A DNA stretch of 64,000 nucleotides, from positions 62,001 through 126,000 of the forward strand of contig QCGG01000002.1 in assembly GCA_003280055.1 (NCBI GenBank), given 5' to 3'. The DNA is from Prochlorococcus sp. AG-363-P19. Lineage in GTDB: Bacteria; Cyanobacteriota; Cyanobacteriia; PCC-6307; Cyanobiaceae. The notes under the pieces are model-generated. The model was given only the letters and a program-made list of their open reading frames with translations, did no database searches and had not been told where the DNA came from. A program made the translations under genes and the position numbers. Each line of letters opens with the position of its first letter. Position 1 is the first letter of the stretch. This document shows, one piece after another, positions 1 through 64,000 of the stretch.

Positions 1-176
1 CTTTCAATTAGAGGGCCACCACAAAAAACACCTTGCTGCTTAGCTACCAAATTTGCTTTAACAGAAAGATTATTATCAATGATAGATGTTAAATCACCCC
101 GTCCTAGATCCTCATCTAGGAAAGTATCTAAAAGACGATTGAGCCCTGGAGAAAATAAATCCAAAACGAGCGTCAT
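1..176 (-). CDS. nadC: Nicotinate-nucleotide pyrophosphorylase (quinolinate phosphoribosyltransferase), N-terminal part
   Basis: Only the first 58 codons lie in the window; the gene runs off the left edge. NadC converts quinolinate and PRPP to nicotinate mononucleotide, CO2 and PPi in de novo NAD synthesis. The visible N-terminus begins MTLVLDLF and carries EDLGRGDLTS at about residues 24-33, the conserved family motif near the N-terminus, followed by a strand leading to GGP. The ATG at 176 is preceded in frame by a TAA, so the start is fixed. It lies 58 bases downstream of the mnmE stop on the same strand. The call rests on the short motif alone. Confidence 0.8.
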   Translation of the reverse strand, partial: MTLVLDLFSPGLNRLLDTFLDEDLGRGDLTSIIDNNLSVKANLVAKQQGVFCGGPLIE

Positions 177-234
177 ACATTAACTATGAATAAAGCCTAT
201 TCGTAAGTTTGCCCAACCAGGGAAAACTGGAATC

Positions 235-1632
235 TTATTTACCGATACAGAAGCGAGAAAAAATCCGATCCAATACAGCCTCAGTCAAATCCTCACCAAC
301 AAGCTCGCTCAAACTATGAATTGCATGACGTAAATCTATGGTCCAGAAATCCCATGGCAACATCTGGTCAGCAACCTCTTGAACACGTTGTAACGCTTCT
401 ACTGCAACTATCGCAAGATCTTTTTGCCTTTCATTAAGTGCAATTAGCAAAGCATCATTATCTGCAGCACCACACGCACTTAAAATAGCCTTAATTAAAT
501 TTTCCTCTCCTTCTCCTGTGAGGGCACTGAGCATCACATCAGGGGTTATTTCCCTGCCTGATAGACCAATGACAAAAGATTCCGGAACATGCGGGAGATC
601 TGCTTTATTTCCAATCAACAACCGTGGAATATCAATAGGAATTTTTTCTAATAATTTGGAATCCGTGCTTGTCCAACCACGTTGCAAATCGAAAACCAAC
701 AAAACTACATCTGCTCCTAACAACACCTCATAACTACGATCAATCCCTAGCTGTTCTAGTGAATCTTTTGTCTGATGAATTCCTGCTGTATCAACAATTG
801 TAATTGGAACCCCATTTAAAACTAACGAACTCTCAAGCACATCTCGTGTCGTTCCTGGCAAGTCTGAGACAATTGCTCTTTGATGACCACTAAGCCTATT
901 TAATAAAGAACTTTTCCCAACATTCGGACTTCCAACTAGCGCCACTCGAAGACCTTTTCTAAAAATGAGCCCCCTTTTAGAATCTTCGATTAATTTCTCA
1001 AGTTCCAAACGAACTTCATTAAGCTCTTTAAGAACAACATCGGCCTCTAGGAGTGGCAGCTCATCTTCAAAATCCACACGAGCATCTAATTCACTAAGTT
1101 GATCGATTAGCTTTGTTCGCAGAGAGGTAATACGTCTCTGGATTCCTCCATCAAGGCCTTTCATAGCTAGCTGAGCAGCGCGTCTACTACGAGCACCAAT
1201 AAGTTCATTAATTGCCTCGGCGCTAGTCAAATCCAATCTTCCATTTAAAACAGCACGTTGACTAAATTCACCAGGCAAAGCTCTGCGAACACCAGGTTGG
1301 GCAAGAACACGTTCCATTACTTGCTCTACAGAAATCAATCCCCCATGACAATGGATCTCTACAACATCCTCCCCGGTAAAACTACGAGGAGACTTCATCA
1401 GTAAAATCAAAACCTCATCAATACGTTCACGAGACTTTTCATCAATTACAAAGCCATAAAGGATTCGATGGCTTTCCCATCTCTGAGTCCCGGGTACAAA
1501 GACAATGCTCTTCACTACGCTCTCTGCCTTAGCCCCAGATACTCTCACAATGGCTACACCACCCTTTGCAGGTGCTACTGCAGTAATCACTGCAGCAATA
1601 GTCTCTTCAAGGAAGAATGGTGGGGAAGACAT
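235..1632 (-). CDS. mnmE: tRNA modification GTPase MnmE (TrmE)
   Basis: MnmE works with MnmG to install the (carboxymethyl)aminomethyl group on wobble U34 of certain tRNAs. The N-terminal formyl-THF-binding domain opens with TIAAVITAVAPAKGGVAIVR, the helical domain follows, and the G domain has GSPNVGKS at residues 234-241, TTRD at 261-264, DTAGIH at 281-286 and NKAD. The protein ends in the invariant C-x-G-K (FCIGK), whose Cys is essential in the family. I chose the ATG at 1632 (465 aa, normal length) because 37 further codons upstream are open but do not resemble the family. The partner gene mnmG is at 36530-38491. Confidence 0.96.
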   Translation of the reverse strand: MSSPPFFLEETIAAVITAVAPAKGGVAIVRVSGAKAESVVKSIVFVPGTQRWESHRILYGFVIDEKSRERIDEVLILLMKSPRSFTGEDVVEIHCHGGLISVEQVMERVLAQPGVRRALPGEFSQRAVLNGRLDLTSAEAINELIGARSRRAAQLAMKGLDGGIQRRITSLRTKLIDQLSELDARVDFEDELPLLEADVVLKELNEVRLELEKLIEDSKRGLIFRKGLRVALVGSPNVGKSSLLNRLSGHQRAIVSDLPGTTRDVLESSLVLNGVPITIVDTAGIHQTKDSLEQLGIDRSYEVLLGADVVLLVFDLQRGWTSTDSKLLEKIPIDIPRLLIGNKADLPHVPESFVIGLSGREITPDVMLSALTGEGEENLIKAILSACGAADNDALLIALNERQKDLAIVAVEALQRVQEVADQMLPWDFWTIDLRHAIHSLSELVGEDLTEAVLDRIFSRFCIGK

Positions 1633-1696
1633 TGACAAAAAACCCTCCGATTTCTCTACGATCACCTGCATCCTTACAACAATCGTATCCCTGAGC

Positions 1697-2155
1697 TTGC
1701 CAAAAATTAAGTATCTCCAAAAACTAAAAGCCAAGTTATACAAGTCACTTGTATGGATCTGGCAACAAGAAGGCTCAGCAGGTCAACGAGCAAAAGGACT
1801 TGCAGTAGGTATATTTAGCGGCTGCTTTCCATTCTTCGGATTACAAACTCTTTTAGGAATTAGTCTGGCTGGTGTCTTTCGCGGGAATCTTATCCTAGCC
1901 GCTATTGGAACATGGATTAGCAATCCATTCACTTATATACCCCTCTACTGGTTTAATTACAAAGTTGGTTCATTTTTAATTGGTAATCACGAAGATTTTA
2001 CAAAAATCAGCGATCTTAATTCGTATCAAGTATGGTCACAAAGTATAAGCTTTATAACACGAATACTGTTAGGATCTATTGTGACGGGTGGGGTATCAGC
2101 AATTGTTATAGGGAGCATCTTTTATAAAATCCTTCAGCAAAGAAAATTTAAATAA
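1697..2155 (+). CDS. DUF2062 membrane protein
   Basis: Small integral membrane protein of the DUF2062 family. It shows the characteristic run AKGLAVGIFSGCFPFFGLQT with following hydrophobic segments, GTWISNPFTYIPLYWFNY, and a C-terminal transmembrane helix (about three membrane spans in all). The frame is open back to 1505, but that would overlap the mnmE 5' end on the other strand. A TTG at 1697 gives a 152-residue protein typical of the family, so that start is proposed; it is uncertain. Biochemical function is unknown. It is divergent from mnmE and convergent with relA/spoT. Confidence 0.75.
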   Translation: MPKIKYLQKLKAKLYKSLVWIWQQEGSAGQRAKGLAVGIFSGCFPFFGLQTLLGISLAGVFRGNLILAAIGTWISNPFTYIPLYWFNYKVGSFLIGNHEDFTKISDLNSYQVWSQSISFITRILLGSIVTGGVSAIVIGSIFYKILQQRKFK

Positions 2156-2230
2156 GCAAGAACTCCTAATAAGGTTAAAAAGTCAATATTTTCTCTTAAA
2201 GTATTGTATGATTTTGCTTTTTTTAATAAC

Positions 2231-4561
2231 CTATCCCAATCCTGTACGTGCAATGTCAAGTACATCGGCCATTGATCTAATTTGTTCAACTGTTGTTGAC
2301 AATTGAGGAGAATTTTTCAATTCAACTCTCAAATCTATGCAAGCTGGCTTATCCGGAGCTGTTTTCACTCGTGCGTCACTAACATTAATTCCACTATCCG
2401 ACAAACGCATCAAAATGTCTTTAAGAATACCTACACGATCAATAACTTCGATTCGAAGCTGTACTGGAAACCGTTGCATATCAGTAATCGTATTTTGATT
2501 CCAGTGAACTGGCAACCTTCTCTCACTGGGCATAGTCGAAACATTAGGACAGTCCTGACGATGAATCGTAATGCCATGATTTCCTAAAGCAACCGTTCCC
2601 AAGATTGCTTCTCCGGGAAGAGGACTACAACAACCACCTAGTCGATATTCCAATCCTTCCACTCCTAAGATCGGTTCACCTTCTAATAAGCAGGGTCTAA
2701 CAGAGCTAACTTCAGTCTGATTGACAAGATTTCTCGCAACAACATCATTTGTTTCAACTTGATTCGGAACTAAATTCTGTAGACGTATCTCCTCACGTAA
2801 TCGATTAAGAACTTGTTGAAGAGTTAACGCACCAAATCCTAATCCAGCTAACAAATCATCTGTTGTTTGTAAATTACATCGCTCTGCAACTCTTAGCATT
2901 GCCTCACTACTTAACAAGGTATCAAAACCATTTCGTCCTAATTCCCTCTCCAACAATTCTTTTCCCCTCTCAATTGTTTCGTCTCGATGACTACGCTTAT
3001 ACCACTGTCGTATACGATTACGAGCTGTAGGAGTCGCAACAAAATTAAGCCAATCAAGGCTGGGATGTGCTGTCTTACTAGTTAAGACATGAACAAAGTC
3101 TCCATTTTGAAGGGGTGTTGACAAAGGACAAAGTCGGTCATTAATTCTCGTTCCATGGCAATGATTACCTACTTCAGAATGAATTCGATACGCAAAATCT
3201 ACAGCTGTTGAACCCTTGCGAAGTCCAACAACATCTCCCTTTGGAGTAAATACAAATACTTCCTCGTCAAAAAGATCTTCCTTTATAGAAGCAAGATAGT
3301 CATTGTGATCATCATTCCCTCCTTCTTGTTGCCACTCAACTAATTGTCGCAACCAATTAAAGCGTTGAGTGTCCCCAACAGCAGGAGATCCTCCTTCTTT
3401 ATATTTCCAATGGGCGGCAATACCAAACTCTGCCACTCTATGCATCTCTGGGGTGCGGATCTGAACTTCAATTGGTCGATGTCTACCAATAACAGAAGTA
3501 TGCAAGGATTGATAGCCATTAGGCTTAGGTAAACCAATATAGTCTTTAAACCGACCTGGAATGGGGCGAAAAGTATCATGTACAACAGCTAATGCCCGAT
3601 AACAAGCATCAACAGTTGGAGCAATTATACGAAGAGCCGCAACATCAAATATTTCATGAAAAGCTTTTTGTTGACGTTGCATCTTGCTCCAAATTCCATA
3701 AAGGTGTTTAGGTCGACCGCTAATCTCACAAGTGCCAAGACCCATACAAGACAAGCGGTCACTTAGTAAATCCAAGGTAATTTCAAGTCGTTCTTCTCTC
3801 TCACTACGTTTGGTCGCAACCTGCTGTTGAATCTCGCGAAAATCCTCTGGTTCCAATAACTTAAATGCCAAATCCTCCAATTCCCACTTAAAGCGGCCTA
3901 TACCTAGCCGATTAGCTAAAGGAGCATAAATCTCTCGTGTTTCACGAGCTATTCTCTGTTGTTTATCTAACTGCAATGAACTAATGGTCCTCATATTATG
4001 GAGCCTGTCAGCCAACTTCACTAAGACAACTCTGATATCACTGGCCATTGCCAAAAACATTTTGCGGAGATTTTCAGCTTGAGCCTCAGTTCGATTGGTG
4101 AAATGAATTCCTCCTAATTTCGTCACTCCTTCAACTAAACCACGTACTTCAACGCCAAAATATGCTTCAAGTTGTTTAGGAGTAACGTCAGTATCCTCAA
4201 CAACATCATGTAAGAAACCAGCGGCAATAACGGTTGCGCTAGAGCCGATCTCCCGCAATAGATCAGCTACTGCCACTGGATGAACAATATAAGGCTCGCC
4301 ACTAGCTCTAAATTGCCCCTCATGAAGCTGAAAAGCAAAGTCAAAGGCTGCCGCTAATAAAGCCTCAGAATCAATTGGACAACTTTGACCAATCCCATTA
4401 GGAACTTGCTTAATACAATCCTTTAACCAATCTGGAAGCACAATTTCATAGTCCTCAAGTCCCCTGACAGGGGCCATAAGCACTGGAAAATTGCCGCACA
4501 AATCCTGAGAACCGCCTTCGCTAGTGTTAGTGGGATCAATTTCAGAACTGACGTTAAGCAT
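2231..4561 (-). CDS. spoT: Bifunctional (p)ppGpp synthetase/hydrolase (RelA/SpoT, Rsh)
   Basis: Long Rsh enzyme of 776 residues that makes and degrades the stringent-response alarmone (p)ppGpp. Order of domains: HD hydrolase with His80, HD at 118-119 and ED at 122-123 in HDVVEDT, so hydrolysis should be active; synthetase domain with RFKDYIGLPKPNGYQSLHT and EVQIRT..MH; TGS domain (VFTPKGDVVGLRKGST); and a C-terminal ACT domain beginning near FPVQLRIEVIDRVGILKDI. All key motifs appear intact, consistent with the single bifunctional Rsh usual in cyanobacteria. The ATG at 4561 is used; ATG at 4477 is an alternative. It is divergent from the ABC ATPase gene with almost no intergenic space. Confidence 0.95.
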   Translation of the reverse strand: MLNVSSEIDPTNTSEGGSQDLCGNFPVLMAPVRGLEDYEIVLPDWLKDCIKQVPNGIGQSCPIDSEALLAAAFDFAFQLHEGQFRASGEPYIVHPVAVADLLREIGSSATVIAAGFLHDVVEDTDVTPKQLEAYFGVEVRGLVEGVTKLGGIHFTNRTEAQAENLRKMFLAMASDIRVVLVKLADRLHNMRTISSLQLDKQQRIARETREIYAPLANRLGIGRFKWELEDLAFKLLEPEDFREIQQQVATKRSEREERLEITLDLLSDRLSCMGLGTCEISGRPKHLYGIWSKMQRQQKAFHEIFDVAALRIIAPTVDACYRALAVVHDTFRPIPGRFKDYIGLPKPNGYQSLHTSVIGRHRPIEVQIRTPEMHRVAEFGIAAHWKYKEGGSPAVGDTQRFNWLRQLVEWQQEGGNDDHNDYLASIKEDLFDEEVFVFTPKGDVVGLRKGSTAVDFAYRIHSEVGNHCHGTRINDRLCPLSTPLQNGDFVHVLTSKTAHPSLDWLNFVATPTARNRIRQWYKRSHRDETIERGKELLERELGRNGFDTLLSSEAMLRVAERCNLQTTDDLLAGLGFGALTLQQVLNRLREEIRLQNLVPNQVETNDVVARNLVNQTEVSSVRPCLLEGEPILGVEGLEYRLGGCCSPLPGEAILGTVALGNHGITIHRQDCPNVSTMPSERRLPVHWNQNTITDMQRFPVQLRIEVIDRVGILKDILMRLSDSGINVSDARVKTAPDKPACIDLRVELKNSPQLSTTVEQIRSMADVLDIARTGLG

Positions 4562-4615
4562 CCGACCTTGCGGATAATTCCATGGTATTCAGGCCATATA
4601 AGACGTGCTACTCCT

Positions 4616-6217
4616 ATGCCCCATTCATCCGGGCAGGTTCTTGAGTTGAAACACTTGCGAGTCCAATATCCCTCAACTAACAAATGGATATTGAACGGAT
4701 TGGACCTCACGCTTTCCCAAGGCGAAAGCGTTGCTCTAGTAGGGCCATCAGGCTGTGGGAAAAGCACCGTGGCAAAAGCATCCTTAAAACTTCTTCCAGC
4801 ACAAAGCATATGCGAAGGAGAAATATTCTTAGGAGGTAAAGATCCTCGTCAACTAAAGGAAGTCAAACTTAGAGAATTAAGAGCAAAAACAGCAGGGTTG
4901 ATTTTCCAAGATCCAATGACTCGTCTGAATCCCTTAATCAAGATCGAAGATCATTTACTCGACACCCTACAAGCACATCAACCACAAACTTCCTACAAAA
5001 AAAGAAAACAAAAAGCAGAAATACTCCTTGAGAAAGTAGGTATTAATCCCAGTCGAATCAATGCCTATCCTCACGAATTGAGCGGTGGAATGCGTCAAAG
5101 ACTAGGCATCGCATTAGCAATCGCCCTAAACCCTCCTTTAATTATCGCTGATGAGCCAACTACCAGTCTCGATGTTGCCGTAGCAGATCAAATCATGCAT
5201 CAACTAACTAACCTTTGCAAAGAAATGGGCGTAGCTCTTTTGCTGATAAGTCATGACCTGGCCTTAGCAGCAAAATGGTGCAAGCGATTGGCAATTCTCG
5301 ATAAAGGGCGCATTGTCGAAGACGGACCATGTAAAAAAATACTAAGCCAGCCGGAATCACAAGTTGGCAGAATAATGATTGAATCTGCTCGAAAAAAAGA
5401 AATTTTTATTCCTGAATCTAAAGAACTGAAATCTACAGTCTTAGAAATAAATAATTTACGTTGTTGGCACAAACAAGGTGGTCAGCCTTGGTCACCTTCC
5501 TGGAATAAAGCCGTCAATGGAATTAGCTTCTCTTTGCAAGCTGGAGAGACTATTGGTGTAGTTGGGAAATCAGGTTGTGGGAAAAGTACTCTTTGCAGGG
5601 CACTGTTAGGACTTACCCCAATCAGAGGAGGTTTAGTAACTCTAGATAATTGCGATTTTCTAAAATTAAAGGGCAAATCATTCCAGAAAAAAAGAAAACT
5701 AATACAGATGGTCTTCCAAGACCCGCTTGCTTGTCTCAATCCAAGCATGACTGTTGAGGATGCAATAGCAGACCCTCTACTAATACATAAAATATGCCAA
5801 AAATCACAAGCAAAAGAAAAAGCCATGCAACTACTTCAGCAAGTAGGACTGAATCCACCTGAATATTTTAAAAATCGTATGCCAAAGGAACTCTCGGGGG
5901 GACAACAACAAAGAGTTGCTATAGCACGTGCTATAGCATTAATGCCAAAAGTTCTAATTTGCGATGAAAGTGTAAGTATGCTTGATCCAGAGATACAGAA
6001 TGAGGTTCTTCAATTGCTAAAGAGACTACAAAAGAAATTAAATATAGGCATACTATTTATTACACATGATTTACAAATTGCAGCGAATTTTTGTCAAAAA
6101 ATAATCGTCCTAGATCAGGGAGAAATTGTTGAACAAGGGTCACCAGATACAGTACTTAAAGAACCAAAGGCACATATCACAAAACTCCTTGTCCAATCCC
6201 TCCCAAGATTATCTTAG
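4616..6217 (+). CDS. Fused two-domain ABC transporter ATPase, oligopeptide/dipeptide type (DppD-DppF like)
   Basis: Two complete nucleotide-binding domains in one chain of 533 residues. Domain 1: Walker A GPSGCGKS at 43-50, signature LSGGMRQRL, Walker B IIADEP. Domain 2: Walker A GKSGCGKST, signature LSGGQQQRV, Walker B LICDES. QDPMTRLNPL and QDPLACLNPS after the Q-loops are typical of peptide/nickel/opine importers; fused versions occur in the YejF type. No permease or binding protein is adjacent, so the partners must be elsewhere. ATG at 4616 is preferred over the in-frame ATG at 4568, which would crowd the divergent spoT start. The stop directly abuts the convergent rluD stop (6217/6218). 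Confidence 0.88.
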   Translation: MPHSSGQVLELKHLRVQYPSTNKWILNGLDLTLSQGESVALVGPSGCGKSTVAKASLKLLPAQSICEGEIFLGGKDPRQLKEVKLRELRAKTAGLIFQDPMTRLNPLIKIEDHLLDTLQAHQPQTSYKKRKQKAEILLEKVGINPSRINAYPHELSGGMRQRLGIALAIALNPPLIIADEPTTSLDVAVADQIMHQLTNLCKEMGVALLLISHDLALAAKWCKRLAILDKGRIVEDGPCKKILSQPESQVGRIMIESARKKEIFIPESKELKSTVLEINNLRCWHKQGGQPWSPSWNKAVNGISFSLQAGETIGVVGKSGCGKSTLCRALLGLTPIRGGLVTLDNCDFLKLKGKSFQKKRKLIQMVFQDPLACLNPSMTVEDAIADPLLIHKICQKSQAKEKAMQLLQQVGLNPPEYFKNRMPKELSGGQQQRVAIARAIALMPKVLICDESVSMLDPEIQNEVLQLLKRLQKKLNIGILFITHDLQIAANFCQKIIVLDQGEIVEQGSPDTVLKEPKAHITKLLVQSLPRLS

Positions 6218-7195
6218 TCAAGACTCATTTCCGGATCTCTTACGCAATAAAGACAACAACCTAAGAAATTCCAACGGTAAAGGAGCCTCAAAATTCATTC
6301 GTGATCCTGTAATGGGATGATCCAAGCCAAGTTGAATAGCATGTAAGGCCTGTCCTGACAAATTAATAGGAAGTTTTTTACGACGGCTATAAATAGGATC
6401 GCCAACAATTGGGTGCCCAAGGTGAGAGCAATGAACACGAATCTGATGAGTGCGGCCAGTATCTAATTTGAAACGCAATAATGAATAATCGCCAAGACGT
6501 TCCTTCAATTGCCAACTTGTAGAAGCATATCGACCAATATCATCGGACACTACAGCGTATTTCTTTCTATCAACAGGATGTCTTCCAATCGCACCTTTAA
6601 TCATTCCTTCATCACCTTTAAGTACTCCATGAACAACAGCTAAATAATTACGTGATGCAATTCTTCTTTGAATCTGTTTCTGCAAACTAACCAAAGACTC
6701 TTGACTCTTTGCAATAACAATACAACCAGTAGTGTCCTTATCAAGCCGGTGTACTATTCCTGGTCTCAGCTTCCCATTAATCCCAGGTAGATCATTGCAA
6801 TGATATAAAATTCCATTCACTAATGTACCATCCTTATTTCCAGGTGCAGGATGAACAGTTAGGCCTGCTGGTTTATTTACTACAATTAAATGGTCATCTT
6901 CAAATAAAATATCAAGATCCATTTTTTCTGGTTTTAAATAAGGTAATGGTTCTGGCGGTGGGATCCAAATAACAACCTCATCTCCTTCTCTTAAAGGAGT
7001 TTTAGATAAGCCAATTTTTCCATTTATTCGAACATATCCTGCATCAATAAACTTTTGAATTCTATTTCGACTTTGCTCTTGTCGCTGGCTCACCAACCAA
7101 CGATCTAGCCTCATAGGTAAAGGTTTTAAATAAACAAGCTTAACCAGCTCACCTTCTCCTTCCTTAAACCCCAATAGTTGTTCTTTAGAGTTCAT
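6218..7195 (-). CDS. rluD: 23S rRNA pseudouridine synthase, RluD family
   Basis: RsuA/RluA/RluD-type pseudouridine synthase of 325 residues. An N-terminal S4 RNA-binding domain starts at MRLDRWLVSQ, and the catalytic motif GIVHRLDKDTTGC carries the nucleophilic Asp. Further family motifs are VNKPAGLTVHP, GRTHQIRVH and GHPIVGDP. The ATG at 7195 overlaps the rbgA stop as ATGA, which fixes the start and suggests translational coupling; 11 more upstream codons are open but lie inside rbgA. Target site (RluD versus RluC-like specificity) cannot be settled from sequence alone. It is the last gene of the usp-rbgA-rluD chain. Confidence 0.9.
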   Translation of the reverse strand: MNSKEQLLGFKEGEGELVKLVYLKPLPMRLDRWLVSQRQEQSRNRIQKFIDAGYVRINGKIGLSKTPLREGDEVVIWIPPPEPLPYLKPEKMDLDILFEDDHLIVVNKPAGLTVHPAPGNKDGTLVNGILYHCNDLPGINGKLRPGIVHRLDKDTTGCIVIAKSQESLVSLQKQIQRRIASRNYLAVVHGVLKGDEGMIKGAIGRHPVDRKKYAVVSDDIGRYASTSWQLKERLGDYSLLRFKLDTGRTHQIRVHCSHLGHPIVGDPIYSRRKKLPINLSGQALHAIQLGLDHPITGSRMNFEAPLPLEFLRLLSLLRKRSGNES

Positions 7196-8049
7196 GGGAG
7201 TTCCAATGTAATCTGACCCAGAGAACATTTCCGAAAATCATCCAATAATCTTTGTGCCATTCTCTGAGCATCGCCTGAGGTATTTCTTTGAGCTAATACA
7301 CTCAGCCATTCATGACAATCTTTAGCTTGTTTCGGGATAGGAATCCCATAACGCCTCTGCAAGATTGAACTTGAACAAATAGCTTGATTTTCTAGCTCTA
7401 CCAACATCTTAAGGAACTCAACTGCAACAATTTCAACGTCATATGCTCCCTGACCAATGTCATCACAAATAGCAAGAAGTAAAGCAGATTTTTGATCATC
7501 CAACCTTGGAGGCAATACGCCCGGAGCATCCAGCAAATCCAAATCCTGGCCAACCCTTACCCAACGCAAAGTGCGAGTAACACCAGCCCGTCTAGCACTC
7601 GCAACAATCTTCTGACGAACCAATCGATTAATTAACGCAGACTTTCCAACATTCGGGAATCCTAAAACAAGTGCTCGAACTGGTCGTCTCCGCATGCCTC
7701 TAGAAAAACGGCGTTTATTAAGCTGGCGACCAGAACGAATTGCAGCTTGTTGAATCTGCTTCACACCTTTTCCACTTTTAGCGTCGCACCACCATGGAAT
7801 TTGCCCTTTTCCCCTAAACCATTTATCCCATAAAGCCATGGTTTCTTTGGAAACCATGTCTCGTCTATTTAAGACTAAAAGATGTTGCTTCCCACTAATC
7901 CAACGCTTTAAGCGTGGATGAGAAGTAGATAGTGGAATTCTTGCATCACGTACTTCAATCACTAAATCAACCTTGTCCAAACTATTGGCCAACTGTTGTT
8001 CTGCTTTAGCAATATGGCCTGGATACCACTGAATAGTTAAAGAACTCAT
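7192..8049 (-). CDS. rbgA: Ribosome biogenesis GTPase RbgA/YlqF
   Basis: Circularly permuted GTPase needed for late 50S assembly in other bacteria. The order is permuted: NRRD (G4) comes before GFPNVGKS (G1), followed by DAPGVL (G3). The N-terminus IQWYPGHIAKAE is the YlqF signature. The ATG at 8049 gives 285 residues and overlaps the usp stop as ATGA; a longer frame of 20 codons upstream lies within usp and is rejected. The 3' end overlaps the rluD start in the same way, so rRNA modification and ribosome assembly proteins are likely co-translated. Confidence 0.93.
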   Translation of the reverse strand: MSSLTIQWYPGHIAKAEQQLANSLDKVDLVIEVRDARIPLSTSHPRLKRWISGKQHLLVLNRRDMVSKETMALWDKWFRGKGQIPWWCDAKSGKGVKQIQQAAIRSGRQLNKRRFSRGMRRRPVRALVLGFPNVGKSALINRLVRQKIVASARRAGVTRTLRWVRVGQDLDLLDAPGVLPPRLDDQKSALLLAICDDIGQGAYDVEIVAVEFLKMLVELENQAICSSSILQRRYGIPIPKQAKDCHEWLSVLAQRNTSGDAQRMAQRLLDDFRKCSLGQITLELP

Positions 8050-8447
8050 GGCACCACCAGAACAGGGCAAGGTGCTAACTGAATCACACGAGCAGGGGTG
8101 CTTTCCCACTCATCCTCAAGATTTATGCCCTTGGCACCCATAAGAATCAAATCAACATTCCTTTCATCTGCTAGATCACAAATCACAACAGCAGGATTAC
8201 CTGCTCGCTGAACTGCCTCAACAACAACTCCCGCCTCCTGAAAATGCGTTACAACGGTCTCACAAAAGCTCTGACCTGCAGTCAAAGTTCTATTGCGATA
8301 AGAAAAATTAGCATCATCCACCGACAGCAATATCAACTGGCTTCTCTGACTTATTACTAATTCCAAAGCCTTCTTAGCTCCTTCAAGAGCCCGTAAAAAC
8401 GGTTCAATTGGAAAAAGAACTTTTTCGAACAAATAACCCTCCGACAC
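8046..8447 (-). CDS. Universal stress protein family (UspA-like) protein
   Basis: Single Usp domain of 133 residues. It begins with KVLFPIEPF (strand 1), then LILLSVDD, and ends with DLILMGAKGI followed by STPARVIQLAPCPVLVVP, the usual Usp finish. The ATP-binding G-x2-G-x9-G-S/T motif is degenerate, so nucleotide binding is uncertain. The start is GTG (MSEGYLFEKV). It heads the three-gene chain with rbgA and rluD, joined by an ATGA overlap, and is divergent from pgk across 116 bases that should hold both promoters. The role is unknown; co-expression with ribosome-assembly genes is the only contextual clue. Confidence 0.82.
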   Translation of the reverse strand: MSEGYLFEKVLFPIEPFLRALEGAKKALELVISQRSQLILLSVDDANFSYRNRTLTAGQSFCETVVTHFQEAGVVVEAVQRAGNPAVVICDLADERNVDLILMGAKGINLEDEWESTPARVIQLAPCPVLVVP

Positions 8448-8563
8448 TCAATTCTTATTTGTAGTACAGCAGCTGAAGGTCATTTAGCCAACTGGACAAC
8501 AAGCCAAAACGCCCTCCCAAGGGTTAATCTCTCACCGTTTACTTAATACACGCAACAAATACT

Positions 8564-9772
8564 ATGGCTAAGCGTTCTCTGTCTAGCCTCAGCGCAAAAG
8601 ACCTCCGCAGTAAACGCGTGTTAGTTCGTGTGGACTTCAATGTACCTCTCGATGAAGCTAATCATATAACCGATGACACACGAATCCGTGCAGCAATACC
8701 AACAATCACAGACCTGATTAGAAAAAATGCGCGTGTAATTCTTTGTGCTCACTTTGGAAGACCTAAGGGTCAAGTAAAAGAAGACATGCGCTTAACCCCA
8801 GTTGCTGCGCGCCTAAGTGAACTCCTTCAAAAAGACGTAGTAAAAAGTGATAGCTGCATAGGAGAAGACGCCTCATCGAAAGTCGCCGCAATGAGTGATG
8901 GTGATGTTCTCCTGCTAGAAAATGTCCGTTTCTTTGCAGAGGAAGAAAACAATGAGTCTAATTTTGCAAAAACACTCGCATCCCTAGCAGAGGTTTATGT
9001 GAATGATGCGTTTGGAGCTGCACATCGTGCCCATGCTTCAACTGAAGGAGTCACCAAATTCCTAACAACAAATGTTGCTGGCTATCTTATGGAGAAAGAA
9101 CTTCAGTATCTTCAAGGTGCTATAGAAGAACCCAAAAGACCTTTAGCAGCAATCGTTGGAGGCTCGAAGGTAAGCAGCAAAATTGGCGTTCTTGAATCCC
9201 TAATAGATAAATGTGACAAGGTATTGATAGGAGGTGGAATGATATTCACTTTCTATAAAGCCCGTGGTCTGGACGTAGGCAAAAGCCTGATTGAAAATGA
9301 CAAGCTCGAACTTGCTAAAGAACTTGAAGCTAAAGCCAACGCTAAAGGTGTGGAGTTATTGCTACCAACTGATGTAGTACTTGCAGATAATTTCGCTCCA
9401 GATGCGAATAGCAAAACTACATCTGTAAATTCTATTCCTGATGGCTGGATGGGACTTGATATTGGCCCAGAGTCAATCTCAACATTTCAAAGCGCTCTTC
9501 AAGATTGTCAAACTGTAATTTGGAATGGCCCTATGGGGGTATTTGAGTTTGAAAAATTTGCCGCCGGTACAAACAATATTGCTACTACACTTGCAGAACT
9601 AGGGTCCAAAGGTTGTTGCACAATTATAGGTGGAGGCGATTCTGTGGCTGCAGTAGAAAAGGCAGGTCTAGCTGAAAAAATGTCTCACATTTCTACTGGA
9701 GGAGGAGCAAGTCTAGAACTACTAGAAGGAAAGACTCTTCCTGGAGTTGCTGCCCTAGACGAGATAGCTTAA
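8564..9772 (+). CDS. pgk: Phosphoglycerate kinase
   Basis: Catalyses 3-phosphoglycerate + ATP to 1,3-bisphosphoglycerate + ADP, in both the Calvin cycle and glycolysis; cytosolic. At 402 residues it is full length. It starts at ATG with [20 protein letters not shown] is the Pgk signature, HFGRPKG and [13 protein letters not shown] bind substrate, [12 protein letters not shown] starts the hinge, GPMGVFE and [13 protein letters not shown] form the nucleotide site. No clear terminator was seen in the 97 bases after the stop, which are AT-rich. Confidence 0.98.
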
Positions 9773-9869
9773 CTGCTTTAATGAAAAGTATAAAAACGAT
9801 TTAATGTGAAAAAAATATCAAGATTCCAATAGTAGATATAAAATAAAAAGACTATCTTTTAAAATGAAA

Positions 9870-10619
9870 TTATTTTTTATAAACCAAGTCTTCCTCTTTG
9901 GAAACGACTCTAACCATCTTTGTTACAGAAATAATCCCATCTGTGTGAGCCAAAAGAATAGCCCATGTCTGCTTGCCTGGTTTCAAAGGTGCGATCACTG
10001 ATTTAAACAATCCTCCACCATGCATTGGCGCAAGCAATATTTCAGGCTGATTATCTCCATATACCTGTTCACTTGTTAGATCAATCATGCCTGCCGCAAC
10101 AATTGCATCTCCCAAGGGGTTATCAAATAATACATCAACGTCATATCTACTACCTGTAAGAACTGAATCAGGTATTTGAAGAGTAATTGGAATTAATTCA
10201 TCCTTCCTTCTAAGAATTGACTCCTCAAATAACAATTCCTGGTCTAGAATTTTCTGGTTTAAAATTCTTAAAGCCACAATTTGTCGAGATTCAAAAGTAT
10301 AGTTTTGTTCTCTTGATTGTGTGTTGCCATTAATGAGAATCTCCAAGACAAGGCGGCCATCCTTAAGTTTTCTCGAGGATTCAAGGCTCCAACGAACATC
10401 TGGAAAACGAGTTCTCAACCTGCTATAACGAAGCGCAAGCTCAGAAGACAACTGACTGCCAAAGAAATTACTAAATTCCGGCTCTGAAGGATGATTTAAT
10501 GCTTGTTCAAGATTAGCGAGAAAGGTTGATTTCTTCTGAGCCTGTGAAGGGTTCACACCAAGAAGAACCATTAAAGGCAAAAAATACAATGCAATCAGAG
10601 CCTTTGTTAAATGTCGCAA
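9870..10619 (-). CDS. Conserved hypothetical secreted/periplasmic protein
   Basis: A 249-residue protein with a Sec-type signal peptide: basic RHLTK, a hydrophobic core [16 protein letters not shown] and a likely cleavage at SQAQ-K near residue 28. The mature part is predicted mostly beta ([49 protein letters not shown]), resembling an immunoglobulin-like or lectin-like fold. I do not recognise a named family. The start is a TTG, the only one that preserves the signal peptide; there is a stop in frame four codons upstream. It is divergent from murG, so an envelope role is a weak contextual guess. Confidence 0.7.
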
Positions 10620-10667
10620 ATTAAGGTTTCATCTAATGAATACAAGTTAACCGCTATAGCGCACAAT

Positions 10668-11762
10668 ATGTCCAAAATGATGCCAAAACTCCTTATTGCA
10701 GCAAGTGGAACTGGTGGTCACATATATCCCGCCCTCGCAGTGGTAGAAGCCTTACCGGCATACTGGCAATCAACTTGGGTTGGAGTCACAGACCGACTCG
10801 AAAGCAAACTAGTCCCCGAAAAATACAAGCTAATCAAAGTTTTTGCAGGGGGATTGCAAAAAAACCTTTTTCGTAAAATTCTTAGTTTATTTCAGGTGCT
10901 CTCTGCGAGCTTGCAAATCAGTTACTTGATCAGAAAAGAAAGAATCAACGTGGTTTTTACAACGGGTGGTTATATAGCTGCTCCAGCAATTTTGGCAGCA
11001 CGAATATGTGGCATACCAATTTTATTACATGAATCTAATGCCATTCCTGGAAAAGTAACTCGTTTAATGGGAAGGCTATGTCAAGTAATAGCTACTGGAT
11101 TGCCCAATACAGCCAGGCAAATGCCAAAATATAAAACCATCTTTACTGGCACACCTGTTCGACCGGCATTTCACAAATCACAGCCTTTACCCAAATGGGT
11201 TCCTATCGGGTCAGGCCCTCTCTTAGTAGTCATTGGAGGAAGTCAAGGAGCACTGGGATTAAATAAAATGATTAGGCCAATACTTCCCTCTCTACTAGAA
11301 GCAGGTTGCAGAGTAGTTCATTTAACTGGGAGCAATGACAAGGAAGTTAATCGCATAATTCATCCAAACCTAATTGAAAAGCAATTCACCGAAGAAATCG
11401 CTGGCTTGCTGCAAAATGCAGATTTAGCAATAAGTAGAGCTGGCGCTGGAAGTCTTAGCGAGCTCTCAATTTGTGGAACTCCAAGTATCTTGGTCCCCTT
11501 CCCAGAGGCTGCTGACAAGCATCAAGACGCAAACGCCTCATGCGCCGCAGAAATTGGCGCAGCGGTGATAGTTCATCAACATCTACCCACAGAGAGCAGT
11601 CTCAAAAATACAATTTTTTATTTACTTCAATCAAGAATTTCACAAGTCAACCTGGAAACAGATCTTCTAGCAGAAATGAGTGCCCAAATGAAAAAATTAG
11701 CAGTTCGAAACTCACAAATTAAGCTCGTCGAGCTTTTAGAAAAGCTAAGTCTAATTATTTAG
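10668..11762 (+). CDS. murG: UDP-GlcNAc:undecaprenyl-PP-MurNAc-pentapeptide N-acetylglucosaminyltransferase MurG
   Basis: Last cytoplasmic, membrane-associated step of lipid II synthesis. N-terminal Rossmann motif [16 protein letters not shown] starts about eight residues from the chosen ATG (10668); [14 protein letters not shown] and the second glycine loop [13 protein letters not shown] are typical. The C-terminal UDP-GlcNAc site has [19 protein letters not shown] and [14 protein letters not shown]. The frame is open 19 codons further upstream but these overlap the divergent gene. 364 residues is the family norm. The 3' end overlaps the convergent aminotransferase gene by 12 bases. Confidence 0.96.
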
Positions 11763-12836
11763 ACAGATCTTTAAATTATTAACGATTCGTCGATTTCCTT
11801 TGCGCTCCTTTAAGCCTATACGCACCCAATTTTCGCCAAGGCCTAAAAAAGACCGACAATCTCTTAATAAAATCCTTCTTTGCGCCATTTTTTCAATCAC
11901 AGACAACAAAGATTTGTCTCCTTTAATAAGCAAAAAATTCGCAGTTGAAGGATGAGGAATAATACCTGACATCTCATCTAGTTGCTGATGCAGCCAATAC
12001 CCCTCCGTCTTGACCCAAGAGTGCACTTTTCTAACCCAATTCTCCAAGGACTCAATATTAGACATCAAGTGAATACCACCATCAATTGCAAAAGCATTTA
12101 AAGGCCATGGGTCGCGCCATTTCTTCCAGACTTCCAAGCGTTCAGGATGAGCAATTGCATAACCAAGTCGTAAACCTGGTAAAGCAAATAATTTTGTCAG
12201 GCTCCTTACAACAACTAAATTAGGATGATTCTCTATCAAAGGAATAACTGATTCATATTCACCGTCTGGTACTAAAGGTAAAAAAGCCTCGTCACAAATA
12301 ACAAGTTTGTAGTTTACAGCTAAATTCTCAATTGATTCTCTACTCCACAACTGTCCAGTGGGATTATGAGGATTAGTAATCCAAAGAACATCTGACTTTG
12401 GCCTTAATGGAAAACACTGTGGTCTTTGAGCAGACCAAACCTTTGGCAAAGACTCGTAACTGAAAGCTCCATGCCAACAGCGCAGAGCCCTTGAATAATC
12501 TGCAAAGCCTGGGGAAGGCAAGGAACTTAACCCTAAGCAAGAAGCGTCTCGAGCAACCCAATTAAATAACTCAGCGGCACCATTACCTGGGAACACCATG
12601 TCTGGGTTAACCTTATGCCAATGGGCAATCGATTCTCTCAACTCAAGATGATCTCTATCGGGATAAATATTCAACACACCACTATCAAGCGACTTAATCA
12701 AACATCGTCTTAATGAGTTATTAATCGGAAAAGGTACTAACGATGAACTTGCGTCTAAAATTTGATCAGGCCTACATCCCAATCTTTTAGCCTCATTCAA
12801 AAGGTTGCCACCATGTAATTGAATTTCTTGGCTCAT
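11751..12836 (-). CDS. cobC: PLP-dependent aminotransferase-like enzyme, CobC/CobD (L-threonine-phosphate decarboxylase) type
   Basis: Fold-type I PLP enzyme, 361 residues. HGGN near the N-terminus and [10 protein letters not shown] correspond to the family's opening (HGGN...D.S...NP). NPHNPTG lies at 155-161, the cofactor Asp at 182 (CDEAF), and the Schiff-base Lys at 215 in [16 protein letters not shown], with a terminal Arg in WVRIGLK. This set matches CobD/CobC, which makes (R)-1-amino-2-propanol phosphate for the cobamide nucleotide loop, rather than HisC. Marine cyanobacteria make pseudocobalamin, so an exact substrate is not certain. It is convergent with murG and sits 68 bases downstream of pyrD on the same strand. 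Confidence 0.8.
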
Positions 12837-12904
12837 AAATTCAGCTCAAACATTTTCATATCATTGAATGAAATAAGGACTGAACACTAGAAATACATTT
12901 TCAA

Positions 12905-14083
12905 CTACGCCCACGGAACCTCACTACCTACTGCTTCAGAGACATTGCTAAAACCATATCTATCAAGTTGTCTTACTATTCCCTCTAAAATTGTTGGGAC
13001 CAAGTCAGGCCCTTGAAAAATCCAACCTGTATAAAGTTGCAAAAGAGAAGCACCTGCAGCAATGCGGTTCCACGCATCTTTCGGTGAGTCAATACCACCC
13101 ACACCAATGAGAGGTAATGACGGTCCTGCACTAACTCTTAGTCGACGTATCACTTCCAAAGCCCTGTCACAAAGAGGGGAACCACTAAGACCACCAGATT
13201 CTTCTTGGAGTGTTTTTCCAGTCTGCCTGAGCACCCTATTCTCTAATCCAAGCCTATCCAGGCTCGTGTTGACGGCGATAATTGCTGCAAGACCCACCTC
13301 ATTGGCTAATCGAGCCAATTCATCTATTTGAGTATTGTTCAAGTCTGGAGCAATTTTGACTAATAAAGGAGGACAGCCATCTACACCACGCAGCCGTTCA
13401 ACTAAATGCCGCAATTGATTCGGTTCCTGAAGATCTCTTAATCCAGGCGTATTCGGAGAACTTACATTGATCACGACATAGTCGGCAAATGGAATGATCA
13501 ATTCGAGAGATGCAACATAATCATCTGAGGCATGCTCTAAAGGCGTGATTCGTGATTTTCCCAGATTGATTCCCAATGGAAACAATCTTTGTCCGGGCGG
13601 AGGCATTAACTGTCTTTCAAGTGTTCTGCAGAGCGCTTGAGCCCCTTTGTTATTAAAACCCATGCGATTTAATGCTGCCTTTTCATCCGCCAATCGAAAT
13701 AACCGAGGGCGTGGATTACCTTCCTGAGATTTAAAAGTAACGGTGCCGATCTCAGCAAAACCAAAACCAAACCGATCCCAAATAGAAGCTGCAACGCCGT
13801 TCTTATCAAAACCAGCAGCTAGACCTAAAGGATTAGGAAAAGAACATCCAAAAAGGCTTTGTTGAAGTCGCAAATCTCGACGCTGCAAATCTCTTGCAAC
13901 CTTCGACAAAGTTCTCGACAATAAAGGCCAATTTTTTAGAAGTGAAGCCTGCCCCAAGGCAATCAATGCAGCTTGAGACATTTGTTCAGCATCTAAGCCT
14001 TCGTCATTCTTTAAATAATGGCTGAACCATCGTTGATATAGGTGACCGGTTGCACTCAAATTTAACTGTGATTTTTCACTCAT
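12905..14083 (-). CDS. pyrD: Dihydroorotate dehydrogenase, class 2 (quinone-dependent)
   Basis: Fourth step of pyrimidine synthesis, oxidising dihydroorotate with electrons passed to quinone. 392 residues with an N-terminal helical extension (about 75 residues) that marks the membrane-associated class 2 enzymes. Motifs: [37 protein letters not shown] split over two elements, the catalytic Ser in [14 protein letters not shown], and the FMN phosphate site [13 protein letters not shown] with [10 protein letters not shown]. The start overlaps the end of rnhA by 8 bases, suggesting co-transcription. Confidence 0.96.
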
Positions 14084-14861
14084 TAAAACAATCCTCTGGT
14101 GAAATGATCTTTTCCAAATTTCTATGTAAACGCCAGTTGTTATCTCCTACAGGCTCTACAAGCCAATCTCTCCATAACCATGGCTTAACAAGCTTACGAA
14201 GCTTCTCAACAGGTTGATCAACTAATTGAGCTAACTCCTCAAGGGTCAGAATATATGCACCTTTAGCAAAATGATCTGCTATCTCAAGCCTTGTCAAAAC
14301 CTTTTGCAAAGGACTAGGAGTAAGATCAAAAATATCTGGATTTTCAATAGTTTGTTTAGTAGGAAGTGAATTACCTTTACGACAGTTGGTCTTAGTTAAA
14401 TTGATAGAAATACCTTTAGAAAAACTAACAGCAATTTGATCAACACGGTCGTTGTCGTGATCGCCACTATGACCTTTTACATACTCAAAAGGAACCTGAA
14501 CTAAGCGAGCATGATCCAGAGCTAACCACAAATCTTTGTTGATTACAGGTTTTCTAGAAGAAGTACGCCATCCATTCTTCTTCCAAGTTGTCATCCATTT
14601 CGTAAAACCATCAATCAAATATTTACTATCAGTTCGAATTGTTAAATCCGAATGAAATGAAAGTAATCTCAATCGCTTTAAAGCCTCTAGTCCTGCTTGT
14701 AATTCCATTCGATTATTAGTCGTTGAAGCGACATGTGCTCCAAACTCCTCCACACTCCCATCTTCAAAACGTAATAACACTGCCCAACCTCCAGGGCCTG
14801 GATTCCCGCTGCAAGCTCCATCAGTTGCAGCAGCTATAACTTTTCGCTTTTGCTCAGTCAT
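14076..14861 (-). CDS. rnhA: Ribonuclease HI with extra C-terminal domain
   Basis: Type 1 RNase H cleaving the RNA strand of RNA-DNA hybrids. The catalytic carboxylates are visible: Asp14 ([15 protein letters not shown]), Glu53 (NNRMEL), Asp78 ([10 protein letters not shown]) and Asp141 (NDRVDQIA), with KGHSGD at 129-134. The enzyme core ends near residue 150, yet the protein continues to 261. The last ~80 residues ([16 protein letters not shown]..., [20 protein letters not shown], a final basic aromatic strand) look like a small winged-helix or nucleic-acid-binding unit. It overlaps pyrD by 8 bases. Confidence 0.95.
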
Positions 14862-15039
14862 TCATTGACTATCTTAATTTCATTGATGATTAATACTGCA
14901 AGCTTAATTAGAAGAAATACAAACTCTTCTTCTCAGCCTTTCAATAGATATCTTTGTCTAGGACAGTTCAAATAGCGCCACTTTGACAATGAGAGAAAGC
15001 TTACAGAGACGATATCTTGATTTATGTGTGAGGGGTGAG

Positions 15040-15120
15040 GAATTATCCCAGGGTCGAAACAAGGAAAGACTCCTGTGAATTTCCACCTAAAAAACCCTGC
15101 CTGTAGGCAGGGTTTTTTTG
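15040..15120 (+). ncRNA. Candidate small RNA of the cyanobacterial Yfr2-type, ending in a strong terminator
   Basis: Plus-strand sequence between the convergent ends of rplL and rnhA. It contains GGGTCGAAACAAGGAAAG, a GGAAA/TTTCC hairpin (15063-15067 with 15080-15084) and then an A-rich link into a perfect terminator hairpin with seven T. The unpaired GAAACA element near a GGAAA stem recalls the Yfr2 (Cyano-1) family of abundant picocyanobacterial RNAs; this is from memory of the family's style and not an alignment. The 5' end is unclear: no good -10/-35 pair was found and the boundary is approximate. The same bases are also partly within a 29-codon ORF (14989-15078). Confidence 0.45.
15089..15119. 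terminator. Bidirectional rho-independent terminator
   Basis: CCCTGCC at 15095-15101, loop TGTA, GGCAGGG at 15106-15112, flanked by six A on the left (15089-15094) and seven T on the right (15113-15119). It can stop plus-strand transcription of the candidate small RNA and, on the minus strand, the ribosomal operon ending with rplL. Confidence 0.85.
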
Positions 15121-15209
15121 TAAATTAATAAATAAAGAAGCTAACTAAAATTGGCCGGTAACTGATTACTTATCCACAAAGGGAAAACCAATCGGAAAGT
15201 CTCAAGAAA

Positions 15210-15602
15210 TCATTTAAGAGTAACTTTCCCACCAGCCTCTTCAATAGCCTTTTTAACAGTTTCGGCCTCATCTTTAGCAACTCCCTCTTTAACAACCTTT
15301 GGAGCTGCCTCAACCATAGCCTTCGCATCGCCAAGGCCAAGTCCTGTAGCTTCTCTGACCGCTTTCAATACCTTGATCTTGGCTGAAGCTTCAAAGCTTT
15401 CAAGTACAACATCAAATTCGGTCTTCTCTTCTTCAGCTTCGCCAGCAGCAGCGCCGGCAGCTCCTGGTGCAGCCATAACAACACCAGCCGAAGCGGCAGC
15501 TGAGACTCCAAAAGCATCCTCAATTTGCTTGACAAGCTCGGAAGCCTCCAACAAAGAGAGAGCCTTTAAAGACTCAAGGATTTCATCAGTTTTTGCAGAC
15601 AT
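15210..15602 (-). CDS. rplL: 50S ribosomal protein L7/L12
   Basis: Acidic stalk protein of 130 residues that recruits translation factors. N-terminal dimerisation helix ([20 protein letters not shown]), an Ala/Gly-rich flexible hinge around residues 36-58, and the C-terminal domain ending in [14 protein letters not shown]. Conserved [18 protein letters not shown] is intact. Last gene of the operon; 49 bases separate it from rplJ and the terminator at 15089-15119 follows about 90 bases downstream. Confidence 0.98.
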
Positions 15603-15651
15603 GATTGGGATTCAGCAACAGATCAAAATGGGAAATTAAAGTCGAAAATTA

Positions 15652-16179
15652 CTAGCTATCGCCGCTTTCGGCATGCTGGTTAATGGTCCTCGCAAGGCCA
15701 GAGGGAACCTCGTTAATACCAACTGCAACTTTGGTCGCAAGAGCATTAATTGCACCAGCTATTTGAGCCATCAATGCCTCCTTAGAAGGCAGATTCCCAA
15801 TAGCCTTAATTTCATCTTGAGAAAGAAGCTTGCCTTCAAACAAACCTCCTTTTGTCTCAGATTTCTTGGTGTCCTTTTGAAAAGCTTGTACAGCCTTAAC
15901 TGCACCGCCTACATCACCTTTAACAAGGACAAAAGCATTAGTGCCTTTCAATAAGGATTCGAGATTTGACCAAGCACTGTTTCCATCAATAGCTCGACGC
16001 ATCAAGGTGTTTTTTGTCACCTTGCATACACCGCTCTTAGCCTGCAAACGATTTCGCAGGTCAGAAATTTCCTTAATAGAAAGTCCTTGATAATCAAGAA
16101 CAAGTGCTAGTTCAGCCTCATCGAGGAGTCCTTTTAACTCTTCGACAATCTGTTGCTTGCTCTCCAGAGTGCGGCCCAT
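15652..16179 (-). CDS. rplJ: 50S ribosomal protein L10
   Basis: Base of the L7/L12 stalk. The family start [19 protein letters not shown] is at the ATG 16179 (175 residues); 12 codons further upstream are open from 16215 but fall in the leader and do not look like L10. Other typical parts are [19 protein letters not shown] and [10 protein letters not shown]; the C-terminal helix binds L12 dimers. Preceded by a structured leader (16270-16395) that should give autoregulation. Confidence 0.97.
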
Positions 16180-16269
16180 AGGATTTGGATCGAGTCGGGT
16201 GAACAAGCTGGACATGCGACCGGAGCTCTGCTCCTTTTAGGAACGAGGCCGCATAGGATCCAATCCAAA

Positions 16270-16395
16270 GGGAAAAAACCTTAGCGTTCGCCTCGGCAGG
16301 GATTGCAAAATCAAATTGATGTCAAAATCAATTAAAGATCATTACCTGCTGTCTTTGGCCGGGAGCACGCCCGTTGGCTTTCGCCAGACATAAAC
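16270..16395 (-). promoter_or_regulatory. Ribosomal L10 leader (rplJ-rplL autoregulatory RNA)
   Basis: Between the rplA stop and rplJ start. Read on the minus strand, the RNA contains AAAGACAGCAGGTAATGATC and, downstream, ATCCCTGCCGAGGCGAACGC, whose GCAGG and CCTGC parts pair. GACAGCAGG together with CTGCCGAGG is the hallmark of the L10 leader bound by L10(L12)4. The 5' part also folds as a GC-rich stem near 16351-16388 (GGCGAAAGCC and GGGCGTGCTCCC). Boundaries are approximate. Confidence 0.75.
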
Positions 16396-16409
16396 ATACA
16401 ACACAGGGG

Positions 16410-17117
16410 TCAATTATCTTGCTGCATATCTTGCAAAGCCGTGACATCAACTTCTACTGAAGGCCCCATGGTAGAAGTTAAATAAAGACTTTTCCAATAA
16501 CGTCCCTTTGCACCGCTTGGCTTATTTCGATCAATAGACGCCTGCAAAGTCTTGAGGTTTTCGAGCAAGGCCTCTGCTTTAAAACTTGCCTTGCCAAACC
16601 GAACATGAACAATCCCTGCTCGATCAGCACGAAATTCCAACTTTCCCGCTTTGAACTCATTAATTGCCGCCTTCAAGTCACTTGTGACAGTTCCAGCCTT
16701 AGGATTTGGCATTAGACCACGGGGGCCTAAAACCCGGCCCAACTTTGCCACCTTTGGCATCATGTCTGGAGTAGCAATAAGAAGATCAAAATCCATCGAA
16801 CCCTTGGCAATTGTCTCAACTAACTCATCTTCTCCAGCAAGATCTGCTCCTGCAGATTTTGCTTCAGAAACCTTTTCACCTTTAGCAATTACAGCAATCC
16901 GGACAGTTTGACCAGTGCCATTAGGCAATGCAACTGTCGTTCTCAATTGCTGATCGGTATATTTAGGATCAATACCGAGACGAGCATGAACCTCCATTGT
17001 CTCATCAAATTTTGCTGTCGCATTCTCCTTGACAAGCTGTATTGCTTCTAGAGGTAAGTAAGCGCGAGATTCGACCTTTGAAGCAAGACTGCCAAACCTC
17101 TTAGATAGTTTTTTCAT
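16410..17117 (-). CDS. rplA: 50S ribosomal protein L1
   Basis: L1 stalk protein of 235 residues that helps release deacylated tRNA and can repress its own operon. Typical features: [20 protein letters not shown], the RNA-binding [33 protein letters not shown], and [17 protein letters not shown]-like ending ([13 protein letters not shown]). ATG at 17117, 88 bases after rplK. Confidence 0.98.
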
Positions 17118-17205
17118 AAAGAAAAGGGGTCATGACGGCAAAATATTTGCCTCCCCCAGGAATTAACACCTTCAAGATTACCCCTAAGAGGGCCATCAAG
17201 GGTTT

Positions 17206-17631
17206 TTAATCGCTGATAGAAACTCCCATATTGCGAGCAGTACCTTCAATGACACGCATCGCGGATTCAACGCTACTGCAATTGAGATCAGGAAGTTTGG
17301 TCTTAGCGATCTCCTCCAACTGAGCACGAGTAATTGTGCCAGACTTTCCTTTTGCAGATTCACCAGAGCCTTTCTGAATACCAGCAGCTTTAGTAATTAG
17401 AACCGATGCAGGGGGAGTCTTTGTAATGAAGGTAAAGCTTCTATCTTCAAAGACAGAAATTTCAACGGGGATTACAAAACCAGCTTTGTCTTGAGTACGA
17501 GCGTTGTACTCCTTACAGAAAGCCATGATATTGACCCCGTGCTGACCGAGGGCAGGACCCACCGGCGGTGCAGGGTTAGCTTTGCCGGCCTGAAGGGCCA
17601 ACTTGATCAGAGCTACTACTTTCTTTGCCAT
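17206..17631 (-). CDS. rplK: 50S ribosomal protein L11
   Basis: 141-residue protein of the GTPase-associated centre. Contains [55 protein letters not shown] and the C-terminal 23S-binding domain ending in [13 protein letters not shown]. Start ATG at 17631. Separated from nusG by 113 bases that hold a GC-rich hairpin (17711-17738). Confidence 0.98.
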
Positions 17632-17710
17632 CAGCTAGCGGAGTTAGACAATTGCGGATACCTGTCAAAAGACAAGATGCAGCGAGGATAAGTAGTTGAC
17701 AATACCTCTA

Positions 17711-17738
17711 AGGCCGGCCCTCCGCAGGGAGACGGCCT
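17711..17738 (-). promoter_or_regulatory. GC-rich hairpin in the nusG-rplK intergenic region
   Basis: AGGCCG at 17711-17716 pairs with CGGCCT at 17733-17738, and the interior CTCC (17720-17723) with GGAG (17728-17731). There is no T-run on either side, so it is not a standard terminator. Placed 80 bases upstream of rplK, it could be an mRNA processing site, an attenuator or a ribosomal-protein binding site. Function is inferred only from position. Confidence 0.5.
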
Positions 17739-17744
17739 AAAACA

Positions 17745-18380
17745 TTAATTCTGTTTGCTTATTTGAGAAAACTCAAGTTCTACAGGGGTTTCTCTACCAA
17801 AAATAGAAAGTAAGGCTTTGAGCTTATTTCGCTCACCAGAAACTTCGATAACTTCGCCCTGAAAATCTTTAAAAGGACCACCAGTAACTAAGATCTGATC
17901 CCCTTCTTCAAGATCTAATTTTACAACAGTCTTCTTCTCAGCTGCTCGCTTAAATATTCGATCAACCTCTTGTCGGCTCAAAGGACGAGGTTTTATATGA
18001 CCCCTAGCTTTTCCTGTCGCACGCCTATCCTCAGCACCTACAAAATTAATAACGTTTGGAGTACTCCGTACTGCCATCATCGTATCTTCGTCCAAAACCA
18101 TTCGAACTAAAACATATCCTGGAAAAACCTTTTCCTCAGTTGACTGGCGACTGCCATCTTTTTTCAATTTAACTGCTGGAGTTTGAGGAATTTCTATCTC
18201 TAGGATTCGATTACTCACCCCAAGCGTTAAAGCCCTTTGTTCAAGAGTTGCTTTCACTTTCTTCTCGCAACTTGATGCCACTTGTATTGCGTACCAACGT
18301 GCAACACTTGTTTTCGCAACCGAAACAGTTTCAAGATCTATATCAGATCCTTCTTGAGATTTGTTATCGAACTCGGACAC
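17745..18380 (-). CDS. nusG: Transcription termination/antitermination protein NusG
   Basis: NGN domain begins at ARWYAIQVASSCEKKV and includes FPGYVLVRM and RSTPNVINFVG; the C-terminal KOW domain is EEGDQILVTGGPFKDFQGEV. NusG binds RNA polymerase and links it to Rho or ribosomal S10. Start uncertain: GTG at 18380 gives a 211-residue protein with an acidic N-terminal tail as in other picocyanobacterial NusG; the frame is also open to a TTG at 18437 that overlaps the secE stop by four bases, which would give 230 residues. I prefer the GTG because the extra 19 residues are basic and aromatic and look untranslated. Confidence 0.92.
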   Translation of the reverse strand: MSEFDNKSQEGSDIDLETVSVAKTSVARWYAIQVASSCEKKVKATLEQRALTLGVSNRILEIEIPQTPAVKLKKDGSRQSTEEKVFPGYVLVRMVLDEDTMMAVRSTPNVINFVGAEDRRATGKARGHIKPRPLSRQEVDRIFKRAAEKKTVVKLDLEEGDQILVTGGPFKDFQGEVIEVSGERNKLKALLSIFGRETPVELEFSQISKQN

Positions 18381-18433
18381 GTGAGAAAAAGATGTAGAAA
18401 AATGGCCTTTAAAGTAAAGACCAACTTGTTTTT

Positions 18434-18673
18434 TCAACGAAAAATTTGGGAAGCACCCCAGCCGTAAAAACGACTTACAGCAGCAATGGATGCAGCCGAA
18501 AGACTGACCATCAAAATTACTGCAATGGATTCGCTGAATAACTGTTGTCGGCTAGGCCAGACAACCAACTTCAACTCTTCATAAGTAGCAGCAAAAAAAC
18601 CACGCTTAGGAGCTGAAGTCGCCTCTGATGGTGAGCTCTCGTCTGAAATTTCCTCTGAAGATGGACTAGTCAC
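18434..18673 (-). CDS. secE: Preprotein translocase subunit SecE
   Basis: 79 residues with one C-terminal membrane span (AVILMVSLSAASIAAVSRFYG), preceded by the SecE amphipathic helix ending in the conserved EELKLVVWPSRQQ. The N-terminal 25 residues are Ser/Glu-rich and disordered. SecE holds together SecY in the Sec translocon. It starts the secE-nusG-rplK-rplA-rplJ-rplL operon, the normal bacterial order. Confidence 0.95.
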   Translation of the reverse strand: MTSPSSEEISDESSPSEATSAPKRGFFAATYEELKLVVWPSRQQLFSESIAVILMVSLSAASIAAVSRFYGWGASQIFR

Positions 18674-18753
18674 GAAGCTAAACCCAGAAGCTAATGCCAG
18701 TTTTAATAAAAACTCGGCAAAATAAGGATTTACTTTACCGGATTCTGGTTGAC

Positions 18754-21534
18754 TTAGTCTTCCGCAACAAAAAGAAAAGATTCAGTTGAAGAGATCCCTA
18801 CCTTCACTCGAACAGCTGGAAAACCTTGAAAACGCTCTTCCAACAATTCTGTCGCTAGAGGGTTCTCAAGTCTTCTTCGAACCACTCTTCTTAAAGGGCG
18901 CGCGCCATATTCAGGCTCATAACCCTCAGATGCAAGAGCAAGAACAACATCATCATCAACTCTTAAATCAAGATCCTGTTCGGCAAGAAGTAAAGCTAGT
19001 TCAGAAAGTTGAAGCCGAACTATCTTTTCCAAGTGCTTAGCTTGAAGAGGCGAAAAACATATGACTTCATCAATTCGATTTAAAAATTCAGGGCGAAACT
19101 CTTTTGCTAGAGAGACATCAATTTTCTTTTTCAACTTATTTTTCAACTCAAAGCAATCTGCCTCCTCCTGTTGAGATAACTTTGCTGTCTCTAAGATCTC
19201 CCTACTAGCAAGATTGCTAGTCATCACAATGACTGTATGGCAAAAATCAACTGTGCGACCTTGAGAGTCTGTCAAACGCCCATCATCTAATACTTGCAAA
19301 AGCAAATTGAAGACATCTGGATGAGCCTTTTCAATTTCATCTAACAACAGCACTGCATATGGCCTTCTTCTTACAGCCTCAGTAAGTTGCCCACCCTCTT
19401 CATAACCTACATAGCCAGGTGGTGCACCCAACAATCTAGCTACTGCATTCCTTTCCATAAATTCACTCATATCTAACCTCACCAAAGCTTCTTCTTCATC
19501 AAACAGTGAAGAAGCCAATGCTTTTGCCAGCTCTGTCTTCCCGACACCTGTAGGGCCCAAAAATAGAAAGGAGCCAACTGGTCTCCTCGGATCTTTCATG
19601 CCAGCTCTCGCACGTCTAATTGCAGCAGAGACAGCCTTAATAGCCTCTGGCTGACCAACAACTTTCTCCGACAAGAAATTCTCAAGCTCGAGAAGCTTTT
19701 GCCTTTCTCCTGCTAATAATCTCATTACAGGAATGCCCGTCCAACGCGCCACAACATCTGCAATATCTTCTGGTTCAACCTGCTCACGAATCAGTGCAGT
19801 TCCTGATGACTGAATTTGTTCTAAAGCCTCTTCTAACTCTGAGCGGCGTTGTTGAATTCCATAGAGCTCATCATATTGCAACCTAGCGGCTTCTTCTAAG
19901 TCTCCCAAACGCTCTGCATCAGAGATAGCATTTCGCAGTTCTTCATCCTGTTGCAGGAGCTTTCGCAACTCATCAATCTGATCGACTTCCTCTTGCCAAT
20001 GGTCCTGAAGATCTGACAGATTTGAAGCGGCAGCTAGACGGGATTTTTGCAACTCCATTCTTTCTGCTTTTTTTGCCTCATTAGAGGCCAGCAAAGCCAT
20101 CTCAATACGCCGCAACTCTGTTTCTGCCTCTTCTATGACCTGCGGCTTAGATGTGATCTCCATCTTCAATTGGGCGGAAGCTTCATCAATTAAATCAATA
20201 GCTTTATCTGGCAAACAACGATCACTGATATAGCGATCTGCTAAACGATTGGCCGCCTGAACAGCCTCATCAGTAATTGCAACACCATGATGGAGCTCAT
20301 ATCTCTCCTTCAAGCCACGCAAAATCTGAAGACTTAAGTCTAGATTTGGCTCCTTAATTAAAACCTGCTGAAACCTACGACTAAAAGCCTGGTCCTTTTC
20401 TACAGAACGACGAAAATTCTCTGATGTTGTAGCTCCTATGCACCTTAAATCACCCCTTGCAAGAAGAGGTTTTAGCAAGCTTCCAGCATCAGAACTAGAC
20501 CTATCGCTACTAACAAGAGCGTGCAATTCATCAATAAACAAAATCACCGCCGCATCAGGATCACTTACTTCGGTCAAAACAGCTCTTAGTCTTTCCTCAA
20601 ATTGACCCCTAAACTTGGCCCCTGCAATCAATGCTCCTAAATCGAGAGCGATTAATCGCATACCTTTCAACGAATCAGGCACATCCCCATTCACAATTCT
20701 CTGTGCCAATAATTCAACAATTGCAGTTTTTCCAACACCAGGGGCACCTATAAGAACAGGATTATTTTTACCCCTTCTAGATAAGACCTTGATCAACCGC
20801 CTAATTTCTGGGTCACGACCAATAACTGGATCCAACTCTCCTTGCTGAGCAGCTAAAGTTAAATCTCTGCCATACAAATCAATAGCCTTCGGCTCCTGCA
20901 CAAGTTCTAAAGAAGCTGAATCTGCATTTGCAATCTCTACGTCTGATTTTGTTCTAGATAAAGAATTTAACGATGATTTTTGCTTGATACTGTTTTCCCT
21001 AGACACCTCCTTCTTCTTCGATTGCGAAACGGCCAGAAATGAGGGACTTTCATTGGCAGAGTTAGGAACTCCCCTCAATACAACTTCCAACCTTTGTCTA
21101 GGCAATCCAAGCTCTTCAAATAATTCCGCACCAATCCTCGAATCTTTACCTAAAGCAAGCAAAAGGTGCGAAACATCAATTAACCGAGATCCCCAAAGAA
21201 CTCTGGAACGTTCAGCTTCTTCAAGCAAATCCTCCAAATCATCACCTATAAACAACTCTTGGCTTCGGGACATTGGCTGCTCTGCTAAAAAAGCTTCCAA
21301 ACGATCTAACAAATCTGTATTTTCAATAGGCAAATCATCTACCCAATTCCTATAGGAAATATCACTAAATAGAACCTGCAAGATATGCTCTACATCAAGG
21401 TTTTCATGACGCCATCGACGAGCTACATCTTGAGCAGCCAATAAAAGATCCCAAGCATCATTACTAAAGCGATCGGGGTCTGTAGTCAGGCTGCCCTGAC
21501 TAGAAGCCTCTCTAGCAGTTTTAAAATCCATCAA
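18754..21534 (-). CDS. clpB: ClpB-type AAA+ disaggregase (ClpB2-like)
   Basis: Two-ring Hsp100 unfoldase of 926 residues. N domain (two Clp-N repeats, ~residues 20-155), a polar linker at ~160-215 rich in Ser and Lys, AAA1 with Walker A GAPGVGKT at 263-270 and FIDELH, a long coiled-coil M domain (KKAERMELQKSR...), and AAA2 with GPTGVGKT and LLLDEIEKAHPD. Pore loops KFRG and GYVG are present. The M domain and lack of a ClpP-binding [LIV]GF loop in AAA2 indicate ClpB and not ClpC. The N domain and long linker differ from the classical heat-inducible ClpB, which fits the second cyanobacterial paralogue. Two bases separate it from gloA. Confidence 0.92.
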   Translation of the reverse strand: MMDFKTAREASSQGSLTTDPDRFSNDAWDLLLAAQDVARRWRHENLDVEHILQVLFSDISYRNWVDDLPIENTDLLDRLEAFLAEQPMSRSQELFIGDDLEDLLEEAERSRVLWGSRLIDVSHLLLALGKDSRIGAELFEELGLPRQRLEVVLRGVPNSANESPSFLAVSQSKKKEVSRENSIKQKSSLNSLSRTKSDVEIANADSASLELVQEPKAIDLYGRDLTLAAQQGELDPVIGRDPEIRRLIKVLSRRGKNNPVLIGAPGVGKTAIVELLAQRIVNGDVPDSLKGMRLIALDLGALIAGAKFRGQFEERLRAVLTEVSDPDAAVILFIDELHALVSSDRSSSDAGSLLKPLLARGDLRCIGATTSENFRRSVEKDQAFSRRFQQVLIKEPNLDLSLQILRGLKERYELHHGVAITDEAVQAANRLADRYISDRCLPDKAIDLIDEASAQLKMEITSKPQVIEEAETELRRIEMALLASNEAKKAERMELQKSRLAAASNLSDLQDHWQEEVDQIDELRKLLQQDEELRNAISDAERLGDLEEAARLQYDELYGIQQRRSELEEALEQIQSSGTALIREQVEPEDIADVVARWTGIPVMRLLAGERQKLLELENFLSEKVVGQPEAIKAVSAAIRRARAGMKDPRRPVGSFLFLGPTGVGKTELAKALASSLFDEEEALVRLDMSEFMERNAVARLLGAPPGYVGYEEGGQLTEAVRRRPYAVLLLDEIEKAHPDVFNLLLQVLDDGRLTDSQGRTVDFCHTVIVMTSNLASREILETAKLSQQEEADCFELKNKLKKKIDVSLAKEFRPEFLNRIDEVICFSPLQAKHLEKIVRLQLSELALLLAEQDLDLRVDDDVVLALASEGYEPEYGARPLRRVVRRRLENPLATELLEERFQGFPAVRVKVGISSTESFLFVAED

Positions 21535-21536
21535 AT

Positions 21537-21938
21537 TTACGATGCAGGCTCACGAGAATTCATTTGAATCAGTTCAATCTTGTAACCATCAGGATCTTCA
21601 ATAAAAGCAATTACAGTTTTTCCATGTTTCATTGGTCCGGGCTCTCTGACCACAAGACCCCCTCTTTCCGAAATTGCCGAACAGGTTGAATAAATATCCT
21701 CCACACCTAACGCAATATGACCATAGCCTTGTCCAAGCGCATAGTGAGTTTTATCCCAATTGTGCGTTAACTCAAGCACAGTATTTTCACTTTCATCCCC
21801 ATAACCAACAAATGCCAAGGTAAAACGCCCTGATGGGTAATCCTTTCGCCTTAAGATTCTCATACCTAAAACCTCGGTATAAAAAATCAAAGACCTTTCA
21901 AGGTCTCCAACCCTCAGCATCGTGTGCAACATGCGCAT
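21537..21938 (-). CDS. gloA: Lactoylglutathione lyase (glyoxalase I)
   Basis: 133-residue vicinal-oxygen-chelate enzyme converting the methylglyoxal-glutathione hemithioacetal to S-lactoylglutathione. Metal ligands are visible: His near the N-terminus ([11 protein letters not shown]), Glu in TVLELTHNW, His in YGHIALGV and Glu in YKIELIQM, with [19 protein letters not shown] and [12 protein letters not shown] as family signatures. Start ATG at 21938. It precedes clpB by two bases, so both are probably in one stress-related transcript. Confidence 0.94.
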
Positions 21939-21994
21939 AACTATCGACTCAGAACACCTAGCCAGCTAAGTTCATTCTGCACTTAGTAAGCAGT

Positions 21995-22084
21995 TCATCC
22001 ACCCATGTGAAGATCTAGTAGTGCAATCACACAAATTACTAGACCAAATAAGGGAGGAAACTCAACTAACCTCAAAGGCCCCAT
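21995..22084 (-). CDS. Possible 29-residue single-span membrane peptide
   Basis: Starts at ATG 22084 and ends at TGA 21995, upstream of gloA on the same strand. The translation has a hydrophobic centre, EFPPLFGLVICVIALLDL, with a short basic N-terminus and ends HMGG. That size and shape recall small photosynthetic or NDH membrane subunits, but it matches none that I can name. It lies in the gloA-eno intergenic region, where the eno promoter is also expected. Without conservation data this is a weak call. Confidence 0.25.
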   Translation of the reverse strand: MGPLRLVEFPPLFGLVICVIALLDLHMGG

Positions 22085-22102
22085 ACTCAAAATCTCTAAT
22101 AA

Positions 22103-23404
<1,302 letters not shown>

Positions 23405-23448
23405 TTTAATTAATTTATTAACAACTATTTTGAAATCTTTTATAAATA

Positions 23449-25128
23449 CTATCTAGAGATCGGAATTCTCCTATCTAAACGTGCCTCTCTGCTTGCCTTA
23501 ACTTGTAATTTCAACCAACTAAATAATACTGGAATTCCAAAAAAGATAGGTATAAAAGCTAGCAACGGCTGATCACTCAAGCGAAGCAATGACGCAGAAA
23601 TTGCGCAACTACCTAGCAAAATGGCCTGACTGACTGATTGTTGAACATTGACCATGCGACGAAACTGCCGATCCGATTCACCCATACGAATTTGCAATTG
23701 CAAATCTCCTTGCTCAAGCCTTTCAAGACTTTCATCAAGCCGTTTAGGAAGAGCAACCGCCCTACTACCTATTTCTCCAACCTGCCGCCCTAATTCATTA
23801 AAAAGATCATTTGGGCCAGAGCTACTAGAATTCATAAGTGGAAGAAGGTAAGGCTGCGCTATAGCCATAAGGTTAAAGCCTGGATCTAAGCCTCGACCAA
23901 CCCCTTCAAAAGTAGATAATGCACGCATTACAAAAATAAATTCGACAGGGAGTTGAAAAGGCTGTCCATAAACCAAATCATAAATATCTCCTGATAACTT
24001 CTCAAGTAAATTCGAATCAAAAGGAGGGGTCAAAGCCTCACGTAACATCAATCGCACCAATCGTCGTACAGGACCCAATTCAACACCACTTGCAATAAGT
24101 CCCGCTGCCTGCAATTCCTTAACCAATGCAACTGCATCTCGCAAGGCGGCTGCTCGAACCATGGCACCAAGCCTTCTACGAAGACGATCTGATATAGACC
24201 CCATCATTCCAAAATCGTAATAAATCAAGGCACCATCGCTAGCGACAGCAAGATTTCCCGGGTGAGGGTCCGCATGAAAAAAACCATATCGCACAAGTTG
24301 CTGCAAATAACTAGCAGCTCCGGTGGCAGCGACTTCCGAGGGGTTGACCCCTAACTTAAGTATTGATTGACGATCATTGACTTTAATCCCAGGTAAATAA
24401 TCAAGGCAAAGAATACGCCGCGTACTTAAACTCCAAATCACTGAAGGTACGCGTATTCGAGGATCATCCAAAAATTGCTGCCTAAAACGCGCGGCGTACT
24501 GTGCCTCTTGACGAAAATCAAGTTCCCGAAGCAAAACTCGTCTACTTTCCTTAGCTATACCAATCCAATCCCTCCCTCTTCCCCATGAAGGATGACGCTG
24601 CAACAATGCAGCCACTTGTTGCATCACTTCCAAATCAAGTCGAAATAATTTCTCAAGACCAGGCCTTTGAATCTTTAAAACAATCCTTCTTCCACTACGC
24701 AACCTTGCACGATGAACTTGTGCTAAAGAGGCTGCACCCAGAGGAGTGAGCTCCAAATCAATAATGTCATCGCACCTATCTCCTAATTCTTGATTAAGCA
24801 AAGCCTGAACCTGATCAAAGCCAAAAGGTGGGACTTTATCTTGCAATTCAGAAAGCTTATCTATCCATCCAACAGGAAATACATCTGGTCTCGCAGAGAG
24901 TAATTGGCCCACTTTGATAAACGCTGAGCCCAACTCAATCAGTTCAGTTACTAACCACCTAGCTCTTATTTGTTGGCGAAACTGGCGTCTATGACTACTA
25001 GAACCTCCTATGTATGTCCATGAACGACTATCCCACCAGAGGAAAAAAATCAAACATAAGAATGTCCTCCAAATTCTTAATGCTCGTAATCCACGCTTTA
25101 GTGATTCCAATAATCTAACAAAGAACAT
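23449..25128 (-). CDS. UbiB/ABC1 family atypical kinase (ADCK-like)
   Basis: 559 residues. Kinase-like core with KVGQLLSARPDVFP (KxGQ motif), ALA-type loop LTPLGAASLAQVHRA, the lysine in VLKIQRPG, FFHADPHPGNL and YYDFGMMG (DFG). C-terminal hydrophobic stretches (AILLGSCAISASLLRL, LLAFIPIFFGIPVLFSWL) suggest membrane association. In bacteria UbiB supports quinone biosynthesis; cyanobacterial members are probably linked to plastoquinone or tocopherol metabolism, which is inference. The ATG at 25128 overlaps the upstream stop as TGATG, so I take it over the TTG one codon earlier. Confidence 0.9.
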   Translation of the reverse strand: MFFVRLLESLKRGLRALRIWRTFLCLIFFLWWDSRSWTYIGGSSSHRRQFRQQIRARWLVTELIELGSAFIKVGQLLSARPDVFPVGWIDKLSELQDKVPPFGFDQVQALLNQELGDRCDDIIDLELTPLGAASLAQVHRARLRSGRRIVLKIQRPGLEKLFRLDLEVMQQVAALLQRHPSWGRGRDWIGIAKESRRVLLRELDFRQEAQYAARFRQQFLDDPRIRVPSVIWSLSTRRILCLDYLPGIKVNDRQSILKLGVNPSEVAATGAASYLQQLVRYGFFHADPHPGNLAVASDGALIYYDFGMMGSISDRLRRRLGAMVRAAALRDAVALVKELQAAGLIASGVELGPVRRLVRLMLREALTPPFDSNLLEKLSGDIYDLVYGQPFQLPVEFIFVMRALSTFEGVGRGLDPGFNLMAIAQPYLLPLMNSSSSGPNDLFNELGRQVGEIGSRAVALPKRLDESLERLEQGDLQLQIRMGESDRQFRRMVNVQQSVSQAILLGSCAISASLLRLSDQPLLAFIPIFFGIPVLFSWLKLQVKASREARLDRRIPISR

Positions 25129-25415
25129 CAAGACATTGTTTGCTCAATCTTACGAGTCAAATTAATTACCTTTAATCGCAAACGATCGAGTCTTTCCTGC
25201 GGATGGTCAATATCACTCACGACAGGAGCACTAACTTCTTGACCATCCTCCGATACTGAATTGTCCTCATTCATTCGATCAGCTTCAGCAATCACTTCCT
25301 CATAAAAACTCTTCAATTCTTCTCGTAACCTCCCGGGTCCATCTTTCAAAAGGACATCCATACGTAGCAATAATTGCTTCAACGTGGCCTGAATTAAAAA
25401 ATCTGAGGAGCTCAT
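25128..25415 (-). CDS. Conserved hypothetical, small helical protein upstream of the UbiB kinase
   Basis: 95 residues starting MSSSDFLIQATLKQLLLRM at ATG 25415. Two amphipathic helices (FLIQATLKQLLLRMDVLLK and QERLDRLRLKVINLTRKIEQ) flank an acidic middle. The frame is open upstream to 25598 but that part overlaps the next gene and is hydrophobic nonsense. Its stop overlaps the UbiB start by one base (TGATG), so the two are likely translationally coupled and may function together. No named family recognised. Confidence 0.7.
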   Translation of the reverse strand: MSSSDFLIQATLKQLLLRMDVLLKDGPGRLREELKSFYEEVIAEADRMNEDNSVSEDGQEVSAPVVSDIDHPQERLDRLRLKVINLTRKIEQTMS

Positions 25416-25437
25416 AAAAGACAAAGACCTGAACCAG

Positions 25438-25965
25438 TTAAGGTCTAACAACCCTAGGTAACTCCTGTGGGATAGAAAAAGTCCTTTGTGAAGGAAACTT
25501 CGGAATCCAAGGAATAACTGGAAGTGACTGAGGAACATTTTCAGATTGATTAACCATAAGCTGTTCAATCTCAGGTTTAGTCGAATGGCTCCCAACAACC
25601 TCCGAGGAAACCTTGTTCGTGACAGCCCCTAATGAATTGGACTTAGCACTATCCAAATCAACCTTAATAGAACCTTGAGATTGCTTGAGATGATGATCAG
25701 GTAATAAATCCAAACTTTTCCCACCATGCAAATTGCGAAGCGCATTCAACTCAATACCTGGAAACACCTTTTCATCAAAGGAACTCTTTTGTACTAAGCG
25801 TCCTTGGCTTCCAAGAATTAGCAAACGATGGGTCATTCCATAACTAAAGGCGAAGCAACCGCCAGCGAGAAGAGGCCCCAACCAAAAACGCGGTCGTTTT
25901 TTTAAAGATTGGGGATCTTTCTTTAAAGCCTTCACCAAAACATCGCCTAGTAAATAAATTCTCAC
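25438..25965 (-). CDS. Hypothetical single-span membrane-anchored protein
   Basis: 175 residues from GTG 25965. A basic N-terminus (KKDPQSLKKRPRF) precedes one hydrophobic span (WLGPLLAGGCFAFSYGM) at about residues 28-44; the rest is polar, Pro/Ser-rich and ends IPQELPRVVRP. Topology looks like a short cytoplasmic tail with a periplasmic or lumenal domain. It precedes the small helical gene by 22 bases in the same direction. Function unknown. Confidence 0.65.
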   Translation of the reverse strand: MRIYLLGDVLVKALKKDPQSLKKRPRFWLGPLLAGGCFAFSYGMTHRLLILGSQGRLVQKSSFDEKVFPGIELNALRNLHGGKSLDLLPDHHLKQSQGSIKVDLDSAKSNSLGAVTNKVSSEVVGSHSTKPEIEQLMVNQSENVPQSLPVIPWIPKFPSQRTFSIPQELPRVVRP

Positions 25966-26052
25966 ATATTCTTGTGTTGAAATATTATAAATTCACCATA
26001 ATGCTGCATTCGAATTACAAATTTCTAAAAGTAACTGAAAAAGAAAATCCAA

Positions 26053-26373
26053 TCAGCCTTGATGATTTTCATCCTTATCAAAAGCTAATTTTGCTTGTAG
26101 GGCCATAGATAAATGAACCTCTAAAGCCCCTAATGCCATGGCTTTAGTTGGGTGTAAAGACTCAACAACTGATGACTCTTTTTTTCTTATTATCTCTACA
26201 AGCATCTGACTAAGGTTGGTCCATTCTCCTAATAATGACTCCCATTCCTCTCGCTTAGCAGAAACCTCAGAAGAATCATTATTAGTTACATCACCTTCTT
26301 TCATGGCTAAAATGAATAATGAGTTCAAGTCTTTATGACTGATCTCATTTGGAAGAGAAGTGAATTCTGTCAA
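26053..26373 (-). CDS. Hypothetical helical protein
   Basis: 106 residues from TTG 26373, or 83 from ATG 26304. Acidic, predicted mostly helix (KREEWESLLGEWTNLSQMLV, KAMALGALEVHLSMALQAKL), no membrane span and no recognised domain. Amino-acid composition looks coding, but no family could be named. It is in the same direction as its neighbours but separated by 87 and 231 bases. Confidence 0.55.
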   Translation of the reverse strand: MTEFTSLPNEISHKDLNSLFILAMKEGDVTNNDSSEVSAKREEWESLLGEWTNLSQMLVEIIRKKESSVVESLHPTKAMALGALEVHLSMALQAKLAFDKDENHQG

Positions 26374-26604
26374 GGCAATTCTCCTACATCTATACTTTCA
26401 AACACTATAATTTAAAAATCCACATCCACATAGCTCATACCATGGCGAAATAACCGGTATGTAAGAATAAATACTCAATAATCTGATGATCGATAATGAA
26501 TTTGGCATTATAGAATATGCTTCATAAACAGAAAATTCAGGGTTTATTTTTAAAAAGTATTTCCTATAAAAACCGCATAAATAAAAACATTTAACCACTA
26601 ATTG

Positions 26605-26871
26605 TCAATTTCTGACTGAAGATTGAAGTTTACTCTCACGGTCTTCAAGCAGTGTTCTCAACCATTTTGCTCCTAAGGCAGGAGAAATGGTCCGATCATG
26701 CAGAAAATCACAAATCCATGAATACAATGGGCCTGCATTTGTCTCAAGATTAAACCTTGATTCAAAGGAAAGAACCTGCTCCTTAGTTTTACAAGCACGC
26801 AACTGATCGACAATCGCTTCTCGAACACCCTTGTTAATAATGTTTGAAGGCTGAGTATTTGTAAGGGGCAT
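26605..26871 (-). CDS. Conserved hypothetical small protein
   Basis: 88 residues, ATG at 26871. Balanced composition: VREAIVDQLRACKTKEQVL, then FNLETNAGPLYSWICDFLHD and LGAKWLRTLLEDRES. It appears soluble and helical, and looks like a picocyanobacterial core hypothetical. A partly overlapping frame on the same strand (26673-27017) reads through it and is treated as noise. Function unknown. Confidence 0.65.
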   Translation of the reverse strand: MPLTNTQPSNIINKGVREAIVDQLRACKTKEQVLSFESRFNLETNAGPLYSWICDFLHDRTISPALGAKWLRTLLEDRESKLQSSVRN

Positions 26872-27066
26872 GGGTATAAAGGCGTTAATAGGGTAATGAC
26901 CCAGTACTTCATCATTAGCTCCTTTGTAGCCCCTTGCGCAAGTAGATCTAAACCATTTTCGCTAATTTTTTTGGTTAATGGCCTCTGCAATCCGTAGGCA
27001 AGGCCCAAAAAGTACATGGGCTCTAAGGAATTAGGGCATTTTCTGTGTGCAAAGCAAATCTTTTCT

Positions 27067-27324
27067 TTATTCTTCAGGGAACAACAAGCTTGCCAACTCG
27101 TCTGGATCCACGTCATATACTCTTGCAAGACTTGTTTCAATAGCACTAGTTACCTCACCTGGCAAAAAGCGCATGGCATTTAGGGCATCTTCGGTTATGT
27201 CTTCTGTAAGCAATGTCTCATCGCTTTCTAACTTTTCATCATTTATTACAGCCATTACCCAACTTTGATAGGCATAAACCAAATCAGAGAACTCAAGTTC
27301 AGGGTCATTCAAGTCCAAAATCAT
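27067..27324 (-). CDS. Conserved hypothetical acidic small protein
   Basis: 85 residues, ATG at 27324, strongly acidic. Begins MILDLNDPELEFSDLVYAYQ, and ends LARVYDVDPDELASLLFPEE. No membrane span. Divergent from the 27375 gene with only 50 bases between, so their promoters share that space. Function not recognised. Confidence 0.65.
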   Translation of the reverse strand: MILDLNDPELEFSDLVYAYQSWVMAVINDEKLESDETLLTEDITEDALNAMRFLPGEVTSAIETSLARVYDVDPDELASLLFPEE

Positions 27325-27374
27325 TTTTCAATGCCGATCTTTAGGCAACACCAGTCTGTACATTAAAAGAAAGA

Positions 27375-27830
27375 ATGTCTGAAAGCGATGCTTCTCTAAA
27401 AACTCACATCCAAGGAAAGCTGTTTGATTTAGCCTTATTTGAATTAGTAAAGAATTATCGCGAAAGTTTCAAACCTCTGTGGTCTACAGATAGTTGGGTC
27501 AAATTTCTTATATTTCTTGCCCTGAGATCTGGGCTGTCTGGCGAACAAGAAGCAATCGGGATTTTCGTCAAAGCATTGGGAAATAAGGTGACCTCGAAAA
27601 TGCGAAGAGTTTTCTTTGAAAGAAGACTCGAGGCAATAGGTCTGCTTGTAATGGCCGATCCAGCAGAAAAACAAGTCTTGATCATGCCCATGAATCCAAA
27701 AACAAATCTCACTAAGGATCAAGCTGCTGAAGCAATTGAGGCAGTTGGCCTGGAGAAGAGAACCATTCCTGATCAAACTAATTGGAAGCAACTTGATTCC
27801 TTGATCGCAATCCCTTGGAAAATCGACTAA
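27375..27830 (+). CDS. Conserved hypothetical protein
   Basis: 151 residues, ATG at 27375. Amphipathic helices (KLFDLALFELVKNYRESF, WVKFLIFLALRSG) lead into a segment VTSKMRRVFFERRLEAIGLLVMADPAEKQVLIMP with two likely beta strands. I recognise no named family; the composition suggests a soluble or membrane-peripheral protein. It is 79 bases upstream of valS in the same direction and may share its promoter. Confidence 0.65.
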   Translation: MSESDASLKTHIQGKLFDLALFELVKNYRESFKPLWSTDSWVKFLIFLALRSGLSGEQEAIGIFVKALGNKVTSKMRRVFFERRLEAIGLLVMADPAEKQVLIMPMNPKTNLTKDQAAEAIEAVGLEKRTIPDQTNWKQLDSLIAIPWKID

Positions 27831-27909
27831 AAAAAACTGATTTGTTAGCAATCCAGTCATAAGTTATACGCACTTTGCGACCATGGTCAAAGCGCTTTCT
27901 ACTTAAGCC

Positions 27910-30711
27910 TTGACCGAGTTGAACGCCGAAGCTGATTTCCCTATCCAGAAAGGTACTTCTTTGCCAAAAAACTATGACCCGGCAGGTACTGAAAATCACT
28001 GGCAACAAGCCTGGGAAGCAAATGCTGCCTTTCATCCTCAAGCAAATCAAACTGCAGAGCCATTTTGCGTCGTAATACCACCACCAAACGTCACTGGCAG
28101 CTTGCATATGGGCCATGCGTTCAATACAGCCTTAATAGACACCATTATTCGCTTTCAACGATTACAAGGAAAAAATGTGCTTTGTCTTCCTGGCACAGAT
28201 CACGCATCTATAGCTGTACAAACAATTCTTGAAAAACAACTTCAAAAAGAAAAAATAGACCAAATCCAATTAGGGAGGGAAAACTTCCTAAAACGTGCCT
28301 GGAAATGGAAAGAAGAAAGTGGTGGAAACATAGTGCGCCAACTTCGTAGGCTTGGCTACTCGGTTGATTGGGAAAGAGAACGATTTACCCTAGATGCAGG
28401 TCTTAGTAAAGCGGTCCGCGAAGCGTTTATTCGCCTACACGAACAAGGATTGATCTATCGCGGAGAATACCTTGTGAACTGGTGTCCTGCATCTGGGTCC
28501 GCCGTAAGTGATCTGGAAGTAGAAATGAAAGAGGTAGATGGATTTCTTTGGCACTTTCGTTATCCATTCAAAAAAGAATCGGAATCGGAAAGAACGACTC
28601 ATCTGGAAGTTGCAACTACTCGGCCCGAAACACTCCTTGGAGATACTGCCGTTGCAGTAAACCCCTCTGATGAACGCTATAAGCACTTAATAGGTAAAAC
28701 GTTAATAGTCCCATTTCTGAATCGTGAGATCCCCCTAATTGCAGATGATCATGTGGATAAAGAATTCGGCACAGGTTGCGTAAAGGTCACACCTGCCCAC
28801 GACGCTAATGATTTTGCAATTGGTCAACGACACAACCTGCCACAAATAACAATAATGAAAAAAGATGGCAGCATGAACAAAAATACTGGTCAATTTGAAG
28901 GGCTAGACCGTTTTGAGGCACGACAAGCTGTCATCAAAGCTTTAGATGATGCAGGCTTGCTAATCGATGTAAAACCCCATCGACATAACGTTCCATATTC
29001 TGATCGTGGCAAAGTCCCTGTTGAACCACTTTTATCAACTCAATGGTTCGTCAGAATGGAACCCCTAGCATCAAAAACACGAGATCATCTTAAAAATGGC
29101 GAGCCAAATTTTGTACCAAAAAGATGGGAGAAGGTATACCAAGACTGGTTAACGGACATACGTGACTGGTGCATCAGTAGACAACTTTGGTGGGGACATC
29201 AAATTCCTGCTTGGTTTGTAATTAGTGAAACACAAGGCAGAATCACTAACTCCACTCCCTACATAGTTGCCCACTCTGAAAACGAAGCCCTCCAAAAAGC
29301 AAAAAAACAATTTGGTCAATCCGTCGAGCTACAACAAGATGAAGATGTTCTAGACACTTGGTTCTCAAGTGGTCTCTGGCCTTTTTCGACTTTGGGCTGG
29401 CCTGATGAAAAAAACAAAGATCTTTGTTGCTGGTTTCCCACAAGCACATTAATAACCGGATTCGACATTATTTTCTTCTGGGTAGCAAGAATGACCATGT
29501 TGTCAGTCATCTTTACTGGCAAAATTCCTTTTAAAGATGTTTACATCCATGGATTAGTTCGAGATGAGCAAAACAAAAAAATGAGTAAAAGTGCAGGGAA
29601 TGGTATAGATCCCTTACTACTGATAAAAAGATATGGCGCCGATGCATTAAGGTTTGCACTTGTTCGTGAAGTCGCTGGAGCAGGGCAAGATATAAGACTG
29701 GACTATGACCGCAAAAAAGACACGTCAATTACAATTGAAGCATCGAGAAACTTTGCCAATAAACTCTGGAATGCCACAAGATTTGTACTGCTTAATAAAT
29801 TAGAATTTAATGGACAACAAGATTTGGAATTTGACCCAGAAGATCTCCAACTAGCAGATAGATGGATATTATCTCGACTAGCAAGAGCTAATCAGGAGGC
29901 CACTAAACGCTATCAAACTTATAATCTTGGTGAAGCGGCTAAAGGTCTTTATGAATTTACCTGGAATGATTTCTGTGATTGGTATTTAGAACTAATTAAA
30001 AAACGACTGAATCCAAAAGAAACATCAAATAAGCAAGCCTTAAAGGATCAAAAGATAGCTCAAAAGGTAATGATCAAAGTTCTTTGTGAGTTACTAACAA
30101 TGCTAAATCCACTCATGCCGCACCTTACAGAAGAACTTTGGCATAGCATCACTAAAGCCCCAGAAAACGATTTCTTATCGCTCAAACTATGGCCAGAATT
30201 AAACACTAATGCACTCAATAAGGAGCTCGAAGAATCGTTTGAGAATATCACTGAAGCGATAAGGGTCGTTCGCAATTTACGAGCAGTGGCTGAGCTTAAA
30301 CCAACTCAAACTGCACCCGTAATATTTGTAACTCCTCAGAAACACCTTGCGACTATAATGAAAGAAGCAGAATCAGAAATAAGCAGCCTGACTCGTGCAA
30401 GCAAATTAGAAATATTGGACCCGAAAGAACTAAACAAAAAACAATCAAAAAAATCTCTTGCTGGTGTAAGTAAGGATCTAGAAATACTATTACCAGTTGA
30501 TGGACTAGTCGATCTTTCTGCATTAGAAATTCGATTAAAACGAGATCTTTCTAAAGCAGAAAAAAATATTGAAAATCTAACTTCTCGTTTAAATAATCCC
30601 AATTTCTCAAAAAAAGCTCCTGCAACAGTTGTAAGTGAATGCAAAGCCAAGCTATTAGATGCAGAAACTCAAGCAGAACTTGCAAAAAAACGACTTTCCG
30701 ATCTGACCTAA
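27910..30711 (+). CDS. valS: Valyl-tRNA synthetase
   Basis: Class I aminoacyl-tRNA synthetase, 933 residues. HIGH box as HMGH at 66-69 ([13 protein letters not shown]), KMSKS intact in [14 protein letters not shown], a CP1 editing domain ([17 protein letters not shown]), anticodon-binding domain ([17 protein letters not shown]) and the C-terminal coiled coil that distinguishes ValRS ([20 protein letters not shown]). The start is TTG at 27910; no ATG occurs before the conserved [13 protein letters not shown]. Confidence 0.98.
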
Positions 30712-30724
30712 GAGGACAATTGCT

Positions 30725-31324
30725 ATGTTTCTATTAGAGCATATTTTACCTTTTCTACAAACCACTTTAGGAAGCATTTTATTCATACCCTTTTATGCAA
30801 TATGGGTATCTTTTCTTCTTCCTGGTGTATGGGCATCAATGCTCGCAGGGGCCCTTTATGGAACTTGGATAGGAAGTTGCATAGTTTTTATTGGAGCATC
30901 AATTGGAGCGCTATTTAGCTTTATCTTATCCAGGACAATCCTAAGAGAATGGACTCAAAAAAAATTGTCTCATAACCCCAAACTATTAGCACTTGAAAAG
31001 GCAGTAAATCGAGAAGGAATAAAACTAATACTGCTCACTCGTCTTTCACCCCTATTTCCATTTAGTCTATTAAATTTTGCTTATGGACTTAGCAAAGTTA
31101 GCATCAAAGAATATTCACTTGGTTTAATAGGAATAATTCCAGGAACAATTTTATTTTGCAATCTCGGTTCACTTGCAGGAAATATTAATGATTTCAATAT
31201 GACATTGAATAATAATCAAAACTTTTGGACCCTAGGATTAAGAGGACTCGGCATTTTCGCAACAATCTCTATTATTTTACTCATTGGGAGAACTTCAACA
31301 CGTATCCTTCAAGAATTAGATTGA
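30725..31324 (+). CDS. VTT/DedA-like (TVP38/TMEM64) membrane protein
   Basis: 199 residues, about five membrane spans. The VTT domain is recognised by MLAGALYGTWIGSCIVFIGA, SIGALFSFILSR and LLTRLSPLFPFSLLNFAYGLSKV. Members of this family are membrane proteins with proposed lipid-scrambling or transport roles; the substrate here is unknown. ATG follows valS by 13 bases with a GAGG ribosome-binding site, so the two are probably co-transcribed. Its 3' end overlaps a small convergent ORF by 16 bases. Confidence 0.82.
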   Translation: MFLLEHILPFLQTTLGSILFIPFYAIWVSFLLPGVWASMLAGALYGTWIGSCIVFIGASIGALFSFILSRTILREWTQKKLSHNPKLLALEKAVNREGIKLILLTRLSPLFPFSLLNFAYGLSKVSIKEYSLGLIGIIPGTILFCNLGSLAGNINDFNMTLNNNQNFWTLGLRGLGIFATISIILLIGRTSTRILQELD

Positions 31325-31488
31325 TCTAAATAATCTGGATTTATTAGAGGCAAATCTCTAATAGTTGCACAAACTACAAACCACAAGAGTCGGAACCTTG
31401 AGATCAAACCACTCCGAGAAGATAACTCGATGAATTTTGCGCGACCACACTCAGTCTTAATCAGGTCATTAATCCTTATCTTCAACAT
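31309..31488 (-). CDS. Possible 59-residue basic small protein downstream of ligA
   Basis: An intact frame from ATG 31488 to TGA 31309. It begins MLKIRINDLIKTECGRAKF, contains FRLLWFVVCATIRDLPLINP and ends DYLDQSNS. The mix of basic, aromatic and acidic residues looks like coding sequence, and the gap it fills would otherwise be 195 bases without a gene. It follows ligA by 31 bases on the same strand. No clear ribosome-binding site and no recognised family. Confidence 0.45.
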   Translation of the reverse strand: MLKIRINDLIKTECGRAKFIELSSRSGLISRFRLLWFVVCATIRDLPLINPDYLDQSNS

Positions 31489-31519
31489 TTTCTGAATATT
31501 GATTGGAGAATAAATAATA

Positions 31520-33616
<2,097 letters not shown>

Positions 33617-33629
33617 TTAGAAATTCAGA

Positions 33630-34049
33630 TCAATTACTAACATCAACAATCCTATCTATCCGCCATGCATCCTCAACCTTAATGAAAGTAAAATCTAAGG
33701 GCAATTCATCTTTATTTTCAGCCTTTAACTTAAGAGTTAAGATAATTTTTCCTTCTTGAATCCTTGGACGTCCTGACTTCAAATTGCTATAGCGATTTAA
33801 CTTCAGACCGACCAAAAATTTGATAAATTGCTGCCGACTAACATGCTGACGATAGCCCTTAGAAGTCAAGCGATATGCAGCATCTACTCTACCTGCAGCT
33901 ATCTGGTTGAAAAATTGCTTAACCATTGGATTAATTCCTCTGGCATTAAAAACCAGTTTAGCTGCAGTAAAAATCCAATACAGGAGAAGAGCTCCAAGCC
34001 CTCCGAATAAGGCCTTGGTTCCAATCTCCTTGATTAATACCTCATCCAT
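33630..34049 (-). CDS. Hypothetical membrane-anchored protein with NTF2/DUF4864-like domain
   Basis: 139 residues, ATG at 34049. An N-terminal span (LFGGLGALLLYWIFTAAKLV) is followed by a small alpha/beta domain: FNQIAAGRVDAAYRLTS, SRQQFIKFLVGL and EGKIILTLKLKAENK, ending DAWRIDRIVDVSN. The helix-then-sheet arrangement with a closing tryptophan strand resembles NTF2-like lumazine-type folds; this is a structural guess. It is upstream of ligA, same direction, 22 bases apart. Function unknown. Confidence 0.62.
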   Translation of the reverse strand: MDEVLIKEIGTKALFGGLGALLLYWIFTAAKLVFNARGINPMVKQFFNQIAAGRVDAAYRLTSKGYRQHVSRQQFIKFLVGLKLNRYSNLKSGRPRIQEGKIILTLKLKAENKDELPLDFTFIKVEDAWRIDRIVDVSN

Positions 34050-34173
34050 TAGAAAATCAGCAAGTTACTAAAGAGTGTTTCATAAACACTCTAAAGAAAC
34101 TAATTTTATCCGACTCGACCAATTCAAGGCAGACTACCCAACAATTCTCCAAAGGAATTCATCAGCAGAGTTT

Positions 34174-34722
34174 ATGCCCCTTATCCCTTTGCTACCAATC
34201 TTTCACAGGCTAAGCAGAGAGCACTTTCAGGGAAGTCTCGTCAGGCAATCAAAACCAATTGTCGATTTACGATGGAGTGATGGAAGATTGCGCAAAACCG
34301 CTGGTTTTTATCGTCGAAGACACCTCGTCGATGGCAGACAAAACTGCGAAATAGTTTTGTCTCAACCTTTACTAGAAACCCTTCCCCAAAGCGCTATTGA
34401 AAGTACTCTTTGCCATGAAATGATCCATGCATGGATTGATTTAATCCTGAAAATCAACGAAGGACATGGTCCCCATTTTCATAAGCGCATGGCTGCTATC
34501 AACGCATCAGAAAAAACATTTCAGGTCAGTGTCCACCACCAATTTCCAGTTCCCAAAACAATTCACAAGTGGTTAGCTATCTGTCCCTCCTGTGGACTTT
34601 GCTTCCGATATCAAAGACGTATCTCAAATGCAGCTTGCAAAGAATGTTGTAACAAACATGATGCGGGGAGATGGAATAGAAAATTTCTACTTACCTTTCA
34701 AGAAATAAGTCATGAGGACTAA
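34174..34722 (+). CDS. SprT-like zinc metalloprotease family protein
   Basis: 182 residues. The gluzincin motif HEMIH (CHEMIHAWIDL) with downstream HGPHFHKRM is the SprT arrangement, and a C-terminal zinc ribbon has CPSCG and CKEC. SprT/Spartan proteins act on DNA-protein crosslinks in eukaryotes; bacterial function is less clear. The frame is open to a GTG at 34075, but the family-like sequence begins at MPLIPLLPIFHRL, so the ATG at 34174 is chosen. Its stop lies inside the next small ORF. Confidence 0.8.
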   Translation: MPLIPLLPIFHRLSREHFQGSLVRQSKPIVDLRWSDGRLRKTAGFYRRRHLVDGRQNCEIVLSQPLLETLPQSAIESTLCHEMIHAWIDLILKINEGHGPHFHKRMAAINASEKTFQVSVHHQFPVPKTIHKWLAICPSCGLCFRYQRRISNAACKECCNKHDAGRWNRKFLLTFQEISHED

Positions 34723-34819
34723 TTTGGATATTTTCTTATGGGTTTTCCAGCTGAGTGGCATATCTATTGCTTTCATCGGTTGGCAAAGAGAACAATGGCT
34801 TCAGCGCCATCGGCGCTAA
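34712..34819 (+). CDS. Possible 35-residue single-span membrane protein
   Basis: ATG at 34712 overlaps the sprT stop by 11 bases; ends at TAA 34819. The product has a hydrophobic span (IFLWVFQLSGISIAFIGW) and a strongly basic tail, QREQWLQRHRR, the usual inside-positive pattern of a small membrane protein. The next gene starts nine bases later, so it would fill the exact gap between two genes in a row. Family not recognised. Confidence 0.5.
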   Translation: MRTNLDIFLWVFQLSGISIAFIGWQREQWLQRHRR

Positions 34820-34828
34820 CTTCAAGAC

Positions 34829-35314
34829 ATGAATAGAAACTTCAATCCTCGTCATAGATCTAGAGAAGCCATAGATCGCAAAGTCGATCAATGGCTGCAA
34901 ACGGGCAGGCAATTTGTAGATGGTGTTGCAGGTACAAGGCCAGGTCAAAGAAAATACGGTCGATCAGAACGAAGGTCAGGCGCAAACATCGAAACAGTTG
35001 GACGCTGGGTGGGAGACAAACTGGACTGGTTCTTAGAAGAAGAAGAAGATTGGATGGAAGATTTAGGAATCAATCCTCAAGATGAGGGGACAAAAACTAA
35101 AAGGCCATTAGAAGCAATTTCAAGACGAGTAACACCTATGCTCCCGCCCCAACCAAAACAAACAGAAGATTGGCCAAATGAAAATATCTTTAAACTGAAC
35201 CGTTGGGCAAGAGATCAGTCTCCAAAAAATCAGGAAAGAACTATGCAACCCACAAAACAATCTCAAATTAAAGACAGACGATCGCTCCCTAAATCAAATC
35301 GTCGACGTAAATAA
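34829..35314 (+). CDS. Hypothetical basic, low-complexity protein
   Basis: 161 residues, ATG at 34829. Highly charged and rich in Arg, Gln, Lys: the N-terminus (RNFNPRHRSREAIDRKVDQW) is basic, the middle (DWFLEEEEDWMEDLGI) is acidic, and the tail is basic (DRRSLPKSNRRRK). Probably mainly disordered; RNA or nucleoid contact is possible but unproven. It follows the 35-residue ORF by nine bases and is probably co-transcribed with the sprT gene. Confidence 0.62.
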   Translation: MNRNFNPRHRSREAIDRKVDQWLQTGRQFVDGVAGTRPGQRKYGRSERRSGANIETVGRWVGDKLDWFLEEEEDWMEDLGINPQDEGTKTKRPLEAISRRVTPMLPPQPKQTEDWPNENIFKLNRWARDQSPKNQERTMQPTKQSQIKDRRSLPKSNRRRK

Positions 35315-35361
35315 AACAATCCTGCTAATAGTTCAATCTGTTTAAGCTGAGTTCGAATTAA

Positions 35362-35823
35362 TTAAATCAATACATGAAGAGATTTTTCCTGATTATTTTG
35401 ATGATCACTGCTTTCTAAGCGAAAATCACAACCCCGTTGTGCCAACTGATCATTCACTTCACCAACCAGCTCTTCTGGTACATCCTCTGCCATCTGTTCC
35501 GGTGTGACATTTACAGAAGGAGATCCTGCAGCTAAAGCCTCCAAAAATTGTGCCCATTGATTTGCTTTTGTCTTACGACTAATTGGTTGATATCCATTTC
35601 TCTCGATCGATTTGCGACAAAGTTCTACATTCCAGAGAGCTAAATGAATGGGATTGTTTTGGTTATGAGTTGAAGCAATTCCAGCTTCTAAAGCACATGA
35701 AGTTGGCCTTCCAAAACGATCTCGCAAACCTTGTTTTTCCAAAACTCTCCCACACTGAAAAGCAGAAATTCCATAAATTCGTCCCAAATCAGCAAGGCTT
35801 AACCAATCTTCAGTAGGTTTCAT
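35362..35823 (-). CDS. Conserved hypothetical with possible N-terminal helix-turn-helix
   Basis: 153 residues from ATG 35823 (MKPTEDWLSLADLGRIYGIS); the frame extends eight codons upstream but the later ATG fits better. LADLGRIYGISAFQCGRVLEKQG resembles a MerR-like or excisionase-like HTH, and later residues are polar with a Glu-rich segment (TPEQMAEDVPEELVG). DNA binding is possible but not shown. Convergent with the 34829 gene. Confidence 0.6.
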   Translation of the reverse strand: MKPTEDWLSLADLGRIYGISAFQCGRVLEKQGLRDRFGRPTSCALEAGIASTHNQNNPIHLALWNVELCRKSIERNGYQPISRKTKANQWAQFLEALAAGSPSVNVTPEQMAEDVPEELVGEVNDQLAQRGCDFRLESSDHQNNQEKSLHVLI

Positions 35824-35908
35824 CTTGAGGAAAAATGCTGAGCCCATATTCCGCTAAGCATGAAAGTTGGCAAGTTGTCAAGGCAAAATCAAAATAAATA
35901 TGAAAAAT

Positions 35909-36517
35909 TCATTTAAGCAATGAAAAACCCTTACGTGGCACAGAACCCAACCAAGTTTCTAACAAAGGACTAAAAACTTCCCTTATTACAGTCAATTCTT
36001 TTTCCTGACGAAAAAAACGATAGTGCCTACTCCAAAAAGGACCTTCAAAGCCAAACCGTTCTTCCAGCCATGATCCACTCACTAACGCCAAGCCATCAAC
36101 TTCCCGAAAAAGTTCAGACCTTCCTCTCGTAAGGCTATGCCAAATAGGTTGATTTTTATTCCGCAAATGATATTCGGCCTCCTGTTTATTCCACCAGCTT
36201 TCTGCCCAAGCCAGAGTATTGGAACCGCACTTCAGCCAAACTTGCCTTCTCAATAGCGGAGGTGCAAGTTCACTTACCTCTTTTGGTGCTGTAATCGCTT
36301 TCGTATTATCCAAGTCCATTAATATTAAGCTCACTTCAACTTCATGGCCTGTCAACAATCGTAGATGCCGTGTAGGACTGCCGTCACCGAGCAACATGAT
36401 CCTCCAAGAACCTGAAAGTGGCGAAGGACCTTCACCGGACATGACCGACTCGGATGGGGCCTCCCAAATTATTTCTGGAGAAAGAAACGACTTAGAGCTA
36501 ATCAGAGATCCTTCCAA
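35909..36517 (-). CDS. Chorismate lyase, cyanobacterial type
   Basis: 202 residues. The segment LLGDGSPTRHLRLLTGHEVEV with later RRQVWLKCG and LERFGFEG-like ERFGFEGPFWSRHYRF matches the cyanobacterial chorismate-pyruvate lyase (DUF98-like) that yields 4-hydroxybenzoate for plastoquinone. It is distinct in sequence from the enterobacterial UbiC. The start is TTG 36517 (MEGSLISSKS). It begins 12 bases after mnmG on the same strand, so probably in the same transcript. Confidence 0.78.
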   Translation of the reverse strand: MEGSLISSKSFLSPEIIWEAPSESVMSGEGPSPLSGSWRIMLLGDGSPTRHLRLLTGHEVEVSLILMDLDNTKAITAPKEVSELAPPLLRRQVWLKCGSNTLAWAESWWNKQEAEYHLRNKNQPIWHSLTRGRSELFREVDGLALVSGSWLEERFGFEGPFWSRHYRFFRQEKELTVIREVFSPLLETWLGSVPRKGFSLLK

Positions 36518-36529
36518 AACAAAACGAGG

Positions 36530-38491
36530 TTATCTCTTCTTGAGAGATCCTGCGAGTTCACTTCTACACTTAAGCTTCAACCAGATCAGAAGAGCAGCTA
36601 AATCAGCCTTGCTAACTCCTGGTAGTTGGGCTGCATGTCCCAAACTTAAAGGACGAACCTTTATAAGCTGCTCTCTAGCCTCATTAGAAAGTGTACGAAT
36701 ACTCGCATAATCAATATCTATAGGAATTGGGCGCTCTCTCTGTCTTTTCATATGATCAATTTGTTGTTTTTGACGCTCTAAATATCCACTATATTTAATG
36801 TCAATTTCAGCTCCTTCACGAACTGCAATTGACAAAGACGAATCAACTAATCCATAGCGTATAAGATCTCCACTATGTACACCTGGTCTTCGAAGAAGAT
36901 TCGCAAGTGTTATTGAACCCTTAATAGGTGCCCCAGTTTCACGTTCGAGAATTACAGCGATTGGATCACTACCTTTTATCCTTTCTGTTTCAAGGCGAAG
37001 TTTTTCATTTTCCAGCGCAATTTGCTTGGCTTCATATATTCTCCATCGGCGATCATCTATAAGCCCCATTTCTCTTCCTAGAGGCGTCAATCGCCTATCA
37101 GCATTGTCACCTCTAAGTAATAAGCGATATTCACTTCTACTGGTGAGGACTCTATAAGGTTCCCTAAGGTCTTTAGTCACTAAATCATCAATCATAGTCC
37201 CGATATAACTGCCTTCTCTTGAAAAAATAATTTCCCCTTCTGCTTTAACCTGTCGAGCCGCACTAATGCCAGCAACCAGTCCTTGAGCCGCTGCCTCCTC
37301 ATATCCTGTAGTCCCATTAATTTGACCTGCTCCAAAAAGTCCACTAATGCGTTTAGTCTCTAAAGAATGCTTCAATTGAGTAGCAGGAAGATACGTATAG
37401 TCAACGGCATATGCAGGCCTTAGCATTACACAATTTTCCATCCCTGGAAGAGTTCTCAAAAGCTGAAGTTGCAGGCGTTCGGGAAGACCCGTTGAAAATC
37501 CCTGAACATAAATTTCTGGGGTATTACGACCTTCAGGCTCTAGAAATATTTGATGTGATTGTTTATCAGCAAATCTAACAATCTTATCCTCAATTGACGG
37601 GCAATAACGTGGTCCTTTGCTGTCAAGAAATCCTCCATAAATTGGAGTTAAATGAAGATTCTGCTTAATCAGGTCATGAGTAGCAGTAGTTGTGCGTGTT
37701 ATATGACAACTAATTTGATCATCGGAAATCCAATTATCAGGATCGAATGAAAAAAAACGATCTGCAGCATCACTTGGTTGTTCCTCGAGAACTTCAAAAG
37801 CAATACTCCTTCGATCTACTCGTGGAGGTGTACCTGTCTTGAGTCGATCAGTCTCAAAACCTAACTTTAAAAGTTCTTCTCCTAACCCCTTTGCTGCCTG
37901 CTCACCAGCACGTCCAGCAGACATGGATTGATTGCCAATCCATATTTTTCCATCCAAAAAAGTACCCGTGGTAAGGATTACTGCCTTGGCTCCGTAAACA
38001 CTCCCGAAATATGTTCTGACTCCTCTAACCTTAGCAATAGAGCCTTTGGCAGGATCCCAAACTTCATCACCGATAGAGACCTCCCCATCTAATTCCAATC
38101 CTGTAACCATTGCTTCTCGTAAAACCAAGTTGCTCGTCTCCTGAAGTAACTCGAGCATTTTTTGGGCATAAAGCCTTTTATCTGTCTGGGCCCGAAGTGC
38201 CCATACAGCAGGACCTCGACTGGAATTCAACACTCTTTTTTGCAAAGCCGTTGCATCCGCAATTCGACCAATTACACCACCAAGTGCATCAACCTCATGG
38301 ACCAATTGACTTTTAGCAGGACCACCAACCGCAGGATTACAAGGTTGCCATGCAATTCGATCAAGATTAAGAGTAAATAATGCAGTAGAAAGGCCTAGTC
38401 GAGCAGTTGTAATTGCTGCTTCGCAGCCTGCATGACCACCTCCAACAACAATGACATCAAACTCTTCAGTTAGGTCCTTCATTGTGTTCAT
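36530..38491 (-). CDS. mnmG: tRNA uridine-5-carboxymethylaminomethyl modification enzyme MnmG (GidA)
   Basis: 653-residue FAD enzyme that works with MnmE (235-1632). FAD-binding [14 protein letters not shown] at the N-terminus, [22 protein letters not shown] signature split here, [26 protein letters not shown], and the second signature [18 protein letters not shown]-terminal helical domain for MnmE contact ([15 protein letters not shown]). Start ATG 38491; an in-frame ATG three codons later is equally possible. Confidence 0.97.
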
Positions 38492-38538
38492 ATATTTATC
38501 ATCGGTTTAGAAAAAAGAAAACTCACAAATCAGAAATC

Positions 38539-39957
38539 TTAAGCAGCAAGATTACGAAAACGTGTGAACTGAGGCTCAAAAAGTAGTTTGACAGTACCTA
38601 CAGGACCGTTTCTATGCTTGGTCACTATGACTTCAGTTATTCCTCGATCAGTTGTCTCTGGATTGTAATACTCATCTCTATAAATCATTAGAACCAGATC
38701 AGCGTCCTGCTCAATTGAACCTGATTCACGGAGATCACTTAACATTGGCCGCTTATTAGTACGTGATTCAACACCCCTACTTAACTGCGATAGAGCAACC
38801 ACAGGAACCTTAAGTTCTCTTGCCATACCTTTTAAGCCCCTAGTAATTCTAGACAATTCTTGTACACGATTATCAGGTGTAGATCCCTCCATTAATTGTA
38901 AATAATCAATTACTACCAAACCCAGTTCTGTTCCTTGTTCAGCAATTAAACGTCTGCACAAAGTACGCATTTCCAAAACACTAGAGTTGGGTTTGTCATC
39001 AATAAAAATTGGCAACTGGCCAAGTGTATTAATTCCTTGCCCAAGTAAAGGCCATTCATCTTCTTGCAAACGCCCAGTTCTCAAGCGACCACTATCAATA
39101 CCAAGCTCCATTGAAAGCAAACGATAGGTAAGTTGCTCTTTACTCATTTCTAAGCTAAAAACACAAACTGGAAGGCTATGAAGTTGGGCAACATTCTTTG
39201 CCAAATTCAAAACAATCGATGTTTTTCCCATCGCTGGTCGTCCCGCAACAATTATCAAATCACTACGCTGAAGCCCCTGGGTCATTGCATCTAAATCGTA
39301 AAAATTAACTGGAATACCAGCAACTGAAGTTCCTAAAGATCTACTTTCAATCTCATTAAATGTACTTGTAAGAATTTCTGCTGTAGGGGTTAAACCATCT
39401 GAAGGCTTCTTCTGACTAATTGCAAAGATTGTCTGTTCAGCTTTATCCAAAACCTCATCCATTGGCATCATTTGCTCAAAACCAAGTTGAATAACTTCAT
39501 TCCCTGAGCGAATTAACTGCCTTCGCAAAAACTTATCCATCACCAATCGCGCTATCTGCTCGATAGACGCGGTAGATGCAACCCCTTCTACTAACTCCAC
39601 AAGACGTTTACTTCCACCTACCTTTTCCAAAGCTCCAGTATCAGAAAGCCAAGCAGTCATTGCTGTTAAATCTGTAGGCTTCCCTTGGCCATGCAACATC
39701 ACAGCTGTCCTAAAAATCTCACGATGAGCATTTAGGTAAAAAGCCTCTGGCTGCAACAAATCAGCCACTCGGCTAATTGCATCTGGATCGAGCAGTATGC
39801 CGCCTAAGATCGCCTCCTCCGCCTCTAAATTCTGAGGGGGTACAAGATCAGGTGGTGCTGAAAAACTAGGCTCTCCAGAACTATTAATTCTCTTCCTGGA
39901 AGCTCCTGACCCCTTGTTGGCAGAATCTGAATTCTTTGAAGATTGTGCGCTAATCAT
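38539..39957 (-). CDS. dnaB: Replicative DNA helicase DnaB
   Basis: 472 residues, no intein, unlike several cyanobacterial dnaB genes. The N-terminal DnaB domain has PPQNLEAEEAILGGILLDP; the RecA-like domain carries Walker A GRPAMGKTS, LVVIDYLQLM (Walker B), QLSRGVESR and the Arg finger region SIEQDADLVLMIYRDEYY. The N-terminal 40 residues are disordered and Ser-rich. It lies between mnmG and rplI on the minus strand; the rplI-dnaB order is common in bacteria. Confidence 0.97.
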   Translation of the reverse strand: MISAQSSKNSDSANKGSGASRKRINSSGEPSFSAPPDLVPPQNLEAEEAILGGILLDPDAISRVADLLQPEAFYLNAHREIFRTAVMLHGQGKPTDLTAMTAWLSDTGALEKVGGSKRLVELVEGVASTASIEQIARLVMDKFLRRQLIRSGNEVIQLGFEQMMPMDEVLDKAEQTIFAISQKKPSDGLTPTAEILTSTFNEIESRSLGTSVAGIPVNFYDLDAMTQGLQRSDLIIVAGRPAMGKTSIVLNLAKNVAQLHSLPVCVFSLEMSKEQLTYRLLSMELGIDSGRLRTGRLQEDEWPLLGQGINTLGQLPIFIDDKPNSSVLEMRTLCRRLIAEQGTELGLVVIDYLQLMEGSTPDNRVQELSRITRGLKGMARELKVPVVALSQLSRGVESRTNKRPMLSDLRESGSIEQDADLVLMIYRDEYYNPETTDRGITEVIVTKHRNGPVGTVKLLFEPQFTRFRNLAA

Positions 39958-40017
39958 ATGAAAACCTTATGGCGAACGAAAACCCACTTTGACTCGAAAA
40001 AGGGTCCTTGCAAGAAA

Positions 40018-40476
40018 TCAATAGCTAACTACTTCTAGATTTATCTCAGCTGTCACTTCACTATGCAACTTGACTTGGACCTTATAGCTTCCAATCCGAT
40101 GAATCTCAGGAACAGTAATGTCTCTTCTGTCGACCTCCTTTTTTGTAGCTTCTTGTATGGCTTGGGCCACATCACCATTAGTGACTGTGCCAAACAAAAC
40201 TTCATCCTCACCAATTTGCTTCTTGATCGTAAATCTACCAATAGTCACAAGAGCAGTTTGGAAATCAAGTGCTTCTTGCTTTAATGCTGCAGCTTGCTCT
40301 GCCTGCTTGGCCCTTCTATGAGCTACCTGTTTAAGTACTGCGGCAGTGACAGGGACAGCCTTACCAAAAGGCAGCAAAAAATTTCTTGCGTATCCGGGAG
40401 CAACTTCTACAAGGTCTCCGTCCTTACCAAGGCTAAGAATATCCTCATTAAGAACCACTTGAACTCGCTTAGGCAT
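40018..40476 (-). CDS. rplI: 50S ribosomal protein L9
   Basis: 152 residues. The L9 N-terminal domain has [30 protein letters not shown] and is followed by a long helix ([17 protein letters not shown]) and a compact C-terminal domain ([18 protein letters not shown]). Start ATG 40476. 60 bases before dnaB. Confidence 0.97.
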
Positions 40477-40519
40477 GGCAACAAAAAAAAGAAAAATTGA
40501 TCATGTACTTGTTCTAACC

Positions 40520-41452
40520 CTAATACTTAGCAGGCAATCTAATTTTTCTAGCCAACCCAAGAAATCTTAAAAAGCGTATATGTTGCCAAGTGAGATCTAT
40601 TTGCCCTGGCTGAAGACCTTGAAGGGCCGAATTAGGAAAGGCATGATGATTGTTATGCCATCCCTCACCAAAAGTTAAAGCTGCAACCCAAGGGTTGTTC
40701 TTTGAACTATCTCCACTCTCATAGATCACACTTCCCCAGCAATGAGTTGCTGAGTTGACTAGCCATGTCACGTGATAGACAAAAACCAAGCGAAGGGGGA
40801 TTCCCCATAACACCATTGACCATCCTCCAACTCCACTAAGAGTGCCAATCCAAAAAAGCATTGCCCCTAAAGGGATCTGCAACAAAAGAAAGTTTTTATT
40901 TAACCAACGATAATAAGGATCTCTATATAAATCGCCACTTAAACGTGCGACAGCTTTCATAGCCGGGATAGGTTCAAACATCCATCCCATATGACTCCAC
41001 CAAAAACCTTTATTACTATTGTGATGATCTGCATCAGTATCAGAAAAGGTGTGATGGTGACGATGTAATCCGACCCAATCAATTGGACCGTGCTGACAAC
41101 TCAAGGCACCGCATGTAGCAAAAAAGCGCTCAAGCCATTTCGGAACTCGGAAAGCACGGTGGGAAAGAAGGCGGTGATAGCCAAGGGTCACTCCCAAACA
41201 TGCTGTGACCCAATACAAAATCAAAAAAGCTATAAAAGCCTGCAAACTCCAAAATTTAGGAATTAACGCAACGGCTGTTAATAGATGAATAGCAATCATG
41301 AATCCAACCGTTCCCCATCTTTTTTGTTCCTTTTTCCATGGCCTAGAAGTATTTCTTGACGAGGCTTGCAACTTTGCCGAATATTCAATTGCCTGTTGCG
41401 GAGCTACAGGCCTAGACAAAGGAGCTGGAGCCGCAAAAACATCCGAAGCCAT
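40520..41452 (-). CDS. Acyl-lipid fatty acid desaturase (delta-9/DesC type), intact copy
   Basis: 310-residue membrane diiron enzyme. Three histidine boxes are intact: HRLLSH at 93-98, HRHHH at 130-134 and HNNHH at 266-270. Membrane spans surround them (AIHLLTAVALIPKFW, FIAFLILYWVTAC). It inserts a cis double bond in glycerolipid-bound acyl chains using ferredoxin and O2. The frame is open to 41503 but the start MASDVFAAPAPL at 41452 is preferred. A pseudogene of the same family lies beyond the next gene (42244-43090). Confidence 0.9.
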   Translation of the reverse strand: MASDVFAAPAPLSRPVAPQQAIEYSAKLQASSRNTSRPWKKEQKRWGTVGFMIAIHLLTAVALIPKFWSLQAFIAFLILYWVTACLGVTLGYHRLLSHRAFRVPKWLERFFATCGALSCQHGPIDWVGLHRHHHTFSDTDADHHNSNKGFWWSHMGWMFEPIPAMKAVARLSGDLYRDPYYRWLNKNFLLLQIPLGAMLFWIGTLSGVGGWSMVLWGIPLRLVFVYHVTWLVNSATHCWGSVIYESGDSSKNNPWVAALTFGEGWHNNHHAFPNSALQGLQPGQIDLTWQHIRFLRFLGLARKIRLPAKY

Positions 41453-41533
41453 GAGCGATCCGCAAACTGTCAAGATATAATAATAGATCAGGATCCATAT
41501 CACTAAACCTAGAGCGATCCTGAATCTGATCCC

Positions 41534-42250
41534 TTGAGTATTGGCTTTCGCGATCGACTATCAGAGGGGCGACGAGCAATGGCCCACCTCATCCATGTTT
41601 GGCATGAGAGAAATGGTTGGTCTCACAAAGTACTTCCAGCGCTCGCAGAAGCTCTAGATCTTGGAAAAGTACATAGTTCTCAGATTTCCAATCTACGCAA
41701 TGGAAAGCTATCTTCTCCTGGCCCAGAGGTTTTTCTTGCTTTAGCGCAAGCAAATGCCGTCTTATTTGAAGGCATAGAAAACGCAAAAGGTCGCTTAGTG
41801 GAGATACACCCGGAATTACTGCAAGTACTCCAAAACGCTGCTCTTCCTTTAGAAGGAGATGATGGGCAACCATTAGGAGCTGGGACACTATTTGAAATTT
41901 TTATAGGGTTACAACCTTTACCTACTTGCTTTGACTGGTTTATTGAGGACGACGAGGCTATCGAACTAAGTGCTGCACTAGCTGATTATTTATGCGATGG
42001 CCGAACATGGCGCAATTGTCGTGACAAAGTAATGGAAGCTTATCCAATAAACAAATTATCTAGAAGAGAACGATTTGCAGAAGTCATGGCAGGAGTCAAA
42101 GACTACAGTGCAGAAGATTTAGATGGCGAATTAATTGATCTAAATACAACCCATATTGCTCTAGGTGGCAATCCACAACAAGGGGCAAATGACTTCTTAA
42201 ATAGTCTGCGTATTCGTGCAAAGAGAATTAAAAGTCAAAACTCTCATTGA
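41534..42250 (+). CDS. Hypothetical protein with helix-turn-helix-like N-terminus
   Basis: 238 residues from TTG 41534, or 223 from ATG 41579. The N-terminal part (ALDLGKVHSSQISNLRNGKL) resembles an XRE-like HTH recognition helix. The rest is helical and acidic (DWFIEDDEAIELSAALADYL, SRRERFAEVMAG). Picocyanobacterial in flavour, no known domain. It is divergent from the intact desaturase and convergent with, and overlapping by seven bases, the dead desaturase, which makes a regulatory link to fatty-acid desaturation an idea worth testing, not a claim. Confidence 0.6.
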   Translation: MSIGFRDRLSEGRRAMAHLIHVWHERNGWSHKVLPALAEALDLGKVHSSQISNLRNGKLSSPGPEVFLALAQANAVLFEGIENAKGRLVEIHPELLQVLQNAALPLEGDDGQPLGAGTLFEIFIGLQPLPTCFDWFIEDDEAIELSAALADYLCDGRTWRNCRDKVMEAYPINKLSRRERFAEVMAGVKDYSAEDLDGELIDLNTTHIALGGNPQQGANDFLNSLRIRAKRIKSQNSH

Positions 42251-43090
42251 ACATATTTAACATTACGAAGTCGATGAGCTAAGCCAAAACTCCTCAATAA
42301 TTTGATGTGTGTCTATATCAATTCAAATTCAAACCAACGCAGCCCATGATGTGCACTGTTTGGATAAACAGGATGATGATTGTGCCAACCCTCACCAAAA
42401 AAAAATGGCACCCCACCAACAATCAGTTGATAAGTCTGGCGAATCAAAGTTTCTATAGCCAAATTTATGTGTCGCGAAGTTAACAAACCAAGTTGCTGAG
42501 TAAACAATCACCATTCTCAACGTAATTCCCCATAGAGAAAGACCTATTCCATCACCTTTAACTTTCATCCACTCTCCAAACCAATAAAGAACTAATCTAA
42601 GAGGTATTTGCAACAACAAAAATCAATGATCCAGCCAACATTCAAAAGGATCCTCTAACAAGTCGCCAAAAAATTTATCACTAACACGAAGAGGTGGAAT
42701 CTCATGCAACATCCACTCACTATGACTCCACCAGAAACCACGACCAGCATCATGATGGTCATTTGGCTGATCAGAAAACTTATGGTGATGCCTATGAAGG
42801 GCAACCCATTTGACAGGACCAATCTGACAAGCTAAAGATCCCATCAAAACAAATGTTCGTTCAACCCAAACTGGGACATCAAAACTGCGATGTGCGACAA
42901 GTCTATGCAAGCCAAGCGTGACCCCTAAAACAGTTACCCAATAAAAAACAAAAACTCCTAGGGGTTGACAACTCCAAAAACGTGGCAAAAGAGCAAATGC
43001 TGCTGCAAAGTGAAGTACAAAAATAAACCCAGTTGTGCCATCCCTAAACCTTCTTTGAGAGAGAGGCAATGGTTTCCGTCGGAGCGACAT
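42244..43090 (-). pseudogene. Degraded second fatty acid desaturase (DesC-like)
   Basis: Colinear with the intact desaturase from MSLRRKPLPL at 43090 to a natural TGA at 42244-42246. Three lesions: an in-frame TGA at 42623-42625 (paralogue reads YRWLNKN), a one-base insertion in a run of nine T on the coding strand (42397-42405; eight T would restore FFFGEGW), and an in-frame TAG at 42313-42315 (paralogue TWQHIRFL). Histidine boxes one and two (HRLVAH, HRHHH) survive; the third reads HNHHP against HNNHH in the paralogue. The rest of the frame still aligns, so loss is recent. Confidence 0.85.
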
Positions 43091-43254
43091 CCCTGCCTCA
43101 AGCGAAACTCCCTAGTAATCTTTGAGGGCAATGAATATCTGAGGCCAAGACAAACCTCCTAAGTTGCACAATGCAATCAGTACGAAGCTCATGCGAGAGC
43201 AGGACTGGATAGCAACTTGAAAAATTTATCAACTACTACCCCTTAAGGCTTTTT

Positions 43255-44562
43255 GTGCAAAAACTCCCTTCAAATAAATACAACGAGCAAGTAATTGAAA
43301 CATGGGTCAACCAAGAGATATCCAATGCTTTCAAGCAAATTGAAAATTTTGCTTTAGCTAAAACTGCAGGGGTCAAGGAACACCTTGAAAGAGTTTTAAA
43401 CGCTTTCTCTTCCGAAAAAATTGGCTCTCATAATTTTTCTTCTCTTTCCGGCTATGGCCATGGAGATCACAATAGAGATTCCATAGACAGGGTATTTGCA
43501 AAAATTCTTGGGGCTGAAAAAGCAGCAGTCCGTATGCAATTCGTAAGTGGAACACACGCAATATGCAGCGCATTATTTGGCATTCTCAGGCCTGGCGACA
43601 AACTCTTATGCATAACAGGTCAGCCCTATGACACTCTTGAAGAAGTTATTGGAACCAGAGGCAAAGGCCAAGGTTCATTAATTGATTTTGGAATCTCTTA
43701 CGAAGAGATAAGTCTAAAAGATGATGGAAAAATTGACATTAAGAGTCTAAATAAAGCACTAGAAATTAATAGGAAAGTCGTTTTTATTCAACGAAGTTGT
43801 GGTTATAACTGGAGACCTTCGCTTACAATAAATTCTATCAAGAATCTATGTGAAAGGATACATAATAGGCAACCAGATTGCATTTGCTTTGTGGATAATT
43901 GCTATGGAGAATTTGTTGAGAACAGAGAACCAACTGAAGTTGGCGCAGATCTAATTGCTGGCTCTTTAATCAAAAATCTAGGTGGAACAATCACACCTAC
44001 AGGTGGCTACATTGCGGGCAGAGCAAACTTGGTTGAACAAGCCTGCTGTCGCCTAACAGCACCTGGCATAGGAAACAAAGGTGGCACAAGCTTTGATTTG
44101 AATCGGCTCGTATTGCAAGGTCTCTTCTTGTCTCCCCAAATGGTTTCAGAAGCACTGATTGGAGCCGAGCTAAGTGCAGAAGTTTTCAGATCACTCGGTT
44201 TTGATGTCAACCCAACCCCTGGAGAAAATCGAGGGGACATTATTCAAGCAGTTTGCTTAAGAAGCCCAAAAGCAATAAAAGTAGTTTGCCAAGCATTCCA
44301 AGCTTCTTCTCCGATAGGCTCATATCTTGATCCGATTCCTGCTGAGATGCCTGGTTATAACAATGATTTACTGATGGCTGGTGGAACCTTTATTGACGGA
44401 AGCACAAGTGAATTCTCTGCTGACGCTCCTCTCAAACCACCCTATAACTTATATATTCAAGGTGGAACGCATCACGCACATATCAAGATTGCTCTTAAAA
44501 AAGCATTGATTGCGCTTTTAAAAACCGATTTAATTGCGTTGCCGCCACTCTCAACCACCTAA
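43255..44562 (+). CDS. Aluminium-resistance-family PLP enzyme (methionine gamma-lyase-like)
   Basis: 435-residue fold-type I PLP protein of the family named after an aluminium resistance gene (PF06838). VSGTHAICSALFGILRPGD is the cofactor-phosphate region, Asp214 in CFVDNCYGEF contacts the ring, and the Schiff-base Lys is expected at 240 in SLIKNLGGTITPTGGYIAG. Related proteins are described as cystathionine/methionine lyase-like; the real substrate is unproven. Start GTG 43255. It runs into gcvH 20 bases later, so co-transcription is likely. Confidence 0.85.
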   Translation: MQKLPSNKYNEQVIETWVNQEISNAFKQIENFALAKTAGVKEHLERVLNAFSSEKIGSHNFSSLSGYGHGDHNRDSIDRVFAKILGAEKAAVRMQFVSGTHAICSALFGILRPGDKLLCITGQPYDTLEEVIGTRGKGQGSLIDFGISYEEISLKDDGKIDIKSLNKALEINRKVVFIQRSCGYNWRPSLTINSIKNLCERIHNRQPDCICFVDNCYGEFVENREPTEVGADLIAGSLIKNLGGTITPTGGYIAGRANLVEQACCRLTAPGIGNKGGTSFDLNRLVLQGLFLSPQMVSEALIGAELSAEVFRSLGFDVNPTPGENRGDIIQAVCLRSPKAIKVVCQAFQASSPIGSYLDPIPAEMPGYNNDLLMAGGTFIDGSTSEFSADAPLKPPYNLYIQGGTHHAHIKIALKKALIALLKTDLIALPPLSTT

Positions 44563-44581
44563 TCTTGCGTGGCCCCCAAAA

Positions 44582-44968
44582 ATGGCCTTTACTTTTCCCG
44601 AAAACTTTCGTTTTGCTGACAGCCACGAATATGCAAATCCCCAAGGGGATCTAATTCGAGTGGGGATCAGCGCCTTTGCCGTAGATCAATTAGGAGACAT
44701 AGTTTTTGTGGAGCTCCCCGAAATTGGAACCAAGCTGGTTCGTGGAAAAAGCTTTGGTTCAGTTGAATCAGTGAAAGCGGTTGAAGATATGTATTCCCCG
44801 ATCAGTGGAGAAGTCTTAGAGAGAAATGAATCGGTACTGAATAGTCCCGAAGAACTTCAAAACAGCCCACATGAGAACGGTTGGTTAATGCTCTTGCGCC
44901 CTAGTGACCCAAACCAACTTGAAGAACTGATGGATGCAACAACTTATTCGAACAAAGTCAATTCCTAA
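44582..44968 (+). CDS. gcvH: Glycine cleavage system H protein
   Basis: 128-residue lipoyl carrier that shuttles aminomethyl between P, T and L proteins. The lipoyl-Lys is Lys65 in GSVESVKAVEDMYSP. Other H-protein features: GISAFAVDQLGDIVFVELPE, GEVLERNESVLNSPEELQNSP and ENGWLMLLRPSDP. ATG at 44582 (MAFTFPENFRF) chosen over an upstream frame that overlaps the previous gene. Followed 84 bases later by gcvP. Confidence 0.96.
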   Translation: MAFTFPENFRFADSHEYANPQGDLIRVGISAFAVDQLGDIVFVELPEIGTKLVRGKSFGSVESVKAVEDMYSPISGEVLERNESVLNSPEELQNSPHENGWLMLLRPSDPNQLEELMDATTYSNKVNS

Positions 44969-45052
44969 AAAATGAAATAAAAAAGTAAAACTAATGCTTC
45001 AGATCCTTCAAAGATTTTCTAAGGTTAGAGCTTCCTTCGTTCAGCTTTAATC

Positions 45053-47995
45053 GTGCTTGAATCTCAGCCCATCGAGGCTTCAAGCATTCAGTATGCAGAG
45101 TTTCTATCAAGGCATATTGGCCCGAATGCTCAAGAACAGAAGAAAATGCTCCAAACTCTGGGGTATTCAGATCTGAAAGAGTTTGTAGCGGCAGTTATTC
45201 CTTCAGAAATTCTAGATAGAAGTCCACAAAATGCAGTTCTCCCAAAGGGATGCAGTGAATTTAAGGCTTTAGAAGAACTGAATGTAATTGCAAATGAGAA
45301 CTACACCAAACGTTCACTAATTGGACTGGGCTATTACGGCACCGCAACACCATCTCTTATTCAGCGACAAATTCTAGAGAATCCTTCTTGGTATACCGCA
45401 TATACCCCCTATCAAGCAGAGATTTCTCAAGGCAGACTCGAAGCCCTTTTTAACTTTCAAACACTAATCAGCGAATTAACAGGGCTACCTATTGCTAACG
45501 CTTCACTACTTGATGAAGGAACTGCTGCCGCTGAAGCTATGAACGTTAGTCTTGCTGTATGTAAGAACACTAATGCAAAGCGATTCTTAGTGGATAAAGA
45601 AGTTTTTCCACAGACTCTAGCTATACTCAAAACAAGAGCTGAGCCTCTAGGGATAAAAATAGAAGTTAAGGATCCTAGAAAATTTCAATTAGATCAGAAT
45701 ATTCTGGGTATTTTACTACAACTTCCTGGAAAAAATGGAGAAATATGGAACCCTCGGGAACTTATCCAAAAAATTCATGAAATTAATGCCTTAGCCATAG
45801 TTTCAATTGACCCTATGGCTCAAGTTCTACTAAGACCTATTGGAGAGCTAGATGCAGATATTGCTATAGGAAGTACTCAACGACTTGGGCTACCAATGAG
45901 CTTTGGTGGACCACACGCCGCTTTTTTTGCAACTAAAGAAAAATTCAAAAGACAAATTCCTGGAAGACTAGTTGGGAAATCGATTGATACTGATGGAAAC
46001 GATGCATTAAGGCTGGCATTACAAACAAGAGAGCAACATATTCGTCGCGATAAAGCAACAAGCAATATTTGTACGGCACAAGTCTTATTAGCCGTTATGG
46101 CCTCTTTTTATGCAATTCATCATGGATCAGAAGGCCTGAGTAGAATTGCGAAGCGCATAGTTGGTTTACGAAAACAACTTGAAATTGGCCTAAAGGAATT
46201 GGGCTACAAGTTTGAGAAAAAGATTCGCTTCGATAGTATTGATATTATTTCTTCGAATGCATCCAAAGTACACAAAAAAGCCTCTGCCGCAGGATTAAAT
46301 CTGCGAGTTTTACCTTTAGGATCAGATCCAGAATCAGCAAGTGGTTTTGGGATAACCCTTGATGAACTAAGTGACGGAAAAGAGCTCAATAAGCTTCTTA
46401 AAGTCTTAGCAGAAACAAGTCAACGACCTATTCCCCAGATCAAAAAAAGTAAAATTTCTCTAGAAGAAAATTTTGCGGGAATTCCATTAAGAATAAGACC
46501 ATGGTTGCAGCAACCTGTTTTTAATTTATATAGAAGTGAGAGCGAATTGCTTAGATATATGCAGCGATTAGTAGCAAAAGACTTTTCATTAGTCCATGGA
46601 ATGATCCCCCTTGGAAGTTGCACAATGAAGCTTAATGCCTGCTCAGAACTAAGTCCAATCAGCTGGCCAAAATTCTCTTCCCTACATCCATTCGCACCAG
46701 GATCACAGGCTTTAGGTTACAAAAAATTGACAGCAGATCTTGTAAATTGGCTGGGTTATTTAACTGGTTTTGAGGGGATTTCATTACAACCAAATGCTGG
46801 TTCTCAAGGAGAATTTGCTGGTTTACTTGTAATCCGTCAATGGCATAAATCACGAGGAGAAGATCATAGAAATATATGCTTAATACCTACAAGTGCACAT
46901 GGAACAAACCCAGCAAGCTCAGTCATGGCAGGAATGAAAGTTGTTCCAATTTCTTGTGATGATAATGGTAATATTGATATTAATGATTTAGAAAATAAAG
47001 CAAAATTATATTCTTCAAATTTAGCTGCCTTGATGGTCACCTACCCATCAACACATGGAGTTTTTGAACCACAAATTCGTAAAATTTGTCACCTAGTCCA
47101 CCTTCATGGGGGCCAGGTTTATTTAGATGGTGCAAACCTCAATGCCCAAATTGGTCTTTGCAAACCAGGAGAATATGGAGCTGATGTTTGCCATTTGAAC
47201 TTACATAAAACATTTTGCATTCCGCATGGTGGTGGTGGTCCTGGGGTTGGCCCAATAGGTGTAGCAAAACACTTGGTTCCTTTTCTACCATCTCACCCAC
47301 TAATCAAATGCAGTCATACAACAGGAATAGGTTCAATATCTGCTGCACCATGGGGAAGTGCAGGAATCCTTCCAATTAGCTGGATGTACTTAAGAATGAT
47401 GGGAGTTGAAGGATTGCGACAAGCGAGTTCGATTGCTTTGTTATCTGCCAATTACATAGCCAAAAGACTAACTCCGTATTATCCAGTTTTATTTAAAGGT
47501 ATTCACAATCTCGTGGCCCATGAATGCATTCTAGACTTACGCCTTATCAAACGAACTACTGGCGTAGAAGTGGACGATATAGCAAAACGATTAATGGACT
47601 ATGGCTTTCATGCTCCAACCGTAAGTTGGCCAGTCGCAGGAACACTCATGGTCGAACCAACAGAAAGTGAGAGCTTGCAGGAACTAGATCGATTCTGCAA
47701 TGCAATGATTTCTATTCGAAAAGAAGCACAAGATATCGAAGATGGTATTTGCGATCCAATCAACAATGTCTTGAAAAAAGCCCCACACACCATGACAACC
47801 ATTAGCTCTGAAGACTGGAATCGCCCATATTCTCGACAAGATGCAGCTTTCCCATGCAAAGAACAACTTGAAAACAAGTTTTGGCCTGCTGTTTCGAGAA
47901 TAAATAACGCCTACGGTGACAGAAATCTCATATGCACCTGTAGCTCAGTGGAAGAACTCTCAGAAATCAACACCAATAAATCAACACTGGCATAA
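45053..47995 (+). CDS. gcvP: Glycine dehydrogenase (decarboxylating), P protein
   Basis: 980-residue single-chain PLP decarboxylase, equivalent to fused P1 and P2 subunits. N-terminal [17 protein letters not shown] and [13 protein letters not shown], internal [11 protein letters not shown], second half [32 protein letters not shown], and the Schiff-base Lys in [17 protein letters not shown]. With GcvH, GcvT and lipoamide dehydrogenase it handles photorespiratory glycine. gcvT is not in the window. Start GTG 45053. Confidence 0.98.
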
Positions 47996-48059
47996 TTGCC
48001 CGTAAAGCGGTAAATTTTCACCGAAAACCGAATTTATGGTTTAATTTCACGCTGTAAGC

Positions 48060-48081
48060 CACAATTTTGACCAGAATTGTG
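48060..48081. repeat. Seven-base inverted repeat upstream of the 48112 gene
   Basis: CACAATT at 48060-48066 and AATTGTG at 48075-48081, spaced by eight bases. It sits about 30 bases before the ATG at 48112, where it could be an operator or a 5'-UTR hairpin. A -10-like TTTAAT lies nearby around 48039-48044. Chance occurrence is not excluded. Confidence 0.3.
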
Positions 48082-48111
48082 CGCAGCTACACCACTTGCT
48101 GGGGGGACAGC

Positions 48112-48369
48112 ATGGATAGCGACATTTCACCAAACCATTGTTTTCAACTCCTCGAGAACAATGAATTATCACTTCCTTCTCTGGATGGGGGGTTGGAAGC
48201 CACTCTTCACAAAGGTGAAACATTGACAATGGAAGGCACCAATGTCATACGTGTTCCATTCGGTATAAGACAACCACAAAAGCAAAGGCCTGATAATCCT
48301 AAAAGAATGGCAACTTTAGTTTTACCTCTTCAACCACAAGACAATCCAACCCCTCCTCAAGCTGCTTAA
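48112..48369 (+). CDS. Hypothetical small soluble protein
   Basis: 85 residues from ATG 48112 (MDSDISPNHCFQLL). The middle is mixed (TLTMEGTNVIRVPFGIR), the tail polar and Pro/Gln-rich (LQPQDNPTPPQAA). A longer reading begins at TTG 48067 but the ATG is more plausible. No domain recognised. The stop is within the start of the terminator at 48359-48390. Confidence 0.55.
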   Translation: MDSDISPNHCFQLLENNELSLPSLDGGLEATLHKGETLTMEGTNVIRVPFGIRQPQKQRPDNPKRMATLVLPLQPQDNPTPPQAA

Positions 48370-48390
48370 TATTTTTAGGCAGCTTTTTTT
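48359..48390. terminator. Convergent rho-independent terminator
   Basis: AAGCTGC at 48359-48365 pairs with GCAGCTT at 48379-48385, followed by a T-run on the plus strand. It overlaps the stop codons of both convergent genes, the upstream one (TAA 48367-48369) and the downstream one (TAA at 48375-48377 on the minus strand). T-run is plus-strand only, so it is mainly for the 48112 gene. Confidence 0.7.
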
Positions 48391-48581
48391 TCAGTCATAC
48401 CTGATAGCAGCAAAATATCCACCTGTTCCTTCACAGCTTCTAGAGAACACTCCTCAACACGAAAAGGCAAAAAATTCATTGGACTTCGTTCAGGTCGAAC
48501 CAGCCAAGTGTGATTGAGCTGGGGGACGAGAAGAAATCCTCGATATCTAATAGCTGCATCATGTCCGAAGTGAAATGACAT
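48375..48581 (-). CDS. Conserved hypothetical small protein
   Basis: 68 residues from ATG 48581 (MSFHFGHDAAIRYRGFLLVP). The core RYRGFLLVPQLNHTWLVRPE has the look of a small beta domain; the tail is a helix (SLEAVKEQVDILLLSGM). Looks like a picocyanobacterial core protein though unnamed. Convergent with the 48112 gene, sharing the terminator. Confidence 0.62.
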   Translation of the reverse strand: MSFHFGHDAAIRYRGFLLVPQLNHTWLVRPERSPMNFLPFRVEECSLEAVKEQVDILLLSGMTEKKAA

Positions 48582-48710
48582 CACCAATAGAAAAGCAACT
48601 TAGAGGTACAAATATTCCAATACACAATATATAGCGTTACCTTCAAATCCTGAAATTCTTCATGATTGAAGCCGAAACTTTGTTGATGTCATGACAATGA
48701 TGTTTCTGCA

Positions 48711-48869
48711 ATGGATCATAATAATTCTCAGATTGCTATCGTCTCTTCAAGGATGAATTCCGTAATAATTAAAGCTTCACCAGTGACGCTAGATATAGAG
48801 CTTGTCGTTGACGTTCAAATAGACACTAAAAATTGGACTTCAAACATTCAAGCGTTTCCTCTGCATTAA
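48711..48869 (+). CDS. Possible 52-residue small protein
   Basis: ATG 48711 to TAA 48867-48869. Reads MDHNNSQIAIVSSRMNSVII followed by a strand-rich segment LDIELVVDVQIDTKNW. It falls in a 258-base gap and overlaps the convergent flavoprotein gene by 30 bases. No ribosome-binding site is clear, and no family is recognised; an internal ATG at 48753 would give 38 residues. Low confidence. Confidence 0.3.
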   Translation: MDHNNSQIAIVSSRMNSVIIKASPVTLDIELVVDVQIDTKNWTSNIQAFPLH

Positions 48870-49364
48870 TCGACTTAACAAATCATGTATAGATTCATCC
48901 TTTGCAGGCTTAGAGCTACTACTCATTAATTGTCGTCCAACCACTTCTGCGCCCAAATGCGTCAGCTGAATCCTTAAAGACAAAAGAAGTTCTAGACCAC
49001 CTCCACCTGAAAAACTTGCAATAGCAATGGGGCGGCCATTGAAAAGATATCGAAAATCATCTCCTTGCACAGACAGCCAAGCAATCACACTTGTTAAAAC
49101 TGGGGGAATAGAACCGTTATATTCCGGCGCACAAATCACCCAACGTTCGTAAGACAATAAATCTTGGCTCAAAGATTTAATGCCTGCTGGAATTCCTTGT
49201 GCTAAATGCGTTCTTGGGTTGTATAAAGGAAAATCTAGTTCTGTTAAATCCAACAAGTCGGGTTTTACTCCAATAGTTTTAGCAATGTGCACAAAACGTC
49301 TTGCGAGTTTTAGATTTTCTCCATTACTTGCCGTAATCACTAGGAGATCCTTAGAAGCAGTCAT
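48840..49364 (-). CDS. NADPH-dependent FMN reductase-like flavoprotein
   Basis: 174 residues of flavodoxin-like fold. LLVITASNGENLKLARRF is the phosphate loop region, DLTELDFPLYNPR the next element, and YERWVICAPEYNGSIPPVLTSVIAWLS is the NAD(P)H-dependent FMN reductase signature (PEYNGSIP). The C-terminus has LGAEVVGRQLMSSSS. ATG at 49364. It lies 46 bases downstream of flv1 in the same direction, so it may support flavin supply or electron transfer to the flavodiiron pair; this is inference. Confidence 0.85.
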   Translation of the reverse strand: MTASKDLLVITASNGENLKLARRFVHIAKTIGVKPDLLDLTELDFPLYNPRTHLAQGIPAGIKSLSQDLLSYERWVICAPEYNGSIPPVLTSVIAWLSVQGDDFRYLFNGRPIAIASFSGGGGLELLLSLRIQLTHLGAEVVGRQLMSSSSKPAKDESIHDLLSRLMQRKRLNV

Positions 49365-49410
49365 AGAAAATTAATCAAAAAAGAAATGCTTGTTCTAGAG
49401 AAACTTAGAA

Positions 49411-51264
49411 CTAATAATTTGCACCTGTTTTGCGATGATGCACGGCTGTAAGTACTTCTGCATCATTAACTTTGCCATGCTTAACATCTGCATATATCAA
49501 CCAATGATCTCCGCATTCCATCCGATATTGAACGGTTGCTTCAAGCCAAGCTACTGAATCTGAAAGCAAGGGTTGTCCCGCAGGACTGATCTCTAATTCC
49601 AATCCTTGAAATCTATCCGCACCCGCAGCAAATGGCTGAAGAAATTGTTTCATTGTTTTATTTTCTCGTCCTTCCGCAAGAATATTTAAGGCAAAGCTAT
49701 CCCCAATATGAAGCAATGACTCAACAGCACGGTCCTTGGCTACAGATACTGTGATACCAGGAGGAGAGAAACTGGCTTGACTAACCCAACTTGCAACCAT
49801 TGCACCCGTCAAAGCCTTGTCTCCTGACCCTTGTCGAGTAGTTAAAACACATAACGAACCGATAACACGTCCTAATGCCAAAACAGACGGATCACTACGG
49901 CTAGTAGTCAATCCTCCAGAAACTCGACGAGTTTTACGTCGATGTGCGACGATCAATTCTCTACCAAAATGGGTTCCTGTTTCCTCCAACATTTTGATCA
50001 TTGTTGTATTAGGGCTAAATTTCACCTTAATTGGATCAAAAGCAAAAGAAAAACCACCATCTCGCAATTTATGTTCTAAAAGATCTAAAGCTTCTCCACT
50101 CCATCCATAGCTCCCAAAAACTCCTACTTTTTTCTTGCGATCACCTTCTGCCAAGAGAGTGCCTAATGCCGAAACAATTGGAGTGGGTGCATGCCCCCCA
50201 AGTGTAGGTGAACCTATCAAATAGGCATCTGCCTCGCGAACAGCTTCAAGCAATTCCTCCGCAGAGGTAAATTCGCAATTATAGATGTCTACTCGTACAC
50301 CCGTACGACTTACACCTCTAGATAATGCATCAGCCATGGCGGCTGTATTTCCATAAGCACTTGCAAAAAGCAATAAAACTTTTAAAGAGGCATGACGTTG
50401 TCCCTCACCCCAACGACGATAATTACTTACAAGGCTCCGCCAACTAGTTTCTATAGCAGGGCCATGACCAGGAGCAATTGTACGTATATCCAAATCCTCA
50501 AAACGATCAAGAATTGACTCCACCTGAGTTGACATAGATGCCATCAAAGAATCATAAAAATAACGACGATCCTCTTCCGTACTAACACCATTAGATTCAC
50601 ACCAATTAGCCGTACAAATATGAGCTGAGAAGAATTTATCACTCATCAATATGCCAGAAGTTTCATCAAATACCAGAAGACCTCCTGGCCATCTTGGTGT
50701 TGATGCAGGCAACAAATGTAAATCACGATCCTCAAATTGAATGAATCGTTGCTCATGCTTAATCACATTTATGTGAGGCAAAGGTGGCAATGAAAGTTGC
50801 TCAGTATTTATTTCATTTCCAGCACCTTGTGGTTTCTTCTGTACCCACAGTTCCTTTAATAATTTAACTCCAGGGTTTGAGCTAATTATTTCCAGAAAAG
50901 GGTATGCCTCAACTAACTTCTTTAAAAAGGATACTCTATTTGGATTTACATGGCCTATTATCACATGCATCCGTGATATCTTTTGAGGTAAAGTTTCAGC
51001 AAGTGCAGGTAAAAATACTTCTCCATATATATCACCTGGAGGATGAACTAACACAACAACCTGACCATTACTTCTTGAATCCAGTGGAGAAGTAAATAAA
51101 AAGCAATTGTCTGTACTTCCCCTCTCTAACGCATACTCAAGTTCAAAACGTAATCTTCTAGGACTTAGCCCTCTCAAACAGATTGCAGAAGAATCAATAG
51201 GGATTTTTACTATCTCCAACTTCTCAAAATCCTTTTTAGGTTTAGTATGAAAAACAATTCCCAT
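49411..51264 (-). CDS. flv1: Flavodiiron protein, Flv1 type (non-canonical iron ligands)
   Basis: 617 residues: degenerate metallo-beta-lactamase domain, flavodoxin domain (LLLFASAYGNTAAMADALSRG) and C-terminal flavin-reductase domain (MVASWVSQASFSPPGITVSV). Iron ligands in the partner H-x-E-x-D-H are replaced by HVNPNR (105-110), the next His by Arg191 and Asp by Lys210, while His267 remains. This matches the Flv1/Flv2 class, which works as a heteromer with Flv3 or Flv4. It directs electrons from PSI to O2. TGATG overlap with flv3 stop shows coupling. Confidence 0.9.
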   Translation of the reverse strand: MGIVFHTKPKKDFEKLEIVKIPIDSSAICLRGLSPRRLRFELEYALERGSTDNCFLFTSPLDSRSNGQVVVLVHPPGDIYGEVFLPALAETLPQKISRMHVIIGHVNPNRVSFLKKLVEAYPFLEIISSNPGVKLLKELWVQKKPQGAGNEINTEQLSLPPLPHINVIKHEQRFIQFEDRDLHLLPASTPRWPGGLLVFDETSGILMSDKFFSAHICTANWCESNGVSTEEDRRYFYDSLMASMSTQVESILDRFEDLDIRTIAPGHGPAIETSWRSLVSNYRRWGEGQRHASLKVLLLFASAYGNTAAMADALSRGVSRTGVRVDIYNCEFTSAEELLEAVREADAYLIGSPTLGGHAPTPIVSALGTLLAEGDRKKKVGVFGSYGWSGEALDLLEHKLRDGGFSFAFDPIKVKFSPNTTMIKMLEETGTHFGRELIVAHRRKTRRVSGGLTTSRSDPSVLALGRVIGSLCVLTTRQGSGDKALTGAMVASWVSQASFSPPGITVSVAKDRAVESLLHIGDSFALNILAEGRENKTMKQFLQPFAAGADRFQGLELEISPAGQPLLSDSVAWLEATVQYRMECGDHWLIYADVKHGKVNDAEVLTAVHHRKTGANY

Positions 51265-53006
51265 CAGTAATGATTTCCAACTTTACGGTGATGTACAGCA
51301 GTTTTTGCTTCTGGATCTGAGACATTTCCCTCTTCAACAACTGCATAAACGATCCAATGATCTGGTCCCTCTAGTCTTTGCTCAACCCTACAACTCAAAT
51401 AGGCCAAAGCATCTACTAGTACAGGACCACCCTTAGCTACATTTTCTAAAACATTAACTCCCTCAAAACGATCTGCACCTGGTGGAAAGCGTTTTAGGAA
51501 ATGACGCAGCAAAGGTTGGTAGTTATCCTCACGTAAAACATTTATCACGAAACGGTCACCTACCTGCATTAATACCTCTATAGCCCTCTCTTTAGCAACT
51601 GCCACAGTGAGTCCTGGTGGGACAAAACTTGCTTGTGTCACCCAGCTTGCAACCATTGCGCCACGACGCTGAGCATGATGCTTCCCTTGACTGGCTGTCA
51701 CAATATACAAACCACCACTAATACGCCCCAAAGCTTTATCTAAATCTCCATCCAGACTTTTCATCATCGCAATAGCTTTCTTACGATTAAGCAATTGACC
51801 TAGATCAGTACCTGCCTCCTCAAAACGCTGAAAAGTCTTTTCATCTGGTGGTACACGTACTCGGAGTGGAGCAAAAGCCTCATTCTGGGCTAATGCTCGT
51901 AGTTGATTGGCTACAGAATCAATAGGCTCATCATTGCCGCCATATGCATCGTAAACTGCTACCCATTGCTTCGATTTTAGAGCTGCCAGCATAGTTGCTA
52001 TCGCACTATATAACTCAGGAGCGGGCTTGGAAGGCCACGTAGGAACAACAACAGCTGATGCTTCGCCAATTAAATTACTAAGTTCTTGAGATTCAGAACC
52101 TCTTAAATCTACTAACTGAACCAGTGCATCTGTTTTACTAATTCCATGAGCAATAGACTGACTTAATCGATCACAAAAACCATATTGACTGAAATAGCAA
52201 ACAGCTACATAAGCTTCTCCTTTACTTCTTTGATTACTCCAAACTCTATAGTTTTCAATCCAAGAAAAAAGATGTTCTTTTAATAATGGTCCATGCCCAA
52301 CAGCAATGATAGAGATAGCAGGCAATTGATCCATTCGCTTGAGGGCCTGCAAAACACTTCGTGCATTTGGTGCCATCAAACAGTCATAATAAAATCGAAA
52401 GTCTGCAGCAATAGCCTTAGCATCAATATCAAAAAGAGCATCAGAGCAATAATGCAAGCCAAATGCATCACATGTATAAAGAATCCCTGTGCCCCGATCA
52501 AATGAAAAAATTGTATCGGGCCAATGCAAATTAGGAGCACTTAAAAAATCAAAAATATGAGATTGACCACTGTCTTGATTTATACCTAAGTCAAGTGTAT
52601 CTCCTGACTTAACAGCCCTTGAACGAAACTCTTGGTGAACCTGATCTTTCAAATAGTCAAGAGCAACCTTGGAAGCAATGATTTCTATTTGGGGATTCAG
52701 TTTGAGCAACTCACCTATCAATCCTGAATGATCTGGCTCTGTATGGCTGACAATCAAATAATCAATGGAGTTTAGTCCAATCTGTTCCTGTAAAAGTGAA
52801 AACCAAGTGGACTTAAATTTTTCATGAGAAGTATCTATTAGAGCTGTTTTAGAACCCCTTACCAAGAACGAGTTATAGGTTGTTCCATTACGAAGGCCAA
52901 ACTCAATGTCAAAACGACTTCTATCCCAGTCCAAGGAGCGAATAGTAGTTGTATCTAGACCAATGTCTTCGCATTGCAGAGAAAGTCGTGAGGCTGAACT
53001 AGTCAT
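51264..53006 (-). CDS. flv3: Flavodiiron protein, Flv3 type (canonical iron ligands)
   Basis: 580 residues. Diiron ligands intact: HTEPDH (88-93), His161 in LHWPD, Asp180 in YTCDAF and His238 in VGHGPLL. The flavodoxin (VCYFSQYGFCDRLSQS) and flavin reductase (GAMVASWVTQASFVPPG) domains follow. With Flv1 it reduces O2 to water downstream of photosystem I in fluctuating light. The two genes form a translation-coupled pair, and flv3 is the upstream one. 90 bases separate it from dctM. Confidence 0.92.
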   Translation of the reverse strand: MTSSASRLSLQCEDIGLDTTTIRSLDWDRSRFDIEFGLRNGTTYNSFLVRGSKTALIDTSHEKFKSTWFSLLQEQIGLNSIDYLIVSHTEPDHSGLIGELLKLNPQIEIIASKVALDYLKDQVHQEFRSRAVKSGDTLDLGINQDSGQSHIFDFLSAPNLHWPDTIFSFDRGTGILYTCDAFGLHYCSDALFDIDAKAIAADFRFYYDCLMAPNARSVLQALKRMDQLPAISIIAVGHGPLLKEHLFSWIENYRVWSNQRSKGEAYVAVCYFSQYGFCDRLSQSIAHGISKTDALVQLVDLRGSESQELSNLIGEASAVVVPTWPSKPAPELYSAIATMLAALKSKQWVAVYDAYGGNDEPIDSVANQLRALAQNEAFAPLRVRVPPDEKTFQRFEEAGTDLGQLLNRKKAIAMMKSLDGDLDKALGRISGGLYIVTASQGKHHAQRRGAMVASWVTQASFVPPGLTVAVAKERAIEVLMQVGDRFVINVLREDNYQPLLRHFLKRFPPGADRFEGVNVLENVAKGGPVLVDALAYLSCRVEQRLEGPDHWIVYAVVEEGNVSDPEAKTAVHHRKVGNHY

Positions 53007-53096
53007 TGCAATCGTTGTGCCTGATATAAAATCAGCAAGAATTTGCTTCCACTATCCCTTAACCTTACAAATAATTTGATCAAACTGTTGTTTTGG

Positions 53097-54467
53097 TCAA
53101 GAATAAGCAAGATCAGGAAGCCAATTAACTAGATCTGGTATCGCAATAATTAAGACTAAAACCGCTATCTGAAGAGCTACAAATGGCAAAGCTCCCATAT
53201 ATATATCCTTAGTGGTAATCTCTTTTGGAGCAACACCACGTAAATAGAATAGAGCAAAGCCAAATGGTGGTGTGAGAAAAGAAGTTTGCAAATTTGCCCC
53301 AATGATTACACCTAGCCAAATCAATGCTTCTGGGCCGAGCAGTTGGCGAGCAGCTGGGAGCAAAAGAGGTACAGCTATAAAAGCAATTTCAAAAAAATCA
53401 ATAAAGAACCCTAATACAAAAATAGTCAACATACTGATAGAGAGAAAGCCTACTCTTCCCCCAGGCAAATTAAGAAGGAGATTAGCAATTAACTCATCTC
53501 CTCCAACACCTCTGAAAATCAAACTAAAAGCAGTCGAACCAATCAAAATTGCCATGACCATTGAGGTTGTCCTCAGTGTCTCATCGCAAACTCTCGAAAG
53601 TGTATGACGACTAAATCCACCATTTAAAGCTGCTAAACCAATTGCCCCAAAAGCCCCCAAAGTACCTGCCTCAGTAGGAGTAGCTACACCAAAAAAAATA
53701 CTTCCCAAAACCAAAAGAATTAATCCCAACGGAGGTGTCATTACCCTGAATAAATTCATAACTTGCGAAAAAGAAAGAGCATTAGAAACTTGCTGGGGAG
53801 CTAATTCAGGTTTCAAAGCACTTATAACCAATACATACCCAGCAAATGCAAATGCCATCAATAAGCCTGGAATAACCGAACCAAGAAACAAGTCCCCAAC
53901 AGAGATGCCCAGCTGATCACCTAGCACAACCAAAACAATGCTTGGAGGAATAATTTGGCCCAAAGTTCCTGATGCAGCTATTACTCCCGTAGCCAAAGAA
54001 CGGTTATAACCTGCTCGCAACATCGCAGGCAATGAAATCATTCCCATAGTGGTCACAGTTGCTGCAACCACTCCGGTAGTTGCAGCAAGTAAAGAACCCA
54101 CGACGACAACAGAAAGAGCCAAGCCTCCTCTGAGACGACCCAACAGCTTACCCATGCTTTCCAACAATCTCTCGGCAATCCCTGAGCTTTCCAACATTGA
54201 CCCCATGAACACAAAGCCAGGAATCGCCAGAAGAGTAAAATTAGACATGATTCCCAATATTCTTTGAGGTAAAGCAGTTACAAATAATGGATCAAAAACT
54301 CCTAGAGCAACTCCCAACAAAGCAAAAAGTACTGAAATTCCCCCGAGACAAAAAGCAACTGGATAACCACTTAAAAGTGCTATAATTAAAGCGATAAACA
54401 TTCCTGGAGCTAGCACACCTACAAGATCAAAAATGATCACATGCCCAAGAAGATCTATTTCAATCAA
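53097..54467 (-). CDS. dctM: TRAP transporter large membrane subunit (DctM)
   Basis: 456 residues, about 12 membrane spans. Family motifs include LAIPGFVFMGSMLESSGIAERLL, VVAATVTTMGMISLPAMLRAGYN, ASGTLGQIIPPSIVLVVLGDQ and FFIDFFEIAFIAVPLLLP. It is the Na+-coupled channel of a tripartite ATP-independent periplasmic transporter. Start TTG at 54467 (a GTG 27 bases in is an alternative); it overlaps dctQ by eight bases. Its stop lies 90 bases upstream of flv3. Confidence 0.93.
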   Translation of the reverse strand: MIEIDLLGHVIIFDLVGVLAPGMFIALIIALLSGYPVAFCLGGISVLFALLGVALGVFDPLFVTALPQRILGIMSNFTLLAIPGFVFMGSMLESSGIAERLLESMGKLLGRLRGGLALSVVVVGSLLAATTGVVAATVTTMGMISLPAMLRAGYNRSLATGVIAASGTLGQIIPPSIVLVVLGDQLGISVGDLFLGSVIPGLLMAFAFAGYVLVISALKPELAPQQVSNALSFSQVMNLFRVMTPPLGLILLVLGSIFFGVATPTEAGTLGAFGAIGLAALNGGFSRHTLSRVCDETLRTTSMVMAILIGSTAFSLIFRGVGGDELIANLLLNLPGGRVGFLSISMLTIFVLGFFIDFFEIAFIAVPLLLPAARQLLGPEALIWLGVIIGANLQTSFLTPPFGFALFYLRGVAPKEITTKDIYMGALPFVALQIAVLVLIIAIPDLVNWLPDLAYS

Positions 54468-55029
54468 AAGATTTCTCCTCCGATTTTTCTTGAGAAAATC
54501 TTGAAAGATATTCTGAATCTTTTAAGAAAATAAAAGACTTAATTGCCTCAGCTAAACCTTGTAAAAATAATAGAAAAAACCCTAGTGGTATAAGACTTTT
54601 GACCCAATAACGAGGCAAACCATTAGGGTCTGGAGAAAGTTCTCCAATACTCCAAGAATACAAAGCAGGAGAAACAGATAGAGCCATAACAACAAAAGCA
54701 AAGGGCAATAAAAGAACAAACGTTCCAACCAAGTCCAAACGTCTCTTCTCACGTAAAGTCCAACGTGCTTGCAAAACATCCACTCGAACATGCCCATGTC
54801 GCTGTAACGTCCACGACAACCCAAATAAGAACGCCAAATCAAATAAATACCATTGACCCTCAATTAAACGATTTGAACTCAAGTTATATCCAAGTGCTGC
54901 TCCTAAGTACCTGCCTACAACATTCCAAAAACCTAAAACCAGCATCATGAATAGTGCCCATCGGGCAACTAAAGCCAAAACCCTAACCAGAGTTTCTAGA
55001 CGTTCGGAAAAGACAAGCCAAGGCCTCAT
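54460..55029 (-). CDS. dctQ: TRAP transporter small membrane subunit (DctQ)
   Basis: 189 residues, four membrane spans including RVLALVARWALFMMLVLGFWN and FVLLLPFAFVVMALSVSP, with a charged loop (RHGHVRVDVLQARWTLREKRR) typical of the family. ATG at 55029 lies two bases after the dctP stop; a TTG at 55035 overlapping that stop is also possible. Acts with DctM in the membrane complex. Weak sequence conservation is normal for this subunit, and context makes the call firm. Confidence 0.88.
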   Translation of the reverse strand: MRPWLVFSERLETLVRVLALVARWALFMMLVLGFWNVVGRYLGAALGYNLSSNRLIEGQWYLFDLAFLFGLSWTLQRHGHVRVDVLQARWTLREKRRLDLVGTFVLLLPFAFVVMALSVSPALYSWSIGELSPDPNGLPRYWVKSLIPLGFFLLFLQGLAEAIKSFIFLKDSEYLSRFSQEKSEEKSFD

Positions 55030-55031
55030 AA

Positions 55032-56150
55032 TCAAATCACTACTGAGCTATAGCTATATGAGGAAAAAGAAAACTCATTAATCTTGTTCCAAGCAGATAC
55101 CTCCTTACGAAATCCTTGCCATTGATTAAAGAGCTTACGAAAAATCACATCACCACTAGCCATTTCTGAATAAATTTGAAAAGCAGCCGTTTGAGCAGCT
55201 TTAAGAATTTCCACACTATATGGGACTAATTCAGTTCCACCCTGAGCAAGTCTTTGAAGAGCCAATCCATTCAAGCTGTCATATCGACTCAGCATCGTAA
55301 GGTTTGCCTCAAAGCAAGCTGTAGAGAAAATTGCTCGATATTCACTAGGTAACTTGTCCCAAGCCTTCTTATTAACAAGACCTGTCAGTGATGGCCCTGG
55401 TTCCCACCAACCTGGATAGTAATAAAATTGGGCTGCTCGATGAAGTCCTAATTTTTCATCGTCATATGGTCCTGTCCACTCTGCAGCATCAATTGCTCCT
55501 CTATCTAAAGCTAAAAATATTTCTCCTCCAGGAAGGACTTGAACATTGACTCCAAGCTGAGCCATTACCTTGCCTCCAAGACCAGGAATACGCATCTTTA
55601 ATCCCTGAAGCGAATCAAGACCATCCAATTTTTTATTAAACCAACCACCCATTTGGGCACCGGTATTTCCAGCAGGAAAACTAATTACTCCAAAGTCTGA
55701 ATAAACTCGATTAATTTCCCTATTACCCCCAGCTTGATACAACCAAGCATTTTGCTGTTGCGCCGTTAATCCAAATGGAACAGAGGTGCCAAACGCAAAA
55801 GCAGGATTTTTCCCAATGTAGTAATAACTCGCAGTATGACCACATTCAACGGAACCAGCCTGAACGGCATCTAAAACCTCCAGGCCAGGAACTATCTCTC
55901 CAGCAGCGTAAGGTTTGATCTGAAAACTCCCACCACTCAGTTCATTAACTCTTTTACTAATCGTCTCTGCACCACCATAAATAGTATCCAATGAGTGGGG
56001 CCAACTCGTTGCCATCTTCCAGCGAACATTCGGCAAAGAAGTACTCGCAACCTGATCCCCTTTCCGAATTGTGCAAGAACTCACAATTCCTGTCCCTACA
56101 GCAGCAGCTACTGCAGTGGCCCCATTAGTTAATAGCTTACGTCGTTCCAT
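55032..56150 (-). CDS. dctP: TRAP transporter substrate-binding lipoprotein (DctP/TakP type)
   Basis: 372 residues. N-terminus with paired Arg (MERRKLL) suggests a Tat signal, followed by a hydrophobic stretch and lipobox GIVSSC with Cys26. The mature protein has WKMATSWPHSLDTIYGGAE, TASYYYIGKNPAFAFGTSVP, MRIPGLGGKV, the substrate-binding Arg region, and AAEWTGPYDDEKLG, matching the TakP group that binds 2-oxoacids. In Synechocystis a homologous system (Gtr) takes up glutamate. The ligand here is not certain. First gene of the dctP-Q-M operon. Confidence 0.88.
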   Translation of the reverse strand: MERRKLLTNGATAVAAAVGTGIVSSCTIRKGDQVASTSLPNVRWKMATSWPHSLDTIYGGAETISKRVNELSGGSFQIKPYAAGEIVPGLEVLDAVQAGSVECGHTASYYYIGKNPAFAFGTSVPFGLTAQQQNAWLYQAGGNREINRVYSDFGVISFPAGNTGAQMGGWFNKKLDGLDSLQGLKMRIPGLGGKVMAQLGVNVQVLPGGEIFLALDRGAIDAAEWTGPYDDEKLGLHRAAQFYYYPGWWEPGPSLTGLVNKKAWDKLPSEYRAIFSTACFEANLTMLSRYDSLNGLALQRLAQGGTELVPYSVEILKAAQTAAFQIYSEMASGDVIFRKLFNQWQGFRKEVSAWNKINEFSFSSYSYSSVVI

Positions 56151-56257
56151 AAAGATCCTTTAAGCAAAATGCAGCAATCTGGTATTCAACAAATCACTAC
56201 TGACTTGATTTTGCCGATCTTGTTCTAATTGTGCTTATCTTCTTGAAAAGGATTCAT

Positions 56258-56734
56258 CTAAAGAAACCACCAACTAGAAAACGTGGCTGCTTGTCCACAG
56301 GGAATCTCATTCTCATCCCAAACTGTCCAAATATAAATATTTCTAATATAAAATTCTCTTCCTAAGCTGTCCACGCGAATACCTCCATAAGTCTTAAACG
56401 AAGTATTAATAGAAGCCTGATTCAGTAAAAATCTACGTTCTTTAAGTTGATTAGCTGGCGCAGAAATTCTTGAAGGCATACCAACCATTTCGTCCCATCG
56501 CCGATGCCAAAGTAACAGTGCAGAAGAATTTACATAATTAAGCAATGGATCATTGTTTTTATCATGTGCTAGCAGTGGCTGTTGCATTGCAAAAACCTCT
56601 TGGCTAAACGAACGGCTATCATCCTCAAAGGAGTCACAAGCAAACAGAGGTCTGCCAAAGGCACGCTGATAGGAAGTACAAATTAAATGTACAAGTCGTA
56701 CCTTTTCAGGTGTTAACCAAAGAGCATCAACCAC
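56258..56734 (-). CDS. MEKHLA domain protein
   Basis: 158 residues. The domain (PAS-like, found also at the C-terminus of plant class III HD-ZIP proteins) is recognised by LICTSYQRAFGRPL, NSSALLLWHRRWDEMVGMPSR and IWTVWDENEIPCGQAATFSSW. The protein is a stand-alone MEKHLA with no other domain. The start is GTG 56734, eight bases inside the SWIM gene, which suggests a shared transcript. Sensory or redox role is speculation. Confidence 0.82.
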   Translation of the reverse strand: MVDALWLTPEKVRLVHLICTSYQRAFGRPLFACDSFEDDSRSFSQEVFAMQQPLLAHDKNNDPLLNYVNSSALLLWHRRWDEMVGMPSRISAPANQLKERRFLLNQASINTSFKTYGGIRVDSLGREFYIRNIYIWTVWDENEIPCGQAATFSSWWFL

Positions 56735-57620
56735 CTGAGGCCATTGCTTGAATCATTGCTTGCTCAGCCAAGACTTTTCCTTGAGAACTCAAATGACTCA
56801 AAAAAAGATTACGTGCTTCAGGAAACTTAGGATCCTGTGCGAACGGCAAATCACCAGCTACATCTAACCCTGTATCTCCTTCCATCGCAGGAGTAATAAC
56901 AACAAGATCAGCACTCAAGCTTGAGCTATAAGACCACCACAAACCTGGTTCAAGAACAGCAGGGTGTGGAATATCAGGAAGGTATTGATTGTTAGTTTCA
57001 TATTCCTTATCTGAGTTCTTTTCGTTTGAAAAATTAGCTAAGGCTTTTAGGCGTTGATCAGCCAGGTCAGCTAATAAAGCAGCACGACTTCTCCCTCTAA
57101 GTTGAAACAAAACAAAGGGATCCTCGCTAAAGCGTTCACCCATTAAAAAATAAATTGCACTAATATGCTTACATGGATTTGCCTTATCTGGACAACTACA
57201 TTCACTACGAACTTCTTGCAATTTAAAGGGGAATAATCGCTTACCGCTAGCAGCAAAAGCCCTTTCAATATCAGATGGCATTACACCTGATAATAACTGA
57301 GCTGACCATCTTGCTTTTTGCGTTAATGCCTCAAGAACATAACTCCAATCTTCATCATTTAATACATCCAACCAAAGTTTAACTTTATATGGATCTAAAT
57401 CGGTTCCCTGCACACGAGCATGCACACGTCGGCCTTCAAAACGAATAGATATTACTTTCCCTTCTCGCGCATAAGTCCAAGCACGTTCCAATCTCTTCTT
57501 AAAGCGATAAGAATTGATCAACTCCATCCACTGTTCTACCCACCAAGGCTGATCACTAAGTCCATCCTCTCCAAGAGCAGTATTAATAGGTGCATTATTT
57601 TGATTGTGTGAACTATTCAT
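56727..57620 (-). CDS. SWIM zinc-finger protein
   Basis: 297 residues. SWIM motif C-x-C-x6-C-x-H at Cys141, Cys143, Cys150, His152 (CSCPDKANPCKH). The N-terminal region (GKVISIRFEGRRVHARVQGT) is characteristic of proteins encoded with SNF2 helicases. The C-terminal half is acidic and ends QAMIQAMASGG. It starts directly after the SNF2 stop (57621/57620), so it is probably made with the helicase. SWIM domains bind DNA or protein; no function is proven here. Confidence 0.88.
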   Translation of the reverse strand: MNSSHNQNNAPINTALGEDGLSDQPWWVEQWMELINSYRFKKRLERAWTYAREGKVISIRFEGRRVHARVQGTDLDPYKVKLWLDVLNDEDWSYVLEALTQKARWSAQLLSGVMPSDIERAFAASGKRLFPFKLQEVRSECSCPDKANPCKHISAIYFLMGERFSEDPFVLFQLRGRSRAALLADLADQRLKALANFSNEKNSDKEYETNNQYLPDIPHPAVLEPGLWWSYSSSLSADLVVITPAMEGDTGLDVAGDLPFAQDPKFPEARNLFLSHLSSQGKVLAEQAMIQAMASGG

Positions 57621-60600
57621 TTACTCATGCTCTAATGCCACCAAATCTCGCAATTTATCAACACCCAATCCTGCCAACCAATCCTCTCCAGAGCCAATAA
57701 TGTCTTCTGCCAAACGTGATTTATCACGAATCATTTGATCAATCTTTTCTTCGACAGATCCACTAGTGATAAATTTATGCACCATTACTCGTTTGTCCTG
57801 ACCTATTCTATATGCACGATCCGTAGCTTGATTCTCTACGGCAGGATTCCACCAACGGTCAACATGAAAAACATGACTTGCACGGGTCAAATTTAATCCG
57901 ACACCACCTGCCTTTAAAGATAAAACAAAAAGCTGGGGGCCTCTTGGATCCTCTTGAAAGCGATCAATCATGGCCTGCCGCTCATTTTTTGAGGTGCTGC
58001 CACATAAAAATGGCACTTCAGAGTTCCATCGACATTGCAAGTAAGCTTGTAATAAATATCCCCATTCGGCAAATTGAGTAAACAATATAGCTCGATCATT
58101 CGTATCAATAATTTCTTCTAAGATCTCCTCTAAACGTTGTAATTTCTGTGAACGAAGGATAAATTTTTCATCAATTACTTTCTCCTTTAGAGCTAAAGCA
58201 GGATGATTACAAATCTGTTTTAAACGAGTTAACAATCCTAGAACTTTTCCATGCCTCTGCCCAGTTGGTGAACGTGCAATTATATCCAGGGTATCTTCAA
58301 CAGTTTTTCTATACAGTGCTATTTGTTCTTTGCCTAGTCCCACCCATTCACAAAGTTCAACCTTCTCAGGTAAATCAGAAATAATCGCCTTATCAGTTTT
58401 TAATCTACGCAAGATAAAAGGACTAACTCTTGCTTTTAAATCTCTGAGAGATGACATGTCTCCGTATCGCTCTATAGGTAGTTGATACCTTTGACGAAAA
58501 AAATCTTCCTCTCCTAATACATTCGGATTGAGAAAATCCATTAATGCCCAAAGCTCACTAACTCGATTCTCAACTGGCGTTCCAGTAAGAGCAATTTTAA
58601 AACAACTTGTTTTATTCGACTTAGAAATATCACGAACCGCTCGACTTTGTTTTGCACTTGGATTCTTTATAGCCTGAGCCTCATCAATTACTACGCCTTG
58701 CCAATCAATTATTTCAAGAAGTTCACTATCTCTCTGCATTAAACCATAACTAGTGAGTACTATATTTATATCTTGTAATGCCTTTTCAAAAGAAACAATT
58801 GTATCTGGCCTACGTGGACCATAATGCTCAAAAACTTTCAATTCTGGGGTAAACGCAATAGCCTCTCTTTTCCAATTAGTCAACACTGAAGTCGGAGCAA
58901 TAAGAAGTACTGGTCTTTTCAGCTCTTTTTCACACTTTAGGTGCTGTAAAAATGCCAACAACTGTATTGTTTTTCCCAGTCCCATATCATCCGCAAGACA
59001 AGCCCCCTGGTCGAAGCGATGAAGGAATGCCAACCATCCAAGTCCCCGCTCTTGATATGGCCTTAACTGACCAGTAAAGCCCTCTGGAGCAGATAAAGGG
59101 GCAGGCGCCTTTTGTTGATGATATTGCTCTAAAACTCCTTGCAGTCTTGGACCAGCCTCAAAAGAATGAACAGGTAAAGTTATAAATATATCCCCTTCAG
59201 TAGCTGTCAAACGAAGCGCATCATCCAAACTAAGAACAGGGTCAGAGGTACAAAATCTTTGCGCATTTTTTAAATCATTGGGTCTTAATTCAATCCACAC
59301 ATCTTTATGCAGTACTAAAGGGCTTCTTTTCTGTCCTAAGTGTTCAAGTTCTCGCAACGAAAGGCTAACGCCACCAATCATTAACTCCCAAGACCAATCC
59401 AAGCTTTCCCCAAGGGTAAAGCCTCGTGAACTTTCAATAAGTTCCGCTTTTATTGCCAATCCCAGGCGACTTGCCAATCCTCCTGAAAGACTGTTGGGCA
59501 ATTCGACACCAACACCAACATCCCTAAGTTGATTTGCAGCAGTTCGAACCAAAACAAAAGCCTCAGTTGAAGTTAATTGCATTGCTTCAGGAATCGCCGT
59601 TTCTAATCCTCTCTCTAATGGAGGAAAGACTGTTAAAGCCCTCCCCAGTCCCTCTAAAAGAACTTCACCAGGATTCTCTACACGAATCTCTCCCAATTGC
59701 AGAGTTTTGGAACCACTTGCCCAAGCTGCAGATGCAGAAACTTTGAGAGTGGGATCAGCCTCTGCCTGCAATAAAAAATGCAGGTCCCAAAAATCGTCTC
59801 CCTGCCTAGGAGTTAAAAGTTCTAAACAAGCTCTAGCTGGTGTGACACGACCAGCTACCCCTTCTCTCCAATGGTTACTTGCAATTGCTAAACGTTCAAC
59901 CTTTTCATCCTCTAAAGAAATAACTCCTGTATCAGAGGCAAGGGCCTGTTGCCATTCTTTCAACAATGGATCCAATCCAGTGAGATCTGGTTGAAACCCC
60001 TTCCTAAGTTGGGCATCAACAAGTTCTTCTAAAAGATTCGCGACTCGCAACCTCCCACTTCGAGGTCTACAAGATGCAACAGGATTAGCAGCTCGCATAG
60101 CCTCCGGTCGCAACCTAGTGGTTCGATTAGCCCTGCTCCCTGGTGGCTCTCTCCAGGGCAATGCACAAGTTGCCACAAGAGGCAATCTTGCAGCTAATTC
60201 TTCTAATCGACGCCGATCATCCTCACGATTCAAAAGTGGAACCCAACGGGCCCTATGTGGATACCCCTCACCCCTACTAAATTCCACTTGAGGTAGCCAC
60301 CTACCTCTCGCAATGATGCTTAAAGCCCATCTTTGCAGGTGACTCCACCATCTAAGTTCATCAGATAAATCAGGATGATCACCTGAAAGAGGCAATTTCG
60401 AAAGCCAAATGGTTGCATAGCCTGGTTCAATTGCAAGTCCTTGTACCTGCCAAGGCCACCATTGTGTTTTTTGAGGAACAGGCTCGCCAGCTTGCAAAGG
60501 CAATCCAGTCCAATCAAGCTGCCTCTTTTGTGTCGGCTCTAATAAATCATTTGTAGTGCTGGTCTTATTACTAGATCTAATACCCCTACTAGGCAAAGTC

Positions 60601-60824
60601 AAACAAGCAGTTGCATCGATAATGCCTTCAGGTAGCAACCCTAAATCACTCAACCAAGTCCTTAGCTCCTCAGTGCTCAAAGTAAATGGGTGTTTGGCAG
60701 GGGTATCACCAGGACCAGTTGGAGCAGCAACTCTCCATGTATCAGCCCAAACAAGAAGAGCTGGCCGACCAGAACTTGTCGGGGTGCGAATAGCCGGAAG
60801 CCATGTGGCATGCAGCAAACTCAT
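57621..60824 (-). CDS. SNF2-family helicase/ATPase (HepA-like)
   Basis: 1067 residues. The N-terminal 570 residues hold no motif I recognise (a bacterial SNF2-associated region). Then RPYQERGLGWLAFLH, Walker A DDMGLGKT at 612-619, VVIDEAQAIKNP (DEAQ box), LTGTPVENRVSELW, and the helicase C-terminal motifs ILFTQFAEWGYLL, LSLKAGGVGLNLTRA and DRAYRIGQDKRV. SNF2 proteins translocate on double-stranded DNA. The gene begins the SNF2-SWIM-MEKHLA operon. Divergent from alaS. Confidence 0.93.
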   Translation of the reverse strand: MSLLHATWLPAIRTPTSSGRPALLVWADTWRVAAPTGPGDTPAKHPFTLSTEELRTWLSDLGLLPEGIIDATACLTLPSRGIRSSNKTSTTNDLLEPTQKRQLDWTGLPLQAGEPVPQKTQWWPWQVQGLAIEPGYATIWLSKLPLSGDHPDLSDELRWWSHLQRWALSIIARGRWLPQVEFSRGEGYPHRARWVPLLNREDDRRRLEELAARLPLVATCALPWREPPGSRANRTTRLRPEAMRAANPVASCRPRSGRLRVANLLEELVDAQLRKGFQPDLTGLDPLLKEWQQALASDTGVISLEDEKVERLAIASNHWREGVAGRVTPARACLELLTPRQGDDFWDLHFLLQAEADPTLKVSASAAWASGSKTLQLGEIRVENPGEVLLEGLGRALTVFPPLERGLETAIPEAMQLTSTEAFVLVRTAANQLRDVGVGVELPNSLSGGLASRLGLAIKAELIESSRGFTLGESLDWSWELMIGGVSLSLRELEHLGQKRSPLVLHKDVWIELRPNDLKNAQRFCTSDPVLSLDDALRLTATEGDIFITLPVHSFEAGPRLQGVLEQYHQQKAPAPLSAPEGFTGQLRPYQERGLGWLAFLHRFDQGACLADDMGLGKTIQLLAFLQHLKCEKELKRPVLLIAPTSVLTNWKREAIAFTPELKVFEHYGPRRPDTIVSFEKALQDINIVLTSYGLMQRDSELLEIIDWQGVVIDEAQAIKNPSAKQSRAVRDISKSNKTSCFKIALTGTPVENRVSELWALMDFLNPNVLGEEDFFRQRYQLPIERYGDMSSLRDLKARVSPFILRRLKTDKAIISDLPEKVELCEWVGLGKEQIALYRKTVEDTLDIIARSPTGQRHGKVLGLLTRLKQICNHPALALKEKVIDEKFILRSQKLQRLEEILEEIIDTNDRAILFTQFAEWGYLLQAYLQCRWNSEVPFLCGSTSKNERQAMIDRFQEDPRGPQLFVLSLKAGGVGLNLTRASHVFHVDRWWNPAVENQATDRAYRIGQDKRVMVHKFITSGSVEEKIDQMIRDKSRLAEDIIGSGEDWLAGLGVDKLRDLVALEHE

Positions 60825-61140
60825 AGCCGAGACGCGGAATTCATGCGTTCGGTCCCTCTATCAAGAGTGCACTCACTAATATTAGGAACCGCACTCAAAA
60901 AAAAGCCACTAGTAATTATGACAGGCTCGTTAAATCTAGTCAGCACCTATCATTCAGAATTTCTACGTTTCTGATCAATCATTCATTCAATAGTAATTTT
61001 TCGTGCATTAAAGAAGCAGGGTTAAAAAACCAACCCCCCTATTAATATCCAAAAGTCAAGCAAAACTACCGCTATACCGAAAACATTTCTAACTCTGTTT
61101 TCAGGCCTGCACGATTTCCCTTCTTTGACAAGCTATACAC
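60825..61140. other. Divergent intergenic region between the SNF2 gene and alaS
   Basis: 316 bases without a convincing gene. It should hold the promoters of both flanking genes. A short GGGTT/AACCC inverted repeat lies near 61019-61037, but no T-run follows. An 18-codon reading (MTGSLNLVSTY...) is too short to support. No tRNA or riboswitch was seen. Confidence 0.5.
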
Positions 61141-63819
61141 ATGACAATTGAACAACCAACAACTCCAGAAGGAAAACACCCTCTTAACGGCAATGAAATC
61201 CGTAGCGCCTTCTTAAAATTCTATGCTGAGCGTAAGCATGTAATTATCCCTAGCGCCTCACTTGTACCTGAAGACCCCACAGTTCTTTTAACTATTGCAG
61301 GGATGCTTCCATTTAAGCCCATTTTCCTAGGGCAAGAAAAGAGACCGGCTGCTCGAGCCACATCTTCTCAGAAATGCATTCGCACAAATGATATAGACAA
61401 TGTTGGACGTACAGCTAGACATCAAACATTTTTTGAAATGCTGGGAAATTTTTCATTTGGAGATTATTTCAAACAAGAGGCAATCGCATGGGCTTGGGAA
61501 CTTAGCACTCAAATTTTTGGTCTAAAACCTGAGCACCTTGTTATTAGTGTTTTCCGAGATGATGATGAAGCTGAATCAATATGGCGGGATGTTATCGGAG
61601 TTAACCCTAAAAGAATTATCAAGATGGACGAAAAGGATAACTTTTGGTCTTCAGGTGCTACAGGACCATGCGGTCCCTGTTCTGAAATGTATTACGACTT
61701 CAAGCCAGAACTAGGAGACAAACAAATTGATCTAGAAGATGATGAACGGTTTATCGAATTCTATAACCTCGTGTTTATGGAGTACAACAAAGATGCCTCT
61801 GGAATATTAACTCCTTTAGCAAATAAAAATATTGATACTGGTATGGGCCTTGAGCGAATGGCTCAAATTCTCCAGAAAGTTTCTAATAACTATGAAACCG
61901 ATCTTATATATCCAATCATTTCCAAAGCCTGCTCTATTGCCAATATCAACTATTTAAATATAGATGAGAAAAAAAAGACGTCTCTAAAAATTATTGGCGA
62001 TCATTGTAGAGCTATTACTATGATGATAAGTGACGGCATAACAGCAAGTAATCTTGGCCGGGGATATGTAGTTCGGCGACTAATTCGTAGAGTGATTCGG
62101 CATGGAAAAATCATAGGGGTCACTAGAGCCTTTTTGCCAGAGATGGGAGAGGCAGTAGTTGATCTCATGCAGTCTACTTATCCACAACTAAATGAAAGAC
62201 GTCACATTATTTTGGCAGAAATGCAAAAAGAAGAAAATCAATTTTTAGAGACACTAGAGCGTGGTGAAAAATTACTAAAAGAAATACTTGATGAGAAACC
62301 AAAACAGATTGATGGTAATACTGCTTTTTCGCTTTATGACACATTCGGATTTCCTTTAGAGCTCACACAAGAAATAGTCGAGGAACATGGAATATCTATA
62401 GACCTTGAAGGGTTTAATAATGCTATGGAAAAACAAAGAAATAGAGCTAAAGCAGCAACTGCAAGTATCGACCTCACACATCAAAGTGCCATAGAGATCA
62501 TGGCAACAAACAGTGACTCAACGCAGTTTAATGGTTATGGAGAGCTAGAGCTTAATAGCAATGTCAAAGGCCTAGTAGTCAATGGTGCATTAAGCAAGGA
62601 AGCTAATGCCGGTGATCATGTACATCTGACCCTAGAAAAAACATCCTTTTATGGAGAAGGCGGAGGTCAGGTAGGTGATCAAGGAATTATTACATCTGTA
62701 GAAGGTGCTAAAAATAAACTTCTAATAGAAATAAATGGTGTAAGCCGTCAGAAGAATGTATTCATTCATTCAGGGCAGATCATCGAAGGAAGAATTGCCA
62801 TAAACGAACAAGTCAAGACAAAAGTAAATCAGCAGTTGCGTAAGCGAGCACAAGCAAACCATACAGCTACACACTTGCTGCAGGCAGGGCTCAAAAATAT
62901 TTTAGGAGATGAGATAAGTCAAGCAGGCTCTCTTGTAGATTTCGATAAATTGCGATTTGATTTCAATTCCACAAGAGAAGTAACCCCTAAAGAATTAGTC
63001 AAGCTGGAAAAATTAATAAATAACTGGATCACTGAAGCACACGAACTTACTATCAATCACATGTCTCTCAAAAAAGCGAAAGCTTCAGGTGCAGTAGCCA
63101 TGTTTGGTGAAAAATATGATAATGAAGTAAGAGTAGTTGATGTTCCAGGTATTTCGAAGGAACTATGTGGTGGCACTCATGTCAAGAACACAGCAGAAAT
63201 AGGACTGTTTAAAATTATCAGTGAAAATGGAATTTCATCAGGAACCAGACGAATCGAAGCGATCGCTGGACCTGCAGTATTAGGCTTTTTAAATGAAAGA
63301 GATGGCATAGTTAACAAGTTGAGTCAAAGGTTTAAGGCCCAGCCAAATGAGATATATTCCAGAGTTATTGGTTTACAAGACGAACTAAAGTCAGCCGTCA
63401 AAGAATTGGAACTTACACGTGAAGAATTAGCTATTACAAAAGCAATGAACCTTATCAATAAAAAAATATTAATTGGCAATACAAATATTTTAGTTCACCG
63501 ATTAGATGGCTTAAGTGGAAATTCCTTACAAAAAGCAGCTGAAAAATTAACAAATCAGCTTGGAGAGAATGCTGCGGTAATTCTTGGTGGATTACCTTTA
63601 CCCAAGGATCAAAATAAAGTGATTTTGGTTGCTTCCTTTGGGAAAAATATTATCTCCAAAGGGTTAAAAGCAGGAAACTTTATAGGTATCATTGCAAAAA
63701 TATGTGGTGGTGGTGGTGGTGGGAAAGATCATTTAGCTCAAGCGGGAGGTCGCAACGGTGCTGCACTCGATAATGCTTTAGAAAACGCACTAAGCCACTT
63801 AAAGAATAAGCTTGAGTGA
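61141..63819 (+). CDS. alaS: Alanyl-tRNA synthetase
   Basis: 892-residue class II synthetase. N-terminal aminoacylation domain (RSAFLKFYAERKHVIIPSAS, GMLPFKPIFLGQEKRPAAR), editing domain zinc ligands NHTATHLLQ and CGGTH, and C-terminal DHHA1-type domain with GGGGGGKDHLAQAGG. Start ATG at 61141, two bases after a TATACAC-type stretch. It is convergent with speA; only seven bases separate the stops. Confidence 0.98.
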   Translation: MTIEQPTTPEGKHPLNGNEIRSAFLKFYAERKHVIIPSASLVPEDPTVLLTIAGMLPFKPIFLGQEKRPAARATSSQKCIRTNDIDNVGRTARHQTFFEMLGNFSFGDYFKQEAIAWAWELSTQIFGLKPEHLVISVFRDDDEAESIWRDVIGVNPKRIIKMDEKDNFWSSGATGPCGPCSEMYYDFKPELGDKQIDLEDDERFIEFYNLVFMEYNKDASGILTPLANKNIDTGMGLERMAQILQKVSNNYETDLIYPIISKACSIANINYLNIDEKKKTSLKIIGDHCRAITMMISDGITASNLGRGYVVRRLIRRVIRHGKIIGVTRAFLPEMGEAVVDLMQSTYPQLNERRHIILAEMQKEENQFLETLERGEKLLKEILDEKPKQIDGNTAFSLYDTFGFPLELTQEIVEEHGISIDLEGFNNAMEKQRNRAKAATASIDLTHQSAIEIMATNSDSTQFNGYGELELNSNVKGLVVNGALSKEANAGDHVHLTLEKTSFYGEGGGQVGDQGIITSVEGAKNKLLIEINGVSRQKNVFIHSGQIIEGRIAINEQVKTKVNQQLRKRAQANHTATHLLQAGLKNILGDEISQAGSLVDFDKLRFDFNSTREVTPKELVKLEKLINNWITEAHELTINHMSLKKAKASGAVAMFGEKYDNEVRVVDVPGISKELCGGTHVKNTAEIGLFKIISENGISSGTRRIEAIAGPAVLGFLNERDGIVNKLSQRFKAQPNEIYSRVIGLQDELKSAVKELELTREELAITKAMNLINKKILIGNTNILVHRLDGLSGNSLQKAAEKLTNQLGENAAVILGGLPLPKDQNKVILVASFGKNIISKGLKAGNFIGIIAKICGGGGGGKDHLAQAGGRNGAALDNALENALSHLKNKLE

Positions 63820-63826
63820 AAAAATT

Positions 63827-64000
63827 CTATCTATTTAAATAAGTACTTTGTCTCAGGCTAGTCTCAACATGGTCCATTAATAAACGAGCATCTTTAATCT
63901 TCAATGCACCACCTTGAATAGCATTCTCCGTAGCAATGCGTAGACGTTCAAGTAAATGATTGGGATCATGTTCCATCGCTTCCAATACATCTGATTTTGT
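63827..64000 (-). CDS. speA: Arginine decarboxylase SpeA, C-terminal fragment
   Basis: Only the last 57 codons lie in the window; the gene continues past the right edge. The visible end (EHDPNHLLERLRIATENAIQ, then LMDHVETSLRQSTYL) resembles biosynthetic SpeA, which makes agmatine for polyamines. alaS-speA adjacency fits picocyanobacteria. The fragment holds no catalytic residue, so the call is moderate. Confidence 0.7.
   Translation of the reverse strand, partial: TKSDVLEAMEHDPNHLLERLRIATENAIQGGALKIKDARLLMDHVETSLRQSTYLNR

What the first reader, a model, noticed from the sequence alone, without database searches (positions are those of the whole stretch)
42244..43090. Recently dead desaturase beside a living paralogue
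Three clean lesions (TGA at 42623-42625, one extra T in a nine-T run at 42397-42405, TAG at 42313-42315) interrupt an otherwise colinear DesC-like frame that still ends at a natural stop. Histidine boxes one and two survive but the third is altered (HNHHP versus HNNHH). The number of independent lesions argues against a sequencing error and for loss of the enzyme after selection relaxed. Prochlorococcus genomes are streamlined, so catching decay mid-way is informative about membrane adaptation in this lineage.
Basis: seen in the sequence. Interest (0 to 1): 0.6.

Follow-up and report, generated by a model that had tools for sequence, protein, structure and literature searches.

The report
Decaying desaturase gene in Prochlorococcus relative
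A membrane-lipid desaturase gene that is intact in 96 of 130 other genomes sampled from its family has died recently in this one marine cyanobacterial lineage, while its ancient neighbouring sister gene stays healthy; it is a well-documented but ordinary case of gene loss in a streamlining genome.

Summary
On the minus strand at 42244-43148 lies the remnant of a DesC-type fatty-acid desaturase in a conserved block: dnaB, rplI, desaturase Y (intact), an unnamed 223-aa gene, X (this one), Met_gamma_lyase, gcvH, gcvP. Both nonsense codons are Trp TGG->TGA/TAG. The T9 run is not "one extra T" but a 2-bp deletion (CA) relative to orthologues. Missed lesions: two 1-bp deletions upstream (from the conserved TTG start at 43148 the frame stops after 16 codons), a 3-bp deletion, and loss of the His in the HVTWLVNSATH box. 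Among 131 family genomes at least 90% complete, 96 carry X with no internal stop, 34 lack it, and only this one is broken. Codon modelling gives dN/dS 0.17 on this branch against 0.03 elsewhere (2dlnL 28.5), but below 1 (9.7): constraint for most of the branch, then about 0.09 neutral substitutions per site. Y shows no relaxation. X is probably the DesC3-class enzyme ("core" in marine Synechococcus) and Y the DesC4 class. Other picocyanobacteria have lost X or Y cleanly; here X is caught mid-loss, independently of the clade-wide loss. New example of a known process.

The parts
42244..43148 (-). Remnant of DesC-type desaturase X (probably DesC3 class), conserved TTG start to natural TGA stop
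   Evidence: 78% DNA identity to the intact G001 orthologue in the same syntenic place; PF00487 hit over cut-off with a stop inside
43146..43148 (-). Conserved ancestral start codon (TTG)
   Evidence: Aligns with the start of the G001 ORF and with the common start of most orthologues
43134..43136 (-). 1-bp deletion (TTT to TT); frame then stops after 16 codons from the TTG
   Evidence: Alignment with G001; placement within the run arbitrary
43091..43097 (-). Second 1-bp deletion; together with the first leaves the reading net -2
   Evidence: exact position uncertain by a few bases
42945..42972 (-). Loss of 3 bases in total (in frame; placed as one 3-bp gap by MAFFT, as 1+2 by pairwise alignment)
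42623..42625 (-). Nonsense TGG to TGA at an invariant Trp (LDHW-FLLLQIP)
   Evidence: Trp in all 18 orthologues
42460..42500 (-). Damaged histidine domain: HVTWLVNSATH has become [11 protein letters not shown]
   Evidence: domain described in PMC4390868
42397..42405 (-). T9 run made by a 2-bp (CA) deletion, frameshift
   Evidence: Seven orthologues keep 12 bases here, window 10
42370..42390 (-). Last histidine box changed: WHNNHHA to WHNHHPV
   Evidence: Invariant HNNHH in the orthologues
42313..42315 (-). Nonsense TGG to TAG at an invariant Trp (TWQHIK)
40520..41503 (-). Intact tandem desaturase Y (probably DesC4 class), all His boxes present; branch dN/dS 0.045
41579..42250 (+). Conserved 223-aa gene between Y and X, no Pfam or NCBIfam match; 3' end overlaps the end of X
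43255..44562 (+). PF06838 Met_gamma_lyase family gene, upstream neighbour of X

Best explanation
X is a pseudogene. The ancestor of this lineage carried two tandem Delta-9 acyl-lipid desaturases, X (probably the DesC3 class) and Y (probably the DesC4 class), separated by a conserved 223-aa gene. After the split from the closest available relative G001, constraint on X was lost. The gene then collected at least two nonsense changes, two 1-bp deletions, one 2-bp deletion, one 3-bp deletion and replacements of catalytic histidines, at roughly 0.09 neutral substitutions per site. Shown here: orthology, lesions, relaxed constraint on X, continued constraint on Y. Inferred: that the cell now relies on Y for Delta-9 desaturation, that the loss was tolerated because X and Y overlap in function, and the DesC3/DesC4 names. 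The natural end point is complete removal, as in the Prochlorococcus lineages where the two flanking genes now lie about 40-90 bp apart (alignment ends).
For: Lesions and alignments. Orthologue intact in the same block in G001, AG-363-P08 and about 20 other genomes. 96 copies with no stop, 34 absent, one broken in 131 genomes of the family. dN/dS 0.173 against 0.032, 2dlnL 28.5; against 1.0, 2dlnL 9.7; range about 0.10-0.39. Two stops observed against 3.4 expected in a simulation at 0.09 neutral substitutions per site, P(2 or fewer) = 0.33. 21 of 164 invariant residues changed. Living Y dN/dS 0.045. Flanking genes show equal branch lengths for window and G001 (0.160 and 0.158), whereas X shows 0.586 against 0.160. 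The rest of the window is densely filled with long ORFs.
Against: The genome is a draft in 29 contigs and reads could not be inspected. No second strain of the same species was available to show the lesions are fixed. The sister gene in G001 may also be somewhat relaxed (dN/dS 0.116 when freed together with the window branch, 2dlnL about 6.6), so relaxation could predate the split. Synonymous sites are partly saturated.
Confidence: 0.95

Rival explanations
1. The breaks are sequencing or assembly errors in a draft genome and the gene is intact.
For: 29-contig draft; one lesion lies in a nine-base homopolymer.
Against: At least five separate disabling lesions in about 900 bp while the neighbours are full length; the homopolymer arose by loss of CA, not by a run-length slip; 21 invariant residues and catalytic histidines are also replaced; X alone has a long branch.
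Confidence: 0.02
2. The frame is recoded or read through and still makes an active desaturase.
For: Averaged over the branch, dN/dS is below 1.
Against: TGA and TAG, three frame-breaking deletions and loss of the last two histidine motifs would all have to be tolerated; dN/dS below 1 is explained by constraint before death.
Confidence: 0.01
3. A shortened N-terminal protein (155 codons from ATG 43090) has been kept for a new role.
For: This stretch is open and holds the first two histidine boxes.
Against: Its ATG arises beside a deletion and is not the ancestral start; it lacks the last histidine boxes needed for the di-iron site; conserved residues are altered in this part too, for example GPIEW to GPVKW.
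Confidence: 0.02
4. Loss was favoured by selection (membrane composition for a stable deep or warm habitat) rather than merely tolerated. This is a rival on the cause, not on the fact, of the loss.
For: X is absent from a whole clade of small Prochlorococcus genomes; desaturase content follows thermal niche in marine Synechococcus (PMC9124967, PMC7393227).
Against: No habitat, lipid or expression data for this genome; the niche-linked gene in the literature is desC4, which by the distribution seen here is Y, not X.
Confidence: 0.3

Closest known systems
DesC Delta-9 acyl-lipid desaturases of marine picocyanobacteria (desC3 core, desC4 cold-thermotype-linked; PMC9124967, PMC7393227, PMC9361551)
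   Same: Orthologues in the same block carry the HRLVAH, HRHHH, HVTWLVNSATH and GEGWHNNHH motifs and PF00487
   Different: This copy has two stops, net frameshifts and lost histidines, so it is not a working member
Clean absence of X in Prochlorococcus clades (G013, G062, G089, G006, G020, G019) and in G028, G033 and G085
   Same: The same gene is missing from the same place
   Different: There it is fully removed; here it is still mostly present. The window lineage lies outside those clades
Absence of Y (usually with the 223-aa gene) in genus g5 and in AG-363-O15 (L043)
   Same: One of the two tandem desaturases is lost
   Different: The other partner is lost there, a reciprocal outcome

Membership tests
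Functional DesC-type desaturase | Membrane desaturase domain PF00487 | tested here: met
   35.2 bits, cut-off 29.7, with one TGA inside
Functional DesC-type desaturase | First and second histidine boxes (HRLVAHRSF, HRHHH) | tested here: met
Functional DesC-type desaturase | HVTWLVNSATH domain and final HNNHH box | tested here: not met
   [11 protein letters not shown] and HNHHP in the window
Functional DesC-type desaturase | Uninterrupted reading frame | tested here: not met
   Two stops and net frameshifts
Bacterial pseudogene | Intact orthologue at the same locus in close relatives | tested here: met
   G001 and AG-363-P08
Bacterial pseudogene | Relaxed constraint on the lineage | tested here: met
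   Branch dN/dS 0.173 against 0.032, 2dlnL 28.5
Bacterial pseudogene | Same lesions shared by other strains of the species | not testable with these tools
   One genome per species held; no relative found in viral contigs
DesC3 class (naming of X) | X is the copy kept where desC4 is absent (warm Synechococcus clades) | tested here: inconclusive

The most novel reading that the evidence does not exclude
Picocyanobacteria inherited two tandem Delta-9 desaturases that overlap enough for either to be lost but not both. Synechococcus of the sampled genus g5 kept X, reduced Prochlorococcus kept Y, and the window lineage is a freeze-frame of an independent repeat of the Prochlorococcus-type loss.
Probability: 0.55. 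Interest if true: 0.4.

Novelty: new member of a known kind. Interest (0 to 1): 0.3.

Why it matters
It gives an intermediate stage, with a rough relative date, of the loss of one of two partner desaturases in a streamlining marine cyanobacterium, with intact copies in the same genus for comparison. It suggests which of the two enzymes can be dispensed with in this Prochlorococcus lineage, and so makes the redundancy of the pair testable. The process itself, pseudogene decay in a reducing genome, is well known.

Tried and rejected
My first naming of X as desC4 was dropped after the family survey: genus g5 keeps X and lacks Y, which fits the literature only if X is the core desC3 and Y is desC4. 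The same-genus genome G002 was checked for the locus, but the whole block is missing from its 74%-complete assembly, so it says nothing. A phage source or host-derived viral contig was sought and none found. No paper describing this pseudogene was found. A recent duplication was rejected: X and Y are 50% identical and both are present in Synechococcus WH7803, RCC307 and WH5701.

Full report
Observation. Aligned to the same-genus orthologue (G001, locus L116) and to others, the remnant runs from a conserved TTG start at 43148 to a natural TGA at 42244 on the minus strand. Lesions from the 5' end: a 1-bp deletion near 43135; a 1-bp deletion near 43096; loss of 3 bases between 42972 and 42945; TGG to TGA at 42623-42625; a 2-bp CA deletion that creates the T9 run at 42397-42405; TGG to TAG at 42313-42315. 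From the ancestral start only 16 codons can be read.

Protein level. The first two histidine boxes are kept. The HVTWLVNSATH domain, described as one of four conserved histidine domains in DesC1 and DesC2 (PMC4390868), has become [11 protein letters not shown], and WHNNHHA has become WHNHHPV. In 18 orthologues 164 aligned residues are invariant; 21 of them differ in the remnant, against 0 to 4 when each orthologue is left out in turn.

Context. The block dnaB, rplI, Y, 223-aa gene, X, Met_gamma_lyase, gcvH, gcvP is conserved across Prochlorococcus, marine Synechococcus and relatives. X and Y are 50% identical and both occur in WH7803, RCC307 and WH5701, so the duplication is ancient. In a survey of 131 family genomes at least 90% complete, I count 96 with X without any stop, 34 without X, and the window alone with stops (one of the 96 copies is cut by a contig end). 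Genomes lacking X keep Y, with one exception (G157, where only weak matches were found). Nine of the sampled genus g5 genomes keep X and lack Y. A tree of five flanking proteins puts the window beside G001 and AG-363-P08, both with intact X. The X-less Prochlorococcus form a separate clade (support 0.98 by FastTree), and G028 and genus g31 are further separate cases. The loss here is therefore independent.

Rates. A codon model (own implementation, F3x4, branch classes, nine taxa) gave dN/dS 0.173 on the window branch against 0.032 elsewhere (lnL -5109.65 against -5123.92 for one ratio) and rejected 1.0 (lnL -5114.48). The profile gives about 0.10 to 0.39. If the branch is a mix of constrained and neutral evolution, about 15% (7-37%) was neutral, or about 0.07-0.11 substitutions per site. 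Simulated neutral decay of the G001 gene at 0.09 gives 3.4 stops on average and 2 or fewer in 33% of runs; the observed number is 2. The same model on Y gives 0.045 for the window branch against 0.073, no relaxation. Flanking proteins show equal branch lengths for window and G001, so only X has sped up. Caveats: stops and the frameshift were masked, synonymous sites are partly saturated, and the G001 branch may also be slightly relaxed.

Function and names. Marine Synechococcus literature describes desC3 as the core Delta-9 desaturase and desC4 as a second one missing from clades II and III (PMC9124967, PMC7393227, PMC9361551). Because genomes of genus g5 keep X and lack Y, X is most likely desC3 and Y desC4. 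The desC3 of these papers is a Cyanorak-style name and need not equal the DesC3 group of PMC4390868. The genome also encodes three other PF00487 proteins, one resembling CrtR and two DesA-like by their motifs (my reading of the motifs).

Verdict. A real, recent, independent pseudogenization of one of two ancient tandem desaturases; ordinary as a process, well documented as an example.

Noticed in passing
window 41579-42250 (+): A 223-aa gene conserved between the two desaturases in most of the family has no Pfam or NCBIfam match. It is missing together with Y in the sampled g5 genomes that lack Y and in L043, and from G096, which keeps Y. It could be a regulator of the pair.
   Followed up: partly
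G007, G075, G110, G120, G130, G140, G150, G159, G168 (loci L118, L128, L130-L136) and L043: Reciprocal loss: these keep X and have lost Y, the opposite of Prochlorococcus genomes such as G013, G062 and G089.
   Followed up: partly
L116 (G001), X gene 7124-8032: The intact sister copy of X in G001 may itself be under slightly relaxed constraint (dN/dS about 0.12 when freed), so loss may be under way more widely in the genus.
   Followed up: partly
G157: A 99%-complete genome with only weak matches to either desaturase: a possible double loss or an assembly gap.
   Followed up: no
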